From: Gammaproteobacteria bacterium | GTDB taxonomy: Bacteria > Pseudomonadota > Gammaproteobacteria > HK1 | Length of the DNA: 64,000 nt | NCBI GenBank assembly: GCA_021773635.1 | Contig: JAJFJV010000023.1 | Coordinates: 62,001-126,000, forward strand | Direction of reading: 5' to 3' | In this document: positions 1-64,000 of the stretch, one piece after another | Numbering within the stretch: the stretch's first letter is position 1 | Layout of the letters: each line of letters opens with the position of its first letter | Notes under the pieces: generated by a model | What the model was told of the DNA's origin: nothing | Database searches by the model: none | The model's input: only the letters and a program-made list of their open reading frames with translations | Translations under genes and position numbers: made by a program

Positions 1-293
1 CTACGAACGTCATCAGGAATCGACATAGATTCCAAGTATCCGCGCACTCTTCGCTCGCCCGCCACCTTCGATATATTGAATTCATAAATTGTCATCGCCA
101 TGAGGCGCAGATTCAGATTCCGCACGGCTGGATCTGGATGTGTCAATGCGTCGCGCTTGATGAGTAGCAGGTCACGGTCCGCCAACAAAACAAAGAGCGC
201 TAAGTTGTAAAAGTGTTTGCTTGCTTCAAAGTCAACAGGGGAACTCTGCAACCTTAACAAGTGTTGCTTTACCATCCTCACTGTCGCGTTCAT
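1..293 (-). CDS. hypothetical protein, 3' end cut by window edge
   Basis: An open frame runs leftward off the window from an ATG at 293 (97 codons visible). The translation begins MNATVRMVKQHLLRLQ and contains FYNLALFVLLADRDLLLIK, with normal amino-acid composition and no stop, so I take it as a real coding region. I do not recognise a family. The same frame stays open back to about 530, with in-frame GTG codons at 383 and 440, but that upstream part is full of hairpins and has no ATG, so 293 is the best start. No clear Shine-Dalgarno site is visible before it. Confidence 0.45.
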   Translation of the reverse strand, partial: MNATVRMVKQHLLRLQSSPVDFEASKHFYNLALFVLLADRDLLLIKRDALTHPDPAVRNLNLRLMAMTIYEFNISKVAGERRVRGYLESMSIPDDVR

Positions 294-386
294 CTGCCGC
301 AGGTGCGCTTTGTCCGAAAAGCTGAGTCGCACCCGCGCAATCCGACGACCCAGAGCCTTGCTCCATCGTAAATTTCTCCGCACCCC

Positions 387-516
387 CCAGCGCCATAGCG
401 CTGGTTCAGATGCTCGTGCGAGTCGCCCAAGGGTTCCCACGCTGGCTACGGTGTCGCCGAACGCCGTAGTTTGCTGAAGGCAACTGATTGGCGTTTTTTG
501 GCTAAGCAGTTGCCTT
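387..516. other. three successive hairpins in a non-coding stretch
   Basis: Three inverted repeats follow one another: CCAGCGC/GCGCTGG (387-404, 4-base loop), CTACGG/CCGTAG (446-469) and a perfect AAGGCAACTG/CAGTTGCCTT (477-486 with 507-516). They lie between the 3' end of the HEPN-like gene and the truncated left-edge gene. They could be a degenerate cassette recombination site, a terminator region or a structured leader. No T-run follows any arm, so a simple terminator is not supported. Confidence 0.4.
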
Positions 517-545
517 TCGGTAACATTGCCTTATTAGGCCGTGCA

Positions 546-1202
546 TTATCCATTTGGAAAAACCCTTGCTTTCATAAGCCTCACTAACCTATCAAGATAC
601 GAAAAATAGCCTGGAGCCTCTTGCTCAGCTTTCATTGCCTGGGCAATGCTGTGAACTACTGGGTTTTTTGCAATTACAGCCTGGATAGGAACACTGGGAA
701 CGATGCCTTCAGGATTAATCTTGGCACTTTGCACAGAAACCGCTGTATTTCCAAAAGTTTTTTCCTTATCTGCATGGGAATATGCGTTTCTGAATTGATC
801 TCGGAATTTATTTAGTACTTTCTTTTCTTCTTCTTCAATTAGCCCACAAGCGTACGCCGCCTTGATGGACTGGCTCAGAGTTATATGCCCATATTTATTT
901 ATCCCTTCTTCTGTATATGCCTCCATCACTTTTACAAGATCGGCTCCCGTTTCGAAAGCTTGTTCATTATTAATTGAATGGTGATAAATAAGTGAGTATT
1001 TAAGGAGGCTCTCCATCATATGATTGCACAATGTTATTGCAGATTGGCTTAAGCCAAATGCTATACATAAACATGCTTCATGGCGAAGCGTGTCCATCTC
1101 CGGCCACCCATACTCATTTTCAAGCGCTTCCGCGACAATTGGATAGTTCTTTTCGAACACATCTTGATGCTTGAGAAATTCCTGTTTGAATTCAGCTGCC
1201 AA
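546..1202 (-). CDS. HEPN-motif hypothetical protein (cassette-like)
   Basis: A 218-residue soluble, mostly helical protein of unrecognised family. Around residue 137 it carries RNAYSH, which fits the R-x4-6-H signature of HEPN ribonuclease domains, inside a charged helix (KFRDQFRNAYSHADKEK). HEPN proteins are often toxins or abortive-infection RNases; that role here is inference. It is AT-richer than the rest of the window and its ATG lies 15 bases after an integron attC-like site, the usual position of a gene-cassette ORF. The HEPN call rests on a short motif only; the protein could equally be a helical protein with a chance match. Confidence 0.6.
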   Translation of the reverse strand: MAAEFKQEFLKHQDVFEKNYPIVAEALENEYGWPEMDTLRHEACLCIAFGLSQSAITLCNHMMESLLKYSLIYHHSINNEQAFETGADLVKVMEAYTEEGINKYGHITLSQSIKAAYACGLIEEEEKKVLNKFRDQFRNAYSHADKEKTFGNTAVSVQSAKINPEGIVPSVPIQAVIAKNPVVHSIAQAMKAEQEAPGYFSYLDRLVRLMKARVFPNG

Positions 1203-1217
1203 TACGTTTCCTCTTGG

Positions 1218-1283
1218 GCCTAACGGCCGCCTTGAGGTGCGTGGAGATTCCCGCCGAATCGACTCTCCAAGGCGTTGTTAGGC
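1218..1283 (-). other. attC: attC-like integron recombination site
   Basis: The 66-base site begins GCCTAAC and ends GTTAGGC, matching the RYYYAAC and GTTRRRY core boxes. Inside, GCCTTGGAG (L'') pairs with CTCAAGGC (L') when read on the minus strand, leaving one extra G in L'', the extrahelical base that gives attC sites their orientation. The middle can fold into an imperfect stem. The polarity agrees with leftward transcription of the following gene (546-1202). No integrase gene is seen, so this would be a lone cassette site (CALIN-like). Confidence 0.7.
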
Positions 1284-1338
1284 GCTTTGTCATCTATATG
1301 TATCAGTCAACGCTACGCTCGCCTGGTATGACGATTTT

Positions 1339-1359
1339 AAGTTAACGGGACAGCAGTGA
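1339..1359 (+). repeat. right terminus of a MITE family
   Basis: AAGTTAACGGGACAGCAGTG(A) repeats the right terminal inverted repeat of the complete miniature element at 48723-48938, and the bases before it (TATGACG) also resemble that element's right end. No matching left end is found nearby, so this is a solo or truncated copy. Confidence 0.6.
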
Positions 1360-1446
1360 AGTGAACCAATTAACCATCATACTCATTGAACTCGATATAA
1401 ATGGGCGAGTTGATTAACCTTTAGCCCACCTGAAAGGAGAACCATC

Positions 1447-1614
1447 ATGAGCAAAAAATCACACAAACCATCACGCCGAAATCCCATTGCCCAATATGCA
1501 GCACGATTCCAGCGGGCACCCACATTTCGTGACCGCACCAAATACCAGCGGCACAATAAGCACAAGGGCGTGAATCCTGGCCAGTGGGCACTATACTCAG
1601 TGCACAGTGGCTAG
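1447..1614 (+). CDS. arfA: ArfA-like alternative ribosome-rescue factor
   Basis: A 55-codon gene with a strong Shine-Dalgarno (AAAGGAGA, about 7 bases upstream). The product is very basic and contains NPIAQ near residue 12, then PTFRDR near residue 25 and a basic tail HNKHKG; this order resembles the N-x-A..P-L-F-R-x-R..KGKG layout of ArfA, which binds ribosomes stalled on non-stop mRNA and recruits RF2. The last 15 codons and the stop lie inside a long hairpin, as in E. coli arfA, where RNase III cleavage or early termination removes the stop so that tmRNA tags the product. The homology is by eye and short, so identity is probable, not certain. It faces the converging metallopeptidase gene. 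Confidence 0.55.
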   Translation: MSKKSHKPSRRNPIAQYAARFQRAPTFRDRTKYQRHNKHKGVNPGQWALYSVHSG

Positions 1615-1625
1615 GATTCACGCCC
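1566..1625 (+). promoter_or_regulatory. long hairpin covering the 3' end of arfA-like gene
   Basis: GGGCGTGAATCCT (1566-1578) pairs perfectly with AGGATTCACGCCC (1613-1625). The stem continues through GGCCA/TGGCT with one G-U pair, and the loop contains GCACT/AGTGC. No T-run follows, so it looks more like an RNase III substrate than an intrinsic terminator. Placement across the stop codon is the key feature. Confidence 0.7.
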
Positions 1626-1641
1626 CTATCCGACATACATA

Positions 1642-1953
1642 TTAAGCATGCTTGGCTAACTCCGCTTCCATCACCTCATAGTTGCCCAGGTGTGCCCGCA
1701 TCAGGCTTTTCCAAAGCCGACCATGATTCTGCACAAAGAAATGCAGCAGTTCATGGACAATCACGTAGTCCCAGAGTGTTTCCTCAATGCCAAGCAGCTC
1801 GGCATTGAAATTCAGGTGACCGTTGGTGGAACAGGAGGCCCACTTGTTGCGCATTGGTCGGACGCCCAGCCAATTCACCTTCACATCCAGCTTGTTGGCC
1901 CAGTGATATACCCGCGCCTTGAAGGCGTGCTTCTGTGCATCGTGCGGGCTCAT
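1642..1953 (-). CDS. YgjP/WLM-like zinc metallopeptidase, short form
   Basis: A 103-residue protein with the zinc motif HELLH followed by NHGRLW (about residues 67-83), the HExxH...NHxxxFW pattern of the YgjP family, and the upstream family block KWASCSTNGHLNFN. It is roughly half the usual family length, corresponding to the catalytic core only. Its first base overlaps the last base of hsdR, so it is the last gene of the defence operon. Short metallopeptidases of this family are recurrent neighbours of type I restriction genes; the substrate is unknown. It may process a partner protein, but that is inference. Confidence 0.8.
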   Translation of the reverse strand: MSPHDAQKHAFKARVYHWANKLDVKVNWLGVRPMRNKWASCSTNGHLNFNAELLGIEETLWDYVIVHELLHFFVQNHGRLWKSLMRAHLGNYEVMEAELAKHA

Positions 1954-4889
1954 TAGATGCTGTTCGCCTTCTCCAGTAACGCAAATAATTCATCGACCAG
2001 CGCTGTCACCTGATCCAGGTCATCTGTTTCTGCAAAAATGGCAAACGTCACCTTCTTGCGCAGCTCGCGCAGGGAATGCTCGCTCTGCGTCCAGTTGGGA
2101 AACTCGATAAATGCGGCCTTGATCTTACGGCTTACGGCCTCGGCCTTATCGATCTTCGCATCGAGCAGGGTTCGATAGACAAACCAGGTCAGTCCGTCAA
2201 AACCTTTCTCGGCCTGTTCCTTCTTTCGCGTCTCGTTCGCCTTGACGTCCTTCAGCAGCGCCGCCAGCGCCTCGGCGGCGCTGGTCTGGCGGTTTTCAAA
2301 ACTCTCCTGCACCGCCCGGGCACGTTCGGCCATCGCGATCAGGTTCGGATCATCGCTTTCATCTTCCGCCTTCTTCTCGATACTCTTGACCAGATTTATG
2401 ACCTTGCTGCCGTCACCACCCGATTTCGAAACGATGTACTTCACCGTCTCTTCGTTAATCTCCAGCACCTCGGAGACGGGCTGGATATAGTCCGTCCCCA
2501 CGTATTGCTGTACCAGTTCGCTGGTCTTTTTCTGGAAGGCGCGATCCACTTGTACCCGTTTGGTGTAGGCCTTGCGCACCACGTCATAGATGGCTGACAA
2601 GGTGCCGTAGCCCTCAATGAACGGCCGCAGAAAGGCATCCGGCGAGATGATCTCGTAGAGCATCTCGATTTCCTTGTACTCCTTGAAAAACGCCTTGCGC
2701 CGCTCCGGATCACGGAAGTGTTCAATCAGGGCATCGACATCCTTGTCGTCGAAGTTCCGCTCGATCAGCACCAGGTAATCCGGAACCTGCTGTTCCATCT
2801 TGTTCTGGAACAGCACTTTCAGCAGCTTGAGATCCTTGACGATGGCATTCACTTCTTCGCTATCGAAGGCAAGCGCCTTTTCCAGCTTGTCAAAGATGCC
2901 GACGAAATCGAGGACGAAGCCGTGGGGCTTCACCATCTCGGCCGCCTCATTCTCGTAGGGGCGGTTCACCCGGGCGATGGCCTGGAGCAGAGTGTGATCG
3001 CGCATCGGCTTGTCGAGATACATGGCGTAGAGCACAGGCGCATCAAAGCCGGTGAGCAACTTCTCGGTGACAATCAGGATATTGGGTTGCTGATCAAGCT
3101 TGCAGAAGCTCTTGCGGATCTGCCGCTCCCGCTTCTGATCGAGGTGGAATTCTTTGAGTAGCGCCGAGTCATTGTTGCTGCCGGTGTAAACCACCTCGGA
3201 ATACTCGGGTGGCACGCCAAGTTTATTAAATTCGGCGTCTAAAGCATGCTTGTAGTGGGCACAGGCCTCGCGGTCGACGCCCACCAGGAAGGCCTTGTAG
3301 CCGAGCGGCTCGACGTTCTCTCGATAGTGCCTGGCCACATACTCCGCCACCTTGCAGATGCGGTCCTTACCCTTGAGGAAGTTCTTCAGGTTCACCGCCC
3401 GTTCTAGGATCTTGTTCAGCTCCTCGATATCAGCCACGCCCTCGGCCTCGGCCAGCGACAAGAACTCCTTGTCGAGGGTTTCATGCGGCACCAGCATCTC
3501 ATTGGGCGCAAGGTTGTAGTAGAGCGGCAGGGTGGTACCGTCCTCAATGCTGTCGGCGATGGAATACTTGTGCAGATAACCCTTGTCGTCCTCGCAGCCA
3601 AAGGTCTTGAAAGTACCCTTGCCGTAGGCAGTCTTGTCTACCGGGGTGCCGGTGAAACCGATGTAACTGGCATTCGGCAGGCCGGCCATCAGGAAGTTGC
3701 CCAGATCGCCACCGGTGGTGCGGTGAGCTTCGTCAATCAGGATGTAGATATTCGAGCGCGTGTTGAGGTCCGCCGGCATGTCGCGGAACTTGTGGATCAT
3801 CGTCACGATGATACCCCGGTAGTCGTCTCGCAACAGCTTGTTGAGCCGGGCAATGCTGCTAGCGTGTTCCAGATTACCCAGCCCCAGCGCGGCCAGATTC
3901 TTGAGCATCTGATCTTCCAGCTCGTTGCGGTCGATCATTAGCAGGATGGTCGGTTTATCCGCCCTTGGGGCACGAAAGAGCCGTTCCGCCGCCTTGATCA
4001 TGGTGAAGGTCTTGCCACTGCCCTGGGTATGCCAGACCAAGCCGCGTGTACGCCCGGTATCAAGGGCACGACTGACCACCCGCTCCACCGCACCGGTCTG
4101 GTGCTGGCGCAGGATGTATTTGTTCAGCTCCTCGTCCTTCTCGGCAAAGACGATATAGTCCTTCAGGAAAGCCAACACCTGCGGGATGGCACAGAAGCTC
4201 TTCACCTTGGCCTCCAGCTTGCCGACCTCCTCATCCTTCCAGTTGAATATATTCCGCCGCACCATGTTCCAGCTCACCCCGTAGGAAAAGCCGATGGCGT
4301 CGGTGGCAGTGAAAAGCTGCTCGGGCACGAACAGCTCCGGTGTCTCGCGGTGGTAGCGGCGGATTTGATCCACCCCAAGGGCAATCGCCTCGTCCTTGTT
4401 GGCGTTCTTGCACTCGATCACCAGCACCGGGATGCCGTTGATCAGGAAAACCACATCCTCGCGGGTGCCGTAATGGCCGTTGTGAAAGGCCCACTCCTCG
4501 GTGACTTCGTAAACGTTGTTCGCCGGGTCCTCGTAATCGATCAGGATCAGGTCGCGTTCACGCTTCTCCTCATGGTCGAAGAACTTGCCCCGGTTGCGCA
4601 GATGCTCGACGAATTCCCGGTTGCCGTAGATGTCGGTGTGGAGATAGCGGAACTTGCCGAGTAGTGCGCCCTCGGCCTCGACATAACGCGGGTTGAATTC
4701 ACGCACCTTGGCGTCGAGCAGGTCGTCGAAAAATAATGAGCGGTTTTTGGCGCGTTCTTTCGGCAACGCGTCCAGCTCAAACCCGCGCCGCTGCTCGGCT
4801 TCCTCGCGGGACACAAGCGTCCAACCGATGGCCTCGGCGTATTTTAGGATGCGGGCCTGGACGGTCTTGTGTTCTCCGGGTGTAGGCAT
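1953..4889 (-). CDS. hsdR: type I restriction endonuclease subunit R
   Basis: At 978 residues this is a full-length HsdR, the translocating and cleaving subunit of a type I restriction complex. The N-terminal PD-(D/E)xK nuclease is seen as INGIPVLVIECKNA near residue 150. The SF2 motor follows with Walker A HTQGSGKTFT near residue 290, DEAH in LIDEAHRT near 387, and later motifs FTGTPVD and QAIARVNRPY. The C-terminal helical part is of the kind that contacts the methylase core. It starts 6 bases after the herA stop and ends overlapping the metallopeptidase. It would cut unmodified DNA recognised by the HsdS of this operon. Confidence 0.95.
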   Translation of the reverse strand: MPTPGEHKTVQARILKYAEAIGWTLVSREEAEQRRGFELDALPKERAKNRSLFFDDLLDAKVREFNPRYVEAEGALLGKFRYLHTDIYGNREFVEHLRNRGKFFDHEEKRERDLILIDYEDPANNVYEVTEEWAFHNGHYGTREDVVFLINGIPVLVIECKNANKDEAIALGVDQIRRYHRETPELFVPEQLFTATDAIGFSYGVSWNMVRRNIFNWKDEEVGKLEAKVKSFCAIPQVLAFLKDYIVFAEKDEELNKYILRQHQTGAVERVVSRALDTGRTRGLVWHTQGSGKTFTMIKAAERLFRAPRADKPTILLMIDRNELEDQMLKNLAALGLGNLEHASSIARLNKLLRDDYRGIIVTMIHKFRDMPADLNTRSNIYILIDEAHRTTGGDLGNFLMAGLPNASYIGFTGTPVDKTAYGKGTFKTFGCEDDKGYLHKYSIADSIEDGTTLPLYYNLAPNEMLVPHETLDKEFLSLAEAEGVADIEELNKILERAVNLKNFLKGKDRICKVAEYVARHYRENVEPLGYKAFLVGVDREACAHYKHALDAEFNKLGVPPEYSEVVYTGSNNDSALLKEFHLDQKRERQIRKSFCKLDQQPNILIVTEKLLTGFDAPVLYAMYLDKPMRDHTLLQAIARVNRPYENEAAEMVKPHGFVLDFVGIFDKLEKALAFDSEEVNAIVKDLKLLKVLFQNKMEQQVPDYLVLIERNFDDKDVDALIEHFRDPERRKAFFKEYKEIEMLYEIISPDAFLRPFIEGYGTLSAIYDVVRKAYTKRVQVDRAFQKKTSELVQQYVGTDYIQPVSEVLEINEETVKYIVSKSGGDGSKVINLVKSIEKKAEDESDDPNLIAMAERARAVQESFENRQTSAAEALAALLKDVKANETRKKEQAEKGFDGLTWFVYRTLLDAKIDKAEAVSRKIKAAFIEFPNWTQSEHSLRELRKKVTFAIFAETDDLDQVTALVDELFALLEKANSI

Positions 4890-4895
4890 GGTTAA

Positions 4896-6659
4896 CTACT
4901 TGGGTGCCTGGATCGCCTGTTTTCTCCAGCTTGCGACTGCGTCTGCAATCTCTGCGACTTCCTTGTCTTCGCCCCACTTATCCCAGAAAGGCACCGTGCC
5001 GCTATTCGGCTTGTTCTCTGGTTGCTGGACTCTGATTCGGGTCGGAAGCAAGCTTGCGTCGCCGACCACTAATGCTTCACCCGTATCCAGAACGGGAAGT
5101 AGGTCACTGAAGCCACCAAGACTATCAGGCAACAGGCGCCGAACGACGCCTTGATCATCGCCATTCGTCAGCCGCATTGCGACCAAGTTGTTGCATTGGC
5201 TCAACACGGTTCGATTCACCTCGGACGGACGCTGGCTAATCACAACAAGGCCTACCCCATATTTTCGGCCCTCTTTAGCGATGCGTTCAAAGGCCTCTAT
5301 CGCAAACGCCTCTCCTCCACTGGATGACTGGCGTTCGGGAATATAGAGATGTGCTTCATCACAAAACAAGGCAATGGGGTGACGTTTCTCTGTTGGTGTC
5401 CATTGCTGGATCGAGAAAATCAGCTTTGCAACCAAGCTGATGATCAGCGGCAGCATATCCGAAGGAACTTCTGAAAAATCGACGATTTTTAGACCACCCA
5501 ACTTGTCAGGCTGATCCTTTGTCCCAGCGACAAGTGAAGTGACAAGGTTATCAAGCCAATCAAACTTCATCGTCTCACTGGGAGCTTGAAATAGAAAACC
5601 GAGGCGGCGATCCGTTTGCTTGTTCTGAAGTCTTTCAACAAGGCGGCTGAGTTTCCCGTTGAATAGCCCTTGTTTCAAAGTGCCCGCACGAGCGCCAGGG
5701 ATCATTTCGGCATCCAGTTCCTCAAGGCGTGCAATGACATCAGCGATCGAAAAGGGAATAGGGCTGTCGATCGTGAAGTTGTCTAGCACCTCCTTGTGGG
5801 CGCCTTTGGTGAGATAGTCTCGTTTTGCTTCGATAATCGTTCGCGACATGAGCATCGCTTGATTTGGAGCGTTCTGATCGCTGCGGTCGACGAACATCGA
5901 AACCATTGCCTCGTAGGCCAGCAACCAATACGGGAGGTGAACAACCCCATCCTTCAACGTGCTCTTGGCGTCGAGATCCTTGGGGCCAGCAATTCGAAGG
6001 TGGCGAAGTCCATCCCCCTTCAAGGGGCGGTATTCACCATGAATATCGAAGACGATCCCGTTGGCATTAGGCAATCCGGCCATGCACTCCAGAACCCGCG
6101 CGGTGGTCCAAGACTTTCCTGACCCAGTGCTCCCGACAATGATCGCGTGGCGTTGGAAGAACTTATTCCCGTTTAGGAAGGCTTCGGCCTTATCGTCCAG
6201 AGTGTAGTGCCCTAGCGATAATCGCTCCCCGTCGGAAGCGATATTGGCAATGACTCTCATGAAGTTCGTTAGAGCATCTCCTTCAACGGCAAAGCAGTTT
6301 GCGTCGATTTCGGGAACCGTCTCTAGCGTCCGAAGGAAGACGTTGGCTTCAGTGCCCATTTTGTCGACCATTGTGCCGATAAGGGTAATTCTGACGAGGT
6401 TGAGCTCGGTCGGCATCTTGAGGTCGTCCTCATCGCCTTCCACATCACCAATCTCTTTCGCTTCAACCGCGTTGCGGGTGATCTTTTGAATGATCCCGAT
6501 CAGATGCTGGCCAGGACGGCTACTTTGGAGAACAGCGAGCCGATTGACCTGCAGTTTTCGGAGTCGCTCCACGTCTGCCACATGAACGATGACTATGGCC
6601 GTATCGACGGATTTAACCCTGCCGAGGGCCTCGGTGTCGTTGTATTTGAATATGCTCAT
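4896..6659 (-). CDS. herA: HerA-family hexameric ATPase (SIR2 partner)
   Basis: A 587-residue ATPase of the HerA/FtsK superfamily. It begins with a HAS-barrel-like beta-rich region, then has Walker A GSTGSGKSWTT near residue 177 and Walker B LFCDEAHLYIPE near residue 430, followed by a sensor segment ISQRPSEV. HerA proteins form hexameric DNA translocases. The start overlaps the SIR2 stop by 4 bases (ATGA), so the two are translationally coupled. SIR2 plus HerA is an established two-gene anti-phage system (Nezha), in which the HerA hexamer scaffolds SIR2. Here it sits between the specificity and restriction genes of a type I system. Confidence 0.9.
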   Translation of the reverse strand: MSIFKYNDTEALGRVKSVDTAIVIVHVADVERLRKLQVNRLAVLQSSRPGQHLIGIIQKITRNAVEAKEIGDVEGDEDDLKMPTELNLVRITLIGTMVDKMGTEANVFLRTLETVPEIDANCFAVEGDALTNFMRVIANIASDGERLSLGHYTLDDKAEAFLNGNKFFQRHAIIVGSTGSGKSWTTARVLECMAGLPNANGIVFDIHGEYRPLKGDGLRHLRIAGPKDLDAKSTLKDGVVHLPYWLLAYEAMVSMFVDRSDQNAPNQAMLMSRTIIEAKRDYLTKGAHKEVLDNFTIDSPIPFSIADVIARLEELDAEMIPGARAGTLKQGLFNGKLSRLVERLQNKQTDRRLGFLFQAPSETMKFDWLDNLVTSLVAGTKDQPDKLGGLKIVDFSEVPSDMLPLIISLVAKLIFSIQQWTPTEKRHPIALFCDEAHLYIPERQSSSGGEAFAIEAFERIAKEGRKYGVGLVVISQRPSEVNRTVLSQCNNLVAMRLTNGDDQGVVRRLLPDSLGGFSDLLPVLDTGEALVVGDASLLPTRIRVQQPENKPNSGTVPFWDKWGEDKEVAEIADAVASWRKQAIQAPK

Positions 6660-7693
6660 GAGATTACCAGTTTTAGAAATTCACCTAATTGCCATGTTGG
6701 ATCTCCTGCGACTTCCTCGCCCGCAGGGAACTCTGTGCTGTAGATGCGGCAGCCAGAAGGCGACTCCTCGACTGCCAAATATTTTCCGCATTTTCCGCTG
6801 TTTAGGAACGCCTTTGCGGTAGCTGAAATCGTCTTTGTTAGAAGCACCAGCGGAACGTTCTTTCCTCGACACCTTTCAACGAGGGTCGTTTGAAGGTGCG
6901 TATCATTGAAGCCGTAGCCGATGCAGAGATAAGCATCAGCATTCTGGAGCGCCCTGTCGGCTTCCAACTTTATGGAATGGAATGGCTCATCGTGAGTAAG
7001 TCGAAATTTCTCGATCCCTGGCGTCACGATAACTGGCGACACGTTTGCTGGTCGTGAGTTCGAAACAGGAAGGCCAACGACAATCCCGTCACCGTCGCGA
7101 AACCAGTCAAAGGAACCGTGCACCTTCCAGATATTAACCGTGCGAGCTGCTGAGTTACCGACATGAACCCGAGGCCTGCCATTGCTTGCCCGAGCCCTGA
7201 TGTGCCCGTAATAGAACCCTGTGTAGTGAACCAGTTTTCCGGCGTCCGCTGCGTATTCGGCGATTCGATCATAGTTGGGCGTGACAACATGAATGTCGTT
7301 CTGTGTGCTGTTAAATAAATGGAGGAACAGCTTGGTGAGTGGGAAGAGGTCGTGATCTATGATCGCCCTCTCAAAAACTTGATGATCAAAAGGTGCGAGG
7401 AAGTCCCAGGTGGATTTAGCGATAAGTGCGGTTAGGTATTCCGGGAGTCGGGCCTCATCAAGTGCCGCCTCAAGATCAGTTGTGTTGAGCTTAGTTTGAA
7501 ACTCGCCCCACTTGGCTTCATCGTCAGATTTTGCAGTTTTGGGACAGGCTACGCCCAGCAAGTGATCCTTCAGCTGAGGCATACCTGGGATTCCATATGC
7601 TGCTGATGCCCCGCTCCCCAGAATGATTACAGGAGCCCTGCTTATACATTCTTGCGCGATTGCGAGAAGTGATTTCTTTGGGTCTGTGCTCAT
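6656..7693 (-). CDS. SIR2-domain NADase (defence effector)
   Basis: A 345-residue SIR2-fold protein. The NAD-binding loop is visible as ILGSGASAAYGIPG near residues 20-33, the catalytic histidine segment as WKVHGSFDW near 190, and a late Rossmann motif CIGYGFNDTHL near 257. Defence SIR2 proteins hydrolyse NAD+ on infection and so stop phage growth by starving the cell. It overlaps hsdS and herA by 4 bases on each side, an arrangement that argues for co-expression. NADase activity, rather than deacylation, is inferred from the partner. Confidence 0.88.
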   Translation of the reverse strand: MSTDPKKSLLAIAQECISRAPVIILGSGASAAYGIPGMPQLKDHLLGVACPKTAKSDDEAKWGEFQTKLNTTDLEAALDEARLPEYLTALIAKSTWDFLAPFDHQVFERAIIDHDLFPLTKLFLHLFNSTQNDIHVVTPNYDRIAEYAADAGKLVHYTGFYYGHIRARASNGRPRVHVGNSAARTVNIWKVHGSFDWFRDGDGIVVGLPVSNSRPANVSPVIVTPGIEKFRLTHDEPFHSIKLEADRALQNADAYLCIGYGFNDTHLQTTLVERCRGKNVPLVLLTKTISATAKAFLNSGKCGKYLAVEESPSGCRIYSTEFPAGEEVAGDPTWQLGEFLKLVIS

Positions 7694-8979
7694 GCGGTAG
7701 CCTGCGAATGCGGGAGTGCGAGATCGTGAACGCGGGTCTTCGCGGTCATCAGTTCGTGAAGGAGGGTGCGGAAGAGATCGCGGAGAACTGTCGCCTTGTC
7801 TGAAGCATTGGCAATTTTCGATTCTGTGGCTTCCAGCGCGTCAGCTATCTCGCCCTGCTCCTCAAGCGCGGGTTTGGGAACGATAATGGATTTCACGTCC
7901 CCCTGATTGATGCTGGACTGCGCCACCGCTCGCTTTGCGGTCCCGACGATCTGCTTCTTGGTTAGCGGAGAATTCAGGAACTTGAAGACGTATTCCTTAC
8001 GTGCCTTCGATTCATCCACTGAGAATCGCATCATGTTTGATTCAAAGACCATTTCGTCGTTGATCGGCCCGATTAAAGCAGTCTTGCCCAAGTGGGACAG
8101 ACTGTTCACTCGGTTGATCACAATGTCCCCGGGTTCGAGTCCGTAGGTTTCGATTTCACTGCGAACCAATGCTACAAAGTTCCCGGCTCGTGTGACGACA
8201 TCGCCATCATTGCTAAAGTCATCAATCCGCAGAATCTGTGTGCCGGAGCCGTAGTCTCGCTTGTGCTTGTAGATTCCGTTCTGGGGTTGTTTCTCGAAGA
8301 GAGTGCCCAACACCACAGCGTCCCAGCTTTCGGGGATGGGGCCGATTTCGGTTTGTTTTTGGGGTTCGTTGCGGAGGCCTTCGGTGAAGAGCTTGTGCAT
8401 GAGGGCCTTTTTCAACTCGGTGGTGGTCTGAATGATCCGCTCTTGCGCTTCAATCGCCCGCTGCACCGTCGAAAGGATGTGCGCGATCTTCTTCTGCTCG
8501 GGGAGTGGGGGGAGTGGAACGGGGAATGAAGAAACGATCCCCTTATTGATGTTTTTCTGGGTCGATTCGACGTTCAACCGAGCCAAGTGCGCTTTGTGAG
8601 CTTGCAGGCAGAATGACAGATATTCACGATCGCAATTTTTACGCGGGACTATCGCAAGAATTGCCTGATTGGTCGCAACAGGGAACGTAGTGATAACCGT
8701 CGCTCCTATCGTCGCATACATTGACAACAAGACTGTGTCCTCTGGCACAATCCATGCGCTACACGCATCGAGCCCCTCCTGCGTGATCGTTTCCTTGGTC
8801 GAGTTCAGATAGACGCCACTGCTTGTCATGTCGTCAATCAAGACGAAGGGAATGTTGCCTCCAAAGTAGGCTTTATTCTTTCTGCTCGGTGTTCCTCCGG
8901 CTTTCAGCTTAACAGCCAATTCGTCCATGCGAGTGAGTGACCACTCGTATGGAATCTGAAAATCAGGCCACTCTTTCAT
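7690..8979 (-). CDS. hsdS: type I restriction specificity subunit S
   Basis: A 429-residue HsdS with the usual two target-recognition domains separated by conserved helical spacers. The first spacer is seen at PLPPLPEQKKIAHILSTVQRAIEAQE (about residues 155-180) and the second at PKPALEEQGEIADALEATESKI near the C-terminus. Each recognition domain reads one half of a bipartite DNA target. The gene overlaps hsdM and the SIR2 gene by 4 bases each. The target cannot be read from the sequence. Confidence 0.93.
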   Translation of the reverse strand: MKEWPDFQIPYEWSLTRMDELAVKLKAGGTPSRKNKAYFGGNIPFVLIDDMTSSGVYLNSTKETITQEGLDACSAWIVPEDTVLLSMYATIGATVITTFPVATNQAILAIVPRKNCDREYLSFCLQAHKAHLARLNVESTQKNINKGIVSSFPVPLPPLPEQKKIAHILSTVQRAIEAQERIIQTTTELKKALMHKLFTEGLRNEPQKQTEIGPIPESWDAVVLGTLFEKQPQNGIYKHKRDYGSGTQILRIDDFSNDGDVVTRAGNFVALVRSEIETYGLEPGDIVINRVNSLSHLGKTALIGPINDEMVFESNMMRFSVDESKARKEYVFKFLNSPLTKKQIVGTAKRAVAQSSINQGDVKSIIVPKPALEEQGEIADALEATESKIANASDKATVLRDLFRTLLHELMTAKTRVHDLALPHSQATA

Positions 8980-10574
8980 ACCCCGATCTTCTCCAGAATC
9001 TCCCGCAAGGCCTTATCCGTCCCCCTGGCCTCCACCTCGATAACATTCAGTTCTTCCACGATCTCTGCAATCGGCCGGTACGTCTCCGCGTCGCTGGTGT
9101 GGATGTAGCGGCTGGGGGAGATGTTGTAGTCGTTTTTCGCAAGCTCGGCGTGGTCGACGAAGCGGCTGAGTTTTTCCTCTTCTTTCCACCCGATGAGGGT
9201 ATCGGCGATGCGAGCAATGCCTGCGGGCGGGATGAAGTTCTTGGGGTCGCCCTTTTCGAAGACCTGGCTGGCGTTGACGAGGAACACCTTGCCTTGGCGG
9301 TCCTTCGGCTTGGCCCTGTTGAGGAACAGAACGATGCCCGGCGCGGTGGTGTTGTAGAAGAGATTCTCGGGCAGATAGAGGACACTCTCCACCAGATCGT
9401 GGTCGATAAACCACTGGCGGACGGTCTTTTCCTTGTTCTTGCCGGCATTGCCCGAACCACGGGAGGCGGCACCGGTGTCGAGGACGACGGCGGCGCGGCC
9501 TTTATCATTGAGGCTGGCGTGCATGTGCTGAACCCAGCCCCAGTCGGCGGGGGATTTGACGGGGAAGCCGGCCCCGGCGGGGAAGCGGTCGAGTTCATCG
9601 CTGTCGTAGTCGGCCTCGGTGAACCAGTTCTGGTTCCACATGGGATTGGCGACCACGCGATCGAAGGTGCGGAGCTTGCCACCGTTGCGAAATTTCGGGC
9701 TCTTGAAGGTATCGCCGATTTCGATCTCACCTTCCATGTCGTGGATGATCAGATTCATATTGGCCATGGCCCATGTATCGGCGATGTATTCCTGGCCGTA
9801 GAGCTTGAGGGGTGCGGTGCTGCCCTTGGCCTTGCCTTTCGTCCGCTCCTCCAGGGCAATCTCGCATTTGATCAGCAAGCCACCGGAGCCGCAGCAGGGA
9901 TCGTAGATTTCCGTGCCCGGCTCGGGCTGCAGCACCTTGGACATGATGGTGCCGACCTCCGGTGGCGTATAGAACTCGCCGGCGCTCTGGCCGCCGCCCT
10001 CGGCGAATTTGCGGATGAGGTATTCGTAGCTCTTGCCGATGATGTCGGCCTCGACGTCGTCGAGGCCCAGGCGCTTGGTGCTGATGGCCTCGATGAGGTT
10101 GGAGAGGCGGTCGTCGTCGATATCGCGCTGGCCGTGGGTGGTGGCATTAAAGTCGACGCGGTCGATGATGCCCTGCAGCAGCGGGTTTTCTTTGGCGATA
10201 GCCCGCATGTGGGTGGTGACGCCTTCGCCGATCTGGTCTGCGAGCTTGCGGATGACGGACCAGACCGGCTGCTCGGGATCGTCCGGCACGAGGGGAAGGT
10301 AAAAGCGAACGAGCTTGTGGTCGGCCCTGGCGAGCTGGAAGGCCTTTTTGCGCGAGCCGACCTCGGCGGCGATGCGGTTCAGCTCATCGTCGAAGACGTC
10401 GCACAGGCGCTTGGTGAAGATAAGCGGGAGGATGTAGTCCTTGTATTTGGGCGCGTCCTTGGCCCCGCGGATGGAGCAGGCGGCATCCCAGATCCAGGAT
10501 TCAAGGGATTTGCCCCGCTCGTTCTTTGTACCCACCGTTTTATTAACTGTCTTTCTTTTGGCCCGTGCCGCCAT
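8976..10574 (-). CDS. hsdM: type I modification N6-adenine methylase
   Basis: HsdM methylates adenine in the sites chosen by HsdS. The SAM-binding motif DPCCGSGGLL is visible about residue 225 and the catalytic motif appears as ANPMW, a variant of the more common NPPF/Y. The N-terminal helical bundle (SLESWIWDAACSIRGAKDAPKYKDYILPLIF) is typical. I place the start at 10574 because AAAGGA lies 7 bases upstream; a longer frame opens at 10634 but has no ribosome site. It is the first gene of the six-gene leftward operon. Confidence 0.93.
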   Translation of the reverse strand: MAARAKRKTVNKTVGTKNERGKSLESWIWDAACSIRGAKDAPKYKDYILPLIFTKRLCDVFDDELNRIAAEVGSRKKAFQLARADHKLVRFYLPLVPDDPEQPVWSVIRKLADQIGEGVTTHMRAIAKENPLLQGIIDRVDFNATTHGQRDIDDDRLSNLIEAISTKRLGLDDVEADIIGKSYEYLIRKFAEGGGQSAGEFYTPPEVGTIMSKVLQPEPGTEIYDPCCGSGGLLIKCEIALEERTKGKAKGSTAPLKLYGQEYIADTWAMANMNLIIHDMEGEIEIGDTFKSPKFRNGGKLRTFDRVVANPMWNQNWFTEADYDSDELDRFPAGAGFPVKSPADWGWVQHMHASLNDKGRAAVVLDTGAASRGSGNAGKNKEKTVRQWFIDHDLVESVLYLPENLFYNTTAPGIVLFLNRAKPKDRQGKVFLVNASQVFEKGDPKNFIPPAGIARIADTLIGWKEEEKLSRFVDHAELAKNDYNISPSRYIHTSDAETYRPIAEIVEELNVIEVEARGTDKALREILEKIGV

Positions 10575-10650
10575 GACTATTCCTTTGAACTGTCCCTGAA
10601 TTTCCTGAGTTGCGTGTCCATTTCTTTTGGTCATTAGTGGCCGGCAACTA

Positions 10651-10695
10651 TATCCGCTACAGCGTATAACATCAGGATATACGCTGTAGCGGATA
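10651..10695. promoter_or_regulatory. perfect 18-bp inverted repeat before hsdM
   Basis: TATCCGCTACAGCGTATA (10651-10668) and its exact complement (10678-10695) are separated by 9 bases. The repeat begins 3 bases after the stop of the ATPase gene and lies about 80 bases upstream of the hsdM start. There is no T-run on either side, so it is either a strong transcript end for the ATPase or an operator or leader structure for the defence operon. Confidence 0.6.
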
Positions 10696-10697
10696 AC

Positions 10698-13400
10698 TCA
10701 CGTTAGCCGCATGCGCCAATCAATCCATTTCTCCATCCCCACCACCGCGTAGATGGCGGCGGCAAGGGTGATGATACGGATCCAGGCATCGGCACCGATA
10801 GGCGCGCTATGGAAGGCAACATTCATCACCGGGGTATAGGTAAAGGCGAGTTGCAGCAGAATCATTCCGGCCACACCGGCGAGTAGCCAACGGTTGCTCC
10901 AAAGCCCTAGCACGAACATGGAGCGGCTGAGCGAGCGGCAGTTAAACAGGTAAAACAGCTCTCCCATTACCAGCATGTTGACCGCCACGGTGCGGGCGGC
11001 TGCCTCGCTGGCGCCACTGGCAAGTGCCCATTCGAAGAGCCCGAAGCAGGCCGCTGCCAGCATTAAGCCCACCAGCACTATGCGCAACACGAGACGAAGG
11101 TGGAGTATTTCCTGCCGCGGATTGCGCGGTGGTCGCTCCATGATGCCGGGTTCGCCTGATTCAAAGGCAAGGGTGAGTCCCAAAAGCAGTGCCGTGGTCA
11201 TGTTAATCCACAGAATCTGTACCGGAAGTATGGGTAGGCTGACACCCGCAAGCACCGCCACCATGATGACCAGGGCCTCGCCCAGATTGGTGGGCAGCGT
11301 CCAGGTAATGAATTTCACCAGATTGTCGTAGACGCCCCGCCCCTCCTCCACCGCCGCCTCAATGGAAGCGAAGTTATCGTCCGTGAGCACCATCTCCGCC
11401 GCCTCCTTGGCCACTTCGGTGCCGGCACGGCCCATGGCGACCCCGATATCCGCCTGTCGGAGCGCCGGGGCATCATTAACGCCATCACCGGTCATCGCCA
11501 CCACATGACCATGATTTTGCAGCGCCTCTACCAGACGCAGCTTTTGCTCCGGGCTCACCCGGGCGAATACCGTCGTCGTCTCCACGGCATCGATAAATTC
11601 GGCATCGGAAAGTCGGGCGATGGCCTCTCCGCTCAACACGTGGGTTTTCCCCGCCGAAGCGAGGCTCATTTGCCGGGCGATGGCAAGGGCAGTGGCTGCG
11701 TGATCGCCGGTCACCATTTTCACCTGAATTCCTGCGGCCCGGCAGGCAACCACTGCGGCGAGCGCGTCAGGGCGCGGCGGGTCACTCATGCCTTGCAGGC
11801 CCAGGAAAACGAGATCATCCGGGAGATTGTGTGCCTCCCAGCCCACAGCTTTCGCCGGCAAGCTGCCGCGGGCGAGAAGTAGTACACGCAAGCCTTGCTT
11901 CGCCATCATGTGGGCACTGTGCTGGATCCCCTTGTGATCCACGGCAACCACCTCTCCCGCTGCATCCAAGGCATTTCGACAGTGTGGCAGCAAGGCCTCG
12001 ATAGAGCCCTTCAGGTAAGTGATCCGTGGCTGGTCCGTGCCACCATCGTGCAAGGTGGCCATATAACGGTGGCGCGCATCGAAGGGCCAGGTGTCGATGC
12101 GCGGCAGCGCCTCGCTCAGGGAATGTTGCAGCAACCCGGCCTTGGCCGCGGCAACGATGAGAGCGCCCTCGGTGGGATCACCCTCGATATGCCATCCCTC
12201 CTCCGCCTGCTCCAGACGAGAATCATTGCATAACAGGCCGGCACTCAGGCATTCCATCAGGGCGGAACTGTGCTGTGGGTCCAGCGGCTTCCCGCCCACG
12301 CTAAACTTGCCCTCTGGCGTATAACCCGCGCCCGAAAGCATAAAGACCTCATCCCCTGCCATCACCTCCAGTACCGTCATCTGGTTTTTGGTGAGGGTGC
12401 CGGTCTTGTCCGAGCAGATAACGGTGGTACTACCCAGGGTCTCCACCGCCGGCAGTTTGCGAATAATCGCGCGCCGCTTTGCCATCCGCCCCACCCCGAT
12501 AGCAAGCGTGATAGTAAGTGCCGCGGGCAAGCCCTCGGGAATGGCACCCACGGCCAGGGCCACCGCGGCCATGAACATATCGGGCCAGGATTCACCATGG
12601 AGGGCGCCGACGACGAAGGTCATGGCCGCAAGGCCAAGAATGACGTAGAGCAGTACCCGACTGAAGGCAGCAATCTTCCGGGTCAGGGGGGTTTCCGGAA
12701 TACTTGCCTCGGCAATCAAGGCTGAAATACGTCCGATTTCCGTGTCATCACCCGTGGCGACCACCACCCCCACCGCACTACCGGCGGTTACCAGCGTGGA
12801 TGAATAGGCCATATTCCGACGATCGGCAAGAATGGTGTCGTGTTTCAGGGTGCCGGCATGCTTTTCGGCGGGAAGTGACTCGCCGGTAAGGGCAGACTCA
12901 TCCACATTCAGCTGATGGGCGTGGAGCAGGCGCAGATCGGCGGCCACCTTGTCCCCGGGCTGGAGACTGACGATGTCACCCGGCACCAGCTCCAGCGATT
13001 CCACCACCTGCTTGCGGCCACCACGAATCACCGTAGCCTCGCGGGTCATGATCCGCGCCAGCGCCTCGATGGCCTGAATGGCGCGGCTCTCCTGGATGCT
13101 TCCCACCACCGCATTCACCAGCACCACGCCGAAAATCACCCCGGCATCGGTCCACTCACCCAGCAAAATGGTAACGGTGCCGGCAGCGAGGAGGATGTAG
13201 ACCAGGGCCTGATGGAATTGGAGCAGAAAACGCAGCAAGGGCCCTTTGCCACGCCGCTCACTGAGCGCATTGGGACCAAAGCGCGCATGCCGTTCCCCGG
13301 CCTCAAGTATATCGAGGCCCTGCTCGGGGTCAGTCTCCAGCAGCTCCAGCACCTCATGGCTTGGCAAATGATGCCAGTGCCGACTCAGTATGCTCGCCAT
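10698..13400 (-). CDS. P-type cation-transporting ATPase (P2A/Ca2+-type)
   Basis: A 900-residue membrane pump with all catalytic marks: actuator TGES near residue 173, phosphorylation site CSDKTGTLTKNQ near residue 330, nucleotide-domain KGS segment, and hinge TGDGVNDAPAL near 625. The PEGLP motif in the fourth transmembrane helix (near residue 288) and the overall layout place it in the P2 group with SERCA/PMA-like Ca2+, Mg2+ or Na+/K+ pumps. The exact ion cannot be set by eye; Ca2+ efflux is the most common role. It stands alone and is transcribed towards hsdM. Confidence 0.9.
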   Translation of the reverse strand: MASILSRHWHHLPSHEVLELLETDPEQGLDILEAGERHARFGPNALSERRGKGPLLRFLLQFHQALVYILLAAGTVTILLGEWTDAGVIFGVVLVNAVVGSIQESRAIQAIEALARIMTREATVIRGGRKQVVESLELVPGDIVSLQPGDKVAADLRLLHAHQLNVDESALTGESLPAEKHAGTLKHDTILADRRNMAYSSTLVTAGSAVGVVVATGDDTEIGRISALIAEASIPETPLTRKIAAFSRVLLYVILGLAAMTFVVGALHGESWPDMFMAAVALAVGAIPEGLPAALTITLAIGVGRMAKRRAIIRKLPAVETLGSTTVICSDKTGTLTKNQMTVLEVMAGDEVFMLSGAGYTPEGKFSVGGKPLDPQHSSALMECLSAGLLCNDSRLEQAEEGWHIEGDPTEGALIVAAAKAGLLQHSLSEALPRIDTWPFDARHRYMATLHDGGTDQPRITYLKGSIEALLPHCRNALDAAGEVVAVDHKGIQHSAHMMAKQGLRVLLLARGSLPAKAVGWEAHNLPDDLVFLGLQGMSDPPRPDALAAVVACRAAGIQVKMVTGDHAATALAIARQMSLASAGKTHVLSGEAIARLSDAEFIDAVETTTVFARVSPEQKLRLVEALQNHGHVVAMTGDGVNDAPALRQADIGVAMGRAGTEVAKEAAEMVLTDDNFASIEAAVEEGRGVYDNLVKFITWTLPTNLGEALVIMVAVLAGVSLPILPVQILWINMTTALLLGLTLAFESGEPGIMERPPRNPRQEILHLRLVLRIVLVGLMLAAACFGLFEWALASGASEAAARTVAVNMLVMGELFYLFNCRSLSRSMFVLGLWSNRWLLAGVAGMILLQLAFTYTPVMNVAFHSAPIGADAWIRIITLAAAIYAVVGMEKWIDWRMRLT

Positions 13401-13440
13401 AGCCCCACCTGTTCATAGAGCGGTATAGTCATATTCAGGG

Positions 13441-13487
13441 TCGCTGCTGTCCCGTTAGCTTTGGGTGAATTCGGCCAGATGCCTCGC
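13441..13487 (+). repeat. left-terminus fragment of the MITE family
   Basis: TCGCTGCTGTCCCGTTAGCT followed by TTGGGTGAATTCGGCC matches the first about 45 bases of the complete element at 48723 with only a few changes. The right end is missing. It lies in the gap between the ATPase start and the squalene synthase-type gene. Confidence 0.65.
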
Positions 13488-13506
13488 TCAAACGTCGTTC
13501 TACACC

Positions 13507-14595
13507 TTAAGCGTCACCCCGTGGTTGAAGCTCCTGAGTCAGGTAGGCCGGCACTGGCGGCAATCCGCGGCTCAGCGCGGCAAAAGCCCACTGCAAACCT
13601 GCATCCCGCTTCACCAACAGATTACTGGCCAGCACCGTTGCCTTAACGCTACGCCGGCTGATCTTCACCTCAACGCCAGCGGAGAAATCCAGTCGCCCGT
13701 TGATCTTGCGCAGAGTCAGTAAGGCCATACCCAGCGCCCACAGACAGAATTTTCGGATCCCGGTTTCCTCCCGTGGCAGCAGCAAGGTGTATTCCAGCGC
13801 GCGTTCCAGGTGATAGCGAGCCACTCCAATCAGCTCCCGCATGCCCACACCAAAAGATTCATGGTGTTGCCCGGGTTGCAGCTTTGAAAGATCAAAGCCG
13901 TGGCGCGCGAACACTTCCCGCGGTAGCCAACACGCCCCGCGCCGATGGTCTTCCCACACGTCCTTGAGAATATTCGTCATCTGCAGGCCCTGACCAAAGG
14001 AAACCGACAGCGGCATGAGCTTTTCCCGCTGCAAGCTGATCTCGGTCGAGCTGTCGCAAAAGAGTTCAGTGAGCATCTCCCCCACCACCCCCGCGACGTG
14101 ATAGCAATAGCGATCCAGATCAGGCAGCCGGGCAAGTCCTTCGATGCTGGCACTTTCCTGATAGTAGGCCATGCCCTCGGCCATGATGCGGATACAGCGC
14201 TGCAAGGCCGCCTGCTGCACATCGTTGAAGGCGTGGGTAATGCGTAGCACCGCATCGGTGTGGCGAACCAGGTCCCTTTCTTCATCCAGGGTCTGGGCGG
14301 AAAGCAGGGGATACAGCTCGCGGGCAAACTCCACTGCCGGAATCTCCCCCGCCACCACGGCGACGAACTGCTCAGAAAAGTGCTTTTTATCCGCCAGCTT
14401 CAGGGTGGCCTCATCCTCCACGGTATCGACAATGCGGCAAAGCAGATAGGCATTTCCCACTACCGCCCGCAGTTGCGGACCCAGTTGGGGAATGGTCAGG
14501 GCAAAGGTGCGGGAAACACCCTGCAGGATATCGTGCTGATAGCGTTCATCCGCCGACACTTGCTCGGAAAGCACCGCTGCATTGAGCTCAGACAA
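13507..14595 (-). CDS. squalene/phytoene synthase family protein
   Basis: A 362-residue head-to-head prenyl synthase. The first Asp-rich site is DTVEDE near residue 57 and the second is NILKDVWEDHRRG near residue 210; these bind the diphosphates of two farnesyl (or geranylgeranyl) units through Mg2+. The N-terminal SRTFALTIPQL is the family signature. The single large protein resembles squalene synthase more than the HpnC/HpnD pair, so squalene for hopanoids or sterol-like lipids is the likely product; phytoene is possible. No other isoprenoid gene is nearby. Confidence 0.88.
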   Translation of the reverse strand: MSELNAAVLSEQVSADERYQHDILQGVSRTFALTIPQLGPQLRAVVGNAYLLCRIVDTVEDEATLKLADKKHFSEQFVAVVAGEIPAVEFARELYPLLSAQTLDEERDLVRHTDAVLRITHAFNDVQQAALQRCIRIMAEGMAYYQESASIEGLARLPDLDRYCYHVAGVVGEMLTELFCDSSTEISLQREKLMPLSVSFGQGLQMTNILKDVWEDHRRGACWLPREVFARHGFDLSKLQPGQHHESFGVGMRELIGVARYHLERALEYTLLLPREETGIRKFCLWALGMALLTLRKINGRLDFSAGVEVKISRRSVKATVLASNLLVKRDAGLQWAFAALSRGLPPVPAYLTQELQPRGDA

Positions 14596-14751
14596 AGGGA
14601 AATTCCGTCATGGATTGGACAAACGCCCTATTCATAATTGGTCTTGTTCTGTGGTTTAACGGTACAATTCTCGCACGCAGTCACGAATACTGAAAGGCGC
14701 GCCACGGCGTGTCTTTTACCGGATTATCACCCGCATTTTTCCTGTGATCAG

Positions 14752-14911
14752 GGGAGCTCTGATTTATTCTGGGCGAAGTAGATTGTGATTCAAAATGTTC
14801 AGCTTTAAGGCGCTGATCGCACGTAATAGTTGTTCTATTGCGAAGAGCAGCAACGATAAAGATGGGCATTTTGGACGCAATATACGAGTTCACGAATAGA
14901 TCGGAGCTTCC
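14752..14911. mobile_element. IS5-type miniature element (non-coding)
   Basis: GGGAGCTCTGATTTATTC at 14752 and GAATAGATCGGAGCTTCC ending at 14911 are inverted copies matching at 15 of 18 bases. The flanks are TCAG and TTAG, close to the YTAR target duplicated by IS5-family elements. The 160-base interior encodes nothing, so it is a decayed or miniature derivative. A second right end lies at 56277-56305. The rest of the 14596-14994 gap shows no gene. Confidence 0.5.
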
Positions 14912-14994
14912 TTAGGACCGACCATGGTGGAAAGCGTTCCTGGCCCGACGGCCTGAGCCCGCCCCCGCCAAACTGTTTTTATTAAGGAGCACAC

Positions 14995-16248
<1,254 letters not shown>

Positions 16249-16267
16249 AACGCCTGGACCTAAAGTC

Positions 16268-16306
16268 AAAAGGCCGGGACGGCGCTGCCGTCCCGGCCTT
16301 TTTTTT
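16268..16306 (+). terminator. intrinsic terminator of icd
   Basis: AGGCCGGGACGG and its complement CCGTCCCGGCCT form a 12-bp stem with a 5-base loop, followed by eight T. It begins 20 bases after the icd stop. Confidence 0.92.
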
Positions 16307-16378
16307 GTAGGGCAGTCTGTGGCTGCCAATGTGCCTTGCAATAGCCGCTGCATCAGAGTGCATACCCATCCCATGACT

Positions 16379-16413
16379 CCCGTCATTACCCGCGAAAGCG
16401 GGTAATCCAGTGG
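16379..16413. repeat. dRS3-like palindromic repeat, left end only
   Basis: CCGTCATTACCCGCG then GAAAGCGGGTAATCCAG: two 9-base arms around GAAA, the same left end as the elements at 17642 and 21453. The right end is absent. The rest of the 16307-16503 gap shows no gene. Confidence 0.7.
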
Positions 16414-16503
16414 AACGAAGAGGCTGCGGATTGTCACCGTGTGCGCCGTGTAACGGTGGTTGCGGTGAGGGCAATCGGTGGACATGGTCCACCCTACGGC
16501 AGA

Positions 16504-17481
16504 TCAGGGCAGCAACACCGTCGACCCGGTGGTCTGTCGACTCTCCAGCGCACGGTGGGCATCCGCCACTTCTTCAAGCGCAAAACGCTGCTGCACCTCA
16601 ATCTTCACCGCACCGCTCTCCACCACCTCGAACAGTGACTTTGCCGAGGCCACCAGATCCGGGCGCTCGGCGTTATAGGTCATCAATGTCGGACGAGTCA
16701 GATAGAGGGAGCCCTTGGCGCTCAGGATGCCAGGGTCAAATGATGGCACCAGCCCGGATGACTGACCGAAGCTGACCATCAGGCCGCGGGTCTGGAGGCA
16801 ATCCAGCGAGATATCGAAGGTGTCTTTTCCCACCGAGTCATAAACTACCCGCACTCCCTTACCCTCAGTGATTTCACTCACCCGATCCGCGACATTTTCC
16901 TCGCGGTAGAGAATCGGATGGTCACAACCGTGGGCCTGGGCAAGTGCCGCCTTCTCCTCGCTGCCCACGGTACCAATCACCGTTGCCCCGAGATGCTTGG
17001 CCCACTGACAGGCGATGAGGCCGACGCCCCCGGCCGCGGCATGAAATAAGATGGTGTCGCCCGCTTGTACGTCGTAAACCCGTCGCAACAGATATTCAGC
17101 GGTCATGCCCTTGAGCATCATCCCCGCCACCTGCTCATCCAGGATGCTCTCAGGGGCCAGCACCACACGATCCGCCGGCATCAGACGCGCCTCGGCATAG
17201 GCCCCCAGCGGGGGCGTGGCATAGGCCACCCGATCCCCCACCTTTAAGTCCGACACCCCGGAGCCTACCGCCTCGACGATACCCACCGCCTCCATGCCCG
17301 GAACAAAGGGGAGATCGGGGCCGCGATAAACCCCGGTGCGGAAATACACATCGATAAAATTGAGCCCGATGGCCGTATGCTGCACCCGAATCTCATCTGA
17401 AGCCGGCTCCCCGACCGTCACGTCCACGCAACGCAATACTTCGGGGCCACCGAAGTCAGTTACCTGTATAGCCTTTACCAT
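16504..17481 (-). CDS. qor: NADPH:quinone oxidoreductase (zeta-crystallin type)
   Basis: A 325-residue MDR-superfamily enzyme without the catalytic zinc ligands of alcohol dehydrogenases. The quinone-reductase signature appears as HAAAGGVGLIACQWAKHLGATVIGTVGS (about residues 148-175), including the AAGGVG nucleotide loop; the N-terminal GLNFIDVYFRTG is typical of Qor. It transfers electrons from NADPH to quinones, protecting against redox cycling. It is monocistronic and faces icd. Confidence 0.92.
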   Translation of the reverse strand: MVKAIQVTDFGGPEVLRCVDVTVGEPASDEIRVQHTAIGLNFIDVYFRTGVYRGPDLPFVPGMEAVGIVEAVGSGVSDLKVGDRVAYATPPLGAYAEARLMPADRVVLAPESILDEQVAGMMLKGMTAEYLLRRVYDVQAGDTILFHAAAGGVGLIACQWAKHLGATVIGTVGSEEKAALAQAHGCDHPILYREENVADRVSEITEGKGVRVVYDSVGKDTFDISLDCLQTRGLMVSFGQSSGLVPSFDPGILSAKGSLYLTRPTLMTYNAERPDLVASAKSLFEVVESGAVKIEVQQRFALEEVADAHRALESRQTTGSTVLLP

Positions 17482-17641
17482 GCCCTTGTCTCCTGATAGT
17501 GCAGATTTGGAAGTCTAGCGGTCGCACTGGGGACGCACCACTACCCGCGACGACGGATATACTAGTACAACCTTGATTTACGCAGACAACATCACTCCAC
17601 GGGGCCTGCCTCACGCCTCGATAGCAAGATAAAAATTCCTT

Positions 17642-17803
17642 CGTCATTCCCGCGAAAGCGGGAATCCAGAGAGCAAAGGCAATGCAAATAATTCTCGGCG
17701 GAATGTCGAAACCCACCGCTCTATCAAGTCGGGATAGAGCTTCCACACCCCGCCTTCGTTCCCTGGATACCGGATTTCCGCTTCGCTGCATCCGGCATGA
17801 CGG
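17642..17803. repeat. small CGTCAT...ATGACG repeat element, copy 1
   Basis: It starts with CGTCATT and a perfect palindrome (ATTCCCGC-GAAA-GCGGGAAT, 17646-17665) and ends in GGATACCGGATTTCCGC, then GCATCCGGCATGACGG. The ends are inverted. It is the same in layout and much of its sequence as the copy at 21453-21642. It fills most of the gap before the 5-oxoprolinase gene and has no coding capacity. The rest of the 17482-17827 gap is empty. Confidence 0.75.
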
Positions 17804-17827
17804 GAGTTTAGGATTCTGAGCCAATCT

Positions 17828-20800
17828 ATGAGCAAACAATGGGAATTCTGGGTCGATCGGGGCGGCACCTTTACCGATATTGTGGCCCGCCCACCCCACG
17901 GGCCCTTACAAACCCGCAAGCTGCTCTCGGAAAATCCAGGCCGCTACGCCGATGCCGCAATTCAGGGAATTCGGGAAATCCTGGAACTCGCTCCCGATGC
18001 GCCCCTGCCGGGCAGCTTGCTCAAGGGCGTGAAGATGGGTACTACGGTGGCCACCAACGCGCTGCTGGAGCGACGGGGAGAACCTACTGTCCTGGTTATC
18101 ACCCGTGGCCACCGGGACGCCCTGCGCATTGGCTACCAGAACCGCCCGCACCTCTTTGCCCGCCATATCGTGCTGCCGGAGCAGCTCTATAGCGGGGTGG
18201 TAGAGATCGACGAGCGACTGGACGCCCATGGGGAATGTCTGACGCCCGTCGATCTTGCCGCCGTACAAGATGCCTTGCAGGCCGTTTTCGACACCGGCAT
18301 CCGCTCGCTGGCCATCGCCTTTTTACATGCCTGGCGCTTCCCGCAACACGAGCAGGCGGTGGGTGAACTGGCGCGGGAAATCGGCTTTACCCAGATCTCG
18401 CTATCCCACCAGATCAGCCCGCTGATGAAGCTGGTGAGCCGGGGCGAAACCACCGTAGTGGATGCCTATCTCAGCCCCGTCCTGCGCCGATACGTGGAGG
18501 GTGTGGAAGCAGAATTGAATGGTGCCCCCTTGTTGTTTATGCAATCCAACGGCGGGCTGGTGAATGCGCGTCGTTTTCAGGGCAAGGACAGCATTCTTTC
18601 CGGCCCTGCCGGGGGGGTGGTCGGCGCGGTAAAAACCTGTGCCCGAGCTGGTTTCGACCGCATCATTGGTTTCGACATGGGCGGTACTTCCACCGATGTC
18701 TGCCACTATGCCGGTGAGTATGAGCGCGCCTTCGACACTCTGGTGGCGGGGGTACGCATGCGGGTGCCCATCATGCGTATCCATACCGTCGCCGCCGGGG
18801 GGGGATCCATCGTACGTTTCGATGGCGGCCGTTATCGCGTTGGCCCCGAGTCCGCCGGGGCCGACCCGGGGCCAGCGGCTTATCGCCGGGGCGGCCCGCT
18901 AACGGTCACCGACTGCAATCTGATGCTGGGGCGGCTGCAGACCGATTTCTTCCCGGCGATTTTTGGCGAGGGCGGCGATCTCGAACTGGACCGGGCACGG
19001 GTCGTTGAAGCCTTTTCCGCACTCGCCGTGGAAATTTCTGACGTGACCGCCAAACAGCCGGACACAAGTGCGGTTGCGGCCGGTTTCCTGCGTATCGCGG
19101 TCGCCAATATGGCCAATGCGATCAAGAAGATATCGGTGCAGCGGGGTTACGATGTCACTGAATATACGCTGTGCTGCTTCGGCGGTGCCGGGGGACAGCA
19201 CGCCTGCCTGGTGGCGGATGAGCTGGGTATGCGACGAGTCTTTCTGCACCCCCACGCCGGGGTGCTCTCCGCCTACGGTATTGGCCTGGCCGAACTACGC
19301 TGTTACCGGGAGCAGAGCGTGGAGGCCACCCTCTCCGAGGCTGGCCTGAAGGAATTGGAAGGCACCCGGCAGAGGCTGGAGGAAGCCGCACGAGAGGAAA
19401 TGCACTCGCAGGGTGTCGCCGACGAAGACCTCAGCATCGAAGTCCGCTTGCAGGTGCGTTACGCCGGCACCGATACGTCACTGGAAGTGCCTTTTGCCAG
19501 TGCCCGGCGGGTGGAGCAACGCTTTATCCGCCACCACCAGGAACGCTATGGATTTGTCATGCCGGACCGGGAACTGGTGGTGGAAACCCTGCTGCTGGAA
19601 GTCATCGGGAAAAGCAGTACCGAAACGCCAGCCCCCGCGTCCCCGTCAACACCTGCCTCCCGGCCGCATGCGATAGCAAAGGTGGAAATGTATTCCGCCG
19701 GCCGGCTTCACCCCACGCCGGTCTATCTGCGTGACGATCTTTTCCCGGGCCACCAGCTTGATGGTCCGGCATTGATCGCCGAGACCACCGGTACCACGGT
19801 GGTTGATGTTGGCTGGCGAGCAACGGTGGATACCGGAGGTGCGCTGTTGCTGGAGCGTGTCACCACCCTGGAGCGCCCACCGGCGCTTGGTACCCGTGCC
19901 GACCCGGTGTTGCTCGAGGTCTTCAACAATCTGTTCATGTCCATCGCCGAGCAGATGGGCGCAGTGCTGGCGAACACCGCCTATTCGGTGAATATCAAGG
20001 AACGGCTGGATTTCTCCTGCGCAATCTTTGATCGTGAAGCTCAACTGGTGGCCAACGCACCCCACATGCCGGTCCATCTTGGCTCCATGAGCGAATCTAT
20101 CCGCACCGTGCTCCGGCGCCGCAAGAACATGCGCCCCGGCGAGGTTTATGTCCTCAACAATCCCTATGACGGCGGCACTCATCTGCCCGATATCACCGTA
20201 GTCACTCCGGTATTTGCCGATGAAGGAAGCGGGCTTTTGTTTTTCGTTGCCTCACGCGGCCACCATGCAGATATCGGTGGCATCACGCCCGGTTCCATGC
20301 CACCACTCAGCCAGAATATCCAACAGGAAGGTGTCCTGCTCGATGACGAGCTACTGGTGAAAAACGGCCATTTTATGGAAAAGGAGATGCGGGTATTGCT
20401 CGGCTCCGGCACTTGGCCGGCTCGCAACCCCGATCAAAATATTGCCGACCTGCGCGCCCAGATCGCCGCCAATGCCCGGGGCGTGCAGGAGTTGCATTCC
20501 ATGGTGGCCCACTTTGGCCTGGAAGTGGTGCAGGCCTATATGGGACACGTCCAGGATAATGCCGAGGAGGCGGTGCGCCGGGTGCTGGATGTGCTGCACG
20601 ACGGACATTTTTGCTATCCGCTGGACGATGGCAGTGAAATCGCCGTTAGCATCTCGGTCGATCGGGGGAAACGCAGCGCGCGTATCGACTTTGGCGGCAC
20701 CTCGGCCCAGCATCCCGGTAATTTCAATGCCCCGTCCGCGGTCTGCCGGGCGGCAGTACTGTACGTCTTTCGCACCCTGGTGGACGACGATATCCCGCTT

Positions 20801-21433
20801 AACGAGGGTTGCCTGAAACCACTGGAGATCCATATTCCCGAAGGCTCCCTGCTCAATCCACAATTTCCGGCCGCGGTGGTAGCCGGCAATGTCGAGACCT
20901 CCCAGTATGTTACCGACGCACTCTACGGCGCCCTCGGCGTGATGGCCGCTTCCCAGGGCACCATGAACAATCTGACCTTTGGGAATGCCCGTTACCAGTA
21001 TTACGAAACCCTGTGCGGCGGCACCGGAGCGGGCCCCGACTTCCCCGGCACCGATGCGGTTCACAGCCACATGACCAACTCCCGCCTGACCGACCCGGAG
21101 GTGCTGGAGTGGCGTTTCCCGGTACGCCTGGAGCGCTTCGAAGTCCGTAAAGGCAGTGGTGGCAGGGGGAAATATGCCGGGGGCAATGGCGTCATCCGGG
21201 AAATCCATTTTCTCGAACCTATGACCGCTGCCATTCTTTCCAGCCATCGCTTAGCCCCACCCTTTGGCGCGGCGGGCGGCAAACCCGCGGCTACCGGACG
21301 TAATCGAATCATAGGTTCCGATGGCGTCGTCGAGGAACTGGGGGGAATAGCCGAACGCCAGATGGAGCCGGGAGATCGGCTGATTATCGAAACCCCCGGA
21401 GGCGGGGGTTTTGGCAAACCACCCCGTACTTGA
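17828..21433 (+). CDS. oplAH: 5-oxoprolinase, fused hydantoinase A/B type
   Basis: A 1201-residue fusion. The N-terminal half is hydantoinase A: DRGGTFTDIVA near residue 10, the Hydant_A ATPase core FDMGGTSTDVC near 280 and GGSIV near 320. The C-terminal half from about residue 690 is hydantoinase B (LEVFNNLFMSIAEQMG, LNNPYDGGTHLPDITV). Fused proteins of this length hydrolyse 5-oxo-L-proline to glutamate at the cost of ATP, as in the glutathione cycle. The start at 17828 has no strong ribosome site, which is odd; the repeat element ends only 24 bases earlier and may have replaced the native leader. Confidence 0.92.
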   Translation: MSKQWEFWVDRGGTFTDIVARPPHGPLQTRKLLSENPGRYADAAIQGIREILELAPDAPLPGSLLKGVKMGTTVATNALLERRGEPTVLVITRGHRDALRIGYQNRPHLFARHIVLPEQLYSGVVEIDERLDAHGECLTPVDLAAVQDALQAVFDTGIRSLAIAFLHAWRFPQHEQAVGELAREIGFTQISLSHQISPLMKLVSRGETTVVDAYLSPVLRRYVEGVEAELNGAPLLFMQSNGGLVNARRFQGKDSILSGPAGGVVGAVKTCARAGFDRIIGFDMGGTSTDVCHYAGEYERAFDTLVAGVRMRVPIMRIHTVAAGGGSIVRFDGGRYRVGPESAGADPGPAAYRRGGPLTVTDCNLMLGRLQTDFFPAIFGEGGDLELDRARVVEAFSALAVEISDVTAKQPDTSAVAAGFLRIAVANMANAIKKISVQRGYDVTEYTLCCFGGAGGQHACLVADELGMRRVFLHPHAGVLSAYGIGLAELRCYREQSVEATLSEAGLKELEGTRQRLEEAAREEMHSQGVADEDLSIEVRLQVRYAGTDTSLEVPFASARRVEQRFIRHHQERYGFVMPDRELVVETLLLEVIGKSSTETPAPASPSTPASRPHAIAKVEMYSAGRLHPTPVYLRDDLFPGHQLDGPALIAETTGTTVVDVGWRATVDTGGALLLERVTTLERPPALGTRADPVLLEVFNNLFMSIAEQMGAVLANTAYSVNIKERLDFSCAIFDREAQLVANAPHMPVHLGSMSESIRTVLRRRKNMRPGEVYVLNNPYDGGTHLPDITVVTPVFADEGSGLLFFVASRGHHADIGGITPGSMPPLSQNIQQEGVLLDDELLVKNGHFMEKEMRVLLGSGTWPARNPDQNIADLRAQIAANARGVQELHSMVAHFGLEVVQAYMGHVQDNAEEAVRRVLDVLHDGHFCYPLDDGSEIAVSISVDRGKRSARIDFGGTSAQHPGNFNAPSAVCRAAVLYVFRTLVDDDIPLNEGCLKPLEIHIPEGSLLNPQFPAAVVAGNVETSQYVTDALYGALGVMAASQGTMNNLTFGNARYQYYETLCGGTGAGPDFPGTDAVHSHMTNSRLTDPEVLEWRFPVRLERFEVRKGSGGRGKYAGGNGVIREIHFLEPMTAAILSSHRLAPPFGAAGGKPAATGRNRIIGSDGVVEELGGIAERQMEPGDRLIIETPGGGGFGKPPRT

Positions 21434-21452
21434 TATGGGAACGAAACCAACA

Positions 21453-21642
21453 CCGTCATTACCCGCGGAAGCGGGTAATCCAGGGGCAGAAGGCAGTGCA
21501 AATAGTGCTCGCCAGTCTATAAAACAATCGCTAATTTATTCAGTTTTAGGGAAACTTCATTGCCGTGCCTTCATTCCCTGGATACCGGATTTCCGCGCAG
21601 CCTGTCCCGTACTTGTATACGGGGCTGCATCCGGCATGACGG
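21453..21642. repeat. small CGTCAT...ATGACG repeat element, copy 2
   Basis: Same layout and orientation as copy 1: a left palindrome (ATTACCCGC-GGAA-GCGGGTAAT), AGTGCAAATA shortly after, then CCCTGGATACCGGATTTCCG and a terminal GCATCCGGCATGACGG. It carries an extra small hairpin (CCCGTACTTGTATACGGGG) near the right end. It begins 19 bases after the oplAH stop, so the gene is bracketed by direct copies. Confidence 0.75.
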
Positions 21643-21700
21643 GGTAGAAGGGAAAGTTCCTGAATCCGCTAGATGCTTGTAGCCTCTGTATCCCATAAAC

Positions 21701-21738
21701 GACAAAGCCCCGCACGGTTTCCCGTGCGGGGCTTTGTC
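21701..21738 (-). terminator. strong hairpin after ppdK
   Basis: GACAAAGCCCCGCACGG pairs perfectly over 17 bases with its complement, with a 4-base loop. It lies 29 bases beyond the ppdK stop on the minus strand. The stem itself contributes the T-rich end, so it serves as terminator for ppdK and perhaps for both strands. Confidence 0.85.
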
Positions 21739-21766
21739 TAAACACAGACTACTTTTTAACTACGAC

Positions 21767-24556
21767 TTAGTAGTCAGTCCAGTTACCGGGACGGTAGTCT
21801 TTCTCCAGCAGCTTCGCATGGGCCACCGCAAGACGCGCGATCGGCACCCGGGGCGGGGAGCAGGAGACATAGGTCAGGCCAAGGTAATGGCAGAAGTGGA
21901 TGGAGGCCGGATGTCCGCCATGCTCGCCACAGATGCCAATCTTGAGGTCCTTTTTAACCCCCCGACCACCGTCGACGGCGAGTTTCATCAGCTTGCCGAT
22001 ACCGTTGATGTCCAGCACCTCGAAGGTGTTGTCCTTCAGGATGCCTGCGTCCATGTACTGGGGCAGGAACTTGTTCTCCGCATCCTCGCGGGAGAAGGAG
22101 AAGGTCGCCTGGGACAAATCGTTGGTACCGAAGGAGAAGAACTGGGCATTCTCGGCCAGACCATCGGCACGCAGGCAAGCCCGCACCACCTCGATCATGC
22201 TGCCGAATTTCACCTCGGTCTCAACCCCGTACTCGCCCTCTACCTCGGCCTTCACCTGGTCGAAGATACCGCGGATGAACTTAAGCTCCTGGGCAGTACA
22301 AACCTGGGGAATCATCAGTTCAGGCAAGGCTCTGATACCTTCCTTCACACATTCCGCAGCCGCCTGGAAGACCGCCCGGATCTGCATCTCGTAGATCTCC
22401 GGGAAGGTCACACCCAAACGCACACCGCGGTGACCCAGCATCGGGTTCACTTCCATCAGGTCGCGAACCTTGGCAAGCATCACTTCCTTGCGCTCGATAA
22501 CGTCGGCAACCACTTCCTCGCGCATGGCGGCAACCGATTCGCTGCCAGCGCTGCCAGTGGCTTCACCACCGGCCGCATCGATAGCCTGAAGGGCCAACTG
22601 CAGGCTATTGGCACCCTGCACCGTGGTCCGCAGGTGGCGCAGCTGCACCAGATCATCACGCAACTGCTCTTCAGTAGGCAGGAATTCGTGAATGGGCGGG
22701 TCCAGCAAACGAATGGTGACCGGATAAGGCGCCAGGGTCTTGAACAGCACCTTGAAATCCTCACGCTGGAAAGGTACCAGCTTGTCCAGTAACTCAACCC
22801 GCTGTGCGGTGGTATCGGACAGAATCATGTCCACCATGATGGGCAGACGGTCGGTGTCGTTGAACATGCGCTCGGTACGACACAGACCAATACCCTTGGC
22901 ACCATATTCCAGTGCCTTGGTGGCACCGTCAGCAGTATCCGCATTGGCCAGCACTTTAAGAGTGGCCACCTCATCAGCCCAGGACAACAGGAGCTTGAGG
23001 TCATCGGAGAACACCGGCGGCACCGTGGCGACTTCGCCGAGATACACATCACCGGTACCACCGTCGATGGTGATGACATCACCCTCGACAATGACGGTGT
23101 CGCCAATCACGGCGCGACGCTTGTTTACGTCAACGGTAATACCTTCGGCGCCAGCGACACAGGGCTTGCCCATACCGCGGGCAACCACCGCCGCGTGGGA
23201 GGTCTTGCCACCACGGCTGGTGAGAATGCCGGTGGAGGCGAAGAAGCCATGGATATCTTCCGGCTTGGTCTCTTCACGCACCAGGATGATGGCTTCGCCA
23301 CCGTCACGGCCACGCTCCTCGGCACGATCGGCATCAAACACCGCACGGCCAGAGGCGGCACCCGGAGAGGCTGACAGGCCCTGGGCTACCGGCACTGCGT
23401 CGGAGGTGGGATCCAGATGGGGATGCAGTAACTGGTCAAGAATTTCAGGCTCGATACGCAACAGAGCCTGGTTACGGGTGATAAGCCCTTCGTTGGCCAT
23501 CTCTACCGAGGTACGCACCATGGCTGCGGCGTTCATCTTGCCGTTGCGGGTCTGGAGGCAATAAAGAATGCCTTCTTCGATGGTGTATTCGAAATCCTGC
23601 ACTTCGTTGTAGTGGCTCTCAAGGCGATCCCGCAGGGCGCTCAGCTCCTTGAACAGAGCCGGAAATTCCTGCTCCATCTCGTCCACGGTCTTGGGAGTGC
23701 GCACACCGGCTACGACATCCTCACCCTGGGCATTGACCAGGTATTCACCGAACATCTTGTTCTCGCCAGTGCCTGGGTCACGACTGAAGCCCACGCCAGT
23801 GGCGCTGTCGTCGCCCATGTTGCCGAACACCATGGCCTGCACGTTTACTGCGGTACCGTTGGCCATCTCCGGGGTAATGTTGAACTCACGGCGATAATCC
23901 ACCGCACGTCGTCCACCCCAGGAACCGAATACTGCCTTGATGGCAATCTCCAGCTGTTCATACACATCTTCCGGGAAAGGCCGGCCAGTTTGCTCAAGCA
24001 CCACCTCGGCGAAGCGCTCACCGGCCTCCTTGAGATGTGCAGCAGTCAGGTCCAGATCCGCGGAGACCCCTTCACGCTTTTTGATGGCATTGAAATGCTC
24101 ATCGAAATGCTCGTCATCGACACCGAGAGCGACCTTGCCAAAGAGCTGAATGAAACGGCGATAGGCATCATAGCCCGCACGCTCGTTCTTGGTCTGGGCG
24201 ATAAAACCTTCGAGGGTCCCGGCATTGAGGCCGAGATTAAGAATGGTATCCATCATGCCGGGCATGGAGATGGCGGAGCCAGAACGTACGGAAACCAGCA
24301 AGGGATTCTTGGCGTCGCCAAAACCGCGACCACTCTTCTTTTCGATGTAGGCAATGCTGTTGCGCACCTCATCCATGAGCCCTTTGGGGAAGCTCTTGTC
24401 GGCATCAAGATAGCTCAGGCAGGCCTCGGTGCTAACCACAAAACCTGGCGGCACATTCAGGCCAATCTGTGTCATCTCGCTGAGGTTGGCACCCTTGCCG
24501 CCCAGCAGAGCCCTGTTCTGGCCATCCCCTTCATCGAACGTGTAACAAAATTTCAT
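21767..24556 (-). CDS. ppdK: pyruvate, phosphate dikinase
   Basis: A 929-residue three-domain enzyme interconverting pyruvate, ATP and phosphate with PEP, AMP and pyrophosphate. The N-terminal ATP-grasp domain begins CYTFDEGDGQNRALLGGKGANLSEM. The swivelling domain carries the phosphohistidine in GGKTSHAAVVARGMGKPC near residue 460. The C-terminal PEP/pyruvate barrel has ICGEHGGHPASI near residue 880. It is monocistronic with its own terminator. It can feed gluconeogenesis from pyruvate, which suits the pyruvate/2-oxoacid:ferredoxin oxidoreductase elsewhere in the window. Confidence 0.96.
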   Translation of the reverse strand: MKFCYTFDEGDGQNRALLGGKGANLSEMTQIGLNVPPGFVVSTEACLSYLDADKSFPKGLMDEVRNSIAYIEKKSGRGFGDAKNPLLVSVRSGSAISMPGMMDTILNLGLNAGTLEGFIAQTKNERAGYDAYRRFIQLFGKVALGVDDEHFDEHFNAIKKREGVSADLDLTAAHLKEAGERFAEVVLEQTGRPFPEDVYEQLEIAIKAVFGSWGGRRAVDYRREFNITPEMANGTAVNVQAMVFGNMGDDSATGVGFSRDPGTGENKMFGEYLVNAQGEDVVAGVRTPKTVDEMEQEFPALFKELSALRDRLESHYNEVQDFEYTIEEGILYCLQTRNGKMNAAAMVRTSVEMANEGLITRNQALLRIEPEILDQLLHPHLDPTSDAVPVAQGLSASPGAASGRAVFDADRAEERGRDGGEAIILVREETKPEDIHGFFASTGILTSRGGKTSHAAVVARGMGKPCVAGAEGITVDVNKRRAVIGDTVIVEGDVITIDGGTGDVYLGEVATVPPVFSDDLKLLLSWADEVATLKVLANADTADGATKALEYGAKGIGLCRTERMFNDTDRLPIMVDMILSDTTAQRVELLDKLVPFQREDFKVLFKTLAPYPVTIRLLDPPIHEFLPTEEQLRDDLVQLRHLRTTVQGANSLQLALQAIDAAGGEATGSAGSESVAAMREEVVADVIERKEVMLAKVRDLMEVNPMLGHRGVRLGVTFPEIYEMQIRAVFQAAAECVKEGIRALPELMIPQVCTAQELKFIRGIFDQVKAEVEGEYGVETEVKFGSMIEVVRACLRADGLAENAQFFSFGTNDLSQATFSFSREDAENKFLPQYMDAGILKDNTFEVLDINGIGKLMKLAVDGGRGVKKDLKIGICGEHGGHPASIHFCHYLGLTYVSCSPPRVPIARLAVAHAKLLEKDYRPGNWTDY

Positions 24557-24849
24557 AAGCCTGATTTCCTGATTGTGGTTGGGTGCGGAAAAGCCCTGAT
24601 GACGAAGCCACCGGTTTCCTCCGACGAAATTTACCGCCTCGAAACTCAGGCGGAAAACGCGGCCCGCAAGGGCCCTGACAAAACGCGCAAGGTTAGCGGA
24701 TCAGGCCCTTTTTCGCAAGCTTGAGCTCTCCTGCCACAACGGATAAATACCTCCGGATGGCTCACCGGATTGCCATTGGAATCAATCTTCCGTACAAGGC
24801 CTGTGATGCGAATCAGGGCAAGCGACCCGTGGCAAAGAAACGCCGCCCC

Positions 24850-27800
24850 TCAGTGGAAATCACGGGAACGGGTTTCCATCTGCCCCAGCAGGGCATCATG
24901 GTTGGTCAGCCGGCTGGCCACCACATGGATAACCCGGCCTTCACGTGCAATCTTTCCCCTGACTTCCAGCAACCGCCCACCCAGCACCAGACTACGCTGA
25001 CGCTCCACCAGATGTGGACGCAGCACCACATTCACATGCCCGGTTTCATCCTCCAGGGTCATGAAGACTACCCCCGCCGCGGTGGCGGGTCGTTGCCGAT
25101 TGATCACCAGACCAGCAACCCGTATCCACTGTCCATGACGACTCTTTCGAATACGGGCCGCATCACACACATCCCGATGAAAATGTTCACGCAATAAAGC
25201 CAGCGGATGCCGGCCCAGAGAAAATCCCAGATTGGCGTAATCCATCACCAGATCCGCTCCCTCGGTGGGTACCGGCAACAATGGTGAGGCTTCGGTAAAG
25301 CCCCCTGGCTGCAACAAAGCCGGCATAACATCGGCTCCCAACACCGCCCACTGCGCCTGGTGACGATTACCGACCAGCCCTGCCAGGGCACCGGCTGCAG
25401 CCAGACGTTGCAGTTGCCGCCGTGGCAGCCCGCTTTGTCGGGCCAATGCCTCCACGGACTCCCACGGCATGTCCGGGTCGCGGCTGTTTATCAATCGCTC
25501 TGCCCCGCTTCGGGACAAGCCCTTCACCATGCAAAGTCCCAGGCGCAAGGCGGGCTTCCGTTTATCGGCCTGCACCAGCGTGCAATCCCAGTCGCTGTAA
25601 CGCACATCTACCGGAAGTACCGTTACCCCGTGGGAACGGAGATCCTGAATGATCTGTGCCGGGGCGTAAAAACCCATGGGCTGGCTATTTAACAGGGCAC
25701 AGGCAAAGGCCGCGGGATGATGGCATTTCAGCCATGCCGATACATAAACCAGCAGCGCAAAGCTGGCGGCATGGGATTCGGGAAAACCGTATTCCCCAAA
25801 GCCCTGAATCTGCAGAAAGACACGCTGGGCAAATTCAGCGGAATATCCTCTGCTCCGCATACCCTCAACCAAACGCTTCTCAAAAGGCCCCAGCCCGCCC
25901 TTGCGACGCCAGGCCACCATGGCACGGCGCAACTGATCCGCCTCCCCCGGGCTGAAACCGGCGGCCACCACCGCAAGCTGCATCACCTGTTCCTGAAAAA
26001 TTGGAATACCGAGGGTTCGCTCCAGCACCTTGCACACCGCCGCCGAAGGGTAATCTACCGGCTCCTTGCCCTGCCGACGGCGCAGATAGGGATGCACCAT
26101 ACCGCCCTGGATGGGGCCGGGGCGTACGATGGCTATCTCAATAACAAGATCATAAAAGCAGCGTGGCGCCAGGCGGGGCAGCATCGCCATCTGTGCCCGT
26201 GATTCGATCTGGAAGACTCCCAAGGTGTCAGCACGACAGATCATCCGGTACACCGCCGGGTCCTCGGCCGGGATATCCGCCATAGCAAGTTGCTGGCTGC
26301 AATCCCGATTCACCAGTTCAAGTGCACGACGAATAACACTCAGCATGCCAAGCCCCAGCACATCCACCTTGAGCAACCCCAAGACATCCAGATCATCCTT
26401 GTCCCACTGGATGACGGTGCGTTTTTCCATCGCGGCATTCTCAATGGGCACCAGGCGGGAGAGCCGATCCCGCGCGATGACGAAGCCACCGACATGCTGG
26501 GACAAGTGGCGGGGAAAGCCGATAAGCTGCCCCACCAACACCATGAGCCGATGAATGACCGGATTCTCCGGTTCCAGTCCGGCCTCACGCAGACGTTCCG
26601 CGAGCACCTGACGGCCATCCCACCACGCCACGGAGGCAGCGAGGCGCTCAAGCTGGGCACCAGCCAGTCCCAGAGCCTTGCCCACATCGCGTAATGCGCT
26701 ACGAGGACGATAGGAGATCACGGTGGCCGTCAGCGCGGCCCGATGACGGCCATATTTTTCGTAGATGTACTGGATCACCTCCTCACGTCGCTCATGCTCG
26801 AAATCCACGTCAATATCCGGTGGTTCATCACGTTCACGGGAGATAAATCGCTCAAACAACATCTCCATCCGGGCCGGGTCTACCGCAGTAATTCCGAGGC
26901 AGTAACACACCGCAGAATTAGCCGCAGAGCCCCTGCCCTGGCACAAGATGCCGCGACTGCGGGCAAAGCGCACAAGGTCATGAACGGTCAGAAAATAGGG
27001 TTCATAACCAAGCTCGGAAATGAGCTCAAGCTCCCGTGCCACCAGCTTGCGTACCCGCTCTGGAACGCCGGTAGGCCAGCGCCGTTTCATCCCGGCATAG
27101 GTTAATGCGCTCAGGTGACTCGCTGGTGTTTTTCCCGATGGCACCAGCTCTTGCGGATATTCATAACGCAACTCATCCAGGGAGAAATCACAACGCTCCG
27201 CCACCGCAACGCTTGCTTCCAGAAGTTCCCGTGGATAGCACTGCGCCAGCTGTTGGCGACTGCGCAAATGGCGTTCGCCGTTGGCATGCAAGGCATCCCC
27301 GACCCCGGACACCGGGCAACCCAGACGAATGGCGGTGAGGGTATCCTGCAGTGCGCGTCGGGCAGGGCTGTGCATGTGAACATCGCCCGCCGCCACCAGC
27401 GGTAATTTGGCTCGCTGGCCCAGTTCCCGCAATCGGGCAAGTCGCACTTTGTCCTGGCCGTCCCGGAGCAATTCCACCGCCAGCCACAAACGTTTGGGAA
27501 AACACCTTGCCGCCCAGCACAGCTGTTGATGTGCCGTATTTTCCCCGTGTAGCAACAACGCAAGGCAATCAGGCAGACCGCCCTCAAGATCGGCACAGCT
27601 CAGATGATAGGCGCCCTTTTCTGCCGCCCGTCGTCCCCGGCTAATGAGCTCGGAAAGTGCGCCATAGCCATTCCGGCTGGTTGCCAGCAAGAGCATCCGG
27701 GGGCCATTTTCGAGCTGTAACTCAGTGCCGATAAGCAGCTTGAGCGCATGCTCCTTTGCCGCCACATGGGCTCGCACCACACCCGCAAAGGAGCATTCAT

Positions 27801-27972
27801 CAGTCAGTGCCAAGGCGGTGTAACCCAGCTCTGCGGCCCGTGCGACCAGCTCCTCGGGATGGGAAGCACCGCGGAGAAAGCTGAAATTGCTGATACCGTG
27901 CAGCTCTGCGTAGGCAGGTATGCCACTTTCCCGGACCGACATCTCTCGCGAATGCGCCTGAAGACTGTTCAT
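24850..27972 (-). CDS. dnaE2: error-prone DNA polymerase DnaE2
   Basis: A 1040-residue C-family polymerase. The N-terminal PHP domain starts at AELHGISNFSFLRGASHPEELV (about residue 21), the catalytic palm has PPDIDVDFEHERREEV near residue 400, and an OB domain near the C-terminus begins WIRVAGLVINRQRP. The length and N-terminal signature set it apart from replicative DnaE1. DnaE2 performs damage-induced translesion synthesis, usually with ImuA/ImuB, which are not next to it here. A LexA box covers the listed ATG; an alternative start is M10 (27945), which would clear the operator. Confidence 0.93.
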   Translation of the reverse strand: MNSLQAHSREMSVRESGIPAYAELHGISNFSFLRGASHPEELVARAAELGYTALALTDECSFAGVVRAHVAAKEHALKLLIGTELQLENGPRMLLLATSRNGYGALSELISRGRRAAEKGAYHLSCADLEGGLPDCLALLLHGENTAHQQLCWAARCFPKRLWLAVELLRDGQDKVRLARLRELGQRAKLPLVAAGDVHMHSPARRALQDTLTAIRLGCPVSGVGDALHANGERHLRSRQQLAQCYPRELLEASVAVAERCDFSLDELRYEYPQELVPSGKTPASHLSALTYAGMKRRWPTGVPERVRKLVARELELISELGYEPYFLTVHDLVRFARSRGILCQGRGSAANSAVCYCLGITAVDPARMEMLFERFISRERDEPPDIDVDFEHERREEVIQYIYEKYGRHRAALTATVISYRPRSALRDVGKALGLAGAQLERLAASVAWWDGRQVLAERLREAGLEPENPVIHRLMVLVGQLIGFPRHLSQHVGGFVIARDRLSRLVPIENAAMEKRTVIQWDKDDLDVLGLLKVDVLGLGMLSVIRRALELVNRDCSQQLAMADIPAEDPAVYRMICRADTLGVFQIESRAQMAMLPRLAPRCFYDLVIEIAIVRPGPIQGGMVHPYLRRRQGKEPVDYPSAAVCKVLERTLGIPIFQEQVMQLAVVAAGFSPGEADQLRRAMVAWRRKGGLGPFEKRLVEGMRSRGYSAEFAQRVFLQIQGFGEYGFPESHAASFALLVYVSAWLKCHHPAAFACALLNSQPMGFYAPAQIIQDLRSHGVTVLPVDVRYSDWDCTLVQADKRKPALRLGLCMVKGLSRSGAERLINSRDPDMPWESVEALARQSGLPRRQLQRLAAAGALAGLVGNRHQAQWAVLGADVMPALLQPGGFTEASPLLPVPTEGADLVMDYANLGFSLGRHPLALLREHFHRDVCDAARIRKSRHGQWIRVAGLVINRQRPATAAGVVFMTLEDETGHVNVVLRPHLVERQRSLVLGGRLLEVRGKIAREGRVIHVVASRLTNHDALLGQMETRSRDFH

Positions 27973-27980
27973 TTATACAG
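27965..27980 (-). promoter_or_regulatory. LexA (SOS) box at dnaE2
   Basis: CTGTATAAATGAACAG on the minus strand has the CTG-N10-CAG form and an AT-rich core, preceded by TA as in the TACTGTATAT...ACAGTA consensus. It overlaps the first ATG of dnaE2, so the promoter must lie very close and the mRNA may be leaderless or start at a later codon. Confidence 0.8.
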
Positions 27981-28090
27981 TATACAGGCGCAGAATATCC
28001 GGTAGAAGGATGTAAATCAGAGACTGGGGACAGCGTGATTCTGGCTGGAATCAGGGACTAAACAGCGTGGGGGGGTGGCGCAATTCTCGC

Positions 28091-29467
28091 CTACCTGGCA
28101 GGCAATTCTTCCTCTTCCCGGCGCACATAATAGATAAAGTGCCGACCGGCATCCCGCTCAAATTCGTGTAGCCGTTCAATCTGTGCCGTAGTTAACGGGT
28201 TTCCTTCAGGCAACAACAAAATACCAGCTGGATTCACCACTTGCCGCGCAAGTACCATGCCTTCCCGCAAGGCTCCGGATTCAACACGTATTTCCTGACC
28301 GACATCTACCTGGAAGCGCCCCTCCTCGCTCTCCAGCACCTCCAGTGCAACTGCTGCCACCTCGGGATCATAGATCTGTCCGCTGTGCCTCTCGAGCAGT
28401 GCACGTGCCTCCACCGCCGAGACGGTACGCTCCACCAGATGCCCCACCTGCACCGCATCAAAATCATTAGCGACTCGCAGGATACGCGCGCCCAGCGGAA
28501 TCTTCTCGCCCGCCAGCCGGTCCGGGTAGCCGGTACCGTTGTAGCTCTCGTGGTGCCCACGAATGAGCCTTGCGGCATTGTGCAGCGGCTCAAGCGCCAG
28601 TAACACGGCCTCACCCAGCACAGAATGCGCCTCCAGTTGCTTGCGCTCCTTCGAATTCAGGGCTGAAAAGGGCTTTTCAACCACCGGGTCCGGCAGACCG
28701 ATCTTGCCCGCATCGTGGAGCAGACCCGCATGGTAGATATCCTGGACAAGCTCCGGCTCAAGCCCCATACCTTCAGCAATACAGCGCGCCAGCTCAGCCA
28801 CCCGCCGGCCGTGCCCCTTGCACGCACCTTCACGCATGTCCACGAGGTTGGCAAAAACCGGGATTGCCGTCAGATAGCTGTCTTTCAACTCCTGCTTGCT
28901 CATCTCCTCGAAAGACGCGCTTTGGGCCACCTCCTCCCGACGCGCAACAACCTCCCGCGCAAGGCGCTGGTTGAGCGTCTTGAGCTCCTCGTTGTACTGC
29001 GCGATACGCTTGACCAGCCGCCGACGTTCAAGCTCCGAATAACGCAACTCCAGCCCGCGTTGCACGGTCGCCACGAGTTCGGCGTCATCCCATGGCTTGC
29101 TGATGTAGCGGTAGATATCACCCTCGTTGACCACTTTGATAGTGGCCTCCAGATCCGCCTGCCCGGTTAACAGGATACGCACCATATCGGGCCATCTGCG
29201 GGCGACCTGGCTCAGAAATTCGGCCCCATCCATGTTCGGCATACGCATATCTGAAATAACCAGATCCACGACCGAGCCCTCCAACAGGGCAAGCCCTTCC
29301 TCACCATTTGCCGCAAGCAGAATCTCATACCCGTGAGGACGGAAAAGTCTCCGCAAGGCACTCAGGACATTAGGCTCATCATCGACAATCAACAGCGTGC
29401 CGGGGGGAAAGGCCGATTTCCTGATTTTCGGATTATCTTCTGGAGTCATTTCATTCTGCTTTTTCAT
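28091..29467 (-). CDS. response regulator with HD-GYP domain
   Basis: The frame opens at 29539, but the ATG at 29467 (MKKQNEM) is the better start, giving 458 residues. A receiver domain comes first (LLIVDDEPNV, phosphoacceptor in VISDMRMPNMDG, later LLTGQ and SKPW). A short coiled coil follows, then an HD-GYP domain with HDAGKIGLP and HHESYNGTGYP. Active HD-GYP domains hydrolyse cyclic di-GMP. The first gene of the pair is the PAS histidine kinase upstream, 29 bases away, which most likely phosphorylates it. Confidence 0.92.
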   Translation of the reverse strand: MKKQNEMTPEDNPKIRKSAFPPGTLLIVDDEPNVLSALRRLFRPHGYEILLAANGEEGLALLEGSVVDLVISDMRMPNMDGAEFLSQVARRWPDMVRILLTGQADLEATIKVVNEGDIYRYISKPWDDAELVATVQRGLELRYSELERRRLVKRIAQYNEELKTLNQRLAREVVARREEVAQSASFEEMSKQELKDSYLTAIPVFANLVDMREGACKGHGRRVAELARCIAEGMGLEPELVQDIYHAGLLHDAGKIGLPDPVVEKPFSALNSKERKQLEAHSVLGEAVLLALEPLHNAARLIRGHHESYNGTGYPDRLAGEKIPLGARILRVANDFDAVQVGHLVERTVSAVEARALLERHSGQIYDPEVAAVALEVLESEEGRFQVDVGQEIRVESGALREGMVLARQVVNPAGILLLPEGNPLTTAQIERLHEFERDAGRHFIYYVRREEEELPAR

Positions 29468-29496
29468 TGAGTGACGCCCCGCGAATCGGAGCAATA

Positions 29497-30807
29497 TCAG
29501 CCAATGGACTGAAGCTCTTGTTGTGCCACCGGCAACCACACGCGAAAACGTGTTCCCTTGCCCGGCTTGCTGTCTACTTCGATGCGGCCACCATGGTCAG
29601 CGACAATACCGTGGGACAGGGAAAGCCCCAGGCCAGTACCCTGCCCCACGGTCTTGGTGGTAAAAAAGGGATCGAATATATTGCCGATATCATCAACCGG
29701 AATTCCCCTGCCCGTATCCTCTACCTCAACCCAAACCCATTCCGGCTCAACCCCCGTTCGCACGGTAATGGTGCCGGGCTTGTCCATCGCCTGGGCCGCA
29801 TTGATCAGCAGGTTCAAAAAGACCTGGTTCAGCCGCGTCATCCGACACTGAATTTCTGGTAAAGGACCAAAATCCTTAACCAACTCTGCTGCGTGCTTTA
29901 GCTCATTGTTGGCGATATTCAGGGTGCTCTCCAGACCGTCATGAAGATCCGCCCACTGCCACTCCACATCGTCAACGCGAGAGAAATTTTTCAGGTCCTG
30001 CACAATCTGGGTTACGCGTGTTACCCCCTCCCGGGATTCCCGACACAAATCACCCATATCCTCACGCAAGAACTCAATATCCATTCCGGCTTTGGCCTTG
30101 GCCAGGGCCTTGAGGGTCTCCGCATCCATCCCTGCCTCCGCCGCCTGGTAAGCCTCCAACACCCGAAACAAATCTTTCAGATAGTTATCAAGCGTACCCA
30201 GGTTGGAATTGATATAGCCCACGGGATTGTTGATTTCATGGGCCACCCCGGCGGCCAGTTGTCCGAGCGAAGCCAGTTTTTCGGATTGCAGCAGCTGATT
30301 CTGTGCCTCTCCAAGGCGCCGGTTCAACTCGTGTAATTTGGCATTACTTGCGCGCAGGGCCGCCTCTGTCTCCTTCAGGCGAGTAATATCTGTGCGCACG
30401 GCCACATACTGATACGGCTTACCGTCAGAACCAACAACTGGCACGATGGTCGACTCGGACCACTGGTGCCCACCATCCTTTCTGCGATTGCAAAGGGTCC
30501 CGTGCCAAACCTTCCCGGCCTTGACGGTGTTCCACAGATCGGCGAAAAATTCGGGCGGATGGATACCGGAGTTGAGAATCCGGTGATTTTCACCGATCAA
30601 TTCCTGGCTCGTATACCCGGTCGCCTCACAAAAACGCTCATTGGCGTACAAAATGACGCCCTCTGCATCGGCAATGGTCATGATGACGTGCTGATCGAGC
30701 GCGAACATCTGCATGGCCAGCTCTGCAGTCAGCTGCGTTGGCGCGGACTTCTCCGTCGGGGTAGCGCGGCGCTCGGTCTCCACGCTGGCCAGATTGTTAT
30801 CAGACAT
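29497..30807 (-). CDS. PAS-domain sensor histidine kinase
   Basis: The best start is the ATG at 30807, with GGAGAGAG just upstream; a GTG at 30822 opens the frame slightly earlier. The 436-residue protein has a PAS domain (HVIMTIADAEGVILYANERFCEATGY) with a PAC segment, a coiled coil, and a HisKA box with the phosphorylated His in AAGVAHEINNPVGYIN (about residue 190). The ATPase domain shows NLLINAAQAM, DTGRGIP and GTGLGLS. No membrane segment is seen, so it is a cytoplasmic sensor. It is followed by the HD-GYP response regulator, forming a two-component pair. Confidence 0.92.
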   Translation of the reverse strand: MSDNNLASVETERRATPTEKSAPTQLTAELAMQMFALDQHVIMTIADAEGVILYANERFCEATGYTSQELIGENHRILNSGIHPPEFFADLWNTVKAGKVWHGTLCNRRKDGGHQWSESTIVPVVGSDGKPYQYVAVRTDITRLKETEAALRASNAKLHELNRRLGEAQNQLLQSEKLASLGQLAAGVAHEINNPVGYINSNLGTLDNYLKDLFRVLEAYQAAEAGMDAETLKALAKAKAGMDIEFLREDMGDLCRESREGVTRVTQIVQDLKNFSRVDDVEWQWADLHDGLESTLNIANNELKHAAELVKDFGPLPEIQCRMTRLNQVFLNLLINAAQAMDKPGTITVRTGVEPEWVWVEVEDTGRGIPVDDIGNIFDPFFTTKTVGQGTGLGLSLSHGIVADHGGRIEVDSKPGKGTRFRVWLPVAQQELQSIG

Positions 30808-30991
30808 CTTTTCTCTCTCCACCGCTATTAGCTCCCCTTAGCCCCGGTATGCCCGGGCGAATACTGAGGGAGCCGCTATAACTAGTAACGGCAGGCTGGG
30901 GGTATAGCTTGAGTAAAATCCGGTGGTTGGGGTAACAACCGGCTGGCTGAGACAAAACCTGTCTCGAAGGACAGAAAAATCGGTGAAGGAA

Positions 30992-31606
30992 TCAGGACCA
31001 GATAGTGCGTAACCTGGCGCGGTTGAGGGCAAGCCACTGCAGGGGAATCACTGCGTAACCATTTGAAATATGGCCACTTTCAAGCTGTTCCAGGGCCTCG
31101 TCCAGCGGCACAACGCGGGCCTCGATATCCTCGTCCTCATGAGCCAGCCCGTGGATGCCACCAAGCTCCCGACTATCTACCCGGGCACAGAACATGGTTG
31201 CGGTTTCAGTGCAACTTCCCGGGCTCATGAGCATGGTGCCGATAGACTCCATCAGCGTAAGGACGCAACCCGCCTCCTCCATGGCCTCACGCCGGGCAAC
31301 CTCTTCCGCGCTCTCACCCGGCTCGATAGTGCCTGCCACTGCCTCGGTAAGCCATGGCTCCAGGCCCGCGGCATAGGCACCGATACGAAACTGCTCCACC
31401 AGCACGACAGCATCCTGCCACGGGTCGTAAGGCAGCACGACGGCGACATGACCACGGTCAAAGACCTCGCGCCGGATGGGGGGTGTCCAGTCGCCCTCAT
31501 GGGTACGGTGTTCGAGGATATATTCATCCACCTGGAAATAGCCCTTGAACGAGGTCGTACACTGCACGTTGCGGACCCGGTGCTTCAGCTCCATAGAGCG
31601 ATTCAT
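30992..31606 (-). CDS. nudF: ADP-ribose pyrophosphatase (Nudix)
   Basis: A 204-residue Nudix hydrolase. The Nudix box is intact: GTIEPGESAEEVARREAMEE followed by AG (about residues 91-112). The N-terminal beta-rich part and the QFRIGAY segment match the NudF/ADP-ribose group, which cleaves ADP-ribose to AMP and ribose 5-phosphate. It is a lone leftward gene. The 168-base gap between it and the sensor kinase contains small hairpins but no gene. Confidence 0.9.
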   Translation of the reverse strand: MNRSMELKHRVRNVQCTTSFKGYFQVDEYILEHRTHEGDWTPPIRREVFDRGHVAVVLPYDPWQDAVVLVEQFRIGAYAAGLEPWLTEAVAGTIEPGESAEEVARREAMEEAGCVLTLMESIGTMLMSPGSCTETATMFCARVDSRELGGIHGLAHEDEDIEARVVPLDEALEQLESGHISNGYAVIPLQWLALNRARLRTIWS

Positions 31607-31645
31607 CGATAGCTTCCTCCCACGATAAAAGCTCTCAAGTACACT

Positions 31646-32338
31646 TTATGCCTCAAGGGCATCCGCCAGTTGCCCGAGATCAGTGACCGTAAGATCAGGC
31701 TCAAAACCAAGCTCCTCCATCACCTTCTCGCGACGGTTTATCCAGAAGCTGGTGAGGCCAAAAACCTTGGCTCCGACCATGTCGTAGGAGTTGGCGGAGA
31801 CAAAGGCAACCTGCCCCTTGCTCCGGCCGAGTTCTGAAATTCCGTATTTATAGGCTCGAACCTCGGGCTTATAGGCCTGCACCTCCCCCGTGCTAATCAC
31901 CTTGCTGAAGTATTTTTCCAGCCCGGAATGAGAGAGCGAACCCTGGACTATCCCGGGGGAAGCCATACTGAGGATAGCCAGTTCATATTTCTTGCTCAAT
32001 CGCTCAAGTCCTTCCTCCACATCCGCGAAAGGTGGCAACGCCCGATCGGCAGCCAACAACTTGTCGTGGAGATCATCAGGCACGAGAATTCCCAGTTTTT
32101 TGCCCGCGTAGTCGAGGGCTCGCTCGGAAATATCCCCCCACGGCCGGAATTCCCCCATCAAACCGCAAAGCCAGCAATATTCCTTGCTTTTGGCGAACCA
32201 CATCTCCGCAAGTTCCAGCCCTGCAGTGCCGTGGGCAGGCAAAGCTTCCTCAAAAAGGGTTGCCACCGAAAGCTTGTCAAACAAGGTGCCATAGTGGTCA
32301 AAAACCAGGGTCTCGGTAGCGGCATGGGGTGAGCTCAT
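31646..32338 (-). CDS. haloacid dehalogenase, type II (copy 1)
   Basis: A 230-residue HAD-superfamily hydrolase. The nucleophile is in FDHYGTLFDK near residue 14, motif II is LSMASPG near 120, motif III lysine lies in QAYKPEVRAYKYG near 155, and the metal/acid motif is VSANSYDMVGAKVFG. The family removes halogen from 2-haloacids such as chloroacetate, though many members have other substrates. A close paralogue lies at 56452-57132. It stands alone between nudF and the reductase terminator. Confidence 0.88.
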   Translation of the reverse strand: MSSPHAATETLVFDHYGTLFDKLSVATLFEEALPAHGTAGLELAEMWFAKSKEYCWLCGLMGEFRPWGDISERALDYAGKKLGILVPDDLHDKLLAADRALPPFADVEEGLERLSKKYELAILSMASPGIVQGSLSHSGLEKYFSKVISTGEVQAYKPEVRAYKYGISELGRSKGQVAFVSANSYDMVGAKVFGLTSFWINRREKVMEELGFEPDLTVTDLGQLADALEA

Positions 32339-32436
32339 AACAAGGGTTCCTTATTTGGCAGAAACAGCAGAATCAGGACCGAGGCTAGCACAAAAAGATA
32401 TTCTGAAAACGCCATGGCGGAGAGCCCCGCTCAACT

Positions 32437-32466
32437 AAAAAAAAGGCCACCCGAAGGTGGCCTTTC
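32437..32466 (-). terminator. intrinsic terminator of the 2Fe-2S reductase gene
   Basis: On the minus strand AAAGGCCACC and GGTGGCCTTT form the stem with a 4-base loop, followed by eight T. It lies 27 bases past the reductase stop. Confidence 0.9.
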
Positions 32467-32492
32467 CAGTTGTTGCTCGTAAGGCACAGCGA

Positions 32493-33512
32493 CTATGACA
32501 AGTCCACCACCAGCTTCTCGCTCTTGCAGCGCGAAACACAGGGAAGGATGTAGTTGGCCTTCTCCTCATCACGGAGAACCAGATCCTTGTGATCGACAAC
32601 GCCCTCCACATACCTGGTCTTGCAGGCGCCACACATACCCGCACCACAGGATTTCTCGATGTTGTGGCCGTTTTCTATCAACACATCCAGAATGGAGCGA
32701 TCCGGCGGCACCTCATAGCTTTCATCGGTACCTGCAACCGCTACCTGGAAGCCCACACCAATCGCGAGGTCACCAATATGCTCCTCGACCTTGGTAGGCT
32801 GACCTGCCTTCGGCACCGGAGGCTCGCTGGGAGGCGGCGCACCAAAGTATTCGTAATGCACCGTACCGGAAGGCCAGTGACTGGAAAATTTCTTAATTGC
32901 ACCCATCAATCCTGGGGGGCCACAGAAATACAGGTGGGTTCCTTCCTCCGGATCGGCAAGTTCCTTCTTGAGATTAATGCCGCGCTTGGGGTCACCGCCA
33001 TCAAGGTGGAAGATTACCTTGCCGTCAGCCTCAAATTTCTCCAGTTCCTCGCTGAAGGCAACATTTTTCTTCGCCTTGGCGCAGTAGTGCAGCACGAAGT
33101 CAGCACCGATATCCTCGAGTCGGTGAAGCATGCAAAGCAAGGGCGTGATACCGATGCCACCGGCAATGAACATGCTCTTCTTGGCGGTTTCATCCAGCAG
33201 GAAGTTGTTACGCGGGCCACCAATAGAAACCACTCGGCCAACGTGCACACGCTCAAATACCGCCATGGAGCCGCCACGACCATTGGGCGGGCGAACCTTC
33301 AGCACCCCGATGCGATAACGCATGCGGTCGGAAGATGGACTACTGATAGAGTATTGACGCACCCGACCATCACGGAAGTTGATATCCAGATGGGCACCAG
33401 GGGTGAATTCTGGCAGCTCGCCGCCGTCCGGATCGACCAATTCGTAGGAGTTAATGTCTTCTGCTTCGTAGGTCACTCGCCTCACGAAGAGAGGCATGAC
33501 TTGCTTTACCAT
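32493..33512 (-). CDS. flavin reductase with C-terminal 2Fe-2S ferredoxin domain
   Basis: A 339-residue electron-transfer protein of the phthalate dioxygenase reductase/VanB class. The FMN domain has RQYSISSP near residue 52, the NAD domain has FIAGGIGITPLLCML near 113 and YFCGPPGLM near 195, and the ferredoxin domain ends with CGAGMCGACKTRYVEG and a fourth Cys (LPCVSRC). Such proteins pass electrons from NAD(P)H to a Rieske oxygenase or similar partner. No oxygenase is adjacent, so the partner is unknown. It is transcribed away from the LysR gene. Confidence 0.9.
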   Translation of the reverse strand: MVKQVMPLFVRRVTYEAEDINSYELVDPDGGELPEFTPGAHLDINFRDGRVRQYSISSPSSDRMRYRIGVLKVRPPNGRGGSMAVFERVHVGRVVSIGGPRNNFLLDETAKKSMFIAGGIGITPLLCMLHRLEDIGADFVLHYCAKAKKNVAFSEELEKFEADGKVIFHLDGGDPKRGINLKKELADPEEGTHLYFCGPPGLMGAIKKFSSHWPSGTVHYEYFGAPPPSEPPVPKAGQPTKVEEHIGDLAIGVGFQVAVAGTDESYEVPPDRSILDVLIENGHNIEKSCGAGMCGACKTRYVEGVVDHKDLVLRDEEKANYILPCVSRCKSEKLVVDLS

Positions 33513-33539
33513 AACCCTGGAGTCCTCTTGATTTTAGCT

Positions 33540-33801
33540 TTATAGATACACTTCAAGATGCGGAAGCGGCAACCAGTCACCGTCATGCACCTGAAATACT
33601 GAAACTTCCTCTATCCCTGGAACACTCACTCTCCAAGGCTCGCCCGGATACCAAATCAACCGGAGGCTGATTTCCGATGGCCAGATTTTGGAACCAGATG
33701 CTTTCATAGCCGACGAAGTGCCGTCCAATTGAATTATCATATGCACTGCATTTGAAATATGTATTACCCTTAAGGGCATAATCTTCCCGGGAGTTAGCCA
33801 C
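33540..33801 (-). other. unclear small coding region, possibly frameshifted
   Basis: Two overlapping minus frames here each look partly protein-like: from GTG 33801 (ANSREDYALKGNTYFKCSAY...) and, in another frame, a tail ending WLPLPHLEVYL at 33540. Joining them would need one frameshift. Neither has a convincing ribosome site and I do not recognise a family. The alternative is that this is simply the intergenic region between the reductase and the divergent LysR gene. Confidence 0.25.
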
Positions 33802-33806
33802 ACCAC

Positions 33807-34721
33807 GTGAATAGAAATTCTAACGACTCATTCTCTCGCCTGAATTTCAAGCAACTGCGTTGTTTTCACGCGGTAGCGGTGGAAGGCAGCTTTACCCGCG
33901 CTGCACTGGCGCTCAATGTGGGTCAGCCAAGTATTACCACCCACGTCCGTGCCCTGGAAAATTACTATGGTGTTGAGTTGTTCGCACGACATGGGCACAG
34001 CGTACAACTCACCGATATCGGTACGGATCTGCTCGAATTCACCCGACGTATTTTTATCCTGGAGGGGGAATCCGCCTGTCTGTTGCAGGCCGCAAGCGCC
34101 CGCAAGGTTGGACGGTTGAAGGTGGCCGCCATTGGCCCCTTGCAAGTCACCGATCTCGCGCTGGCCTTCGGTGGGCTGTATCCGGATGTTGAGTTATCCA
34201 TCACCCTGGGCAACTCCCAGGATGTCCTGAGTAATCTGCTTAACTTCAAGTCTGATGTAGGAATCCGCGTACAGATCGAGGACGATCCACGCTTCTGCTC
34301 AATCCCCTTTAGCCGTGACGAAGTGGTTATCCAGGTCAGTAGTAACCATCCCTGGAGCGGGCGAAATGTCATTGATATTGAAGAATTACAGGATCAACGC
34401 ATGGTCCTGCGCGAAGTCGGTTCAGCCACCCGAAAGGCTTTTGATGATGCCATCGATGCTGCTGGCGTGAAGGTTCGGGAGGTCCTGTCCATTGGTAGCC
34501 GCGAAGCAATACGCGAGGCCGTCGCCCGCGGGGTCGGCATCGGCATTGCACTGGAGGAAGAGCGAGTCCCCGACCAGCGCATACACGTCCTCAAGGTAGC
34601 CAATACCAAAATCCACCTCAATGCCCACGTACTGTGCTTGCAGGAACGCCGGCAAGCTCCACTCGTCGACGCTTTTCTGCAGGTGGCCAAAAATGCTACC
34701 CGCCTGCCCCCGGAACAGTAA
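33807..34721 (+). CDS. LysR-family transcriptional regulator
   Basis: A 304-residue LysR regulator starting with GTG. The N-terminal winged helix-turn-helix is seen at FTRAALALNVGQPSITTHVRALE (about residues 27-49), and the C-terminal effector-binding domain follows from about residue 90. The helix-turn-helix most resembles regulators linked to aminoethylphosphonate use, but no phosphonate genes are nearby, so the effector is unknown. Its divergent position suggests the reductase gene at 32493-33512 as a target. Confidence 0.88.
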   Translation: MNRNSNDSFSRLNFKQLRCFHAVAVEGSFTRAALALNVGQPSITTHVRALENYYGVELFARHGHSVQLTDIGTDLLEFTRRIFILEGESACLLQAASARKVGRLKVAAIGPLQVTDLALAFGGLYPDVELSITLGNSQDVLSNLLNFKSDVGIRVQIEDDPRFCSIPFSRDEVVIQVSSNHPWSGRNVIDIEELQDQRMVLREVGSATRKAFDDAIDAAGVKVREVLSIGSREAIREAVARGVGIGIALEEERVPDQRIHVLKVANTKIHLNAHVLCLQERRQAPLVDAFLQVAKNATRLPPEQ

Positions 34722-34832
34722 ATTGTCTCCGGGCATTGCGTAAAAGCCGCCTAGCCTTCTAAAATAGGCACCTTCCTATATCAACCCTGCTTGCGTGTTC
34801 CCACGTTACTTTATCGTTAGAGGAAAATTAAG

Positions 34833-35696
34833 ATGGCATTGAAGGATATGCTCGTTCACCTGGATGGCGGTCGCGATGATAACCGCCGCCTGGAAGCTGC
34901 TGTAAACCTGGCCAAGGCCCACGGGTCCTTCCTTACCGGCCTCTACGTAGCACCGGAAATCCATGGTCGCTCGTATTCCGGACAGCTGCTTCAGGGGGCC
35001 TCGGACGCGATGTCAAAGACGGTTTCCAAGGCTGAGAAAGCCCTGCAGACGCTCGCCGATGCCGCCGAGAGTCTCGCTGACGAGACCCGTGGCAACTTCG
35101 AACAGACGGCCACCAAGGCCGGTATTAGCCATGCCTGGCACCATATTGAGGGAAGTGTCTATGATGCCCTCTCCGTCCACGGTCGCTTCTGCGACGTCGC
35201 CGTTGTAGGTCAGGGTGGGGAAGCCAAGAAGCGCTTTGGCGAAACCGCTACCGAGCATCACTTGCTGTCCGTTGGCCATCCGCTCATGCTAATTCCGCGG
35301 ACCGGTCATTTCCCGACCATCGGCAAACGTGTGCTCATCGCTTGGGATCGGAGCCCATTGGCTGCCCGCGCAGTACACAATTCCCGTCCTTTCCTGCACA
35401 GTGCCGATGAGGTCAAAGTGCTGGCCATCAATCTGGAAGCCGAGGTTCACGGTGGTGTGCCCGGCTCGGGTATCTGCGAGCATCTCGCCCGCCATGATAT
35501 CAAGGCCAATCCCGAGCATATTGACGTACGTAATCGTGATTTGTCTGATGTGCTGCTTTCCAAGGCCACAGAGATGGATGCCGACCTGATCATCATGGGT
35601 GCCTATGGCCACTCACGCTTGCGCGAGCGGATTCTCGGCGGCGTCACCCACAACATTCTTCATCACACAACCATTCCGGTGTTGATGAGTCACTAG
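34833..35696 (+). CDS. universal stress protein, two UspA domains
   Basis: A 287-residue tandem Usp protein. The first domain begins KDMLVHLDGGRDD; the second begins RVLIAWDRSPLAARAV near residue 168 and ends with the nucleotide-binding motif GAYGHSRLRERILGGVTHNIL (G-x2-G-x9-G-S/T type). Tandem Usp proteins are cytoplasmic and ATP-linked stress factors of unclear mechanism. It is monocistronic with a shared terminator. Confidence 0.9.
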   Translation: MALKDMLVHLDGGRDDNRRLEAAVNLAKAHGSFLTGLYVAPEIHGRSYSGQLLQGASDAMSKTVSKAEKALQTLADAAESLADETRGNFEQTATKAGISHAWHHIEGSVYDALSVHGRFCDVAVVGQGGEAKKRFGETATEHHLLSVGHPLMLIPRTGHFPTIGKRVLIAWDRSPLAARAVHNSRPFLHSADEVKVLAINLEAEVHGGVPGSGICEHLARHDIKANPEHIDVRNRDLSDVLLSKATEMDADLIIMGAYGHSRLRERILGGVTHNILHHTTIPVLMSH

Positions 35697-35740
35697 CTGC
35701 AACATCCGGCAAAGTCCTCGTAAGGACCTTGCCGCAAAAT

Positions 35741-35777
35741 AAAAAAAGCCGGGTGCAAAAACACCCGGCTTTTTTTT
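35741..35777. terminator. bidirectional terminator between usp and beta-CASP gene
   Basis: AAAGCCGGGTG and CACCCGGCTTT make a stem with A7 before and T8 after, so it can end transcription from both convergent genes. A second small hairpin (GGCAAAGTCCT...AGGACCTTGCC, 35708-35733) precedes it. Confidence 0.9.
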
Positions 35778-35793
35778 GTCCCGGGTTCCGCGC

Positions 35794-37167
35794 TTAGTCC
35801 AGCACACGCTCCTCTCCATGCTCCGGGACCACACAGGACCATTCCAGGCCTTCTTCCACAGCATGGCGGAGGGCATCCGATGCTTGTGACTCACCATGGG
35901 TCACAAAGGTTGTCCTCGGCGGCCGTTGAAAATGGCCAAGCCAACTCATAATTTCATCGTGATCGGCATGAGCCGAAAGCATATCCAGGTTATGAACCTC
36001 GGCACGCACCGGTACATATTCTCCAAAAATTTTCACCCGTTCCGTCCCGCCGACCATGGCTGCCCCACGCGTACCACCGGCCTGATATCCGGTGAACAGG
36101 ATAGTGTTACGACTATCCGGCCCAAAATATTTGATGTGGTGGAGCACCCGGCCACCGCTCGCCATTCCGCTGGCAGAAATAATGATCATCGGCATGCGCG
36201 AACGGTTGAGTCCCTCCGACTCCTGAACATCCCGCACGTAATGCGCCACTCCACAAGTAGCCCGGGCCTCGGCAGCATTAAGACGATGCTCGCGAGGATG
36301 GGCACAAAAAATTTCGCTGGCATTAATGGCCATCGGGCTATCAAGAAAAACCGGCAAATTTGGAATTCTTTCCAAGTCCTTCAAACGTCGAAGATGAAAG
36401 AGCAAAAGCTGGGCACGCCCTACGGCAAAGGCAGGAATAAGTACCGTGCCACCCCGGGAGGCAGTCCGCGTAACAATGTCTGCCAGCGCATCTTCGGGAT
36501 CCACGGTGCCGTGCTCTCGCCCCCCGTAGGTTGACTCCACCACGAGATAATCGGCATTCCTGATGTGTGCCGGAGGCAACATGAGAGGGCAATCCAGACG
36601 CCCCAGATCACCGGAAAACACCAGCTTTCGCCCGCCAATTTTTAAACTCACCACGGCAGCACCCAGGATATGACCAGCCGGATCCAGCTGCACCTCCACT
36701 CCCTCATTCAACTTTTCGCGACTCCCGAACTCGATAGCCCGGAAGCGTGACAACGCCGCCTCGCCCTCCAGCTGAGTGTAGAGCGGGCGCGCAGGATGAT
36801 GCCTGGTATAACCATAGCGATTGGCCAACGCGGCACTGCGTTCCTGCAGAAACCCGCTGTCCGGCAGCAAGATGGAACAAAGGTCCCGGGTGGCGGCACT
36901 GCAAATTACCTCGCCGGAAAAACCCGTACGAATGAGTACTGGCAGATAACCTGAGTGGTCGAGGTGTGCATGGGTCAGCACAACCGCATCGATGGTTGAC
37001 GGGTCCACGGGCAGGGATGCCCAATTGCGCAAACGTAACTGCTTATAGCCCTGGAATAATCCGCAATCCACCAAAAGCCGATACCCATCCACTTCCACCA
37101 GATACTTGGAGCCGGTCACCGTTCCCACTCCGCCGAGGAATCTGATCCGCACTTTTTTCATGGCCAC
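35794..37167 (-). CDS. metallo-beta-lactamase / beta-CASP nuclease
   Basis: A 457-residue protein with the MBL motif HAHLDHSG near residue 65, a GHILGAAVV segment near 165, SGDLGR near 189, and the C-terminal beta-CASP region ending SAHADHDEI and FVTHGE. This layout belongs to RNA-processing nucleases of the CPSF73/YSH1 type found in bacteria. The target RNA is unknown; an exo- or endoribonuclease role is inferred from the family. Confidence 0.9.
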   Translation of the reverse strand: MAMKKVRIRFLGGVGTVTGSKYLVEVDGYRLLVDCGLFQGYKQLRLRNWASLPVDPSTIDAVVLTHAHLDHSGYLPVLIRTGFSGEVICSAATRDLCSILLPDSGFLQERSAALANRYGYTRHHPARPLYTQLEGEAALSRFRAIEFGSREKLNEGVEVQLDPAGHILGAAVVSLKIGGRKLVFSGDLGRLDCPLMLPPAHIRNADYLVVESTYGGREHGTVDPEDALADIVTRTASRGGTVLIPAFAVGRAQLLLFHLRRLKDLERIPNLPVFLDSPMAINASEIFCAHPREHRLNAAEARATCGVAHYVRDVQESEGLNRSRMPMIIISASGMASGGRVLHHIKYFGPDSRNTILFTGYQAGGTRGAAMVGGTERVKIFGEYVPVRAEVHNLDMLSAHADHDEIMSWLGHFQRPPRTTFVTHGESQASDALRHAVEEGLEWSCVVPEHGEERVLD

Positions 37168-37352
37168 CTCGTATCATGCAAGCACGCGTTTCACCTGTAA
37201 GTCTAGCTTCGAATGACAAGGTGGAGGGAAATATAGGTATGTGATGAATTTAATGCTATAACTTGTGTCAGTGAGTTTTAACTGAATGGTGATTTGCCAG
37301 CGCCATCAGGTCCACGGAAAGTCTTGAACACCACAAGAATAGGGGAACACTC

Positions 37353-38360
37353 ATGCGCCACCTTTACCTCCTTCGCTACCTCACCACCTGCCTGTCCCTT
37401 GTCATCGCAATCGGCCTGATAGCCACCCCGATTGCCCAGGCCAAAGAAATCGTCATCAAGTTCAGCCATGTCACCAGTGGCAAAAAACATCCCAAATATC
37501 TCGCTGCCGAAGAGTTTGCCAAGCGTGTCAACGAGCGCCTGGCGGGCAAGGTCCGTGTGGAGGTCTATCCGGGTGGCCAGCTCTTTAACGACAAGGCCGT
37601 TCTTATTGAGCTCATCAAGGGGAAATCGGTACAGATGGCTGCGCCCTCGCTCTCCAAGTTCGAGGCCATCACCAAAAAATTCCGCATCTTCGATCTGCCT
37701 TTCCTGTTTAACGATATCAATGCGGTCAATGCCTTCCAGGGGTCTACACACGGCAAGGCCCTGCTCCGCTCCATGGAGAAAAAAGGCATTCTCGGACTTG
37801 CTTACTGGCATAACGGCATGAAGCAGATGTCCGCCAATAAACCGCTGATCAAACCGGCGGATGCCAAGGGCCTGAAGTTCCGTGTTCAGCAGTCCGATGT
37901 GCTGGTGGCCCAGTTCAAACAGTTGGGTGCCACTCCTCAAAAGATGGCCTTCAAGGAAGTGTACGGCGCACTCCAGACTGGCGTCGTCGATGGTCAGGAG
38001 AACACTTGGTCTAACATCTACTCGAAGAAGTTTTTTGAGGTCCAGAATGGTGTGACCGAAACCGACCACGGAGTTATCGATTACGCGGTCATCGTTTCCA
38101 AACGCTTCTGGAGCAAACTACCCAAGGACATCCGAACAGAGCTGAACGCCATCATGGCGGAGGTCACCTCTGACCGGAACGGCATGGCCCGCAGCCTGAA
38201 TCTGGAGAACCGCCAGAAGATCCTGGATGCCAGCAGTACCATCAACACCCTCAGCAAGGCGCAGCGTGAAGCCTGGCGCCAAGCCATGAAGCCGGTGTGG
38301 AATCAGTTCGCCGACCAGATTGGGCATGACCTGCTGAAAGCAGCCCAGTCCGCGAAATAA
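37353..38360 (+). CDS. dctP: TRAP transporter substrate-binding protein DctP
   Basis: A 335-residue periplasmic receptor with a Sec signal peptide (hydrophobic stretch about residues 10-28, cleavage after IAQA). The DctP fold shows in IKFSHVTSGKKHPKYLAAEEFAKRV, and the carboxylate-binding arginine lies in GLKFRVQQSDV near residue 175. It delivers an organic acid, likely a C4-dicarboxylate or other 2-oxo/hydroxy acid, to the DctQM permease encoded next. The substrate cannot be read out. It is the first gene of the dctPQM operon. Confidence 0.95.
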   Translation: MRHLYLLRYLTTCLSLVIAIGLIATPIAQAKEIVIKFSHVTSGKKHPKYLAAEEFAKRVNERLAGKVRVEVYPGGQLFNDKAVLIELIKGKSVQMAAPSLSKFEAITKKFRIFDLPFLFNDINAVNAFQGSTHGKALLRSMEKKGILGLAYWHNGMKQMSANKPLIKPADAKGLKFRVQQSDVLVAQFKQLGATPQKMAFKEVYGALQTGVVDGQENTWSNIYSKKFFEVQNGVTETDHGVIDYAVIVSKRFWSKLPKDIRTELNAIMAEVTSDRNGMARSLNLENRQKILDASSTINTLSKAQREAWRQAMKPVWNQFADQIGHDLLKAAQSAK

Positions 38361-38363
38361 TGA

Positions 38364-38972
38364 TTGGCATTCACACTACCCGTTCCAGGCAACTGGACTA
38401 AGCGGTTGTCCGGGCTTGTAGCCTTTCTGCACCGCCTGGAGGAAGGCATCCTCGCCTTCCTCCTCGCGGCCATGGCGCTGGTGACCTTTGGTCAAGTCGT
38501 GGCCCGCTACCTGTTCAATACCGGCGCCATCTGGGCACTGGAACTTACCTCCTTTCTGTTTGCCTGGCTGGTCATCCTCGGCATGGCTTACGGCGTGCGT
38601 ATCCATTCCCATATCGGTGTAGACGCCTTCATCAAGCTGTTCGACAAACCCAAGCAACGCATCCTGGGGTTGATCGCGATCCTGGCAGGACTGGCCTATG
38701 CCGTGCTGCTGCTATACGGCTCCTGGGAACAGACCTTTGGCATCATCTACGAATATGAAATTGAAGCAGAGGATCTGAAGATCCCGCTCTGGATTCCGCT
38801 CAGCGTACTGATAATCGGTTTTTCCACCATGATCGTGCGCCTGATGCTGATCGCCTGGCGCGTGATCATGCTGGGCGAGTCGCCCGAGCTGATTGCCGAT
38901 GAAAGTCGTGAAGCCGTCGAGCAATTCGAGGAAGCCGAAGACGAGAGCGAACAACAGGAGCCAAAAGCATGA
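38364..38972 (+). CDS. dctQ: TRAP transporter small permease DctQ
   Basis: A 202-residue membrane protein with four hydrophobic segments, typical of DctQ, and an acidic C-terminal tail rich in Glu. The frame has TTG as first start codon, 4 bases after the dctP stop; an exact start is uncertain. It overlaps dctM by 4 bases (ATGA), so the two permease parts are co-translated. Confidence 0.92.
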   Translation: MAFTLPVPGNWTKRLSGLVAFLHRLEEGILAFLLAAMALVTFGQVVARYLFNTGAIWALELTSFLFAWLVILGMAYGVRIHSHIGVDAFIKLFDKPKQRILGLIAILAGLAYAVLLLYGSWEQTFGIIYEYEIEAEDLKIPLWIPLSVLIIGFSTMIVRLMLIAWRVIMLGESPELIADESREAVEQFEEAEDESEQQEPKA

Positions 38973-40330
38973 CCATTGCCTTCCTGTTCATTGCGTTGTT
39001 TTCACTACTCTTTATCGGTGCTCCTATCGCTGTTGCCCTCGGGCTTTCCAGCGTCTCTACCATGCTCTTTTTCGCCGATGACGACCTGGCCTCCCTGGCC
39101 GGCAAGCTCTTCGACACCATGCACCACTACACGCTGATGGCGATTCCCTTCTTCGTCCTGTCATCGGCCTTTCTGTCCACCGGAGGTGTCGCACGCCGGC
39201 TAATCCGTTTCGCCACCAATATCGTCGGGCATCTTCCCGGCGGTCTGGCCATGGCCAGCGTTGTCGCCTGTATCCTGTTTGCTGCCGTCTCCGGCTCATC
39301 ACCGGCTACGGTGGTAGCCATCGGCTCCATCGTCATCGTAGGGATGGTAAAGGCGGGCTACAGTCAGGATTTCGCGGCAGGCCTGATCGCTAATGCGGGC
39401 ACCCTCGGCATTCTGATTCCGCCGTCCATCGTCATGGTGGTCTATGCGGCGGCAACCGAGGTTTCAGTGGGCCGTATGTTCATGGCGGGCGTCATTCCAG
39501 GCATCGTCGCGGGAGCGATGCTGATGATCACTATCTACATCATCGCCCGGATCAAACATCTGCCACGCCAGCCCGTACCCACATTCCGCGAATTTCGTGA
39601 GTCTTTTACTGACGCCATCTGGGGCCTGTTCCTCATTATCATCATTCTTGGTGGCATCTATGGCGGCATTTTTACCCCCACCGAAGCGGCTGCGGTAGCG
39701 GCGGTGTATGCCTATTTCATCGCAATTTTCGTATACAAGGATATCGGCCCGCTGAAAGAGGGCGCACCACGGCTTCCCCCGCACAAACTGGCGGTCCAGG
39801 TTTTCATTCACGAAGACATCGTGAAAACCCTGCTGGATGCAGCCCGTGTGACCATCATGCTGATGTTCATCATCGCTAACGCGATGCTGTTCGCTCACGT
39901 ACTGACGGCCGAGCGCATTCCCCATGCCATCACCGAATTAATCGTTGGCGCGGGTCTTGGGCCTATCTCCTTCCTGCTCATCGTCAACCTGATCCTGATT
40001 CTGGCCGGCGACTTTATGGAGCCCTCCGCGATCCTGCTCATCATGGCGCCGATCCTGTTTCCCATTGCGGTCCGACTCGGTATCGACCCTATCCACCTCG
40101 GCATCATCATGGTGGTCAACATGGAGATTGGCATGGTCACCCCACCGGTTGGCCTCAACCTCTTTGTCACCGCCAGCATCACCAATATGTCCCTTGTGCG
40201 GGTACTCAAGGCGGCTGTACCGTGGATGAGCATCCTGTTGGTCTTCCTCGGAATCGTGACCTATGTACCCATCTTGTCTACCTGGCTACCCAACATGCTG
40301 ATGGGCCCGGAGATAGTCAGCCCGCAGTAA
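38969..40330 (+). CDS. dctM: TRAP transporter large permease DctM
   Basis: A 453-residue protein with about 11-12 membrane helices. Family marks include SGSSPATVVAIGSIVIVGMVKAGY near residue 110, GILIPPSIVMVVYAAATEVSVG near 150 and the late ...MEIGMVTPPVGLNLFV near 390. With DctP and DctQ it forms a secondary, Na+-driven importer. It is the last gene of the operon. Confidence 0.95.
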   Translation: MTIAFLFIALFSLLFIGAPIAVALGLSSVSTMLFFADDDLASLAGKLFDTMHHYTLMAIPFFVLSSAFLSTGGVARRLIRFATNIVGHLPGGLAMASVVACILFAAVSGSSPATVVAIGSIVIVGMVKAGYSQDFAAGLIANAGTLGILIPPSIVMVVYAAATEVSVGRMFMAGVIPGIVAGAMLMITIYIIARIKHLPRQPVPTFREFRESFTDAIWGLFLIIIILGGIYGGIFTPTEAAAVAAVYAYFIAIFVYKDIGPLKEGAPRLPPHKLAVQVFIHEDIVKTLLDAARVTIMLMFIIANAMLFAHVLTAERIPHAITELIVGAGLGPISFLLIVNLILILAGDFMEPSAILLIMAPILFPIAVRLGIDPIHLGIIMVVNMEIGMVTPPVGLNLFVTASITNMSLVRVLKAAVPWMSILLVFLGIVTYVPILSTWLPNMLMGPEIVSPQ

Positions 40331-40374
40331 TACCGGTCCGCCACAGGCAATCACCTCAACATACGCTTGAACGC

Positions 40375-40394
40375 ATATACGGATTCACGTATAT
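40375..40394. promoter_or_regulatory. inverted-repeat operator before arsR
   Basis: ATATACG and CGTATAT are separated by 6 bases and lie 8 bases upstream of the chosen arsR start. ArsR/SmtB repressors bind such imperfect AT-rich dyads at their own promoters. Confidence 0.65.
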
Positions 40395-40402
40395 TCTCCG
40401 GC

Positions 40403-40756
40403 ATGCGCCCTGAAGCCGACCTGTTCTTTCGCATGATTTCCGACAGCACCCGCCTGCGCGCGCTGATGTTGCTTCAGCGTGAGGGCGAGCTCTGCGTTTG
40501 CGAGCTAACCCACGCCCTGGGGATGTCCCAACCAAAAATCTCACGCCATCTGGCCCGCCTGCGCGAATCCGGCATCCTGCTCGGGCAACGCACCGGGCAG
40601 TGGATTTACTATCGAATCAATCCGGAGCTACCGGCCTGGGAACTGGCCGTCCTGAAACACACGCTTACGGGCGTTGTCGATTCCCTGCCATATACCTCCG
40701 ATCATCACAAACTCGAGGCCATGCCCAATCGGCCGGTTGCGCGTATTTGCGCCTGA
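40403..40756 (+). CDS. arsR: ArsR-family metalloregulator
   Basis: The frame opens at 40367, but that ATG lies before the operator dyad; the ATG at 40403 (MRPEADLFF) is the better start, giving 117 residues. The winged helix is RLRALMLLQREGELCVCELTHALGMSQPKISRHLARLRESGIL, with the ELCVCEL pair of cysteines that binds As(III) in the E. coli-type protein. It likely represses itself and the following ArsI-like gene until arsenite or organoarsenical is bound. Confidence 0.9.
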   Translation: MRPEADLFFRMISDSTRLRALMLLQREGELCVCELTHALGMSQPKISRHLARLRESGILLGQRTGQWIYYRINPELPAWELAVLKHTLTGVVDSLPYTSDHHKLEAMPNRPVARICA

Positions 40757-40782
40757 TTTCATCACCAAGAAAGAGAGCCATA

Positions 40783-41220
40783 ATGTCCCGTCTACACATC
40801 CATATTTCCGTCGATACACTCGATTCCAGTATCCAGTTTTACTCCGCCCTGTTTGGTTCCGAGCCCAGCGTGCTGAAGGGTGATTACGCCAAATGGGATC
40901 TTCAGGAACCCGCCGTCAACTTCGCCATATCCGCACGCGGCAAAAAGGCCGGACTGGATCACGTGGGTATCCAAACCGGCTCGGACGAGGAATTGGCCAC
41001 GGTACAAGCACGGCTTGATGCGGCCGGCATCTCTGGCCTTTCCCAGGATGGCACCTGCTGCTACGCCAGTTCACAGAAATACTGGAGCGTCGATCCTCAG
41101 GGAATCGCCTGGGAGGCTTTCCACACCCTGGACTCGATTCCGACATTTAATGATGCCGACACCCAGGCCCCGGAGAACAGTTGCTGCGTACCCGACAGTG
41201 CTGCTTCTTGCTGTAGCTAG
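40783..41220 (+). CDS. arsI: ArsI/CadI-family VOC lyase
   Basis: A 145-residue vicinal-oxygen-chelate protein starting RLHIHISVDTLDSSIQFYSALFG; His5 (MSRLH) and a later LDHVGIQT histidine are candidate metal ligands. The Cys pair GTCCYA and the cysteine-rich tail (NSCCVPDSAASCCS) fit the organoarsenical C-As lyase ArsI and the related CadI proteins. An ArsR gene stands 26 bases upstream, so the pair is likely an arsenic-responsive operon. Which C-As substrate it takes cannot be settled from sequence alone. Confidence 0.82.
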   Translation: MSRLHIHISVDTLDSSIQFYSALFGSEPSVLKGDYAKWDLQEPAVNFAISARGKKAGLDHVGIQTGSDEELATVQARLDAAGISGLSQDGTCCYASSQKYWSVDPQGIAWEAFHTLDSIPTFNDADTQAPENSCCVPDSAASCCS

Positions 41221-41271
41221 CAACCGGTTTCTCTTTCCACCCATGAATCCAATACTTACAGGGGACTCCGC

Positions 41272-42381
41272 ATGAAAGCACGTGCCGCGGTTGCATGGGG
41301 GCCTAAGCAGCCCTTGTCCATAGAAGAGATCGAGGTAGCAGGCCCGAAGGAAGGCGAGGTTTTATTGAAGGTTATCGCCTCCGGAGTCTGCCACACCGAT
41401 GCCTTTACCCTGTCGGGAAACGATCCCGAAGGCGCCTTTCCCTGTGTCCTCGGTCATGAAGGCGGTTGTGAGGTGGTGGAGTGCGGTCCGGGGGTCAAGG
41501 AATTGAAGCCCGGAGACCACGTCATTCCGCTCTACATCCCGGAGTGCGGTGAATGCGAATACTGCCATTCGGATAAAACCAATCTGTGCCAATCCATCGC
41601 CTCCACGGTGTGGACCGGCTATATGCCTGACGGCACCCGACGCTTTTCCCAAAATGGCAAGCCCATTTATCACTACATGGGCTGCTCCACCTTCTCCGAA
41701 TACACCGTGGTACCCGAGATCGCCCTGGCAAAAATCAATCCCGCAGCGCCGCTGGAAAAGGTCTGTCTGCTCGGTTGTGGCATCACCACGGGCATTGGCG
41801 CGGTATTGAACACCGCCAAGGTAGAGCCGGGGTCCACCGTTGCAATCTTTGGTCTCGGCGGCATCGGTTTATCAGTGGTTCAGGGCGCGGTGATGGCGAA
41901 GGCCGCGCGCATCATCGTCATCGACACCAACGCAGATAAATTCAAGATGGCCCGCGATCTGGGAGCCACCGACTTCGTCAATCCGCGCGAACTCGATGTC
42001 AGCGTCACCGAAGCGGTGGTCGACATGACCAACGGTGGCGTGGATTATTCCTTCGAATGCATCGGCAACGTCGAGGTAATGAGGGAGGCGCTGGAGTGCT
42101 GCCACATGGGTTGGGGTGTAGCCACCATTATCGGTGTCGCCGGTGCCGGACAGGAAATTCATACCCGCCCCTTCCAGCTGGTAACCGGCCGCACCTGGAA
42201 AGGCACCGCCTTCGGCGGCGTCAAGGGCCGTAGCCAGCTACCTGGCTATGTCGACCGCTATCTGGCTGGCGACATTCAGCTGGATTCCATGATCACCCAT
42301 ACCCTGCCACTGGAAGAGATCAATACTGCCTTTGACCTGATGCATGCTGGCAAGAGCATCCGCTCGGTCATTATTTTCTAG
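41272..42381 (+). CDS. frmA: S-(hydroxymethyl)glutathione dehydrogenase
   Basis: A 369-residue class III zinc alcohol dehydrogenase. The catalytic zinc ligands are seen in [12 protein letters not shown] and GHEGGCEV, the structural zinc site in [17 protein letters not shown], and the NAD fold in [17 protein letters not shown] near residue 195. It oxidises the formaldehyde-glutathione adduct. fghA follows 12 bases later, completing the conversion to formate. The gene might also be induced by the arsR unit upstream, where demethylation of organoarsenicals could release formaldehyde; that link is inference. Confidence 0.97.
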
Positions 42382-42393
42382 GGTCTGGTCACT

Positions 42394-43230
42394 ATGAAGC
42401 AGATAGAGCGAATCAAGGAGGCCGGAGGCTGGCTGGAGCGTTACGAGCACGAGTCGGAGACGTGTCACTGCCCCATGACCTTCTCGGTATTCCTGCCACC
42501 GCGGGCACACAAGGAAAACGTACCCGCGGTCTACTGGCTTTCCGGCCTGACCTGCAGCGATGACAACTTCCGCACCAAGGCGGGCGCGCAGCGCTACGCC
42601 GCTGAACTGGAGATCGCCCTAATCATTCCCGATACCAGTCCACGGGGCGACCAGGTTCCGGATGTGGCCGGCCGCTACGATCTCGGTCAGGGGGCAGGTT
42701 TCTACCTCAATGCAACCCGGCAACCCTGGGTCAAACACTATCAGATGTACGATTACATCACCCGCGAGCTACCAGCCCTGGTAGAGCGCTGGTTACCGAT
42801 AACCCCCGGGCTAAAATCCATCAGCGGTCACTCCATGGGTGGACACGGCGCACTCATCGCCGCGTTGCGGGAGGCCGGTGCCTACCGCTCCGTCTCCGCC
42901 TTCGCCCCGATTTGCAGTCCGGTGCATTGCGGCTGGGGGCAAGGCTGCTTCGGTCTCTATCTGGGCGATGACGAAAGTACCTGGAAGGCCTATGACGCGA
43001 GTTGCCTGATCGAAGCCGGTGCAGCGGAGATTCCGCTGTACATCGACCAGGGAACGGCGGATGAATTCCTCTCGGACCAACTGTATCCGGAGCGGCTGGA
43101 AAAGGTTTGCAGCGAACGGGACTTTCCGCTTCACCTGCGCCGTCAGGAAGGCTACGATCACAGCTATCACTTTATCGCCAGTTTCATTGGCGAACATCTC
43201 GCCTACCACGCCGCCGCGTTACGAGCCTGA
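42394..43230 (+). CDS. fghA: S-formylglutathione hydrolase
   Basis: A 278-residue esterase-D family serine hydrolase. The nucleophile is in SGHSMGGHGAL near residue 147, with Asp and His later in the chain (QGTADEF near 213 and EGYDHSYHF near 250). It splits S-formylglutathione to formate and glutathione, the step after FrmA. The start is 12 bases after the frmA stop, so the genes form an operon. Confidence 0.96.
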   Translation: MKQIERIKEAGGWLERYEHESETCHCPMTFSVFLPPRAHKENVPAVYWLSGLTCSDDNFRTKAGAQRYAAELEIALIIPDTSPRGDQVPDVAGRYDLGQGAGFYLNATRQPWVKHYQMYDYITRELPALVERWLPITPGLKSISGHSMGGHGALIAALREAGAYRSVSAFAPICSPVHCGWGQGCFGLYLGDDESTWKAYDASCLIEAGAAEIPLYIDQGTADEFLSDQLYPERLEKVCSERDFPLHLRRQEGYDHSYHFIASFIGEHLAYHAAALRA

Positions 43231-43289
43231 GCAAGCCAGAGGGTACGGCTCCGCCCGGGGATGGGCAGAATCAAATAAGGTTGCCGGCC

Positions 43290-44543
43290 ATGGAAAAAAA
43301 ATTCTCCTGGGGCATGACCCTGCCCGCTATCGTGCTGACCGTAGCCGGGTTTCTGCTGGCCTATCAGTTCGTCGACCCGGCGCCACCCAACCGGTTTATC
43401 CTCTCTACTGGCTCAGCGGGCGGGGCCTACCAGGCCTTTGCCCAGCGTTACCGGGACATCCTGGCAACGCGCGGTATTGAGGTCGTCCTGCAACCCAGCG
43501 CCGGCTCGGTAGAAAACCTGGAGCGACTACGCGCGGGTGAGGCGGATGCCGCTCTGGTACAGGGGGGTGTAGACAGCACGGATGGTGGTGACTTACTCGC
43601 ACTTGGCAGCCTTTATCTGGAACCCCTGTGGATATTTCACCGCGCGGAGAATATCAAAGTCCTGCCCGACCTCATCGGCAAACGGTTGGCAGTAGGCCCG
43701 CCCGGCAGCGGCACCCGTGCCCTGGCCCTGCGCCTGCTGGAAGATAACGATCTGCTCGCTGAAATGGCCCTGCAACCTCTAGGTGGTGAGGCCGCACACA
43801 AGGCCCTGGTCGCCGGAGAGATAGATGCCGCATTCTTCGTCGCCTCACCGCAAGCCCCCCTCATTCGCACTCTGCTGCAGGACCGAAATCTCACGCTCTT
43901 CAGCTTCCAGCGTGCCGAGGCCTACACCCGGCGCCTGCGCTACCTGTCCAGCATAACCTTGCCGCGTGGCATGGTAGACATGGCAGGGGATCTTCCGGCT
44001 GAAGACAAAACCCTGGTCGCAGCGACCGCCAACCTCATAGTTCATCCGGACCTGCATCCCGCGCTGCAACAAATCCTGCTGCAAACGGCCAGCGAAGTAC
44101 ATCGGGGAGGCGGTTGGTTTGAGCGCGCGGGAACATTCCCCAATGCGGACTTTGCGGAATATCCGGTCAGCCCCGAGGCGCGCCGTTTCTACAAGTACGG
44201 CCCGCCGCTATTGCAGCGCTACATGCCCTTCTGGGCCGCCACCCTGCTCGATCGCCTGAAGGTGATGCTGCTGCCACTGCTGATGCTGATGATCCCGCTG
44301 ATCAAGGTCATGCCGCCGCTGTACACCTGGCGAATGCGCTCACGCATTTATCGCTGGTACCAGTCATTGCTCCAGATCGACCTGGAAAGCGCAGAAGAGA
44401 AAGCCGACAGCGCTGCCCTGGCGCAACGTGCGGAGGCATTGGAGCAGGAGGTGGCCAAGGTACATGTCCCACTATCCTTTGCCGGCCAACTGTACGATCT
44501 GCGCCAGCATATCGATTTGGTAAAGCGCCGGCTGCGCCGTTAA
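43290..44543 (+). CDS. TRAP transporter solute receptor, TAXI family
   Basis: Starting at the ATG 43290 gives 417 residues; an earlier in-frame ATG at 43107 lies inside fghA. An N-terminal membrane anchor (MTLPAIVLTVAGFLLAY) is followed by the TAXI fold: ILSTGSAGGAYQAFAQRYRDIL, then GEADAALVQGG, and VGPPGSGTRALALRLLE. A second hydrophobic segment near residue 325 (LLPLLMLMIPLIKVM) is followed by a cytoplasmic helical tail. It has no adjacent permease. TAXI proteins usually serve 4TM-12TM fused permeases, so a partner must lie elsewhere or this is a sensor-like anchored receptor. Confidence 0.85.
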   Translation: MEKKFSWGMTLPAIVLTVAGFLLAYQFVDPAPPNRFILSTGSAGGAYQAFAQRYRDILATRGIEVVLQPSAGSVENLERLRAGEADAALVQGGVDSTDGGDLLALGSLYLEPLWIFHRAENIKVLPDLIGKRLAVGPPGSGTRALALRLLEDNDLLAEMALQPLGGEAAHKALVAGEIDAAFFVASPQAPLIRTLLQDRNLTLFSFQRAEAYTRRLRYLSSITLPRGMVDMAGDLPAEDKTLVAATANLIVHPDLHPALQQILLQTASEVHRGGGWFERAGTFPNADFAEYPVSPEARRFYKYGPPLLQRYMPFWAATLLDRLKVMLLPLLMLMIPLIKVMPPLYTWRMRSRIYRWYQSLLQIDLESAEEKADSAALAQRAEALEQEVAKVHVPLSFAGQLYDLRQHIDLVKRRLRR

Positions 44544-46006
44544 TAACGCGGCCGCCGCACCTTGGCGCGGGTGATTTTTAGCTCATTCTGCTTACTGTTA
44601 CGCCCTTTTCGGGTAAGCACCTCATAGAGCAGGCTGCGGCTTTTTCCGGCTGCCAGCGAGGTAGAGAACTCCACCGTCCGGAAATCGTGCCTTTTGGCAT
44701 CCAGTGCACTGCGGAACTCCGCATCTCCCGGAAAATCACGGCGAATCTCCACCGTGATCGGTTTGCCACTGTAATTACGAATGCGCCGCGCATACACCAC
44801 GCGTTCATCCCAGCCCACCACCTTGCCATTGCGGTCAGACACGCGCCGGCCATCCCCGACCCTGCGATAGGTGCTGGACTTCGATAGCTTGAGCCAGATG
44901 TTCTCGCGCGAGCTTTTCAGCTTCTGCAATTCAAACAGGACCCGTTGATCTGCACCCAGATTGATCTCGATACGATCGCCGATGGGCACGTATTTGAGTG
45001 TCCGGGTAGCGAGATAACTCAGACCATCCCGGCCGTTGTCACGGAAAACCGTCACCTTGCCATTGGGTAGCGGCGTAGTGCCCAGCCCGGAGGGCTGGTC
45101 GTTACGCAGCAGATAAAGTCGTGCCAACTGCCCACCGTACTGTCGTGGTCGATAACGGTAGCGAATTTCAAAAGGCACATTGGTACCATCAAAGCTGCGC
45201 AGGCGCTTGGACCAGCCCTCGGGAATGGTCTCCTTGCCCTCAATGGTATAGATAAAGTACTCGCTCAAACCCTCCTTGATAATCTCCTTGGGCTGGCTGG
45301 GCGCTGACAACTCTGCCACCGCATCCTGAGCCATCAACGCCCCCTTGGCCGCACGATAACGCAATTCATTCTTGCGTTTGGCGTCCATGCGTCCCACGGC
45401 CCGCACCGGAATATTGGCGAGTTGGGCAATTTTCTCCACCAGATTCAGGGAGCCCACCACCACGCGCACCTGGGCATCGCGATAGTCCTCTCCGGAATTA
45501 TTGAATACGCGCACGAATCCCTCGATACGCATACGCTTTTCATCGGCTCCGGCCACCATCAGATAATCCGCTGACCAGGTGATTCCCGAGGTGAAATAGC
45601 TGATCTCAACCGACACCTCGCCATCCACCTTGCTCTTGACGTTCCAGTAGAGCATTTGCGGCTTGTCATGGGGAAAGGTCGTATCCAGCACCACCATACG
45701 ACCGTCGTGAGACGGGAAACGCATTTCAACCGAAGTGGGATCGATGAGCGTATTGGCCCAGCTGAACTGCAGGCTGTTTACCCCCTTTTTGAAGCTCACC
45801 ACCCGGGTCTCACGCACCAGGGTCAGATCCTCAGAGTTGTAGATCGTGAGCTGCACCGTATCCCGCTTGGGCACCGTGGAAAGATCTACATTTTTCGCCC
45901 AACCCGGCACCGCCGCAAGCATGCAAAATGCCAGCGCAAGCGCCATCTGAACAAGCCGACCAAACACTGGCACGCCCCTCATCTTCACACTCTGACTACC
46001 ATTCAT
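44540..46006 (-). CDS. DUF4139 protein (copy 1)
   Basis: A 488-residue exported protein of the DUF4139 family (beta-rich, mucoidy-inhibitor A-like). An N-terminal signal is present (ALALAFCMLAAVPGWA); the start may be the inner ATG at 45982. The C-terminal half holds repeated beta strands with the family patterns RRIRNYSGKPITVEI and AAGKSRSLLYEVLTRKGRN. The function is unknown. It overlaps its paralogue by 11 bases and converges with the TAXI gene. Confidence 0.8.
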   Translation of the reverse strand: MNGSQSVKMRGVPVFGRLVQMALALAFCMLAAVPGWAKNVDLSTVPKRDTVQLTIYNSEDLTLVRETRVVSFKKGVNSLQFSWANTLIDPTSVEMRFPSHDGRMVVLDTTFPHDKPQMLYWNVKSKVDGEVSVEISYFTSGITWSADYLMVAGADEKRMRIEGFVRVFNNSGEDYRDAQVRVVVGSLNLVEKIAQLANIPVRAVGRMDAKRKNELRYRAAKGALMAQDAVAELSAPSQPKEIIKEGLSEYFIYTIEGKETIPEGWSKRLRSFDGTNVPFEIRYRYRPRQYGGQLARLYLLRNDQPSGLGTTPLPNGKVTVFRDNGRDGLSYLATRTLKYVPIGDRIEINLGADQRVLFELQKLKSSRENIWLKLSKSSTYRRVGDGRRVSDRNGKVVGWDERVVYARRIRNYSGKPITVEIRRDFPGDAEFRSALDAKRHDFRTVEFSTSLAAGKSRSLLYEVLTRKGRNSKQNELKITRAKVRRPRY

Positions 46007-47192
46007 TTTTTAGCACCAGGTGAAGTTTGTAGATCTTCTTTTTCGCCTTGCCGGCATTGGCCGCCGGCAGCGGAGCATGCAGCACGATGCGCTCGGCACG
46101 GGTTTTCTCCTTGTCCGGGCCACCCGGAAAGTTACTCTCCTTCCCCAGCTCCCACTCAACCCCGCGCCGTTGCCCGCCCAGCAATCGGGCACTCAGCTGT
46201 GCAAGATTTTCCACCACATCCAGGGTCACGGCCGTGGATTTGAAGTTTTCCACCTCATAGCGCACCACCACGTCCCGATGAAAAAGATTGCCATCAACGC
46301 GACGGCGCTTGTTACGTTCGATAGTACGTTTGACTACCACATCCCGGGCCACCCCGAGATACAGCGACATCAGGTCTCCCGGCGCGGTGAACTTGCCCCA
46401 GTCCTCGCCGAGAAAGGCGCTGCCACCATGCCCGTCTTGCTGAAATATGCGCACCTTCCCGTAAGGTAGCGGTGCCTCGCCCAGCCCGTGCGCCTTGTCG
46501 TTCTCCAACCGATAGTGCATGGCGACCCGCAGCTTCTTCTCCTTTTTTACCTGGTAACCGATGGCACTGAGATCCGCGGTATAGGTCTTGTGTATCGGCA
46601 CATCGGGGTAGCGCCGGATCAGCATCTCCCGAGTCTCGTTGAGGCCGATGGGTTTTACCAATCGTTCGCCATAGCCTATGGAAATACCACTTTGACCAAA
46701 AGACTCATTGGCGAGATTACGCACCTTCAGGTACTGGGATAGCACCAGCCGTTGCTCATCACGGGAGGCAATTGCCCGGTAATTGAAACTTTTGTCGAGC
46801 TTGCCAAGCAGGTAACTGATACGTACCCGTGCCGAGCCGGGACGGCTCGCATAAACGCTCCACACCAGGGCGTTTTCCCCGGGTGGATAGCTCACCGCCA
46901 ATACCTTTACTTGCTGGCCACCCCTGGCTGCGCCACCCAGCACCCGGAATACAATGGAATCCGCGTCAATGCGGGTGTTGGCCCAGGAAAAATCCACCTG
47001 ATTCAGTCCCTTGACCAGCGGTACCCGGCGTTCCTCCTCCACCAGCGTTGCGCGCGGGTGGTCGAGCTGCACCTCGACCCGCTCCCGCGCCGGCAAGGTA
47101 ATGAGCTTGATGCGGGCCGCGACCTCACCATAAGGCAAGGCAAAGCCCAGAAATACCACCAATATTCGACCTGAAAGCAAATATCTCATCAT
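45996..47192 (-). CDS. DUF4139 protein (copy 2)
   Basis: A paralogue of the gene downstream, about 398 residues from the ATG at 47192; the frame is open to 47264 but without a signal sequence. The chosen start begins MMRYLLSGRILVVFLGFALPYGEVAA, a clear signal peptide. Shared blocks with copy 1 include VNQVDFSWANTRID versus VNSLQFSWANTLID. Both proteins probably act in the periplasm or at the outer membrane. Tandem copies suggest either a heteromer or recent duplication followed by divergence. Confidence 0.8.
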   Translation of the reverse strand: MMRYLLSGRILVVFLGFALPYGEVAARIKLITLPARERVEVQLDHPRATLVEEERRVPLVKGLNQVDFSWANTRIDADSIVFRVLGGAARGGQQVKVLAVSYPPGENALVWSVYASRPGSARVRISYLLGKLDKSFNYRAIASRDEQRLVLSQYLKVRNLANESFGQSGISIGYGERLVKPIGLNETREMLIRRYPDVPIHKTYTADLSAIGYQVKKEKKLRVAMHYRLENDKAHGLGEAPLPYGKVRIFQQDGHGGSAFLGEDWGKFTAPGDLMSLYLGVARDVVVKRTIERNKRRRVDGNLFHRDVVVRYEVENFKSTAVTLDVVENLAQLSARLLGGQRRGVEWELGKESNFPGGPDKEKTRAERIVLHAPLPAANAGKAKKKIYKLHLVLKNEW

Positions 47193-47265
47193 CTGTTTAT
47201 CCCCTTCGGGCTTGTTCCGGATTATGCTTGGCTCAATCCGGTACCTGACTATGGAAGGCCACAAC

Positions 47266-48618
47266 TCAGGGCCAGATACCCCGCTGCAAGGTTACCCGCG
47301 CCACGTGCTCAATTGCCTGCACCAGTGCCGCAATTCTGAGATTTACCTCCAGCGACGCACCGACAGACTCATCACTCACACTCCCTGCAGACAGGGTCCG
47401 CCACCGCCCCATTACCGCATCCACCGCGGCGTACATTTTCCGGCGCAGCTTCTCGTTCACTTCCTCAAGTGACCAGCTTTCATTGGCGAGATTCTGTACC
47501 CACTCAAAATAGCTGACCGTGACCCCACCTGCGTTGGCCAGAATATCTGGCAGCACCGGAATCTGCTTTGCCTGCAGTATCTCGTCCGCCATCAGGGTCA
47601 CAGGCCCGTTGGCCGCCTCTACCACCAGCCTGGCCGCAACACGCTCGGCATTGTCGTAGCGGATAACTGCGCCGAGAGCAGCGGGAATGAGGATGTCGCA
47701 TTCCAGCGCAAGCAGATCCTGATTGCTCAGAGTCTGGGTATCCGGGGTCCCGACCACGGTGCCCACCTCCTGTTTCTGGGTGCTCACCGCATCCAGGTCA
47801 AGTCCCTCCTCCGCGTAAATGCCACCCTTGGAGTCACTCACCGCAACAACCACGGCTCCCGCCTCCTGAAACAGGCTTGCTGCCACGGAGCCGACGTTGC
47901 CAAAACCCTGAACCACCACCCGCGCACCCGCCACGGAGGACAGGCCGGGCAGCCCGGCCTGCGCGAGAAAGCGCTCGGTGGCATAAAGACACCCACGGCC
48001 AGTGGCTTCCATCCGTCCAAGTGAACCTCCAAGCTCCAACGGCTTTCCGGTGACTACGGGAAGGTTATTTTGGCCCGGGTGGAGAATATCGTAGGTATCG
48101 TAAATCCAGGCCATGGTGCGCTCATCGGTATACATGTCGGGGGCCGGGATATCGGTCTGGGGGCCGATTTCATCACCCAGTTCGCTGATAAAGCGCCGGG
48201 TAATGTGCCTTAATTCTGCCTCGCTAAGTACCTTGGGGTCGCAGATAACGCCCCCCTTGGCACCACCAAACGGAAGATTGGCGATGGCACACTTCCAGGT
48301 CATCAGCGCGGCAAGGGATGCGACCTCTGCACGGGTAATCTCGGGGTGATAGCGAATCCCGCCCTTGCCCGGACCCAGGACATGGTTGTGCAGGATTCGG
48401 TAACCGTGAAAGGTACGCACCGTGCCATCGTCCATTTCCACCGGAAAACAGACCCCAATGGTGCGCTTGGGCGCCTTGAAAAAATCGATCAGGCCTTCCT
48501 TAAAACCGGCGATATAGGCCGCAGCCTGTTCAAAACGCTGCTGGGCAATAAACTGTGGATCCAGATTCTCGACACTTGCCCGATCCTCGTCGGCCGGCTT
48601 TGTCACCACTTCCATCAT
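47266..48618 (-). CDS. gdhA: glutamate dehydrogenase (Glu/Leu/Phe/Val family)
   Basis: The frame opens at 48708, but GGGAGG lies just before the ATG at 48618 (MMEVVTKPAD), giving 450 residues. Substrate-site blocks are visible: GGIRYHPEITRAEVASLAALMTWKCAIANLPFGGAKGG, with the catalytic lysine, then PAPDMYTDERTMAWIYDTY, and the dinucleotide fold VVVQGFGNVGS. It interconverts glutamate and 2-oxoglutarate. It is divergent from a second family member at 49035. A MITE has moved in between, pushing the shared FNR box away from this gene. Confidence 0.93.
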   Translation of the reverse strand: MMEVVTKPADEDRASVENLDPQFIAQQRFEQAAAYIAGFKEGLIDFFKAPKRTIGVCFPVEMDDGTVRTFHGYRILHNHVLGPGKGGIRYHPEITRAEVASLAALMTWKCAIANLPFGGAKGGVICDPKVLSEAELRHITRRFISELGDEIGPQTDIPAPDMYTDERTMAWIYDTYDILHPGQNNLPVVTGKPLELGGSLGRMEATGRGCLYATERFLAQAGLPGLSSVAGARVVVQGFGNVGSVAASLFQEAGAVVVAVSDSKGGIYAEEGLDLDAVSTQKQEVGTVVGTPDTQTLSNQDLLALECDILIPAALGAVIRYDNAERVAARLVVEAANGPVTLMADEILQAKQIPVLPDILANAGGVTVSYFEWVQNLANESWSLEEVNEKLRRKMYAAVDAVMGRWRTLSAGSVSDESVGASLEVNLRIAALVQAIEHVARVTLQRGIWP

Positions 48619-48722
48619 CCTGAACCTCCCGTTCGATAGCTCCGAAATTACCCGTTGAGGCGCCCTGATTGCAACCATGCCCTGACCCTGTGACTGGAGT
48701 CCAAACAATGAATATTGATCAT

Positions 48723-48938
48723 CACTGCTGTCCCGTTAACTTTGGGTGAATTCGGCCATATGCCTTGTTAGAAAAAGCCAGACGGATGCATAGTCGCCTG
48801 GAAGACATGAAAATTAAAAAAGAGCCCCGTCATTCCGGACAACGTTTTTTGCTGAGCCGGAATCCAGGTTTTTCAAGTGCTTATCTGCATACCGGGTCAA
48901 GCCCGGCATGACGGATCTTAGTTAACGGGACAGCAGTG
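48723..48938. mobile_element. complete MITE with 19-bp terminal inverted repeats
   Basis: CACTGCTGTCCCGTTAACT at the left (48723-48741) and its perfect complement at the right (48920-48938) bound a 216-base non-coding element. It is flanked by 9-base direct repeats ATTGATCAT (48714-48722 and 48939-48947), as expected for a target-site duplication; counting the border T and A as part of the repeat would give 7 bases. The size of duplication and the CA terminus are reminiscent of IS4-type elements. Inside lies a copy of the CGTCAT...ATGACGG repeat family. Fragments are at 1339 and 13441. Confidence 0.85.
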
Positions 48939-48939
48939 A

Positions 48940-48953
48940 TTGATCATGATCAA
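48940..48953 (+). promoter_or_regulatory. perfect FNR/ANR box before the 2-oxoacid oxidation operon
   Basis: TTGATCATGATCAA matches TTGAT-N4-ATCAA exactly. Its centre lies 41.5 bases before about 48988; a TTTACT at 48976-48981 is a fair -10 element for that start point, the classic activated FNR layout. The box abuts the right end of the MITE, whose target duplication includes half of it. It controls, by inference, the operon starting at 49035. Confidence 0.75.
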
Positions 48954-49034
48954 TAGACCTGTGGCGACGGTGTGCTTTACTCAGAAGTAACCAAGTCTTT
49001 TTCGTAGCTCGTACGCCTTCAGGGGAGAGCGGTT

Positions 49035-50168
49035 ATGGAAGACGTGTTTGCATTTGCGGATGAACTGGGGCCACTGAAAGTCATCCACGTTCACGAACCC
49101 TCGGCGAGCCTGCGTGCAGTACTGGTGGTGGACAATATTGCCAAGGGGCCTTCCATCGGCGGGGTGCGTATTGCCCCCGATGTGAGCACTGAAGAGTGCT
49201 TCCGGCTGGCCCGGGCGATGACGCTGAAAAATGCCGCGGCGGGACTGCCCCACGGTGGCGGCAAGGCGGTGGTTTACGGCGATCCCCGGATGCCGCCAGC
49301 CGACAAGGAAATCCTGATCCGCACGCTGGCTAACGCGCTGCGCAACACTGAGGACTACATTTTCGGGCCCGACATGGGTACCGACGAGACCTGCATGGCG
49401 TGGGTCAAGGACGAGATAGGGCGGGCCGTAGGACTGCCGCGCGAAATCGGCGGCATCCCGCTGGATGAAATTGGTGCCACCGGCTGGGGTCTCTGCCACG
49501 CTACCAAAGTGGCGGCGCAATATTGTGGACTCGAATTGGCCGGCGCCCGGGTCGCGGTGCAGGGATTCGGTGCAGTAGGCAAGAATGCGGCGCGGTTTCT
49601 GGGTGATCGGGGCGCCGTACTGGTGGCGGCCGCCGACTCCCAGGGAACGATCCACAATCCCGCCGGGCTGGATGTACAGCAGCTCATCGCCATCAAACAA
49701 CAAGGCGGCTCGGTGATCGATCATGCCGGGGGCGAGACAAAGGATTGTGATGCCATTATCGATGTGGAATGTGACATCTGGATTCCTGCCGCCCGGCCGG
49801 ATGTGATCCACGCGGACAATGTGCAGCGGCTCAACACGAAGCTGATCATGCAGGGCGCCAACATCGCGGTTACCCACGATGCCGAACAAATGCTCGCGGA
49901 CCGGGACATCCTCTGCGTACCCGATTTTATCGCCAATGCCGGCGGCGTGATCTGCGCCGCGATGGAATATCGTGGTGCCAGCGAAGGTGCGGCACTGCAA
50001 TTTATCGAGGAAAAATTGCGCCGCAACACGGAACTGGTGCTCGCGGAAGCCAAAGAGCGCCACATCCTGCCTCGCGCGGCAGCCATGGAGATGGCACTGG
50101 CCCGGGTTAAAAAGGCCATGAGTCTGCGACGCTTCTCGCTATTTTCCACCGCTCCCGGTTTCGTCTGA
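49035..50168 (+). CDS. leucine/valine-type amino acid dehydrogenase
   Basis: A 377-residue member of the Glu/Leu/Phe/Val dehydrogenase family. It shows GGVRIAPDVSTEECFRLARAMTLKNAAAGLPHGGGKAVV (catalytic Lys region) and the NAD fold VAVQGFGAVGKNAARFLGDRGA. It is shorter than GdhA and of the leucine dehydrogenase group in layout. Deamination of a branched-chain amino acid would give the 2-oxoacid used by the ferredoxin oxidoreductase encoded next. Its TGA overlaps the start of the gamma subunit gene. Confidence 0.85.
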   Translation: MEDVFAFADELGPLKVIHVHEPSASLRAVLVVDNIAKGPSIGGVRIAPDVSTEECFRLARAMTLKNAAAGLPHGGGKAVVYGDPRMPPADKEILIRTLANALRNTEDYIFGPDMGTDETCMAWVKDEIGRAVGLPREIGGIPLDEIGATGWGLCHATKVAAQYCGLELAGARVAVQGFGAVGKNAARFLGDRGAVLVAAADSQGTIHNPAGLDVQQLIAIKQQGGSVIDHAGGETKDCDAIIDVECDIWIPAARPDVIHADNVQRLNTKLIMQGANIAVTHDAEQMLADRDILCVPDFIANAGGVICAAMEYRGASEGAALQFIEEKLRRNTELVLAEAKERHILPRAAAMEMALARVKKAMSLRRFSLFSTAPGFV

Positions 50169-51121
50169 TGTACCGCATCCGCTTTCACGGGCGCGGCGGA
50201 CAGGGCATGAAAACCGCCAGCCGGGTACTGGGCACGGCCTTCTTTCAGCAAGGCTTTCAAGTGCAGGACGCGCCGCGCTATGGCGCCGAACGCCGTGGTG
50301 CACCGATCTTCGCCTACGTACGCGCGTCCCGCACAGCTATCAATGAACGCGGAGTCATCCGCCACCCTGATCTGGTGGCGATTGCCGACGACAGCCTCGT
50401 TTCCTCGCCGGCGGCTGGCGTGCTGCAAGGGCTTGGCCCTGGCACAACCATGCTCATTAACAGTCACGATACCCCGGAAGTATGGCGACACCGGCTGAAT
50501 CTTGACGCCACAATCCTGATCGTACCCGTGGGAGAAGAAGTCACGGATCGCGCTGATCTGCCCTTCGCCGGCATGGTGTGCGCCGCAGCGGCGGCAAGGC
50601 TGGTCGGCGTGATCGGACGTGAAGCGCTGGCAGCGGCAATCCGCGAGGAACTGGGTGCCCACGGCAATGCCCTGGCGGATCGCAATATCGAAACCGCGCT
50701 CCACACCTATGACCTGATGCAGGATCACGCCGGTGCAGTCACCGAAGGCACGGAAATCAGTGCCGAAAACTATGCTTCACCGCAGTGGATAGACCTGCCA
50801 CTGGAGAATGCTGGCCGGGCGGCACCGAGCATCCACGCCGCTGCCACCAGCACGCTGTTAAAAACCGGACTGTGGCGCACCATGCGCCCGGAGATTGACT
50901 ACACCCATTGCAACCGCTGCTGGTGGGTGTGCAGCACCTTCTGTCCCGACAGCGCGATCCGGGTGAACGAGGCGGGTTTGCCGGAAATCGATTATGACCA
51001 CTGCAAGGGCTGCCTGATCTGCGTAGCCAAGTGTCCACCCCACGCCATCGAAGCAATCCCGGAGCATTTGGCCCAGGCAAGAGAGGAGAAGGCACATGCG
51101 GCCAAAACTCCTGACCGGTAA
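50168..51121 (+). CDS. 2-oxoacid:ferredoxin oxidoreductase, gamma-delta fusion
   Basis: A 317-residue fusion of the gamma domain (FHGRGGQGMKTASRVLGTAFF; about residues 1-185) with a C-terminal ferredoxin-like delta domain. The latter has two 4Fe-4S motifs: CNRCWWVCSTFCP (with one residue more than the standard first spacing) and CKGCLICVAKCPP. It passes electrons from the TPP enzyme to ferredoxin. It overlaps the alpha gene by 26 bases. Such complexes oxidise pyruvate, 2-oxoisovalerate or similar acids to acyl-CoA. Confidence 0.92.
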   Translation: MYRIRFHGRGGQGMKTASRVLGTAFFQQGFQVQDAPRYGAERRGAPIFAYVRASRTAINERGVIRHPDLVAIADDSLVSSPAAGVLQGLGPGTTMLINSHDTPEVWRHRLNLDATILIVPVGEEVTDRADLPFAGMVCAAAAARLVGVIGREALAAAIREELGAHGNALADRNIETALHTYDLMQDHAGAVTEGTEISAENYASPQWIDLPLENAGRAAPSIHAAATSTLLKTGLWRTMRPEIDYTHCNRCWWVCSTFCPDSAIRVNEAGLPEIDYDHCKGCLICVAKCPPHAIEAIPEHLAQAREEKAHAAKTPDR

Positions 51122-52340
51122 TGCCGCGGCCGCCTGGGGCGCACGCCTTGCCCGGGTGGATTACGTACCGGCCTTTCCCATCACGCCGCAGACCGAGATC
51201 ATAGAAACTCTTGGTCGCTGGATTGAAGGTGCCGAGATGCCGGGGCGCATGGTCACCCTGGAATCGGAGCATTCCATGATCACCGCGGCGGGAGCGGCCG
51301 CTTCGACCGGGGTGCGGGTCTTTAGCGCCACCTCAAGTCAGGGCCTGCTGTATGGCATGGAAATGATCTATACCGTAGCCGGCTGGCGCGCGCCCTTCGT
51401 GCTGGTCAACGTCTCCCGTGGCCTCGCCTCGCCCATCACCCTGGAGCCGGATCACAATGATGTGCTAGCAGCGCGCGACAGCGGTTTTCTGCAAATCCAT
51501 TGCGCCACCTGTCAGGAGGTGCTGGACAGCGTGATCATGGCCTACCGCATTGCCGAAGATCCGCGGGTGCGCTTGCCAGTCATCGTTAACCTGGACGGCT
51601 TCTACCTGTCCTTCACCCGCGAACCGGTGGATATTCCAGAGCCCGATAGTGTGGCGGACTTTCTGCCCGCCTACGATCCGGAGAGCACCCGTTTTCGCGC
51701 CAGCAGCCCCAACAGTCAGGCCGTTGCCGTACTGGGAGGTGCGCCTTATTCCTATTTTCGTTACGAGAGCCATCTGGCTTCTCTGAACGCGCTAGGCGTA
51801 CACACGGAAGTGGCGGAGGCCTTTGCGCAGCAATTTGGCCGCCGCTACGAGGCGGTGGAGGCTTATCGCTGCGAGGATGCTGAAATCATCTTCCTGATGA
51901 TCGGATCTTTCGCCACCAAGGCGAAGGCGGCCGTCGATGGACTGCGCAACGCGGGGGAATCTGTCGGGCTGGCGCGCCCACGCCTGCTGCGCCCGCTACC
52001 CACCGACGAACTCGCACGAATACTGGGCGGCAAGCAGGCAGTCGCGGTCATCGATCAAAATATTTCCATGGGTATGGGGGGGGTGCTGCACGCGGAGCTC
52101 GCCTCGACGCTCTATGGCAAGGCTAATGCCCCCCCGGTGCTCACCAGTTTTATCGGTGGACTGGGTGGCCGCGATATCAGTCCGGAGGAGTTTTACGAGA
52201 TTGCCGCCATTACCCGTGAGGCGGTAAAGAGCGGTGTCACGCCACCGCCACGACTGCTGTACACGGAGCAGGAATACCGCGAGGTGCAGAAGTTGCAAGC
52301 CATCGCGCACGCCGAGCGATACGAGGTGGGAGCGGAATAA
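51096..52340 (+). CDS. 2-oxoacid:ferredoxin oxidoreductase, alpha subunit
   Basis: A 414-residue alpha subunit. The N-terminal pyrimidine-binding part has GNAAAAWGARLARVDYVPAFPITPQTEI and TLESEHSMITAAGAAASTGVR with the key glutamate; SSQGLLYGMEMIYTVAGWRAP follows. The transketolase-C-like part shows VAVIDQNISMGMGG near residue 325. It lies between the gamma-delta and beta genes and shares their stop/start overlaps, so the three are one complex. Confidence 0.93.
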   Translation: MRPKLLTGNAAAAWGARLARVDYVPAFPITPQTEIIETLGRWIEGAEMPGRMVTLESEHSMITAAGAAASTGVRVFSATSSQGLLYGMEMIYTVAGWRAPFVLVNVSRGLASPITLEPDHNDVLAARDSGFLQIHCATCQEVLDSVIMAYRIAEDPRVRLPVIVNLDGFYLSFTREPVDIPEPDSVADFLPAYDPESTRFRASSPNSQAVAVLGGAPYSYFRYESHLASLNALGVHTEVAEAFAQQFGRRYEAVEAYRCEDAEIIFLMIGSFATKAKAAVDGLRNAGESVGLARPRLLRPLPTDELARILGGKQAVAVIDQNISMGMGGVLHAELASTLYGKANAPPVLTSFIGGLGGRDISPEEFYEIAAITREAVKSGVTPPPRLLYTEQEYREVQKLQAIAHAERYEVGAE

Positions 52341-53257
52341 TGGCCAAAACCCCCATCAGACGCATGAAGGACCTGCCCTCCTCCCATCTGTTCGGTAGTG
52401 GTACGCCCATGTGTGCCGGTTGTGGAGGACTGGAGTCGCTGCACCAGATCTACGAGATACTCGGCCCCCGCACCGTATTCGTGAATGCCGCTGGCTGTAT
52501 GACCCTGTTGGCGATTTACCCCTTCACCCCCTTTCGTGGCTCCTGGCTTTATACCGCGATGGCCTCGGCACCAGCCGGAGCCCAAGGCATCCGGGATGCC
52601 CTGGATATCCTGCTTGAACAACAGCGCATGGAGCCTGCGGAGGACCTGAACGTGGTGGTTCTCACCGGAGATGGCTCCGCCAACGGCATGGGCCTCTCCG
52701 CTACCTCGGCGGCCATGGAACGCAACCTGGACTTCCTCTATATCTGCTATGACAACGAGGGCTACGGCAACACCGGCCAACAATTCTCAGCCGCTACACC
52801 CCACGGCGCGAGGACCGCGACCAGCACCGGCCCCCACGGCTTTAGCGGCAACAAGAAAGACCTGTTCTCCATCTGGGCGGCACACAAACCCGCCTACGTG
52901 GCCACGGCCATCGGCGCGGAACCCGTGGACCTCGCACGCAAGATTGAAGCCGCAAAGCAACTGAAGGGGCCCCGGCTGATCATCACGCTGGCGCCCTGCC
53001 CACCTGGCTGGGATTTTGATCCCCGCGACGCAGCGGACATCGGCAAGCTGGCAGTCAAAACCGGGATCTGGCCACTCAAGGAATATGTCGACGGCAAGGT
53101 GGTGCACAGCAAAATTCCCCACCCGCGACTACCCGTGGAAGAATATCTGCAGACCCAGGGACGTTTTTCCCATCTGTTTCACCCGCGCCGTGATGAAGGC
53201 CTGCTGGCGGAGATCCAGGACAGCGTCGACCGCTACTGGAACGGGATCACGGAATAG
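52340..53257 (+). CDS. 2-oxoacid:ferredoxin oxidoreductase, beta subunit
   Basis: A 305-residue beta subunit with the TPP-binding motif GDGSANGMGLSATSAAMERN (about residue 112 onward) and DNEGYGNTGQQFSAATPHGA after it. The front has CAGCGG near residue 25, cysteines that bind a 4Fe-4S cluster in this family, and a later CPPG. It overlaps the alpha stop by one base. The complex is oxygen-sensitive, which fits an FNR-controlled operon. Confidence 0.93.
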   Translation: MAKTPIRRMKDLPSSHLFGSGTPMCAGCGGLESLHQIYEILGPRTVFVNAAGCMTLLAIYPFTPFRGSWLYTAMASAPAGAQGIRDALDILLEQQRMEPAEDLNVVVLTGDGSANGMGLSATSAAMERNLDFLYICYDNEGYGNTGQQFSAATPHGARTATSTGPHGFSGNKKDLFSIWAAHKPAYVATAIGAEPVDLARKIEAAKQLKGPRLIITLAPCPPGWDFDPRDAADIGKLAVKTGIWPLKEYVDGKVVHSKIPHPRLPVEEYLQTQGRFSHLFHPRRDEGLLAEIQDSVDRYWNGITE

Positions 53258-53284
53258 GCACACCCGCTTCCCACGGCAAAGCCC

Positions 53285-54988
53285 ATGCTCACAAATCCTG
53301 AAAGCTACAGGCATCGTGGTGGTGATAAACCACTGCTCGGAAGCACGATCCCGCAACACTTCAATGAGGTAGCAGCCCGCTTTCCGGACCATGAAGCGGT
53401 GGTGTCCCTGGTTCAGGGCCAGCGGCTCAGCTATGCAGAGCTGGCCGAGACAGTCAGGGAACTGGCCCGTGGCCTGCTGGGACTCGGCTTCAACAAAGGC
53501 GATCGCATCGGCATCTGGTCCACCAATAACCTGCAATGGCTGCTGCTGCAAATGGCCACCGCCCACATCGGTGCGGTGCTGGTCAATATCAATCCCGCCT
53601 GCCGGACCAGGGAGCTCGCCTACGCGTTGCAGCGCTCCGAGGTCAACGGCCTGTTTCTGATTCCCGGTTTTCGGCACAGTGATTACATTGCGATACTGAC
53701 GGAGCTGATTCCGCGACTTAAGGACGAGGCCACGCTCCCGAAGGATGGGGATTTTCCAGCCCTGCGACGGGTGGTGGTTTACGACCCGGCGGCACCCACA
53801 GAAACCCGCCGTCCGCATCCCGGCTTCACCACCTGGCCCGAGTTACAGGCCGCAGCCGCAACGGTGTCGAGTAACGAGCTTGCAACTGTCACCGGCGGAC
53901 TGGATCGGGATGACCCCATCAACATCCAGTTCACCTCCGGTACCACCGGTTCCCCGAAAGCCGTGGTGCTAAGTCACCACAATATCCTCAACAACGCGTG
54001 GTTTTGTGCCCGGCGCATGCATTTTAACGAGGCCGATCGCCTCGCGGTACCCGTACCCTTCTATCACTGCTTTGGCATGGTGCTAGCGAATCTCCTGTGC
54101 CTCTCGGTGGGTGCCTGCATAGTGATTCCCTGCGAACACTTCGATGCCGGGGCGGTACTGAAGGCGGTGGAAAGTGAGCGCTGCACGGCGATTCACGGTG
54201 TACCGACCATGTTCATTGCCGAACTTGAACACCCGCAATTTCGTGACTTCCGGCTCGAGACCCTGCGCACCGGCATCATGGCAGGCTCGCCATGCCCGGC
54301 CACGCTGATGCAGAGAGTGATGAACGAGATGCATTGCCGGGAAATCCTCATTGGCTACGGCGAAACCGAGGCCTCACCGCTCACCCACCTGACCGCCCCG
54401 GATGACAGCCTGGAGCGTCGGGTCGAGACCGTGGGCACCAACCTGCCCCACCAGGAGGTGAAGATCGTCGATGTGGAGAGCCGGGCCACAGTGCCGCTGG
54501 GAACCGTCGGAGAGATCTGTTTTCGCGGCTACCACATCATGCACGGTTACTATGGCGATGCAGAGGCTACTGCCAAGTCTCTCGATGAGTACGGCTGGCT
54601 TGCCTCGGGGGATCTGGGCACGATGGATGCCGACGGCTACCTGAAAATCACCGGGCGGCTCAAGGAAATGATCATTCGTGGCGGTGAAAACATCTATCCA
54701 CGTGAGATCGAGGACTTTATCTTCAGCCATCCCAAGGTAGCAGAGGTAGCGGTTTTTGGGATTCCCGATGCCTACTATGGCGAGGAAATCATGGCCTGGA
54801 TTCAGCTACACGAGGGTGAAACCGCGACGGTCGAGGAAATCCGGGACTACTGCAAAGGCAGGATCGCCCACTTCAAGATTCCGAAGCACGTCCGTTTCGT
54901 CAGTGAATTTCCCATGACCGTGACCGGAAAATTACAAAAACACCGTATGCGTGAACTGGCCCTGGAGAAAACGGCCACCCCTGATTGA
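53285..54988 (+). CDS. acyl-CoA synthetase (AMP-forming)
   Basis: A 567-residue ANL-superfamily ligase. Core motifs are FTSGTTGSPKAVVLSHHNI near residue 217, YGETEASPLTH near 358, and the late GRLKEMIIRGGENIYPREIEDF plus TVTGKLQKHRMRE with the catalytic lysine. It activates a carboxylic acid to its CoA thioester. It lies 27 bases behind the oxidoreductase beta gene, so it probably works with the acyl-CoA or acid made there; fatty acid length cannot be told. Confidence 0.93.
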   Translation: MLTNPESYRHRGGDKPLLGSTIPQHFNEVAARFPDHEAVVSLVQGQRLSYAELAETVRELARGLLGLGFNKGDRIGIWSTNNLQWLLLQMATAHIGAVLVNINPACRTRELAYALQRSEVNGLFLIPGFRHSDYIAILTELIPRLKDEATLPKDGDFPALRRVVVYDPAAPTETRRPHPGFTTWPELQAAAATVSSNELATVTGGLDRDDPINIQFTSGTTGSPKAVVLSHHNILNNAWFCARRMHFNEADRLAVPVPFYHCFGMVLANLLCLSVGACIVIPCEHFDAGAVLKAVESERCTAIHGVPTMFIAELEHPQFRDFRLETLRTGIMAGSPCPATLMQRVMNEMHCREILIGYGETEASPLTHLTAPDDSLERRVETVGTNLPHQEVKIVDVESRATVPLGTVGEICFRGYHIMHGYYGDAEATAKSLDEYGWLASGDLGTMDADGYLKITGRLKEMIIRGGENIYPREIEDFIFSHPKVAEVAVFGIPDAYYGEEIMAWIQLHEGETATVEEIRDYCKGRIAHFKIPKHVRFVSEFPMTVTGKLQKHRMRELALEKTATPD

Positions 54989-55018
54989 CCCTGTCCCACC
55001 GACCCGTGCCCGTCAGAA

Positions 55019-55035
55019 AGGGGGGAAATCCCCCT
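55019..55035 (+). other. small GC hairpin after the acyl-CoA synthetase gene
   Basis: AGGGGG and CCCCCT with a short loop, 31 bases after the stop, but no T-run follows. It may weakly end the operon. The rest of the 54989-55197 gap is the cold-shock gene's leader. Confidence 0.35.
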
Positions 55036-55197
55036 GAAATAAGTGTGGATTCTCCAAGGAAGATAGTATAGGGTCTCTCACAGCAAAAAATTTGTAGTCG
55101 TTTCGGTAGTTCCTCAGCAGTAAATGCAGTAGACCCTCCCGTAATTTTCCAACAAATTTGCTTGCTAAAACATTTCAATAATTATGAGGTAACTAGA

Positions 55198-55401
55198 ATG
55201 GCTACAGGTACAGTCAAGTGGTTTAACGATTCCAAGGGCTTTGGGTTTATTGCCCCCTCCGACGGCAGCGATGATGTGTTCGTGCATCACAGTGCCATCC
55301 AGGCCAGCGGCTTCAAGTCTCTGTCCGAGGGTCAGCAGGTGACTTTTGACACCGAGCGTGGTCCCAAAGGCCTGAGTGCCACTAACGTCGTTTCGGAATA
55401 A
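55198..55401 (+). CDS. cspA: cold-shock protein
   Basis: A 67-residue CspA-family RNA chaperone with RNP1 KGFGFI and RNP2 VFVHHSAI. The frame is open earlier, but the ATG at 55198 with GAGGTAAC just upstream gives the standard [18 protein letters not shown] start. An AT-rich leader of over 100 bases precedes it, as is usual for csp genes whose 5' UTR controls translation in the cold. A good terminator follows. Confidence 0.97.
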
Positions 55402-55431
55402 GCCTTAGCGGGCTTTTCCCGCGTCGTACCT

Positions 55432-55458
55432 AAAGCCCCGCTCTGGCGGGGCTTTTTT
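55432..55458 (+). terminator. intrinsic terminator of the csp gene
   Basis: AAAGCCCCGC and GCGGGGCTTT with a short loop, then T6, 30 bases after the csp stop. Confidence 0.92.
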
Positions 55459-55506
55459 ATGCCTGTCTGAAGCGTATTCCCCTGAACACAGCCAAACGAA
55501 GGCCGC

Positions 55507-56154
55507 TCAGGCAAATTTGGCATGGAGATAGTCAATCAACTTCTCTGCATTGACGTGATAGTCGTTATACACAACTTGGCCTGAAGGATTAATTATGACG
55601 ACCCACGGCGTACCTCCGGTGCGGAAACGCCTCATGTTGAGTGAACCCCGTCCACTCTTCTGGCTCCCGGGATCGTGACCCATCGTAATGGGCAGTTGAT
55701 ATTGAAGCTGGATCTCCCGGACCTTGTCGCCCGAGTTCACCCCAAAACCCTCGAATACCGTTTGCACCCCGAGCGCAACGAAACGGTCTTCATCCCGGAA
55801 GGCATCCGCCACTTTTTTCAGCGCCGGAAAACCGTAGCGGTGGCAACCGGGACACCAACTCTGGAAGCACTTGAGATAAACCCACTTACCGCGCACCGAT
55901 GCCATATCGAAAGTCGTGGGCTTGCCTGCCGGATCGATCCAGAATTCAGCCGCTATATCCGGCGCCATCTGCCCGAGAATACCGTATCGCTCCCGCGCGC
56001 CCTGTGCCACACGAGTTAAGATTGTCCCTGGCGAAGCACGTTGTGGCTGCGCCTTCACTAGGCCGATCCCGCTCGCCACACCCGCCCCGACCCCCATCAT
56101 GCGCAATAGCGCGCGGCGGGCGATTAGCGGTGAATTACTGTAGCCATCCTTCAC
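55507..56154 (-). CDS. exported TlpA-like thiol protein
   Basis: A 215-residue protein with an N-terminal RRALLRMMGVGAGVASGIGL stretch, which resembles a twin-arginine signal. The thioredoxin fold carries WCPGC (about residue 97) rather than the usual WCGPC/WCPPC, then GTPWVVIINPSGQVVY with the cis-proline near residue 178. It may reduce or form disulfides or serve cytochrome c maturation; the partner is unknown. It is a single gene facing the csp gene. Confidence 0.85.
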   Translation of the reverse strand: MKDGYSNSPLIARRALLRMMGVGAGVASGIGLVKAQPQRASPGTILTRVAQGARERYGILGQMAPDIAAEFWIDPAGKPTTFDMASVRGKWVYLKCFQSWCPGCHRYGFPALKKVADAFRDEDRFVALGVQTVFEGFGVNSGDKVREIQLQYQLPITMGHDPGSQKSGRGSLNMRRFRTGGTPWVVIINPSGQVVYNDYHVNAEKLIDYLHAKFA

Positions 56155-56276
56155 GGTTTACCTCCACATCATTACTGTCCAAACGGGGGCCGAGCCCGCT
56201 AAAGAGGATAGGGTTTTCGCACATCTCCGATACTTCGGACCCCGGGATTATGAATTTGTTGCACTCTGCACAATAG

Positions 56277-56305
56277 GAATTCATGAACAGATCAGAGTTT
56301 CCTTA
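56277..56305 (+). repeat. solo right end of the IS5-type element
   Basis: GAATTCATGAACAGATCAG followed by AGTTTCCTTA matches the right end of the 14752-14911 element (GAGTTCACGAATAGATCGGAG...). No left end is found upstream. Confidence 0.5.
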
Positions 56306-56451
56306 AACTTGCATGCGGAGATTTGGAATAACGATTGCTCTACGGCGGTGTACTTGGGCGGAGCAGAACCAAATGGCTTACAGTTCTGTCACCGGGATTC
56401 GTCGCGCTGGCGCGGGAAAACACCCGACCAACCCGTCATGAGGCAGATATC

Positions 56452-57132
56452 ATGAGCACTTTTGAAAGTATCAAAGCCCTGACCTTCGACCACTATGGCA
56501 CCCTGTTCGACAAGCACGCTGTAGCGAAGGTTATCGAGCAAGATTTCCCGGGGCACGGAGAAGAGCTTGCCCGCCTGTGGTTCAGCACCATCAAGAAATA
56601 CTGCTGGCTGAGCGGATTGATGGAGCGCTACCTCACTTGGGACGATATCACCGGGCGGGCTTTGACCTTCGCCGGCAAGTCCCTGTCCCTTGACGTCACC
56701 GCGCACCTGCATCAGAAGCTGATCGAGGCAGATCTGATCTTGCCACCGTATCCCGAGGTTCCGGCCGCGCTGGCGCGCCTCGCGGCGAAGCGGGATCTGT
56801 ATGTCCTTACCATGGCATCGGCGTGGATGGTGGAGGCCTCCCAGAAAAATTCCGGGGTCGACAAGTACTTCAAGAAAGTGATCAGTGCCGAGCCCCACGG
56901 AGCCTACAAGCCAGCGACCGCGGCCTACGATCTGGGAGTGCGGGAGATCGGCTTGCCCAGGGAGCAGATCGGCTTCATCTCGAGCAACTCCTTCGACGTC
57001 ATGGGCGGCGCCCATTACGGTTTTCCGACCTTCTGGTTGAACCGCACCGGCGTACCTCTGGACGAACTGGGTCCTCAGCCGGATCTGGTCGTCAAGGACC
57101 TGGCCGAGCTGGCGACGGTTCTGGGCGCTTGA
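56452..57132 (+). CDS. haloacid dehalogenase, type II (copy 2)
   Basis: A 226-residue HAD hydrolase, paralogous to the gene at 31646-32338: both share FDHYGTLFDK, the LTMASAWM/LSMASPG motif II region, the PHGAYKPATAAYDLG/ QAYKPEVRAYKYG lysine loop and the VSSNSFDVMG/VSANSYDMVG acid motif. The ATG at 56452 with AGGCAG upstream is the natural start; the longer frame has no site. The role on 2-haloacids or related compounds is by family only. The next genes are tenA and thiD, 195 bases further on. Confidence 0.88.
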   Translation: MSTFESIKALTFDHYGTLFDKHAVAKVIEQDFPGHGEELARLWFSTIKKYCWLSGLMERYLTWDDITGRALTFAGKSLSLDVTAHLHQKLIEADLILPPYPEVPAALARLAAKRDLYVLTMASAWMVEASQKNSGVDKYFKKVISAEPHGAYKPATAAYDLGVREIGLPREQIGFISSNSFDVMGGAHYGFPTFWLNRTGVPLDELGPQPDLVVKDLAELATVLGA

Positions 57133-57326
57133 CCTGATTGTGGAACTGAGCGCGCTGAAAGCATCAGGGCCTTATGCCGAATTCATCAACCGTTTGCTCA
57201 AATGCCCAGTTTGCAGCTTACGCGCGCGGGCTTCTCGATGTTTGTAGCCGGCACACGCATGGGTTACAACAAAAATACTTTAACGAATTTTTGCGGCACT
57301 GCTGACGCATGACTTGGAAGGGATAG

Positions 57327-57950
57327 ATGCTGCACAAATCATTGTGGCGACAAAACGCAGACACTACACAGCGCTGCCTCGAACATGCCTTCGTACGCGG
57401 GTTGGCCGATGGCACGCTTGACCGTGACGTGTTCCGGCAATACGTCGCCCAGGATGTATTCTTCTTACATGCCTTTTTCAAGGCGTATGCACTGGCCGCT
57501 GCCAAGTGCGATGACTTCGAGCGCGCACGGATCTTCCACGAGTTGATGACCGGTGTTCTGAGCGAGCTCAAGCTGCATGCGAGTTATTCCGCAAAGCTCG
57601 ACATCAACCTTGATCAGGTAAAACCATACGTGGCCACATCGGCGTATACCGATTTCCTGCTTCGGGCAGCATGGCACGGCAGTCTTGCTGAAATCATGGC
57701 CGCCATGGTTCCTTGCATGCGGTTGTATGCGCACATCGGTAGCGAACTCGTCACCTCGCTGCGCCCGGGGCATCCGTACCAAGACTGGATCAAGGCGTAT
57801 TCCAGCGACGAATTCAGGCAGCTTTGTTCTCGACTGGAGTCACTACTCGACGAAGTTGCGGCGGACTGTCCAGCCGTTCGCGATGCCTATGGCCACGCCA
57901 TGCAATGCGAATTGGATTTTTTCTCGGCACCGCTGGAGCACCACCCATGA
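57327..57950 (+). CDS. tenA: TenA-family thiaminase II / aminopyrimidine hydrolase
   Basis: A 207-residue all-helical TenA protein. The family blocks RDVFRQYVAQDVFFLHAFFKAYALA (about residues 33-57) and the catalytic cysteine in MVPCMRLYAHIG near residue 130 are present. It releases the hydroxymethyl-pyrimidine from degraded thiamin for re-use. The ATG at 57327 is used; its stop overlaps the thiD start as ATGA, so the two are coupled. No thiamin riboswitch is recognisable upstream. Confidence 0.92.
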   Translation: MLHKSLWRQNADTTQRCLEHAFVRGLADGTLDRDVFRQYVAQDVFFLHAFFKAYALAAAKCDDFERARIFHELMTGVLSELKLHASYSAKLDINLDQVKPYVATSAYTDFLLRAAWHGSLAEIMAAMVPCMRLYAHIGSELVTSLRPGHPYQDWIKAYSSDEFRQLCSRLESLLDEVAADCPAVRDAYGHAMQCELDFFSAPLEHHP

Positions 57951-58729
57951 CCGTGGCAATGACTATCGCCGGCTCCGACCCATCGGGCGGAGCCGGCTTG
58001 CAGGCCGACTTGAAGACCTTTCATCAGCATGGCGTCTACGGCACGAGCATAGTCACGTTGCTGACCGTCCAGAACACGCAGAAGGTCGAAGCGATTGAGA
58101 TACTTGCCCCGGGATTCGTGATTGCCCAACTGGACGCTGTTTGCGCAGATATTCCGCCGTCTGCAGCTAAAATCGGTGCCTTGGGCAACGCCGCAGTCAT
58201 TGAAGCGATCGCGGAGCGGGCCGGGCGCTTTTCGTTTCCGTTGGTCATCGACCCGGTAATGGTCAGCAAACACGGCGACCCGCTGATCGACGACGCGGCC
58301 GTGCAAGTCCTGCGGCAAAAACTACTACCCCACGCATTCCTGCTCACACCCAACGTGCTGGAAGCGGCAAGGTTGGCGCAGATGGAGGTCACCGACCTGT
58401 CAACGATGGAAAAAGCCGCTGCCGTCATTTCCCGGCTGGGCGCGAAGAATGTCCTGATCAAAGGCGGCTCCCTCAAGGGCGATCCCGTGGACGTCCTCTG
58501 GACTGCCGGCAAGACTTACTCCCTGCCGGCCGAACGTGTCGATACCCGATGCACACACGGCACCGGCTGCGTATTCGCCGCCGCCATCACGGCACGGTTA
58601 GCCAAGGGAGAAGACCTGGTAACCGCCGTAAAAGCGGCCAAGAAATTCATCGCCGCCGCAATCCAAACCAGCCCGGCCCTGGGCCAGGGATACGGACCGG
58701 TCAATATGCATGTACGTACGGATTTCTAA
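57947..58729 (+). CDS. thiD: hydroxymethylpyrimidine (phosphate) kinase
   Basis: A 260-residue PfkB-type kinase: IAGSDPSGGAGLQADLKTFHQHGVYGTSIVT at the N-terminus, DPVMVSKHGDPL near residue 105, and the ATP/anion-hole region DTRCTHGTGCVFAAAITARL near residue 200 with its catalytic residues. It phosphorylates the pyrimidine freed by TenA, feeding thiamin phosphate synthesis. An earlier in-frame ATG at 57824 lies inside tenA and is rejected. Confidence 0.95.
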   Translation: MTVAMTIAGSDPSGGAGLQADLKTFHQHGVYGTSIVTLLTVQNTQKVEAIEILAPGFVIAQLDAVCADIPPSAAKIGALGNAAVIEAIAERAGRFSFPLVIDPVMVSKHGDPLIDDAAVQVLRQKLLPHAFLLTPNVLEAARLAQMEVTDLSTMEKAAAVISRLGAKNVLIKGGSLKGDPVDVLWTAGKTYSLPAERVDTRCTHGTGCVFAAAITARLAKGEDLVTAVKAAKKFIAAAIQTSPALGQGYGPVNMHVRTDF

Positions 58730-58744
58730 TCCGCACGTACATGC
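58708..58744. other. hairpin overlapping the thiD stop
   Basis: GCATGTACGT and ACGTACATGC, plus inner CGGATT/AATCCG, form a 16-bp stem with one mismatch around the TAA. There is no T-run, so it may act as an RNA-stability or transcript-end element. Confidence 0.55.
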
Positions 58745-58793
58745 TCTACGCCTGCCTGCCAAGACAATCACGTCGAATACATTCAATCTTTGT

Positions 58794-59009
58794 CTATTTG
58801 ATTTGCTTCTCTATCGCCTGACGATTTTTAGCCGCCTCGACTTGAAGCATCTGCTCAACCTCTTTTGCTTTTTCAAGCGCTCGCGTCTGGTCTGTCAAGA
58901 AATGTTCTTTACCAGATTGGGCAGGCGTCGCTTTATCTTCTTCGCCGGAGCAAGCTGCTATCAAAAATAAGGGTATGAACAATATCAATCGATACTTTGC
59001 CTTCATCAT
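58794..59009 (-). CDS. small lipoprotein
   Basis: From the double ATG at 59009/59006 the gene encodes about 71 residues. It begins MMKAKYRLILFIPLFLIAACSGEE, a signal with lipobox LIAAC, and then a charged helix ending EAAKNRQAIEKQIK that could form a coiled coil. The frame is open further upstream (59057) without a ribosome site. It is an unrecognised small exported lipoprotein, possibly an accessory to the cytochrome operon to its right or simply independent. Confidence 0.65.
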   Translation of the reverse strand: MMKAKYRLILFIPLFLIAACSGEEDKATPAQSGKEHFLTDQTRALEKAKEVEQMLQVEAAKNRQAIEKQIK

Positions 59010-59339
59010 GTTTGCCTCTGCTGGTAGAAGTAGTACTGCTAAACAGTTTGGCGCCATCCATGAAGCGTGTTCGACCGATCAACTATCCTTGATTAATCCC
59101 ATCAATGTCCCCAGTGGTGCCGATATGTGCTTGTCGCGGCGAACAATGATGCCGTAGGTGGTCTTGCTACCGATGTCAGCGGGTATCTCGAATTACAAAG
59201 GACCTGGCTGAGCGGGCCACAGCCCCGGGGGCATTATCATGGGTAAAGGTTTGCTCTGGCGCCATTTACTCGTTCGAGGACCTGAACGGAGCGGTGTACG
59301 CCGATTCCACCCGGCGTCCGGCCAGGTAGGCGAAGAGCA

Positions 59340-60173
59340 CTAGAACAGCGTCAGCAGCGCCGCGTTGGCGATGGCGAATACCAGCAGGAACAGCCCCAGA
59401 AAGATGATGGCATAGCCAAATACGAAGTAGCAGATCCGCAACGGGACTGGCGGTGGCGGAACCAGTGCCGCACCCAGGTGGCCTTCCCGCTCCATGCGCG
59501 CAACCCATTCCGGATGCTCGTGCTTTGCTTCCTCAAGTTCGATCGTTCCGTCAAACATCGCGGCATTAAAGGGGAATGAACTCGGGCGCCAGTTCTCGAC
59601 GGTGAAGTGGATGGTGAAGATATGCCCCATGGCCAGCACCGCCTCGATGCGATGTATCCAGAGCGCGATGTTGAGCAACCACCCCGGCATGAAATCGCTG
59701 GTCAGCACCGGGTTATAGAGCATCAGCCCGGTAACGCCGACGATCATGAGACCCCACCACACCGCCCAGTAGTCAAACTTCTCCCACCAGCTCCAGCGAT
59801 CAAAGCGCGGCAGTTCATTGAGCCCGAAAACCCAGCCGAGATGACCGAGGAATCCCTTTACATCGATCCACTGGAAAACCAGAGTCTCGGGGCCCAGCAG
59901 AGACCAGGGGAAACCCTTCCAGTCCACGCGGCAAAGCAAATAGACAATATGCATGGCAAAGCCGGCCAACATCACCAGACCAGCGATGCGGTGGACCTCG
60001 AGAACATCACCGTAGTCACCAAAGACACTGGCAAGGTCACGCCCCCAGGGTGTCTCAAAGTACATCCAGGCGATGCCCGTAACCGACAGCAGCATGAACA
60101 GCAGGACGAGCCCCCCGTGCCATAGCCGCTGGACCATGGTAAATCGTCTCAGGCGGGTGCGGTCATCAGCCAT
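59340..60173 (-). CDS. membrane cytochrome b of a quinol:multiheme module
   Basis: A 277-residue cytochrome b561/formate dehydrogenase gamma-like protein with about 4-5 membrane segments. Candidate haem ligands are histidines in QRLWHGG, EVHRIAG with FAMHIVYL, and WIHRIEAVLAMGHIFTIHF. It would move electrons between the quinone pool and the periplasmic cytochromes encoded just upstream. The frame ends ...NAALLTLF; a further 20-plus codons (LFAYLAGRRVESAYTA) lie just behind in another frame, perhaps a lost extension. It overlaps the triheme gene by 8 bases. Confidence 0.88.
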   Translation of the reverse strand: MADDRTRLRRFTMVQRLWHGGLVLLFMLLSVTGIAWMYFETPWGRDLASVFGDYGDVLEVHRIAGLVMLAGFAMHIVYLLCRVDWKGFPWSLLGPETLVFQWIDVKGFLGHLGWVFGLNELPRFDRWSWWEKFDYWAVWWGLMIVGVTGLMLYNPVLTSDFMPGWLLNIALWIHRIEAVLAMGHIFTIHFTVENWRPSSFPFNAAMFDGTIELEEAKHEHPEWVARMEREGHLGAALVPPPPVPLRICYFVFGYAIIFLGLFLLVFAIANAALLTLF

Positions 60174-60813
60174 GATCAGACCCCCTGCGCAGTCGGGCGA
60201 CCAGATCGCGTATCCACCACGCCATCGTATAGGGCAGGAAGAAGAGAAACACGCCCACCGCCAGGATCAACATGAACCAGACAGCATAGTAGAGGAGCGG
60301 GAACGTGCCGCGGGCCTCGGACGCGATGGGATTGGGTTCATGCACCATGTAGGAAGCGAACGAGGGCGTCGCACCTTCGTGACACTTGGCACAAACATAG
60401 GCATGACGTCGGATCGGGTTAAGCGGTGAGTAGTATTGGTAGACGCCGGCAATCGGCTGACTGCGGTGGCACTGCACGCAGGTAATGCCCATCCTCAGGC
60501 CGTGCAGGTCCTTGGTCTGCTGGGTGTGACATTTCTGGCAACGCAGCTCGGGGCTGTAATCAGCCACCCCCTCGTGGCCATCTACCCGGAAACTTGCGTG
60601 GCTCAGCTTCTGGCGGGTGGGTCCCAGGCCCCAGAGTCCACCCTCACCACCGGGCAGTTGCCGGTAGAAACGGTATGCGCCCGGCAGCGTATCCTGGTCC
60701 CGGAAATATCCCGTCCCCGCCAACTCGGCAGGCACCTCCGTACCCTGCCCGTTGGCGAGCGGGGGCACAAGCAACGCCCCCATCAGCCAGATTATGGTGC
60801 GACCGAAAGACAT
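60166..60813 (-). CDS. triheme c-type cytochrome, membrane-anchored
   Basis: A 215-residue exported protein with a signal peptide (IIWLMGALLVPPLANG). Three CxxCH sites follow: CQKCH, CVQCH and CAKCH, at about residues 92, 111 and 141. A C-terminal membrane segment (LILAVGVFLFFLPYTMAWW) and basic tail anchor it on the outer face of the inner membrane. It overlaps the cytochrome b gene by 8 bases. Its position suggests it relays electrons between the cytochrome b and the octaheme protein. Confidence 0.9.
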   Translation of the reverse strand: MSFGRTIIWLMGALLVPPLANGQGTEVPAELAGTGYFRDQDTLPGAYRFYRQLPGGEGGLWGLGPTRQKLSHASFRVDGHEGVADYSPELRCQKCHTQQTKDLHGLRMGITCVQCHRSQPIAGVYQYYSPLNPIRRHAYVCAKCHEGATPSFASYMVHEPNPIASEARGTFPLLYYAVWFMLILAVGVFLFFLPYTMAWWIRDLVARLRRGSDHG

Positions 60814-60843
60814 CGGACTCTCCCGCGCTCGGCGACTGCTCGC

Positions 60844-62088
60844 TTACTGACTGGCCTTAATCATATCTCCCGCGGGCGTTCGTCGAGTGGTCAAGGCATC
60901 CCAGCGCCGCTGCAGATCCGCCGGGTCTTCATCCTTATGCCGGTGGCAAGTCTGGCAGGAATTCGGAATACCGGTCTCAATCGTATCCTTGGGCAACAAC
61001 GCCGTGAACACGTGGCTGCGGATATCTCCGGATTCAGCGCTCTTGGCAATCCTGGGCATGTGACAGTTCGCGCAGTTGCCAAAGGAATGGACCGAATGGG
61101 CACCGACTTCGGCAACCTGCTCATGGCAGGAAACACAAAGCTTGTCGCCCTCAAGCTTGGTCTTGCTGTGGAACAGCGGATTGCCAAGCTGATGAACCAC
61201 GTGACAGGTCAGGCAGCCTACCCCGCTGTCTGCATGACGCGACTTCTTCCAGTCGATGTACTGTTGATGATGGCCCTTGGACAGACCACTGGCATAGAGA
61301 TGCTTGTCTCCAAGTTCAATAGACCGGTAGTAGCTCTCCAGTGCCTTGCCCGGTCGGTAGCCCACGGGCCAGCCCGCACCCTTGGCCTTGGTTGACTTGC
61401 CGCGGTTATGGCATGAGCCACAGATCTGGACAGCCACCCCACCCGTCAGCTTGCTCGGGTTGACGATGGTAGCGCGCTTCTCGAAAGTCTCCGACGCGGG
61501 CAGGGCCGCGTGGTGTGAACCGGGTCCGTGACAGGCCTCGCAGCCAACCCCCGGCTCCTTGAAGGCCTCTTTCTCCAGATCAACACCAGTAGCATGGCAG
61601 CCACCACATTTCTTCAGCCAGGGACGCTTGTCCCAATCCTGCTCGTGGTAGTTGACCCAACGGCCGGTATCGATGTTGAACTGGGTCGGAGCAATGAAGT
61701 AGGTGCCATCTTTTTGGATCAGGAAACGCTGCTTCCACTGGCTACCGATGGTGTATTTGACCTCTTCACGTTTGAGAAAGTAGACCTGATCCAGCGGAAC
61801 CTTGAGCTTTTTCTCAATCTTCTTGAAGTCAGCTTTCATCACCTCCTGATCCAGATCAACGACAATGGCGTCCTCATTTTTGGAGACGTCCTGCAGCATC
61901 TTGCTGTGCAGCGTCCGCTTCCAGGCATCGTAGTGTTCGAGGTGGCAAGTCTTGCAGACCTCCGACCCGATGTAGGCCTTGGGTTCCGAGAGGAGCTTTT
62001 TCGAGTCTATAGCCTGCGCACCCGCGGACTGGAGACAGAAAACCGAGAGTGATGCCACCAGAAGGAAAAACCTGGGTAAGTGTGCCAT
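60844..62088 (-). CDS. octaheme c-type cytochrome
   Basis: A 414-residue periplasmic multiheme protein with a Sec signal (LLVASLSVFCLQSAGAQA) and eight CxxCH sites: CKTCH, CGGCH, CEACH, CGSCH, CLTCH, CVSCH, CANCH and CQTCH. The ordering and HGPGSHH/HNRG context resemble the c554/NapC-linked multiheme family rather than the nitrite reductase NrfA, because no CxxCK site is visible. It is the first gene of the three-gene operon. Its substrate is not known; the FNR box upstream suggests anaerobic or low-oxygen induction. Confidence 0.9.
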   Translation of the reverse strand: MAHLPRFFLLVASLSVFCLQSAGAQAIDSKKLLSEPKAYIGSEVCKTCHLEHYDAWKRTLHSKMLQDVSKNEDAIVVDLDQEVMKADFKKIEKKLKVPLDQVYFLKREEVKYTIGSQWKQRFLIQKDGTYFIAPTQFNIDTGRWVNYHEQDWDKRPWLKKCGGCHATGVDLEKEAFKEPGVGCEACHGPGSHHAALPASETFEKRATIVNPSKLTGGVAVQICGSCHNRGKSTKAKGAGWPVGYRPGKALESYYRSIELGDKHLYASGLSKGHHQQYIDWKKSRHADSGVGCLTCHVVHQLGNPLFHSKTKLEGDKLCVSCHEQVAEVGAHSVHSFGNCANCHMPRIAKSAESGDIRSHVFTALLPKDTIETGIPNSCQTCHRHKDEDPADLQRRWDALTTRRTPAGDMIKASQ

Positions 62089-62240
62089 CGTCCTACTCCT
62101 CTTAGCTTGGTCCCTGGGCTGCTTGAATGAACAGCGGATAGCGCAAAATCACAATATCGACCTGCATGCTTAATGTCTAGCCAAGCTACTGTTCCAACAC
62201 AAGGTCTTTTGCTTCCCAGCCGAAGTTATCAGCCTTTTTC

Positions 62241-62254
62241 TTGATCTCAATCAA
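62241..62254 (-). promoter_or_regulatory. perfect FNR/ANR box upstream of the cytochrome operon
   Basis: TTGATCTCAATCAA matches TTGAT-N4-ATCAA exactly, about 160 bases before the octaheme cytochrome start on the minus strand. No -10 element at the ideal 41.5-base offset is obvious. The rest of the 62089-62370 gap holds no gene. Confidence 0.65.
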
Positions 62255-62370
62255 CTAAAAGCGTGTTTCAGGAAGCTCCCATCACGAGGAGAGAGGCTAG
62301 CCAGTACGTAATCGTTTTTATCCCCGAATTTCAGTGCCCGGCGACGATCAACGGTGAATGGAGACAGGAT

Positions 62371-62727
62371 TCAACCATCATCGTCCAAAGGCGGTAACAA
62401 CGATTCCAATTGTTGAATCAGCGCGGGTATGTCCTCTGCCGCAGTTTTATAAAGTAGCTCATGATCGATCTCCCCGTATTCATGCGCCAGAATGTTGCGC
62501 TGACCGACAATCTCACGCCAGGGCACCTCGGGATGGGCGGCGGCAAATGTCGTTGAGACCCGGCGCGCTGCCTCACCAATAATCTCCACCAGGCGTTCCA
62601 TCGCCCGCACTAACATCCGGTTAGCAAGAAAACTAACCAGATCATGCTCCTCCATCATCTGCTCAGCCTCTTTGGCCGCTTGCAACATATCCCACAGATG
62701 AGCAGCGTCCCTGTCTTCAGGCTGCAT
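62371..62727 (-). CDS. hepT: HepT-like toxin (DUF86, HEPN fold)
   Basis: A 118-residue helical protein of the DUF86/HepT family. The active-site signature R-x4-6-H-x-Y is present as RNILAHEYG near residue 77. The family are HEPN ribonucleases or AMPylation targets paired with a minimal nucleotidyltransferase antitoxin, which is encoded immediately upstream with an 11-base overlap. Together they form a HepT-MntA-type toxin-antitoxin pair. Confidence 0.9.
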   Translation of the reverse strand: MQPEDRDAAHLWDMLQAAKEAEQMMEEHDLVSFLANRMLVRAMERLVEIIGEAARRVSTTFAAAHPEVPWREIVGQRNILAHEYGEIDHELLYKTAAEDIPALIQQLESLLPPLDDDG

Positions 62728-63586
62728 ATAACTCCTCCATGTCCTTTTCTATGGCACGACGTCGGTAGGGATTGGCAAGAATAGCGGGAGTTGCCAGATC
62801 TACTTTTCGACCGCAAAACAACGATGAGCAGGCATCATTAAGGGCATGCATACCTCCCAATGACGGTACTTGCCCCGGTTCAAATTCCACCAATAGATCG
62901 ATATCGCTCGCCGGCCCCAATTCACCACGCGCCGCGGAACCAAACAGCGTCAACTTCCTGATGTGATAACGCCTGGCCAGAACCTCAAGCGCCGGACGAG
63001 AAATACTGAGTTCTTCGGATATATGAATCACCTCGCTCCCGTTTACCCCGCCGTTACTTGCACGGCCACCGGCACTGGATAGCCTCTCGCGCAATAATTC
63101 AATGGCCATCTTCCGTTCCTTTTCCCTGCCGCCCCGGATGGCATCGACCAGCACCAATAACTCGTAAAGCGTTGGGTCTTTTCGTGCGGCAAAGGGTGCG
63201 GACTTGTGCAATGGGGAAAAGCTCAGGCCGCGGGATTCCCCCTGAGAATCAGGCCAGATCCAGGGAAATTCATCCCTATCAATAAACCGGCCACCCATTA
63301 ATGGAGCCGTCGGCGCAGTGGCCAAACCCCGGGTCAATTCACCCCGATCCGGCACAAAAACATACTTCACGCCATGCACAAGAAACTCATCCAGATTACG
63401 GAGATTCGGTACCACGGCGCCCCCATCCTTTATGGCCAATCGGGCAGCCAACAAACGTTGCACCGACGCGTGTACCTGTGAGGGACTCAATCCCAAATCA
63501 CCCGCCAGTGATGCAAAGGACCATGACGCCCCCTGTATGGCGACGAGTTTCAGCGCTACAAACAAATCCTGGGGCTTTAATGTCAT
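62717..63586 (-). CDS. MntA-type nucleotidyltransferase antitoxin with N-terminal HTH
   Basis: A 289-residue protein. The C-terminal 110 residues are the minimal nucleotidyltransferase, with GSAARGELGPASDIDLLVEF (the GS-x10-DxD site, near residue 210) and an R-rich tail. The first about 165 residues begin LKPQDLFVALKLVAIQGASWSFASLAGDLGLSPSQVHASVQRLLAARLA, a clear winged helix-turn-helix. MntA antitoxins are usually about 100-150 residues without this part. The fusion suggests a DNA-binding antitoxin that also represses its own operon. A 28-base dyad stands just before its start. Confidence 0.88.
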   Translation of the reverse strand: MTLKPQDLFVALKLVAIQGASWSFASLAGDLGLSPSQVHASVQRLLAARLAIKDGGAVVPNLRNLDEFLVHGVKYVFVPDRGELTRGLATAPTAPLMGGRFIDRDEFPWIWPDSQGESRGLSFSPLHKSAPFAARKDPTLYELLVLVDAIRGGREKERKMAIELLRERLSSAGGRASNGGVNGSEVIHISEELSISRPALEVLARRYHIRKLTLFGSAARGELGPASDIDLLVEFEPGQVPSLGGMHALNDACSSLFCGRKVDLATPAILANPYRRRAIEKDMEELYAA

Positions 63587-63597
63587 GAACCGCGACC

Positions 63598-63625
63598 ATA
63601 TTCCTTATTCCAGAATACAGAATAT
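63598..63625. promoter_or_regulatory. 28-bp dyad operator candidate before the antitoxin gene
   Basis: Outer half-sites ATATTC and GAATAT and inner ones TATTC and GAATA share one centre (63611.5). The dyad begins 12 bases upstream of the antitoxin start codon, on the minus strand, the right place for autoregulation by the HTH-bearing antitoxin. Confidence 0.6.
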
Positions 63626-63723
63626 AGTTGATATCCTTGAAAAAACAACCGCCCGCTTTGGAATAACCAAACTATCGGAAACCGTCCTCCTGAATGACGG
63701 GTTCGAATTACTTTGGGAAAGTG

Positions 63724-63909
63724 TCACACCCCCGCGGAAGACGCTTCTGTAGATTCATCGGCATCAATATCGGTTTCACCCAAATCATCCGCAATCAAGC
63801 GCATCTGCTCCAGCGCTGACTCCAGATCCTCAACAATCTCCGCTGCAATTACCCCGGGTGCTGGCAGATTATCCGAATCCTCCAGCGACTTATCCCGAAG
63901 CCAGCAGGG
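63724..63909 (-). pseudogene. C-terminal remnant of a second hsdM
   Basis: A minus-strand frame ends at TGA 63724-63726 and reads WLRDKSLEDSDNLPAPGVIAAEIVEDLESALEQMRLI near its start. The ...AAEIVEDLE(S)ALEQ... pattern is the typical C-terminus of many HsdM adenine methylases, different from the HsdM at 8976. Upstream the frame meets a stop at once and runs into the transposase tail, so the main body of this methylase is gone. Confidence 0.6.
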
Positions 63910-63917
63910 TCATGGGG

Positions 63918-64000
63918 TCAGGTCTTGTCCCGTGCTTTTTCGGACTGACTGATAATCCTGCTTATTGTGGAATAGTGAAGTCCAAACTGATCGCCTATGG
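63918..64000 (-). CDS. transposase C-terminus (REP-associated/Y1 type), cut by window edge
   Basis: The visible 26 residues are IGDQFGLHYSTISRIISQSE then KARDKT. The HYSTISRII segment matches the C-terminal helix-turn-helix seen at the end of many REP-associated tyrosine transposases. The gene runs off the window to the right. Its end abuts the hsdM remnant, suggesting it broke that gene. Confidence 0.6.
   Translation of the reverse strand, partial: IGDQFGLHYSTISRIISQSEKARDKT

Follow-up and report, generated by a model that had tools for sequence, protein, structure and literature searches.

A MITE insertion within an FNR-type box between gdhA and a 2-oxoacid oxidoreductase operon

We found a 216-bp MITE inserted in a perfect FNR box between gdhA and a divergent operon for a 2-oxoacid:acceptor oxidoreductase. 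The event is an ordinary IS4Sa-type MITE insertion, placed in a regulator site. In the reading that we favor, to which we give a probability of roughly two in three, the box served mainly the rightward operon and was rebuilt on that side, so that the operon would keep a putative class II activation, and the effect on gdhA was probably small.

Anatomy of the insertion

In the window (the whole 64,000-nucleotide stretch of DNA analyzed here), the MITE lies between two 9-bp direct repeats, both exact copies of ATTGATCAT (Table 1). The inverted arms at 48721-48741 and 48920-48940 are 21 nt long and 100% complementary. Once the flanks are joined, they read TATTGATCATGATCAATA, an 18-bp palindrome without mismatches in which the FNR dyad TTGATCATGATCAA is embedded. 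The original prediction had proposed a 216-base element with a 9-base duplication, which proved exact to the base, and one continuous FNR dyad restored in the joined flanks, which is indeed there and is perfect. It had also placed the full box only on the right, more than 300 bases from gdhA. This is where the surviving box lies, 321 bases from the gdhA ATG (48618), compared with 96 bases at the empty site, and 81 bases from the operon ATG (49035). On the gdhA side, the left copy of the duplication is an FNR half-site (TTGAT) adjoining the MITE, and the 14-mer at 48715 mismatches the FNR consensus at 4 of 10 positions. The fold of the MITE is stable (z of -5.3 and -7.5). No Rfam match was found for it, and a strict scan revealed neither a promoter nor a terminator inside it.

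Table 1. Features of the insertion locus and its neighboring genes, in window coordinates. G000 is the genome studied here; G001 and G002 are genomes of the same genus.
Feature	Coordinates	Strand	Remarks
gdhA-type glutamate dehydrogenase, divergent	47266-48618	-	PF00208, PF02812
Left target site duplication copy, ATTGATCAT	48714-48722	.	Exact direct repeat with 48939-48947
MITE, non-autonomous, 216 bp; inner GTCATTCCGG / CCGGAATCCAGG module	48723-48938	+	Relatives in G000, G001 and G002
Left terminal inverted repeat, CACTGCTGTCCCGTTAACT	48723-48741	+	100% complementary to the right one; ends as in the 1271-1274-bp IS
Right terminal inverted repeat	48920-48938	-	Complementary to the left one
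Right target site duplication copy	48939-48947	.	Forms the left portion of the box that survives
Complete FNR-type box, TTGATCATGATCAA	48940-48953	.	Perfect match to TTGATN4ATCAA; present in the G002 empty site
Putative extended -10, TGC-TTTACT	48973-48981	+	Hexamer 22 bp after the box; sequence and spacing identical in G002
First operon gene, Glu/Leu/Phe/Val dehydrogenase-type	49035-50168	+	PF00208, PF02812
2-oxoacid:acceptor oxidoreductase	50168-53257	+	TIGR02175/TIGR02179, PorA- and PorB-type models
Oxidoreductase, fused gamma-delta subunit	50168-51121	+	
Oxidoreductase, alpha subunit	51096-52340	+	
Oxidoreductase, beta subunit	52340-53257	+	
AMP-forming acyl-CoA ligase, last operon gene examined	53285-54988	+	NF009233 above cut-off

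The uninterrupted site in a related genome

In genome G002, gdhA and the operon are arranged alike, with protein identities of 90% and 88% and without the element. Its uninterrupted site, AATATTGATCACAATCAATAGACCTGTG, carries a perfect FNR box (TTGATCACAATCAA), of which ~0.0002 would be expected by chance in a 192-bp intergenic region. The original prediction had proposed a search for a relative with the empty site; in the one relative that has it the perfect box is present, so the contrary case, an empty site with no box, did not occur. Between G000 and G002, the box block is conserved at 22 of 24 positions, the block of the operon -10 at 15 of 15 and the gdhA side at 34 of 60. At the thresholds used, gdhA and the 2-oxoacid operon are both absent from G001, which suggests that the pair was gained or lost together in the genus. 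G000 and G002, which differ by exactly this insertion in an otherwise alignable control region, form a clean natural experiment on whether the box acted on one or on both of the divergent operons.

The FNR box and the operon promoter

Perfect FNR boxes occur nine times in the genome, compared with none for a reversed-pattern control, and several of them precede nap/NapC-type and cytochrome genes. The genome encodes an FNR orthologue (L088, ORF 1459-2217, minus strand) with the four cluster cysteines (SC-AEC-SLMELC, SICELP) and the recognition helix ETVSR, and the G001 orthologue of this protein matches a chain of an FNR crystal structure at 1.6e-60. The site might also be bound by other CRP/FNR proteins that prefer it; sequence does not separate them from FNR. 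The MITE, the duplication, the empty site, the conservation of the box and the spacing are read directly from the sequence, and from there we infer FNR binding, activation and all of the expression effects discussed below.

On the operon side, the hexamer TTTACT of the putative extended -10 is weak, matching at four of six positions and lacking the A at position 2, and a strict sigma-70 scan of the region found no promoter. Among E. coli FNR-activated promoters with a known start, the site is at -41.5 +/- 4 in 19 of 23 (PMC3688515). The cld gene of Ideonella dechloratans has been argued along the same lines to have a class II FNR promoter, also with a weak TG-extended -10 (PMC7349173). The box described here is placed as in a class II FNR promoter that would serve the 2-oxoacid operon. 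As in the class II promoters of E. coli dmsA, narG and nirB and of cld (PMC7349173), its center would be ~41.5 bp before the inferred start near 48988, and the TG-extended weak -10 that we propose resembles the one proposed for cld; unlike in those promoters, a transposon end abuts the box on its upstream side.

A comparison across orthologues points the same way. Of 25 operon orthologues beyond the genus, five are preceded by a box with no more than one mismatch inside 350 bp; dinucleotide shuffles yield 0.32 on average, and none of the 400 shuffled sets reached five; the other 20 have no clear box. For G199, G026 and G061 (two-mismatch box; spacing in G061 read by eye from the sequence), a TATAAT-like hexamer lies 22-23 bp after the box. 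The original prediction that control of the operon was kept is supported by the class II geometry conserved in two species and by the boxes of orthologous operons.

Two further boxes were seen in the window. A multihaem-cytochrome-like ORF on the minus strand has a perfect one (TTGATCTCAATCAA, 62241-62254) ~150 bp in front of it and one with a single mismatch (61846-61859) within it. Elsewhere in the genome, a nap-type molybdopterin oxidoreductase cluster is preceded by a divergent region with a perfect box (L079, G000:C9:233065); a NapC-type gene lies near it, and the same contig carries the FNR gene and a hemN-like gene in the vicinity.

Choice of target

The MITE family prefers 9-mers that start with A and end with T, and by this preference ATTGATCAT ranks in the top 1.8% of all 9-mers in the window. 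Of 39 distinct insertion sites, this is the only one in an FNR box; the others all have at least three mismatches. We thus rejected the idea that the element targets FNR boxes; the hit is best explained by a loose preference in target choice.

Such a preference, which makes half-palindromes acceptable targets, would fit a neutral insertion, with a box that is non-functional either way and a coincidence that has no meaning. However, G002 shares the box, operon orthologues are preceded by boxes more often than expected, an FNR orthologue is present in the genome, and the nine perfect boxes contrast with none for the control pattern. We consider a neutral insertion very unlikely.

Possible effects on gdhA

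Toward gdhA, no good -10 was found at class II spacing (18-26 bp), the best hexamers matching at two of six positions in G000 and three of six in G002, without conservation. Among 18 gdhA orthologues beyond the genus, two are preceded by a box (perfect in G229, one mismatch in G141), compared with 0.30 expected; this is borderline, as 18 of 400 shuffled sets also reach two. In both cases (L282 and L281, from other families), the box lies ~75 bp before the gdhA ATG and the divergent neighbors are unrelated, and gdhA may be under FNR control in these genomes. FNR control of gdhA is thus possible.

One may then suppose that the box controlled both directions, and that the MITE removed or changed the oxygen control of gdhA while the duplication spared the operon, uncoupling the two in one transposition step. 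The shift of the box from 96 to 321 bp before the gdhA ATG would agree with this, as would the boxes near -95 of the two orthologues with their unrelated divergent neighbors. The box is also 40 bp from a conserved TTGCAA in both species, as might be expected for a class I site near -82. Nevertheless, neither species has a good -10 toward gdhA at class II spacing, conservation on this side is only 34 of 60, and class I FNR sites are very few in E. coli (PMC3688515), so that we regard this scenario as rather unlikely. If it were true, two neighboring operons would have been separated in regulation by a single transposition. The original prediction had suggested such a course. Its interpretation stands for the operon, whose control appears to be kept, but the missing class II -10, the weak conservation and the boxes in only 2 of 18 orthologues tip the balance against gdhA having been cut off from oxygen control, and gdhA could have lost such control only if the box had acted as a class I site or in repression.

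A different effect on gdhA would arise if the surviving box drove a leftward start from TAAGAT in the MITE, so that gdhA gained an FNR-dependent upstream start. This hexamer is on the minus strand, 19 bp left of the box, which makes a fusion promoter toward gdhA conceivable. It matches at four of six positions, including A2 and T6, and an IS5-made fusion promoter is known at E. coli fucAO (PMC11894529). However, a match of this quality is within the reach of chance (we estimate that such a hexamer arises in ~1/7 tries), the spacing departs from the optimum by 3 bp, and the transcript would have to cross the strongly folded MITE. A promoter of this kind seems to us very unlikely.

Proposed course of the insertion

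In the reading that we favor, in which the box served mainly the operon, an IS4-family (IS4Sa-like) transposase would have moved the MITE into the perfect box, cutting the strands 9 bases apart inside the dyad, and gap repair would have doubled ATTGATCAT. The nine duplicated bases plus GATCAA account for the entire dyad, so the right ATTGATCAT copy and the untouched GATCAA would have restored a full box next to the operon, as far from the operon -10 as before. With the box back at its old distance, FNR should still activate the operon in class II fashion when oxygen is low. The strength of this activation may differ, since the DNA upstream of the box, a possible contact for RNA polymerase alpha, is now the MITE end. 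gdhA would be left with a half-site only and with an upstream spacer that is 225 bp longer. Since the box was most likely never a class II site for gdhA, the consequences for this gene were probably small. When a duplication overlaps a palindromic regulator site, at least one side always stays intact if the duplicated and neighboring bases rebuild the dyad. A full-text literature search found no paper on a MITE inserted in an FNR box.

The MITE family and its parent elements

G000 contains six full-length members of the family, 214-218 bp long and with both ends intact, besides several truncated copies; further copies are in G001 and G002. Its members are short and multicopy, have terminal inverted repeats of 19-21 bp (100%) and lack a transposase gene. 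For 40 of 64 terminal inverted repeat pairs, counted over all loci, 9-bp duplications match at eight or nine of nine positions, and exact duplications surround other copies (e.g., TGTGGAGAT and ATGTCGTAT). The six full-length copies, these duplications and the uninterrupted site in G002 together indicate that the insertion is not a product of chance. The element resembles the IS-derived MITEs of bacteria, such as Correia elements and MITEAba12 (reviewed in PMC10969869), in being short, non-coding, multicopy and intergenic, with terminal inverted repeats, a duplication and ends in common with an autonomous IS. Whereas the effects of those MITEs stem from signals that they carry (promoters, an IHF site, RNase sites), what is notable here is the site that was entered.

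Among the matches listed, four autonomous full-length elements of 1271-1274 bp (L203, L120/L124, L133 and L202) share the ends of the MITE and have 9-bp duplications. Their transposase is of the DUF4372 + DDE_Tnp_1 type, and these IS4-family elements are likely the parents of the MITE. Within the IS4 family, the IS4Sa subgroup comprises elements of 1150-1750 bp with CA------T ends, 8-10-bp duplications and a DDE transposase with a YREK motif (PMC2266710). The element in L203 (1274 bp, ends CACTGCTGT, 9-bp duplication) agrees with this subgroup in size, ends and duplication length (PMC2266710 Table 1), as well as in the Y(2)R(3)E(6)K motif of its transposase, YKSRWQVELFFKWIK, which was read by eye. 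On these four features, the likely parent IS fits IS4Sa. Unlike IS4Sa elements (PMC2266710), the MITE itself has no transposase, and none was found in its own genome either: a parent-type transposase was detected in neither G000 nor G001, and G002 has fragments and one 50%-identical protein. Because no such transposase was found in G000 or G001, the MITE is probably immobile now in this genome, whose assembly consists of 46 contigs.

Neither the literature searched, in which we found no description of a MITE family with CACTGCTGTCCCGTTAA ends, nor a search with the end sequence, which returned unrelated papers only, pointed to an earlier account of the family. A scan of genome contigs with the end sequence gave at least 118 stretches. 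Among the matches listed, nearly all are from Gammaproteobacteria where the title states the taxon, and the IS4Sa-type MITE family with CACTGCTGTCCCGTTAA ends is found across many gammaproteobacterial MAGs. Elsewhere in the window, two fragments (1321-1359 and 13441-13484) carry single ends of the same MITE family.
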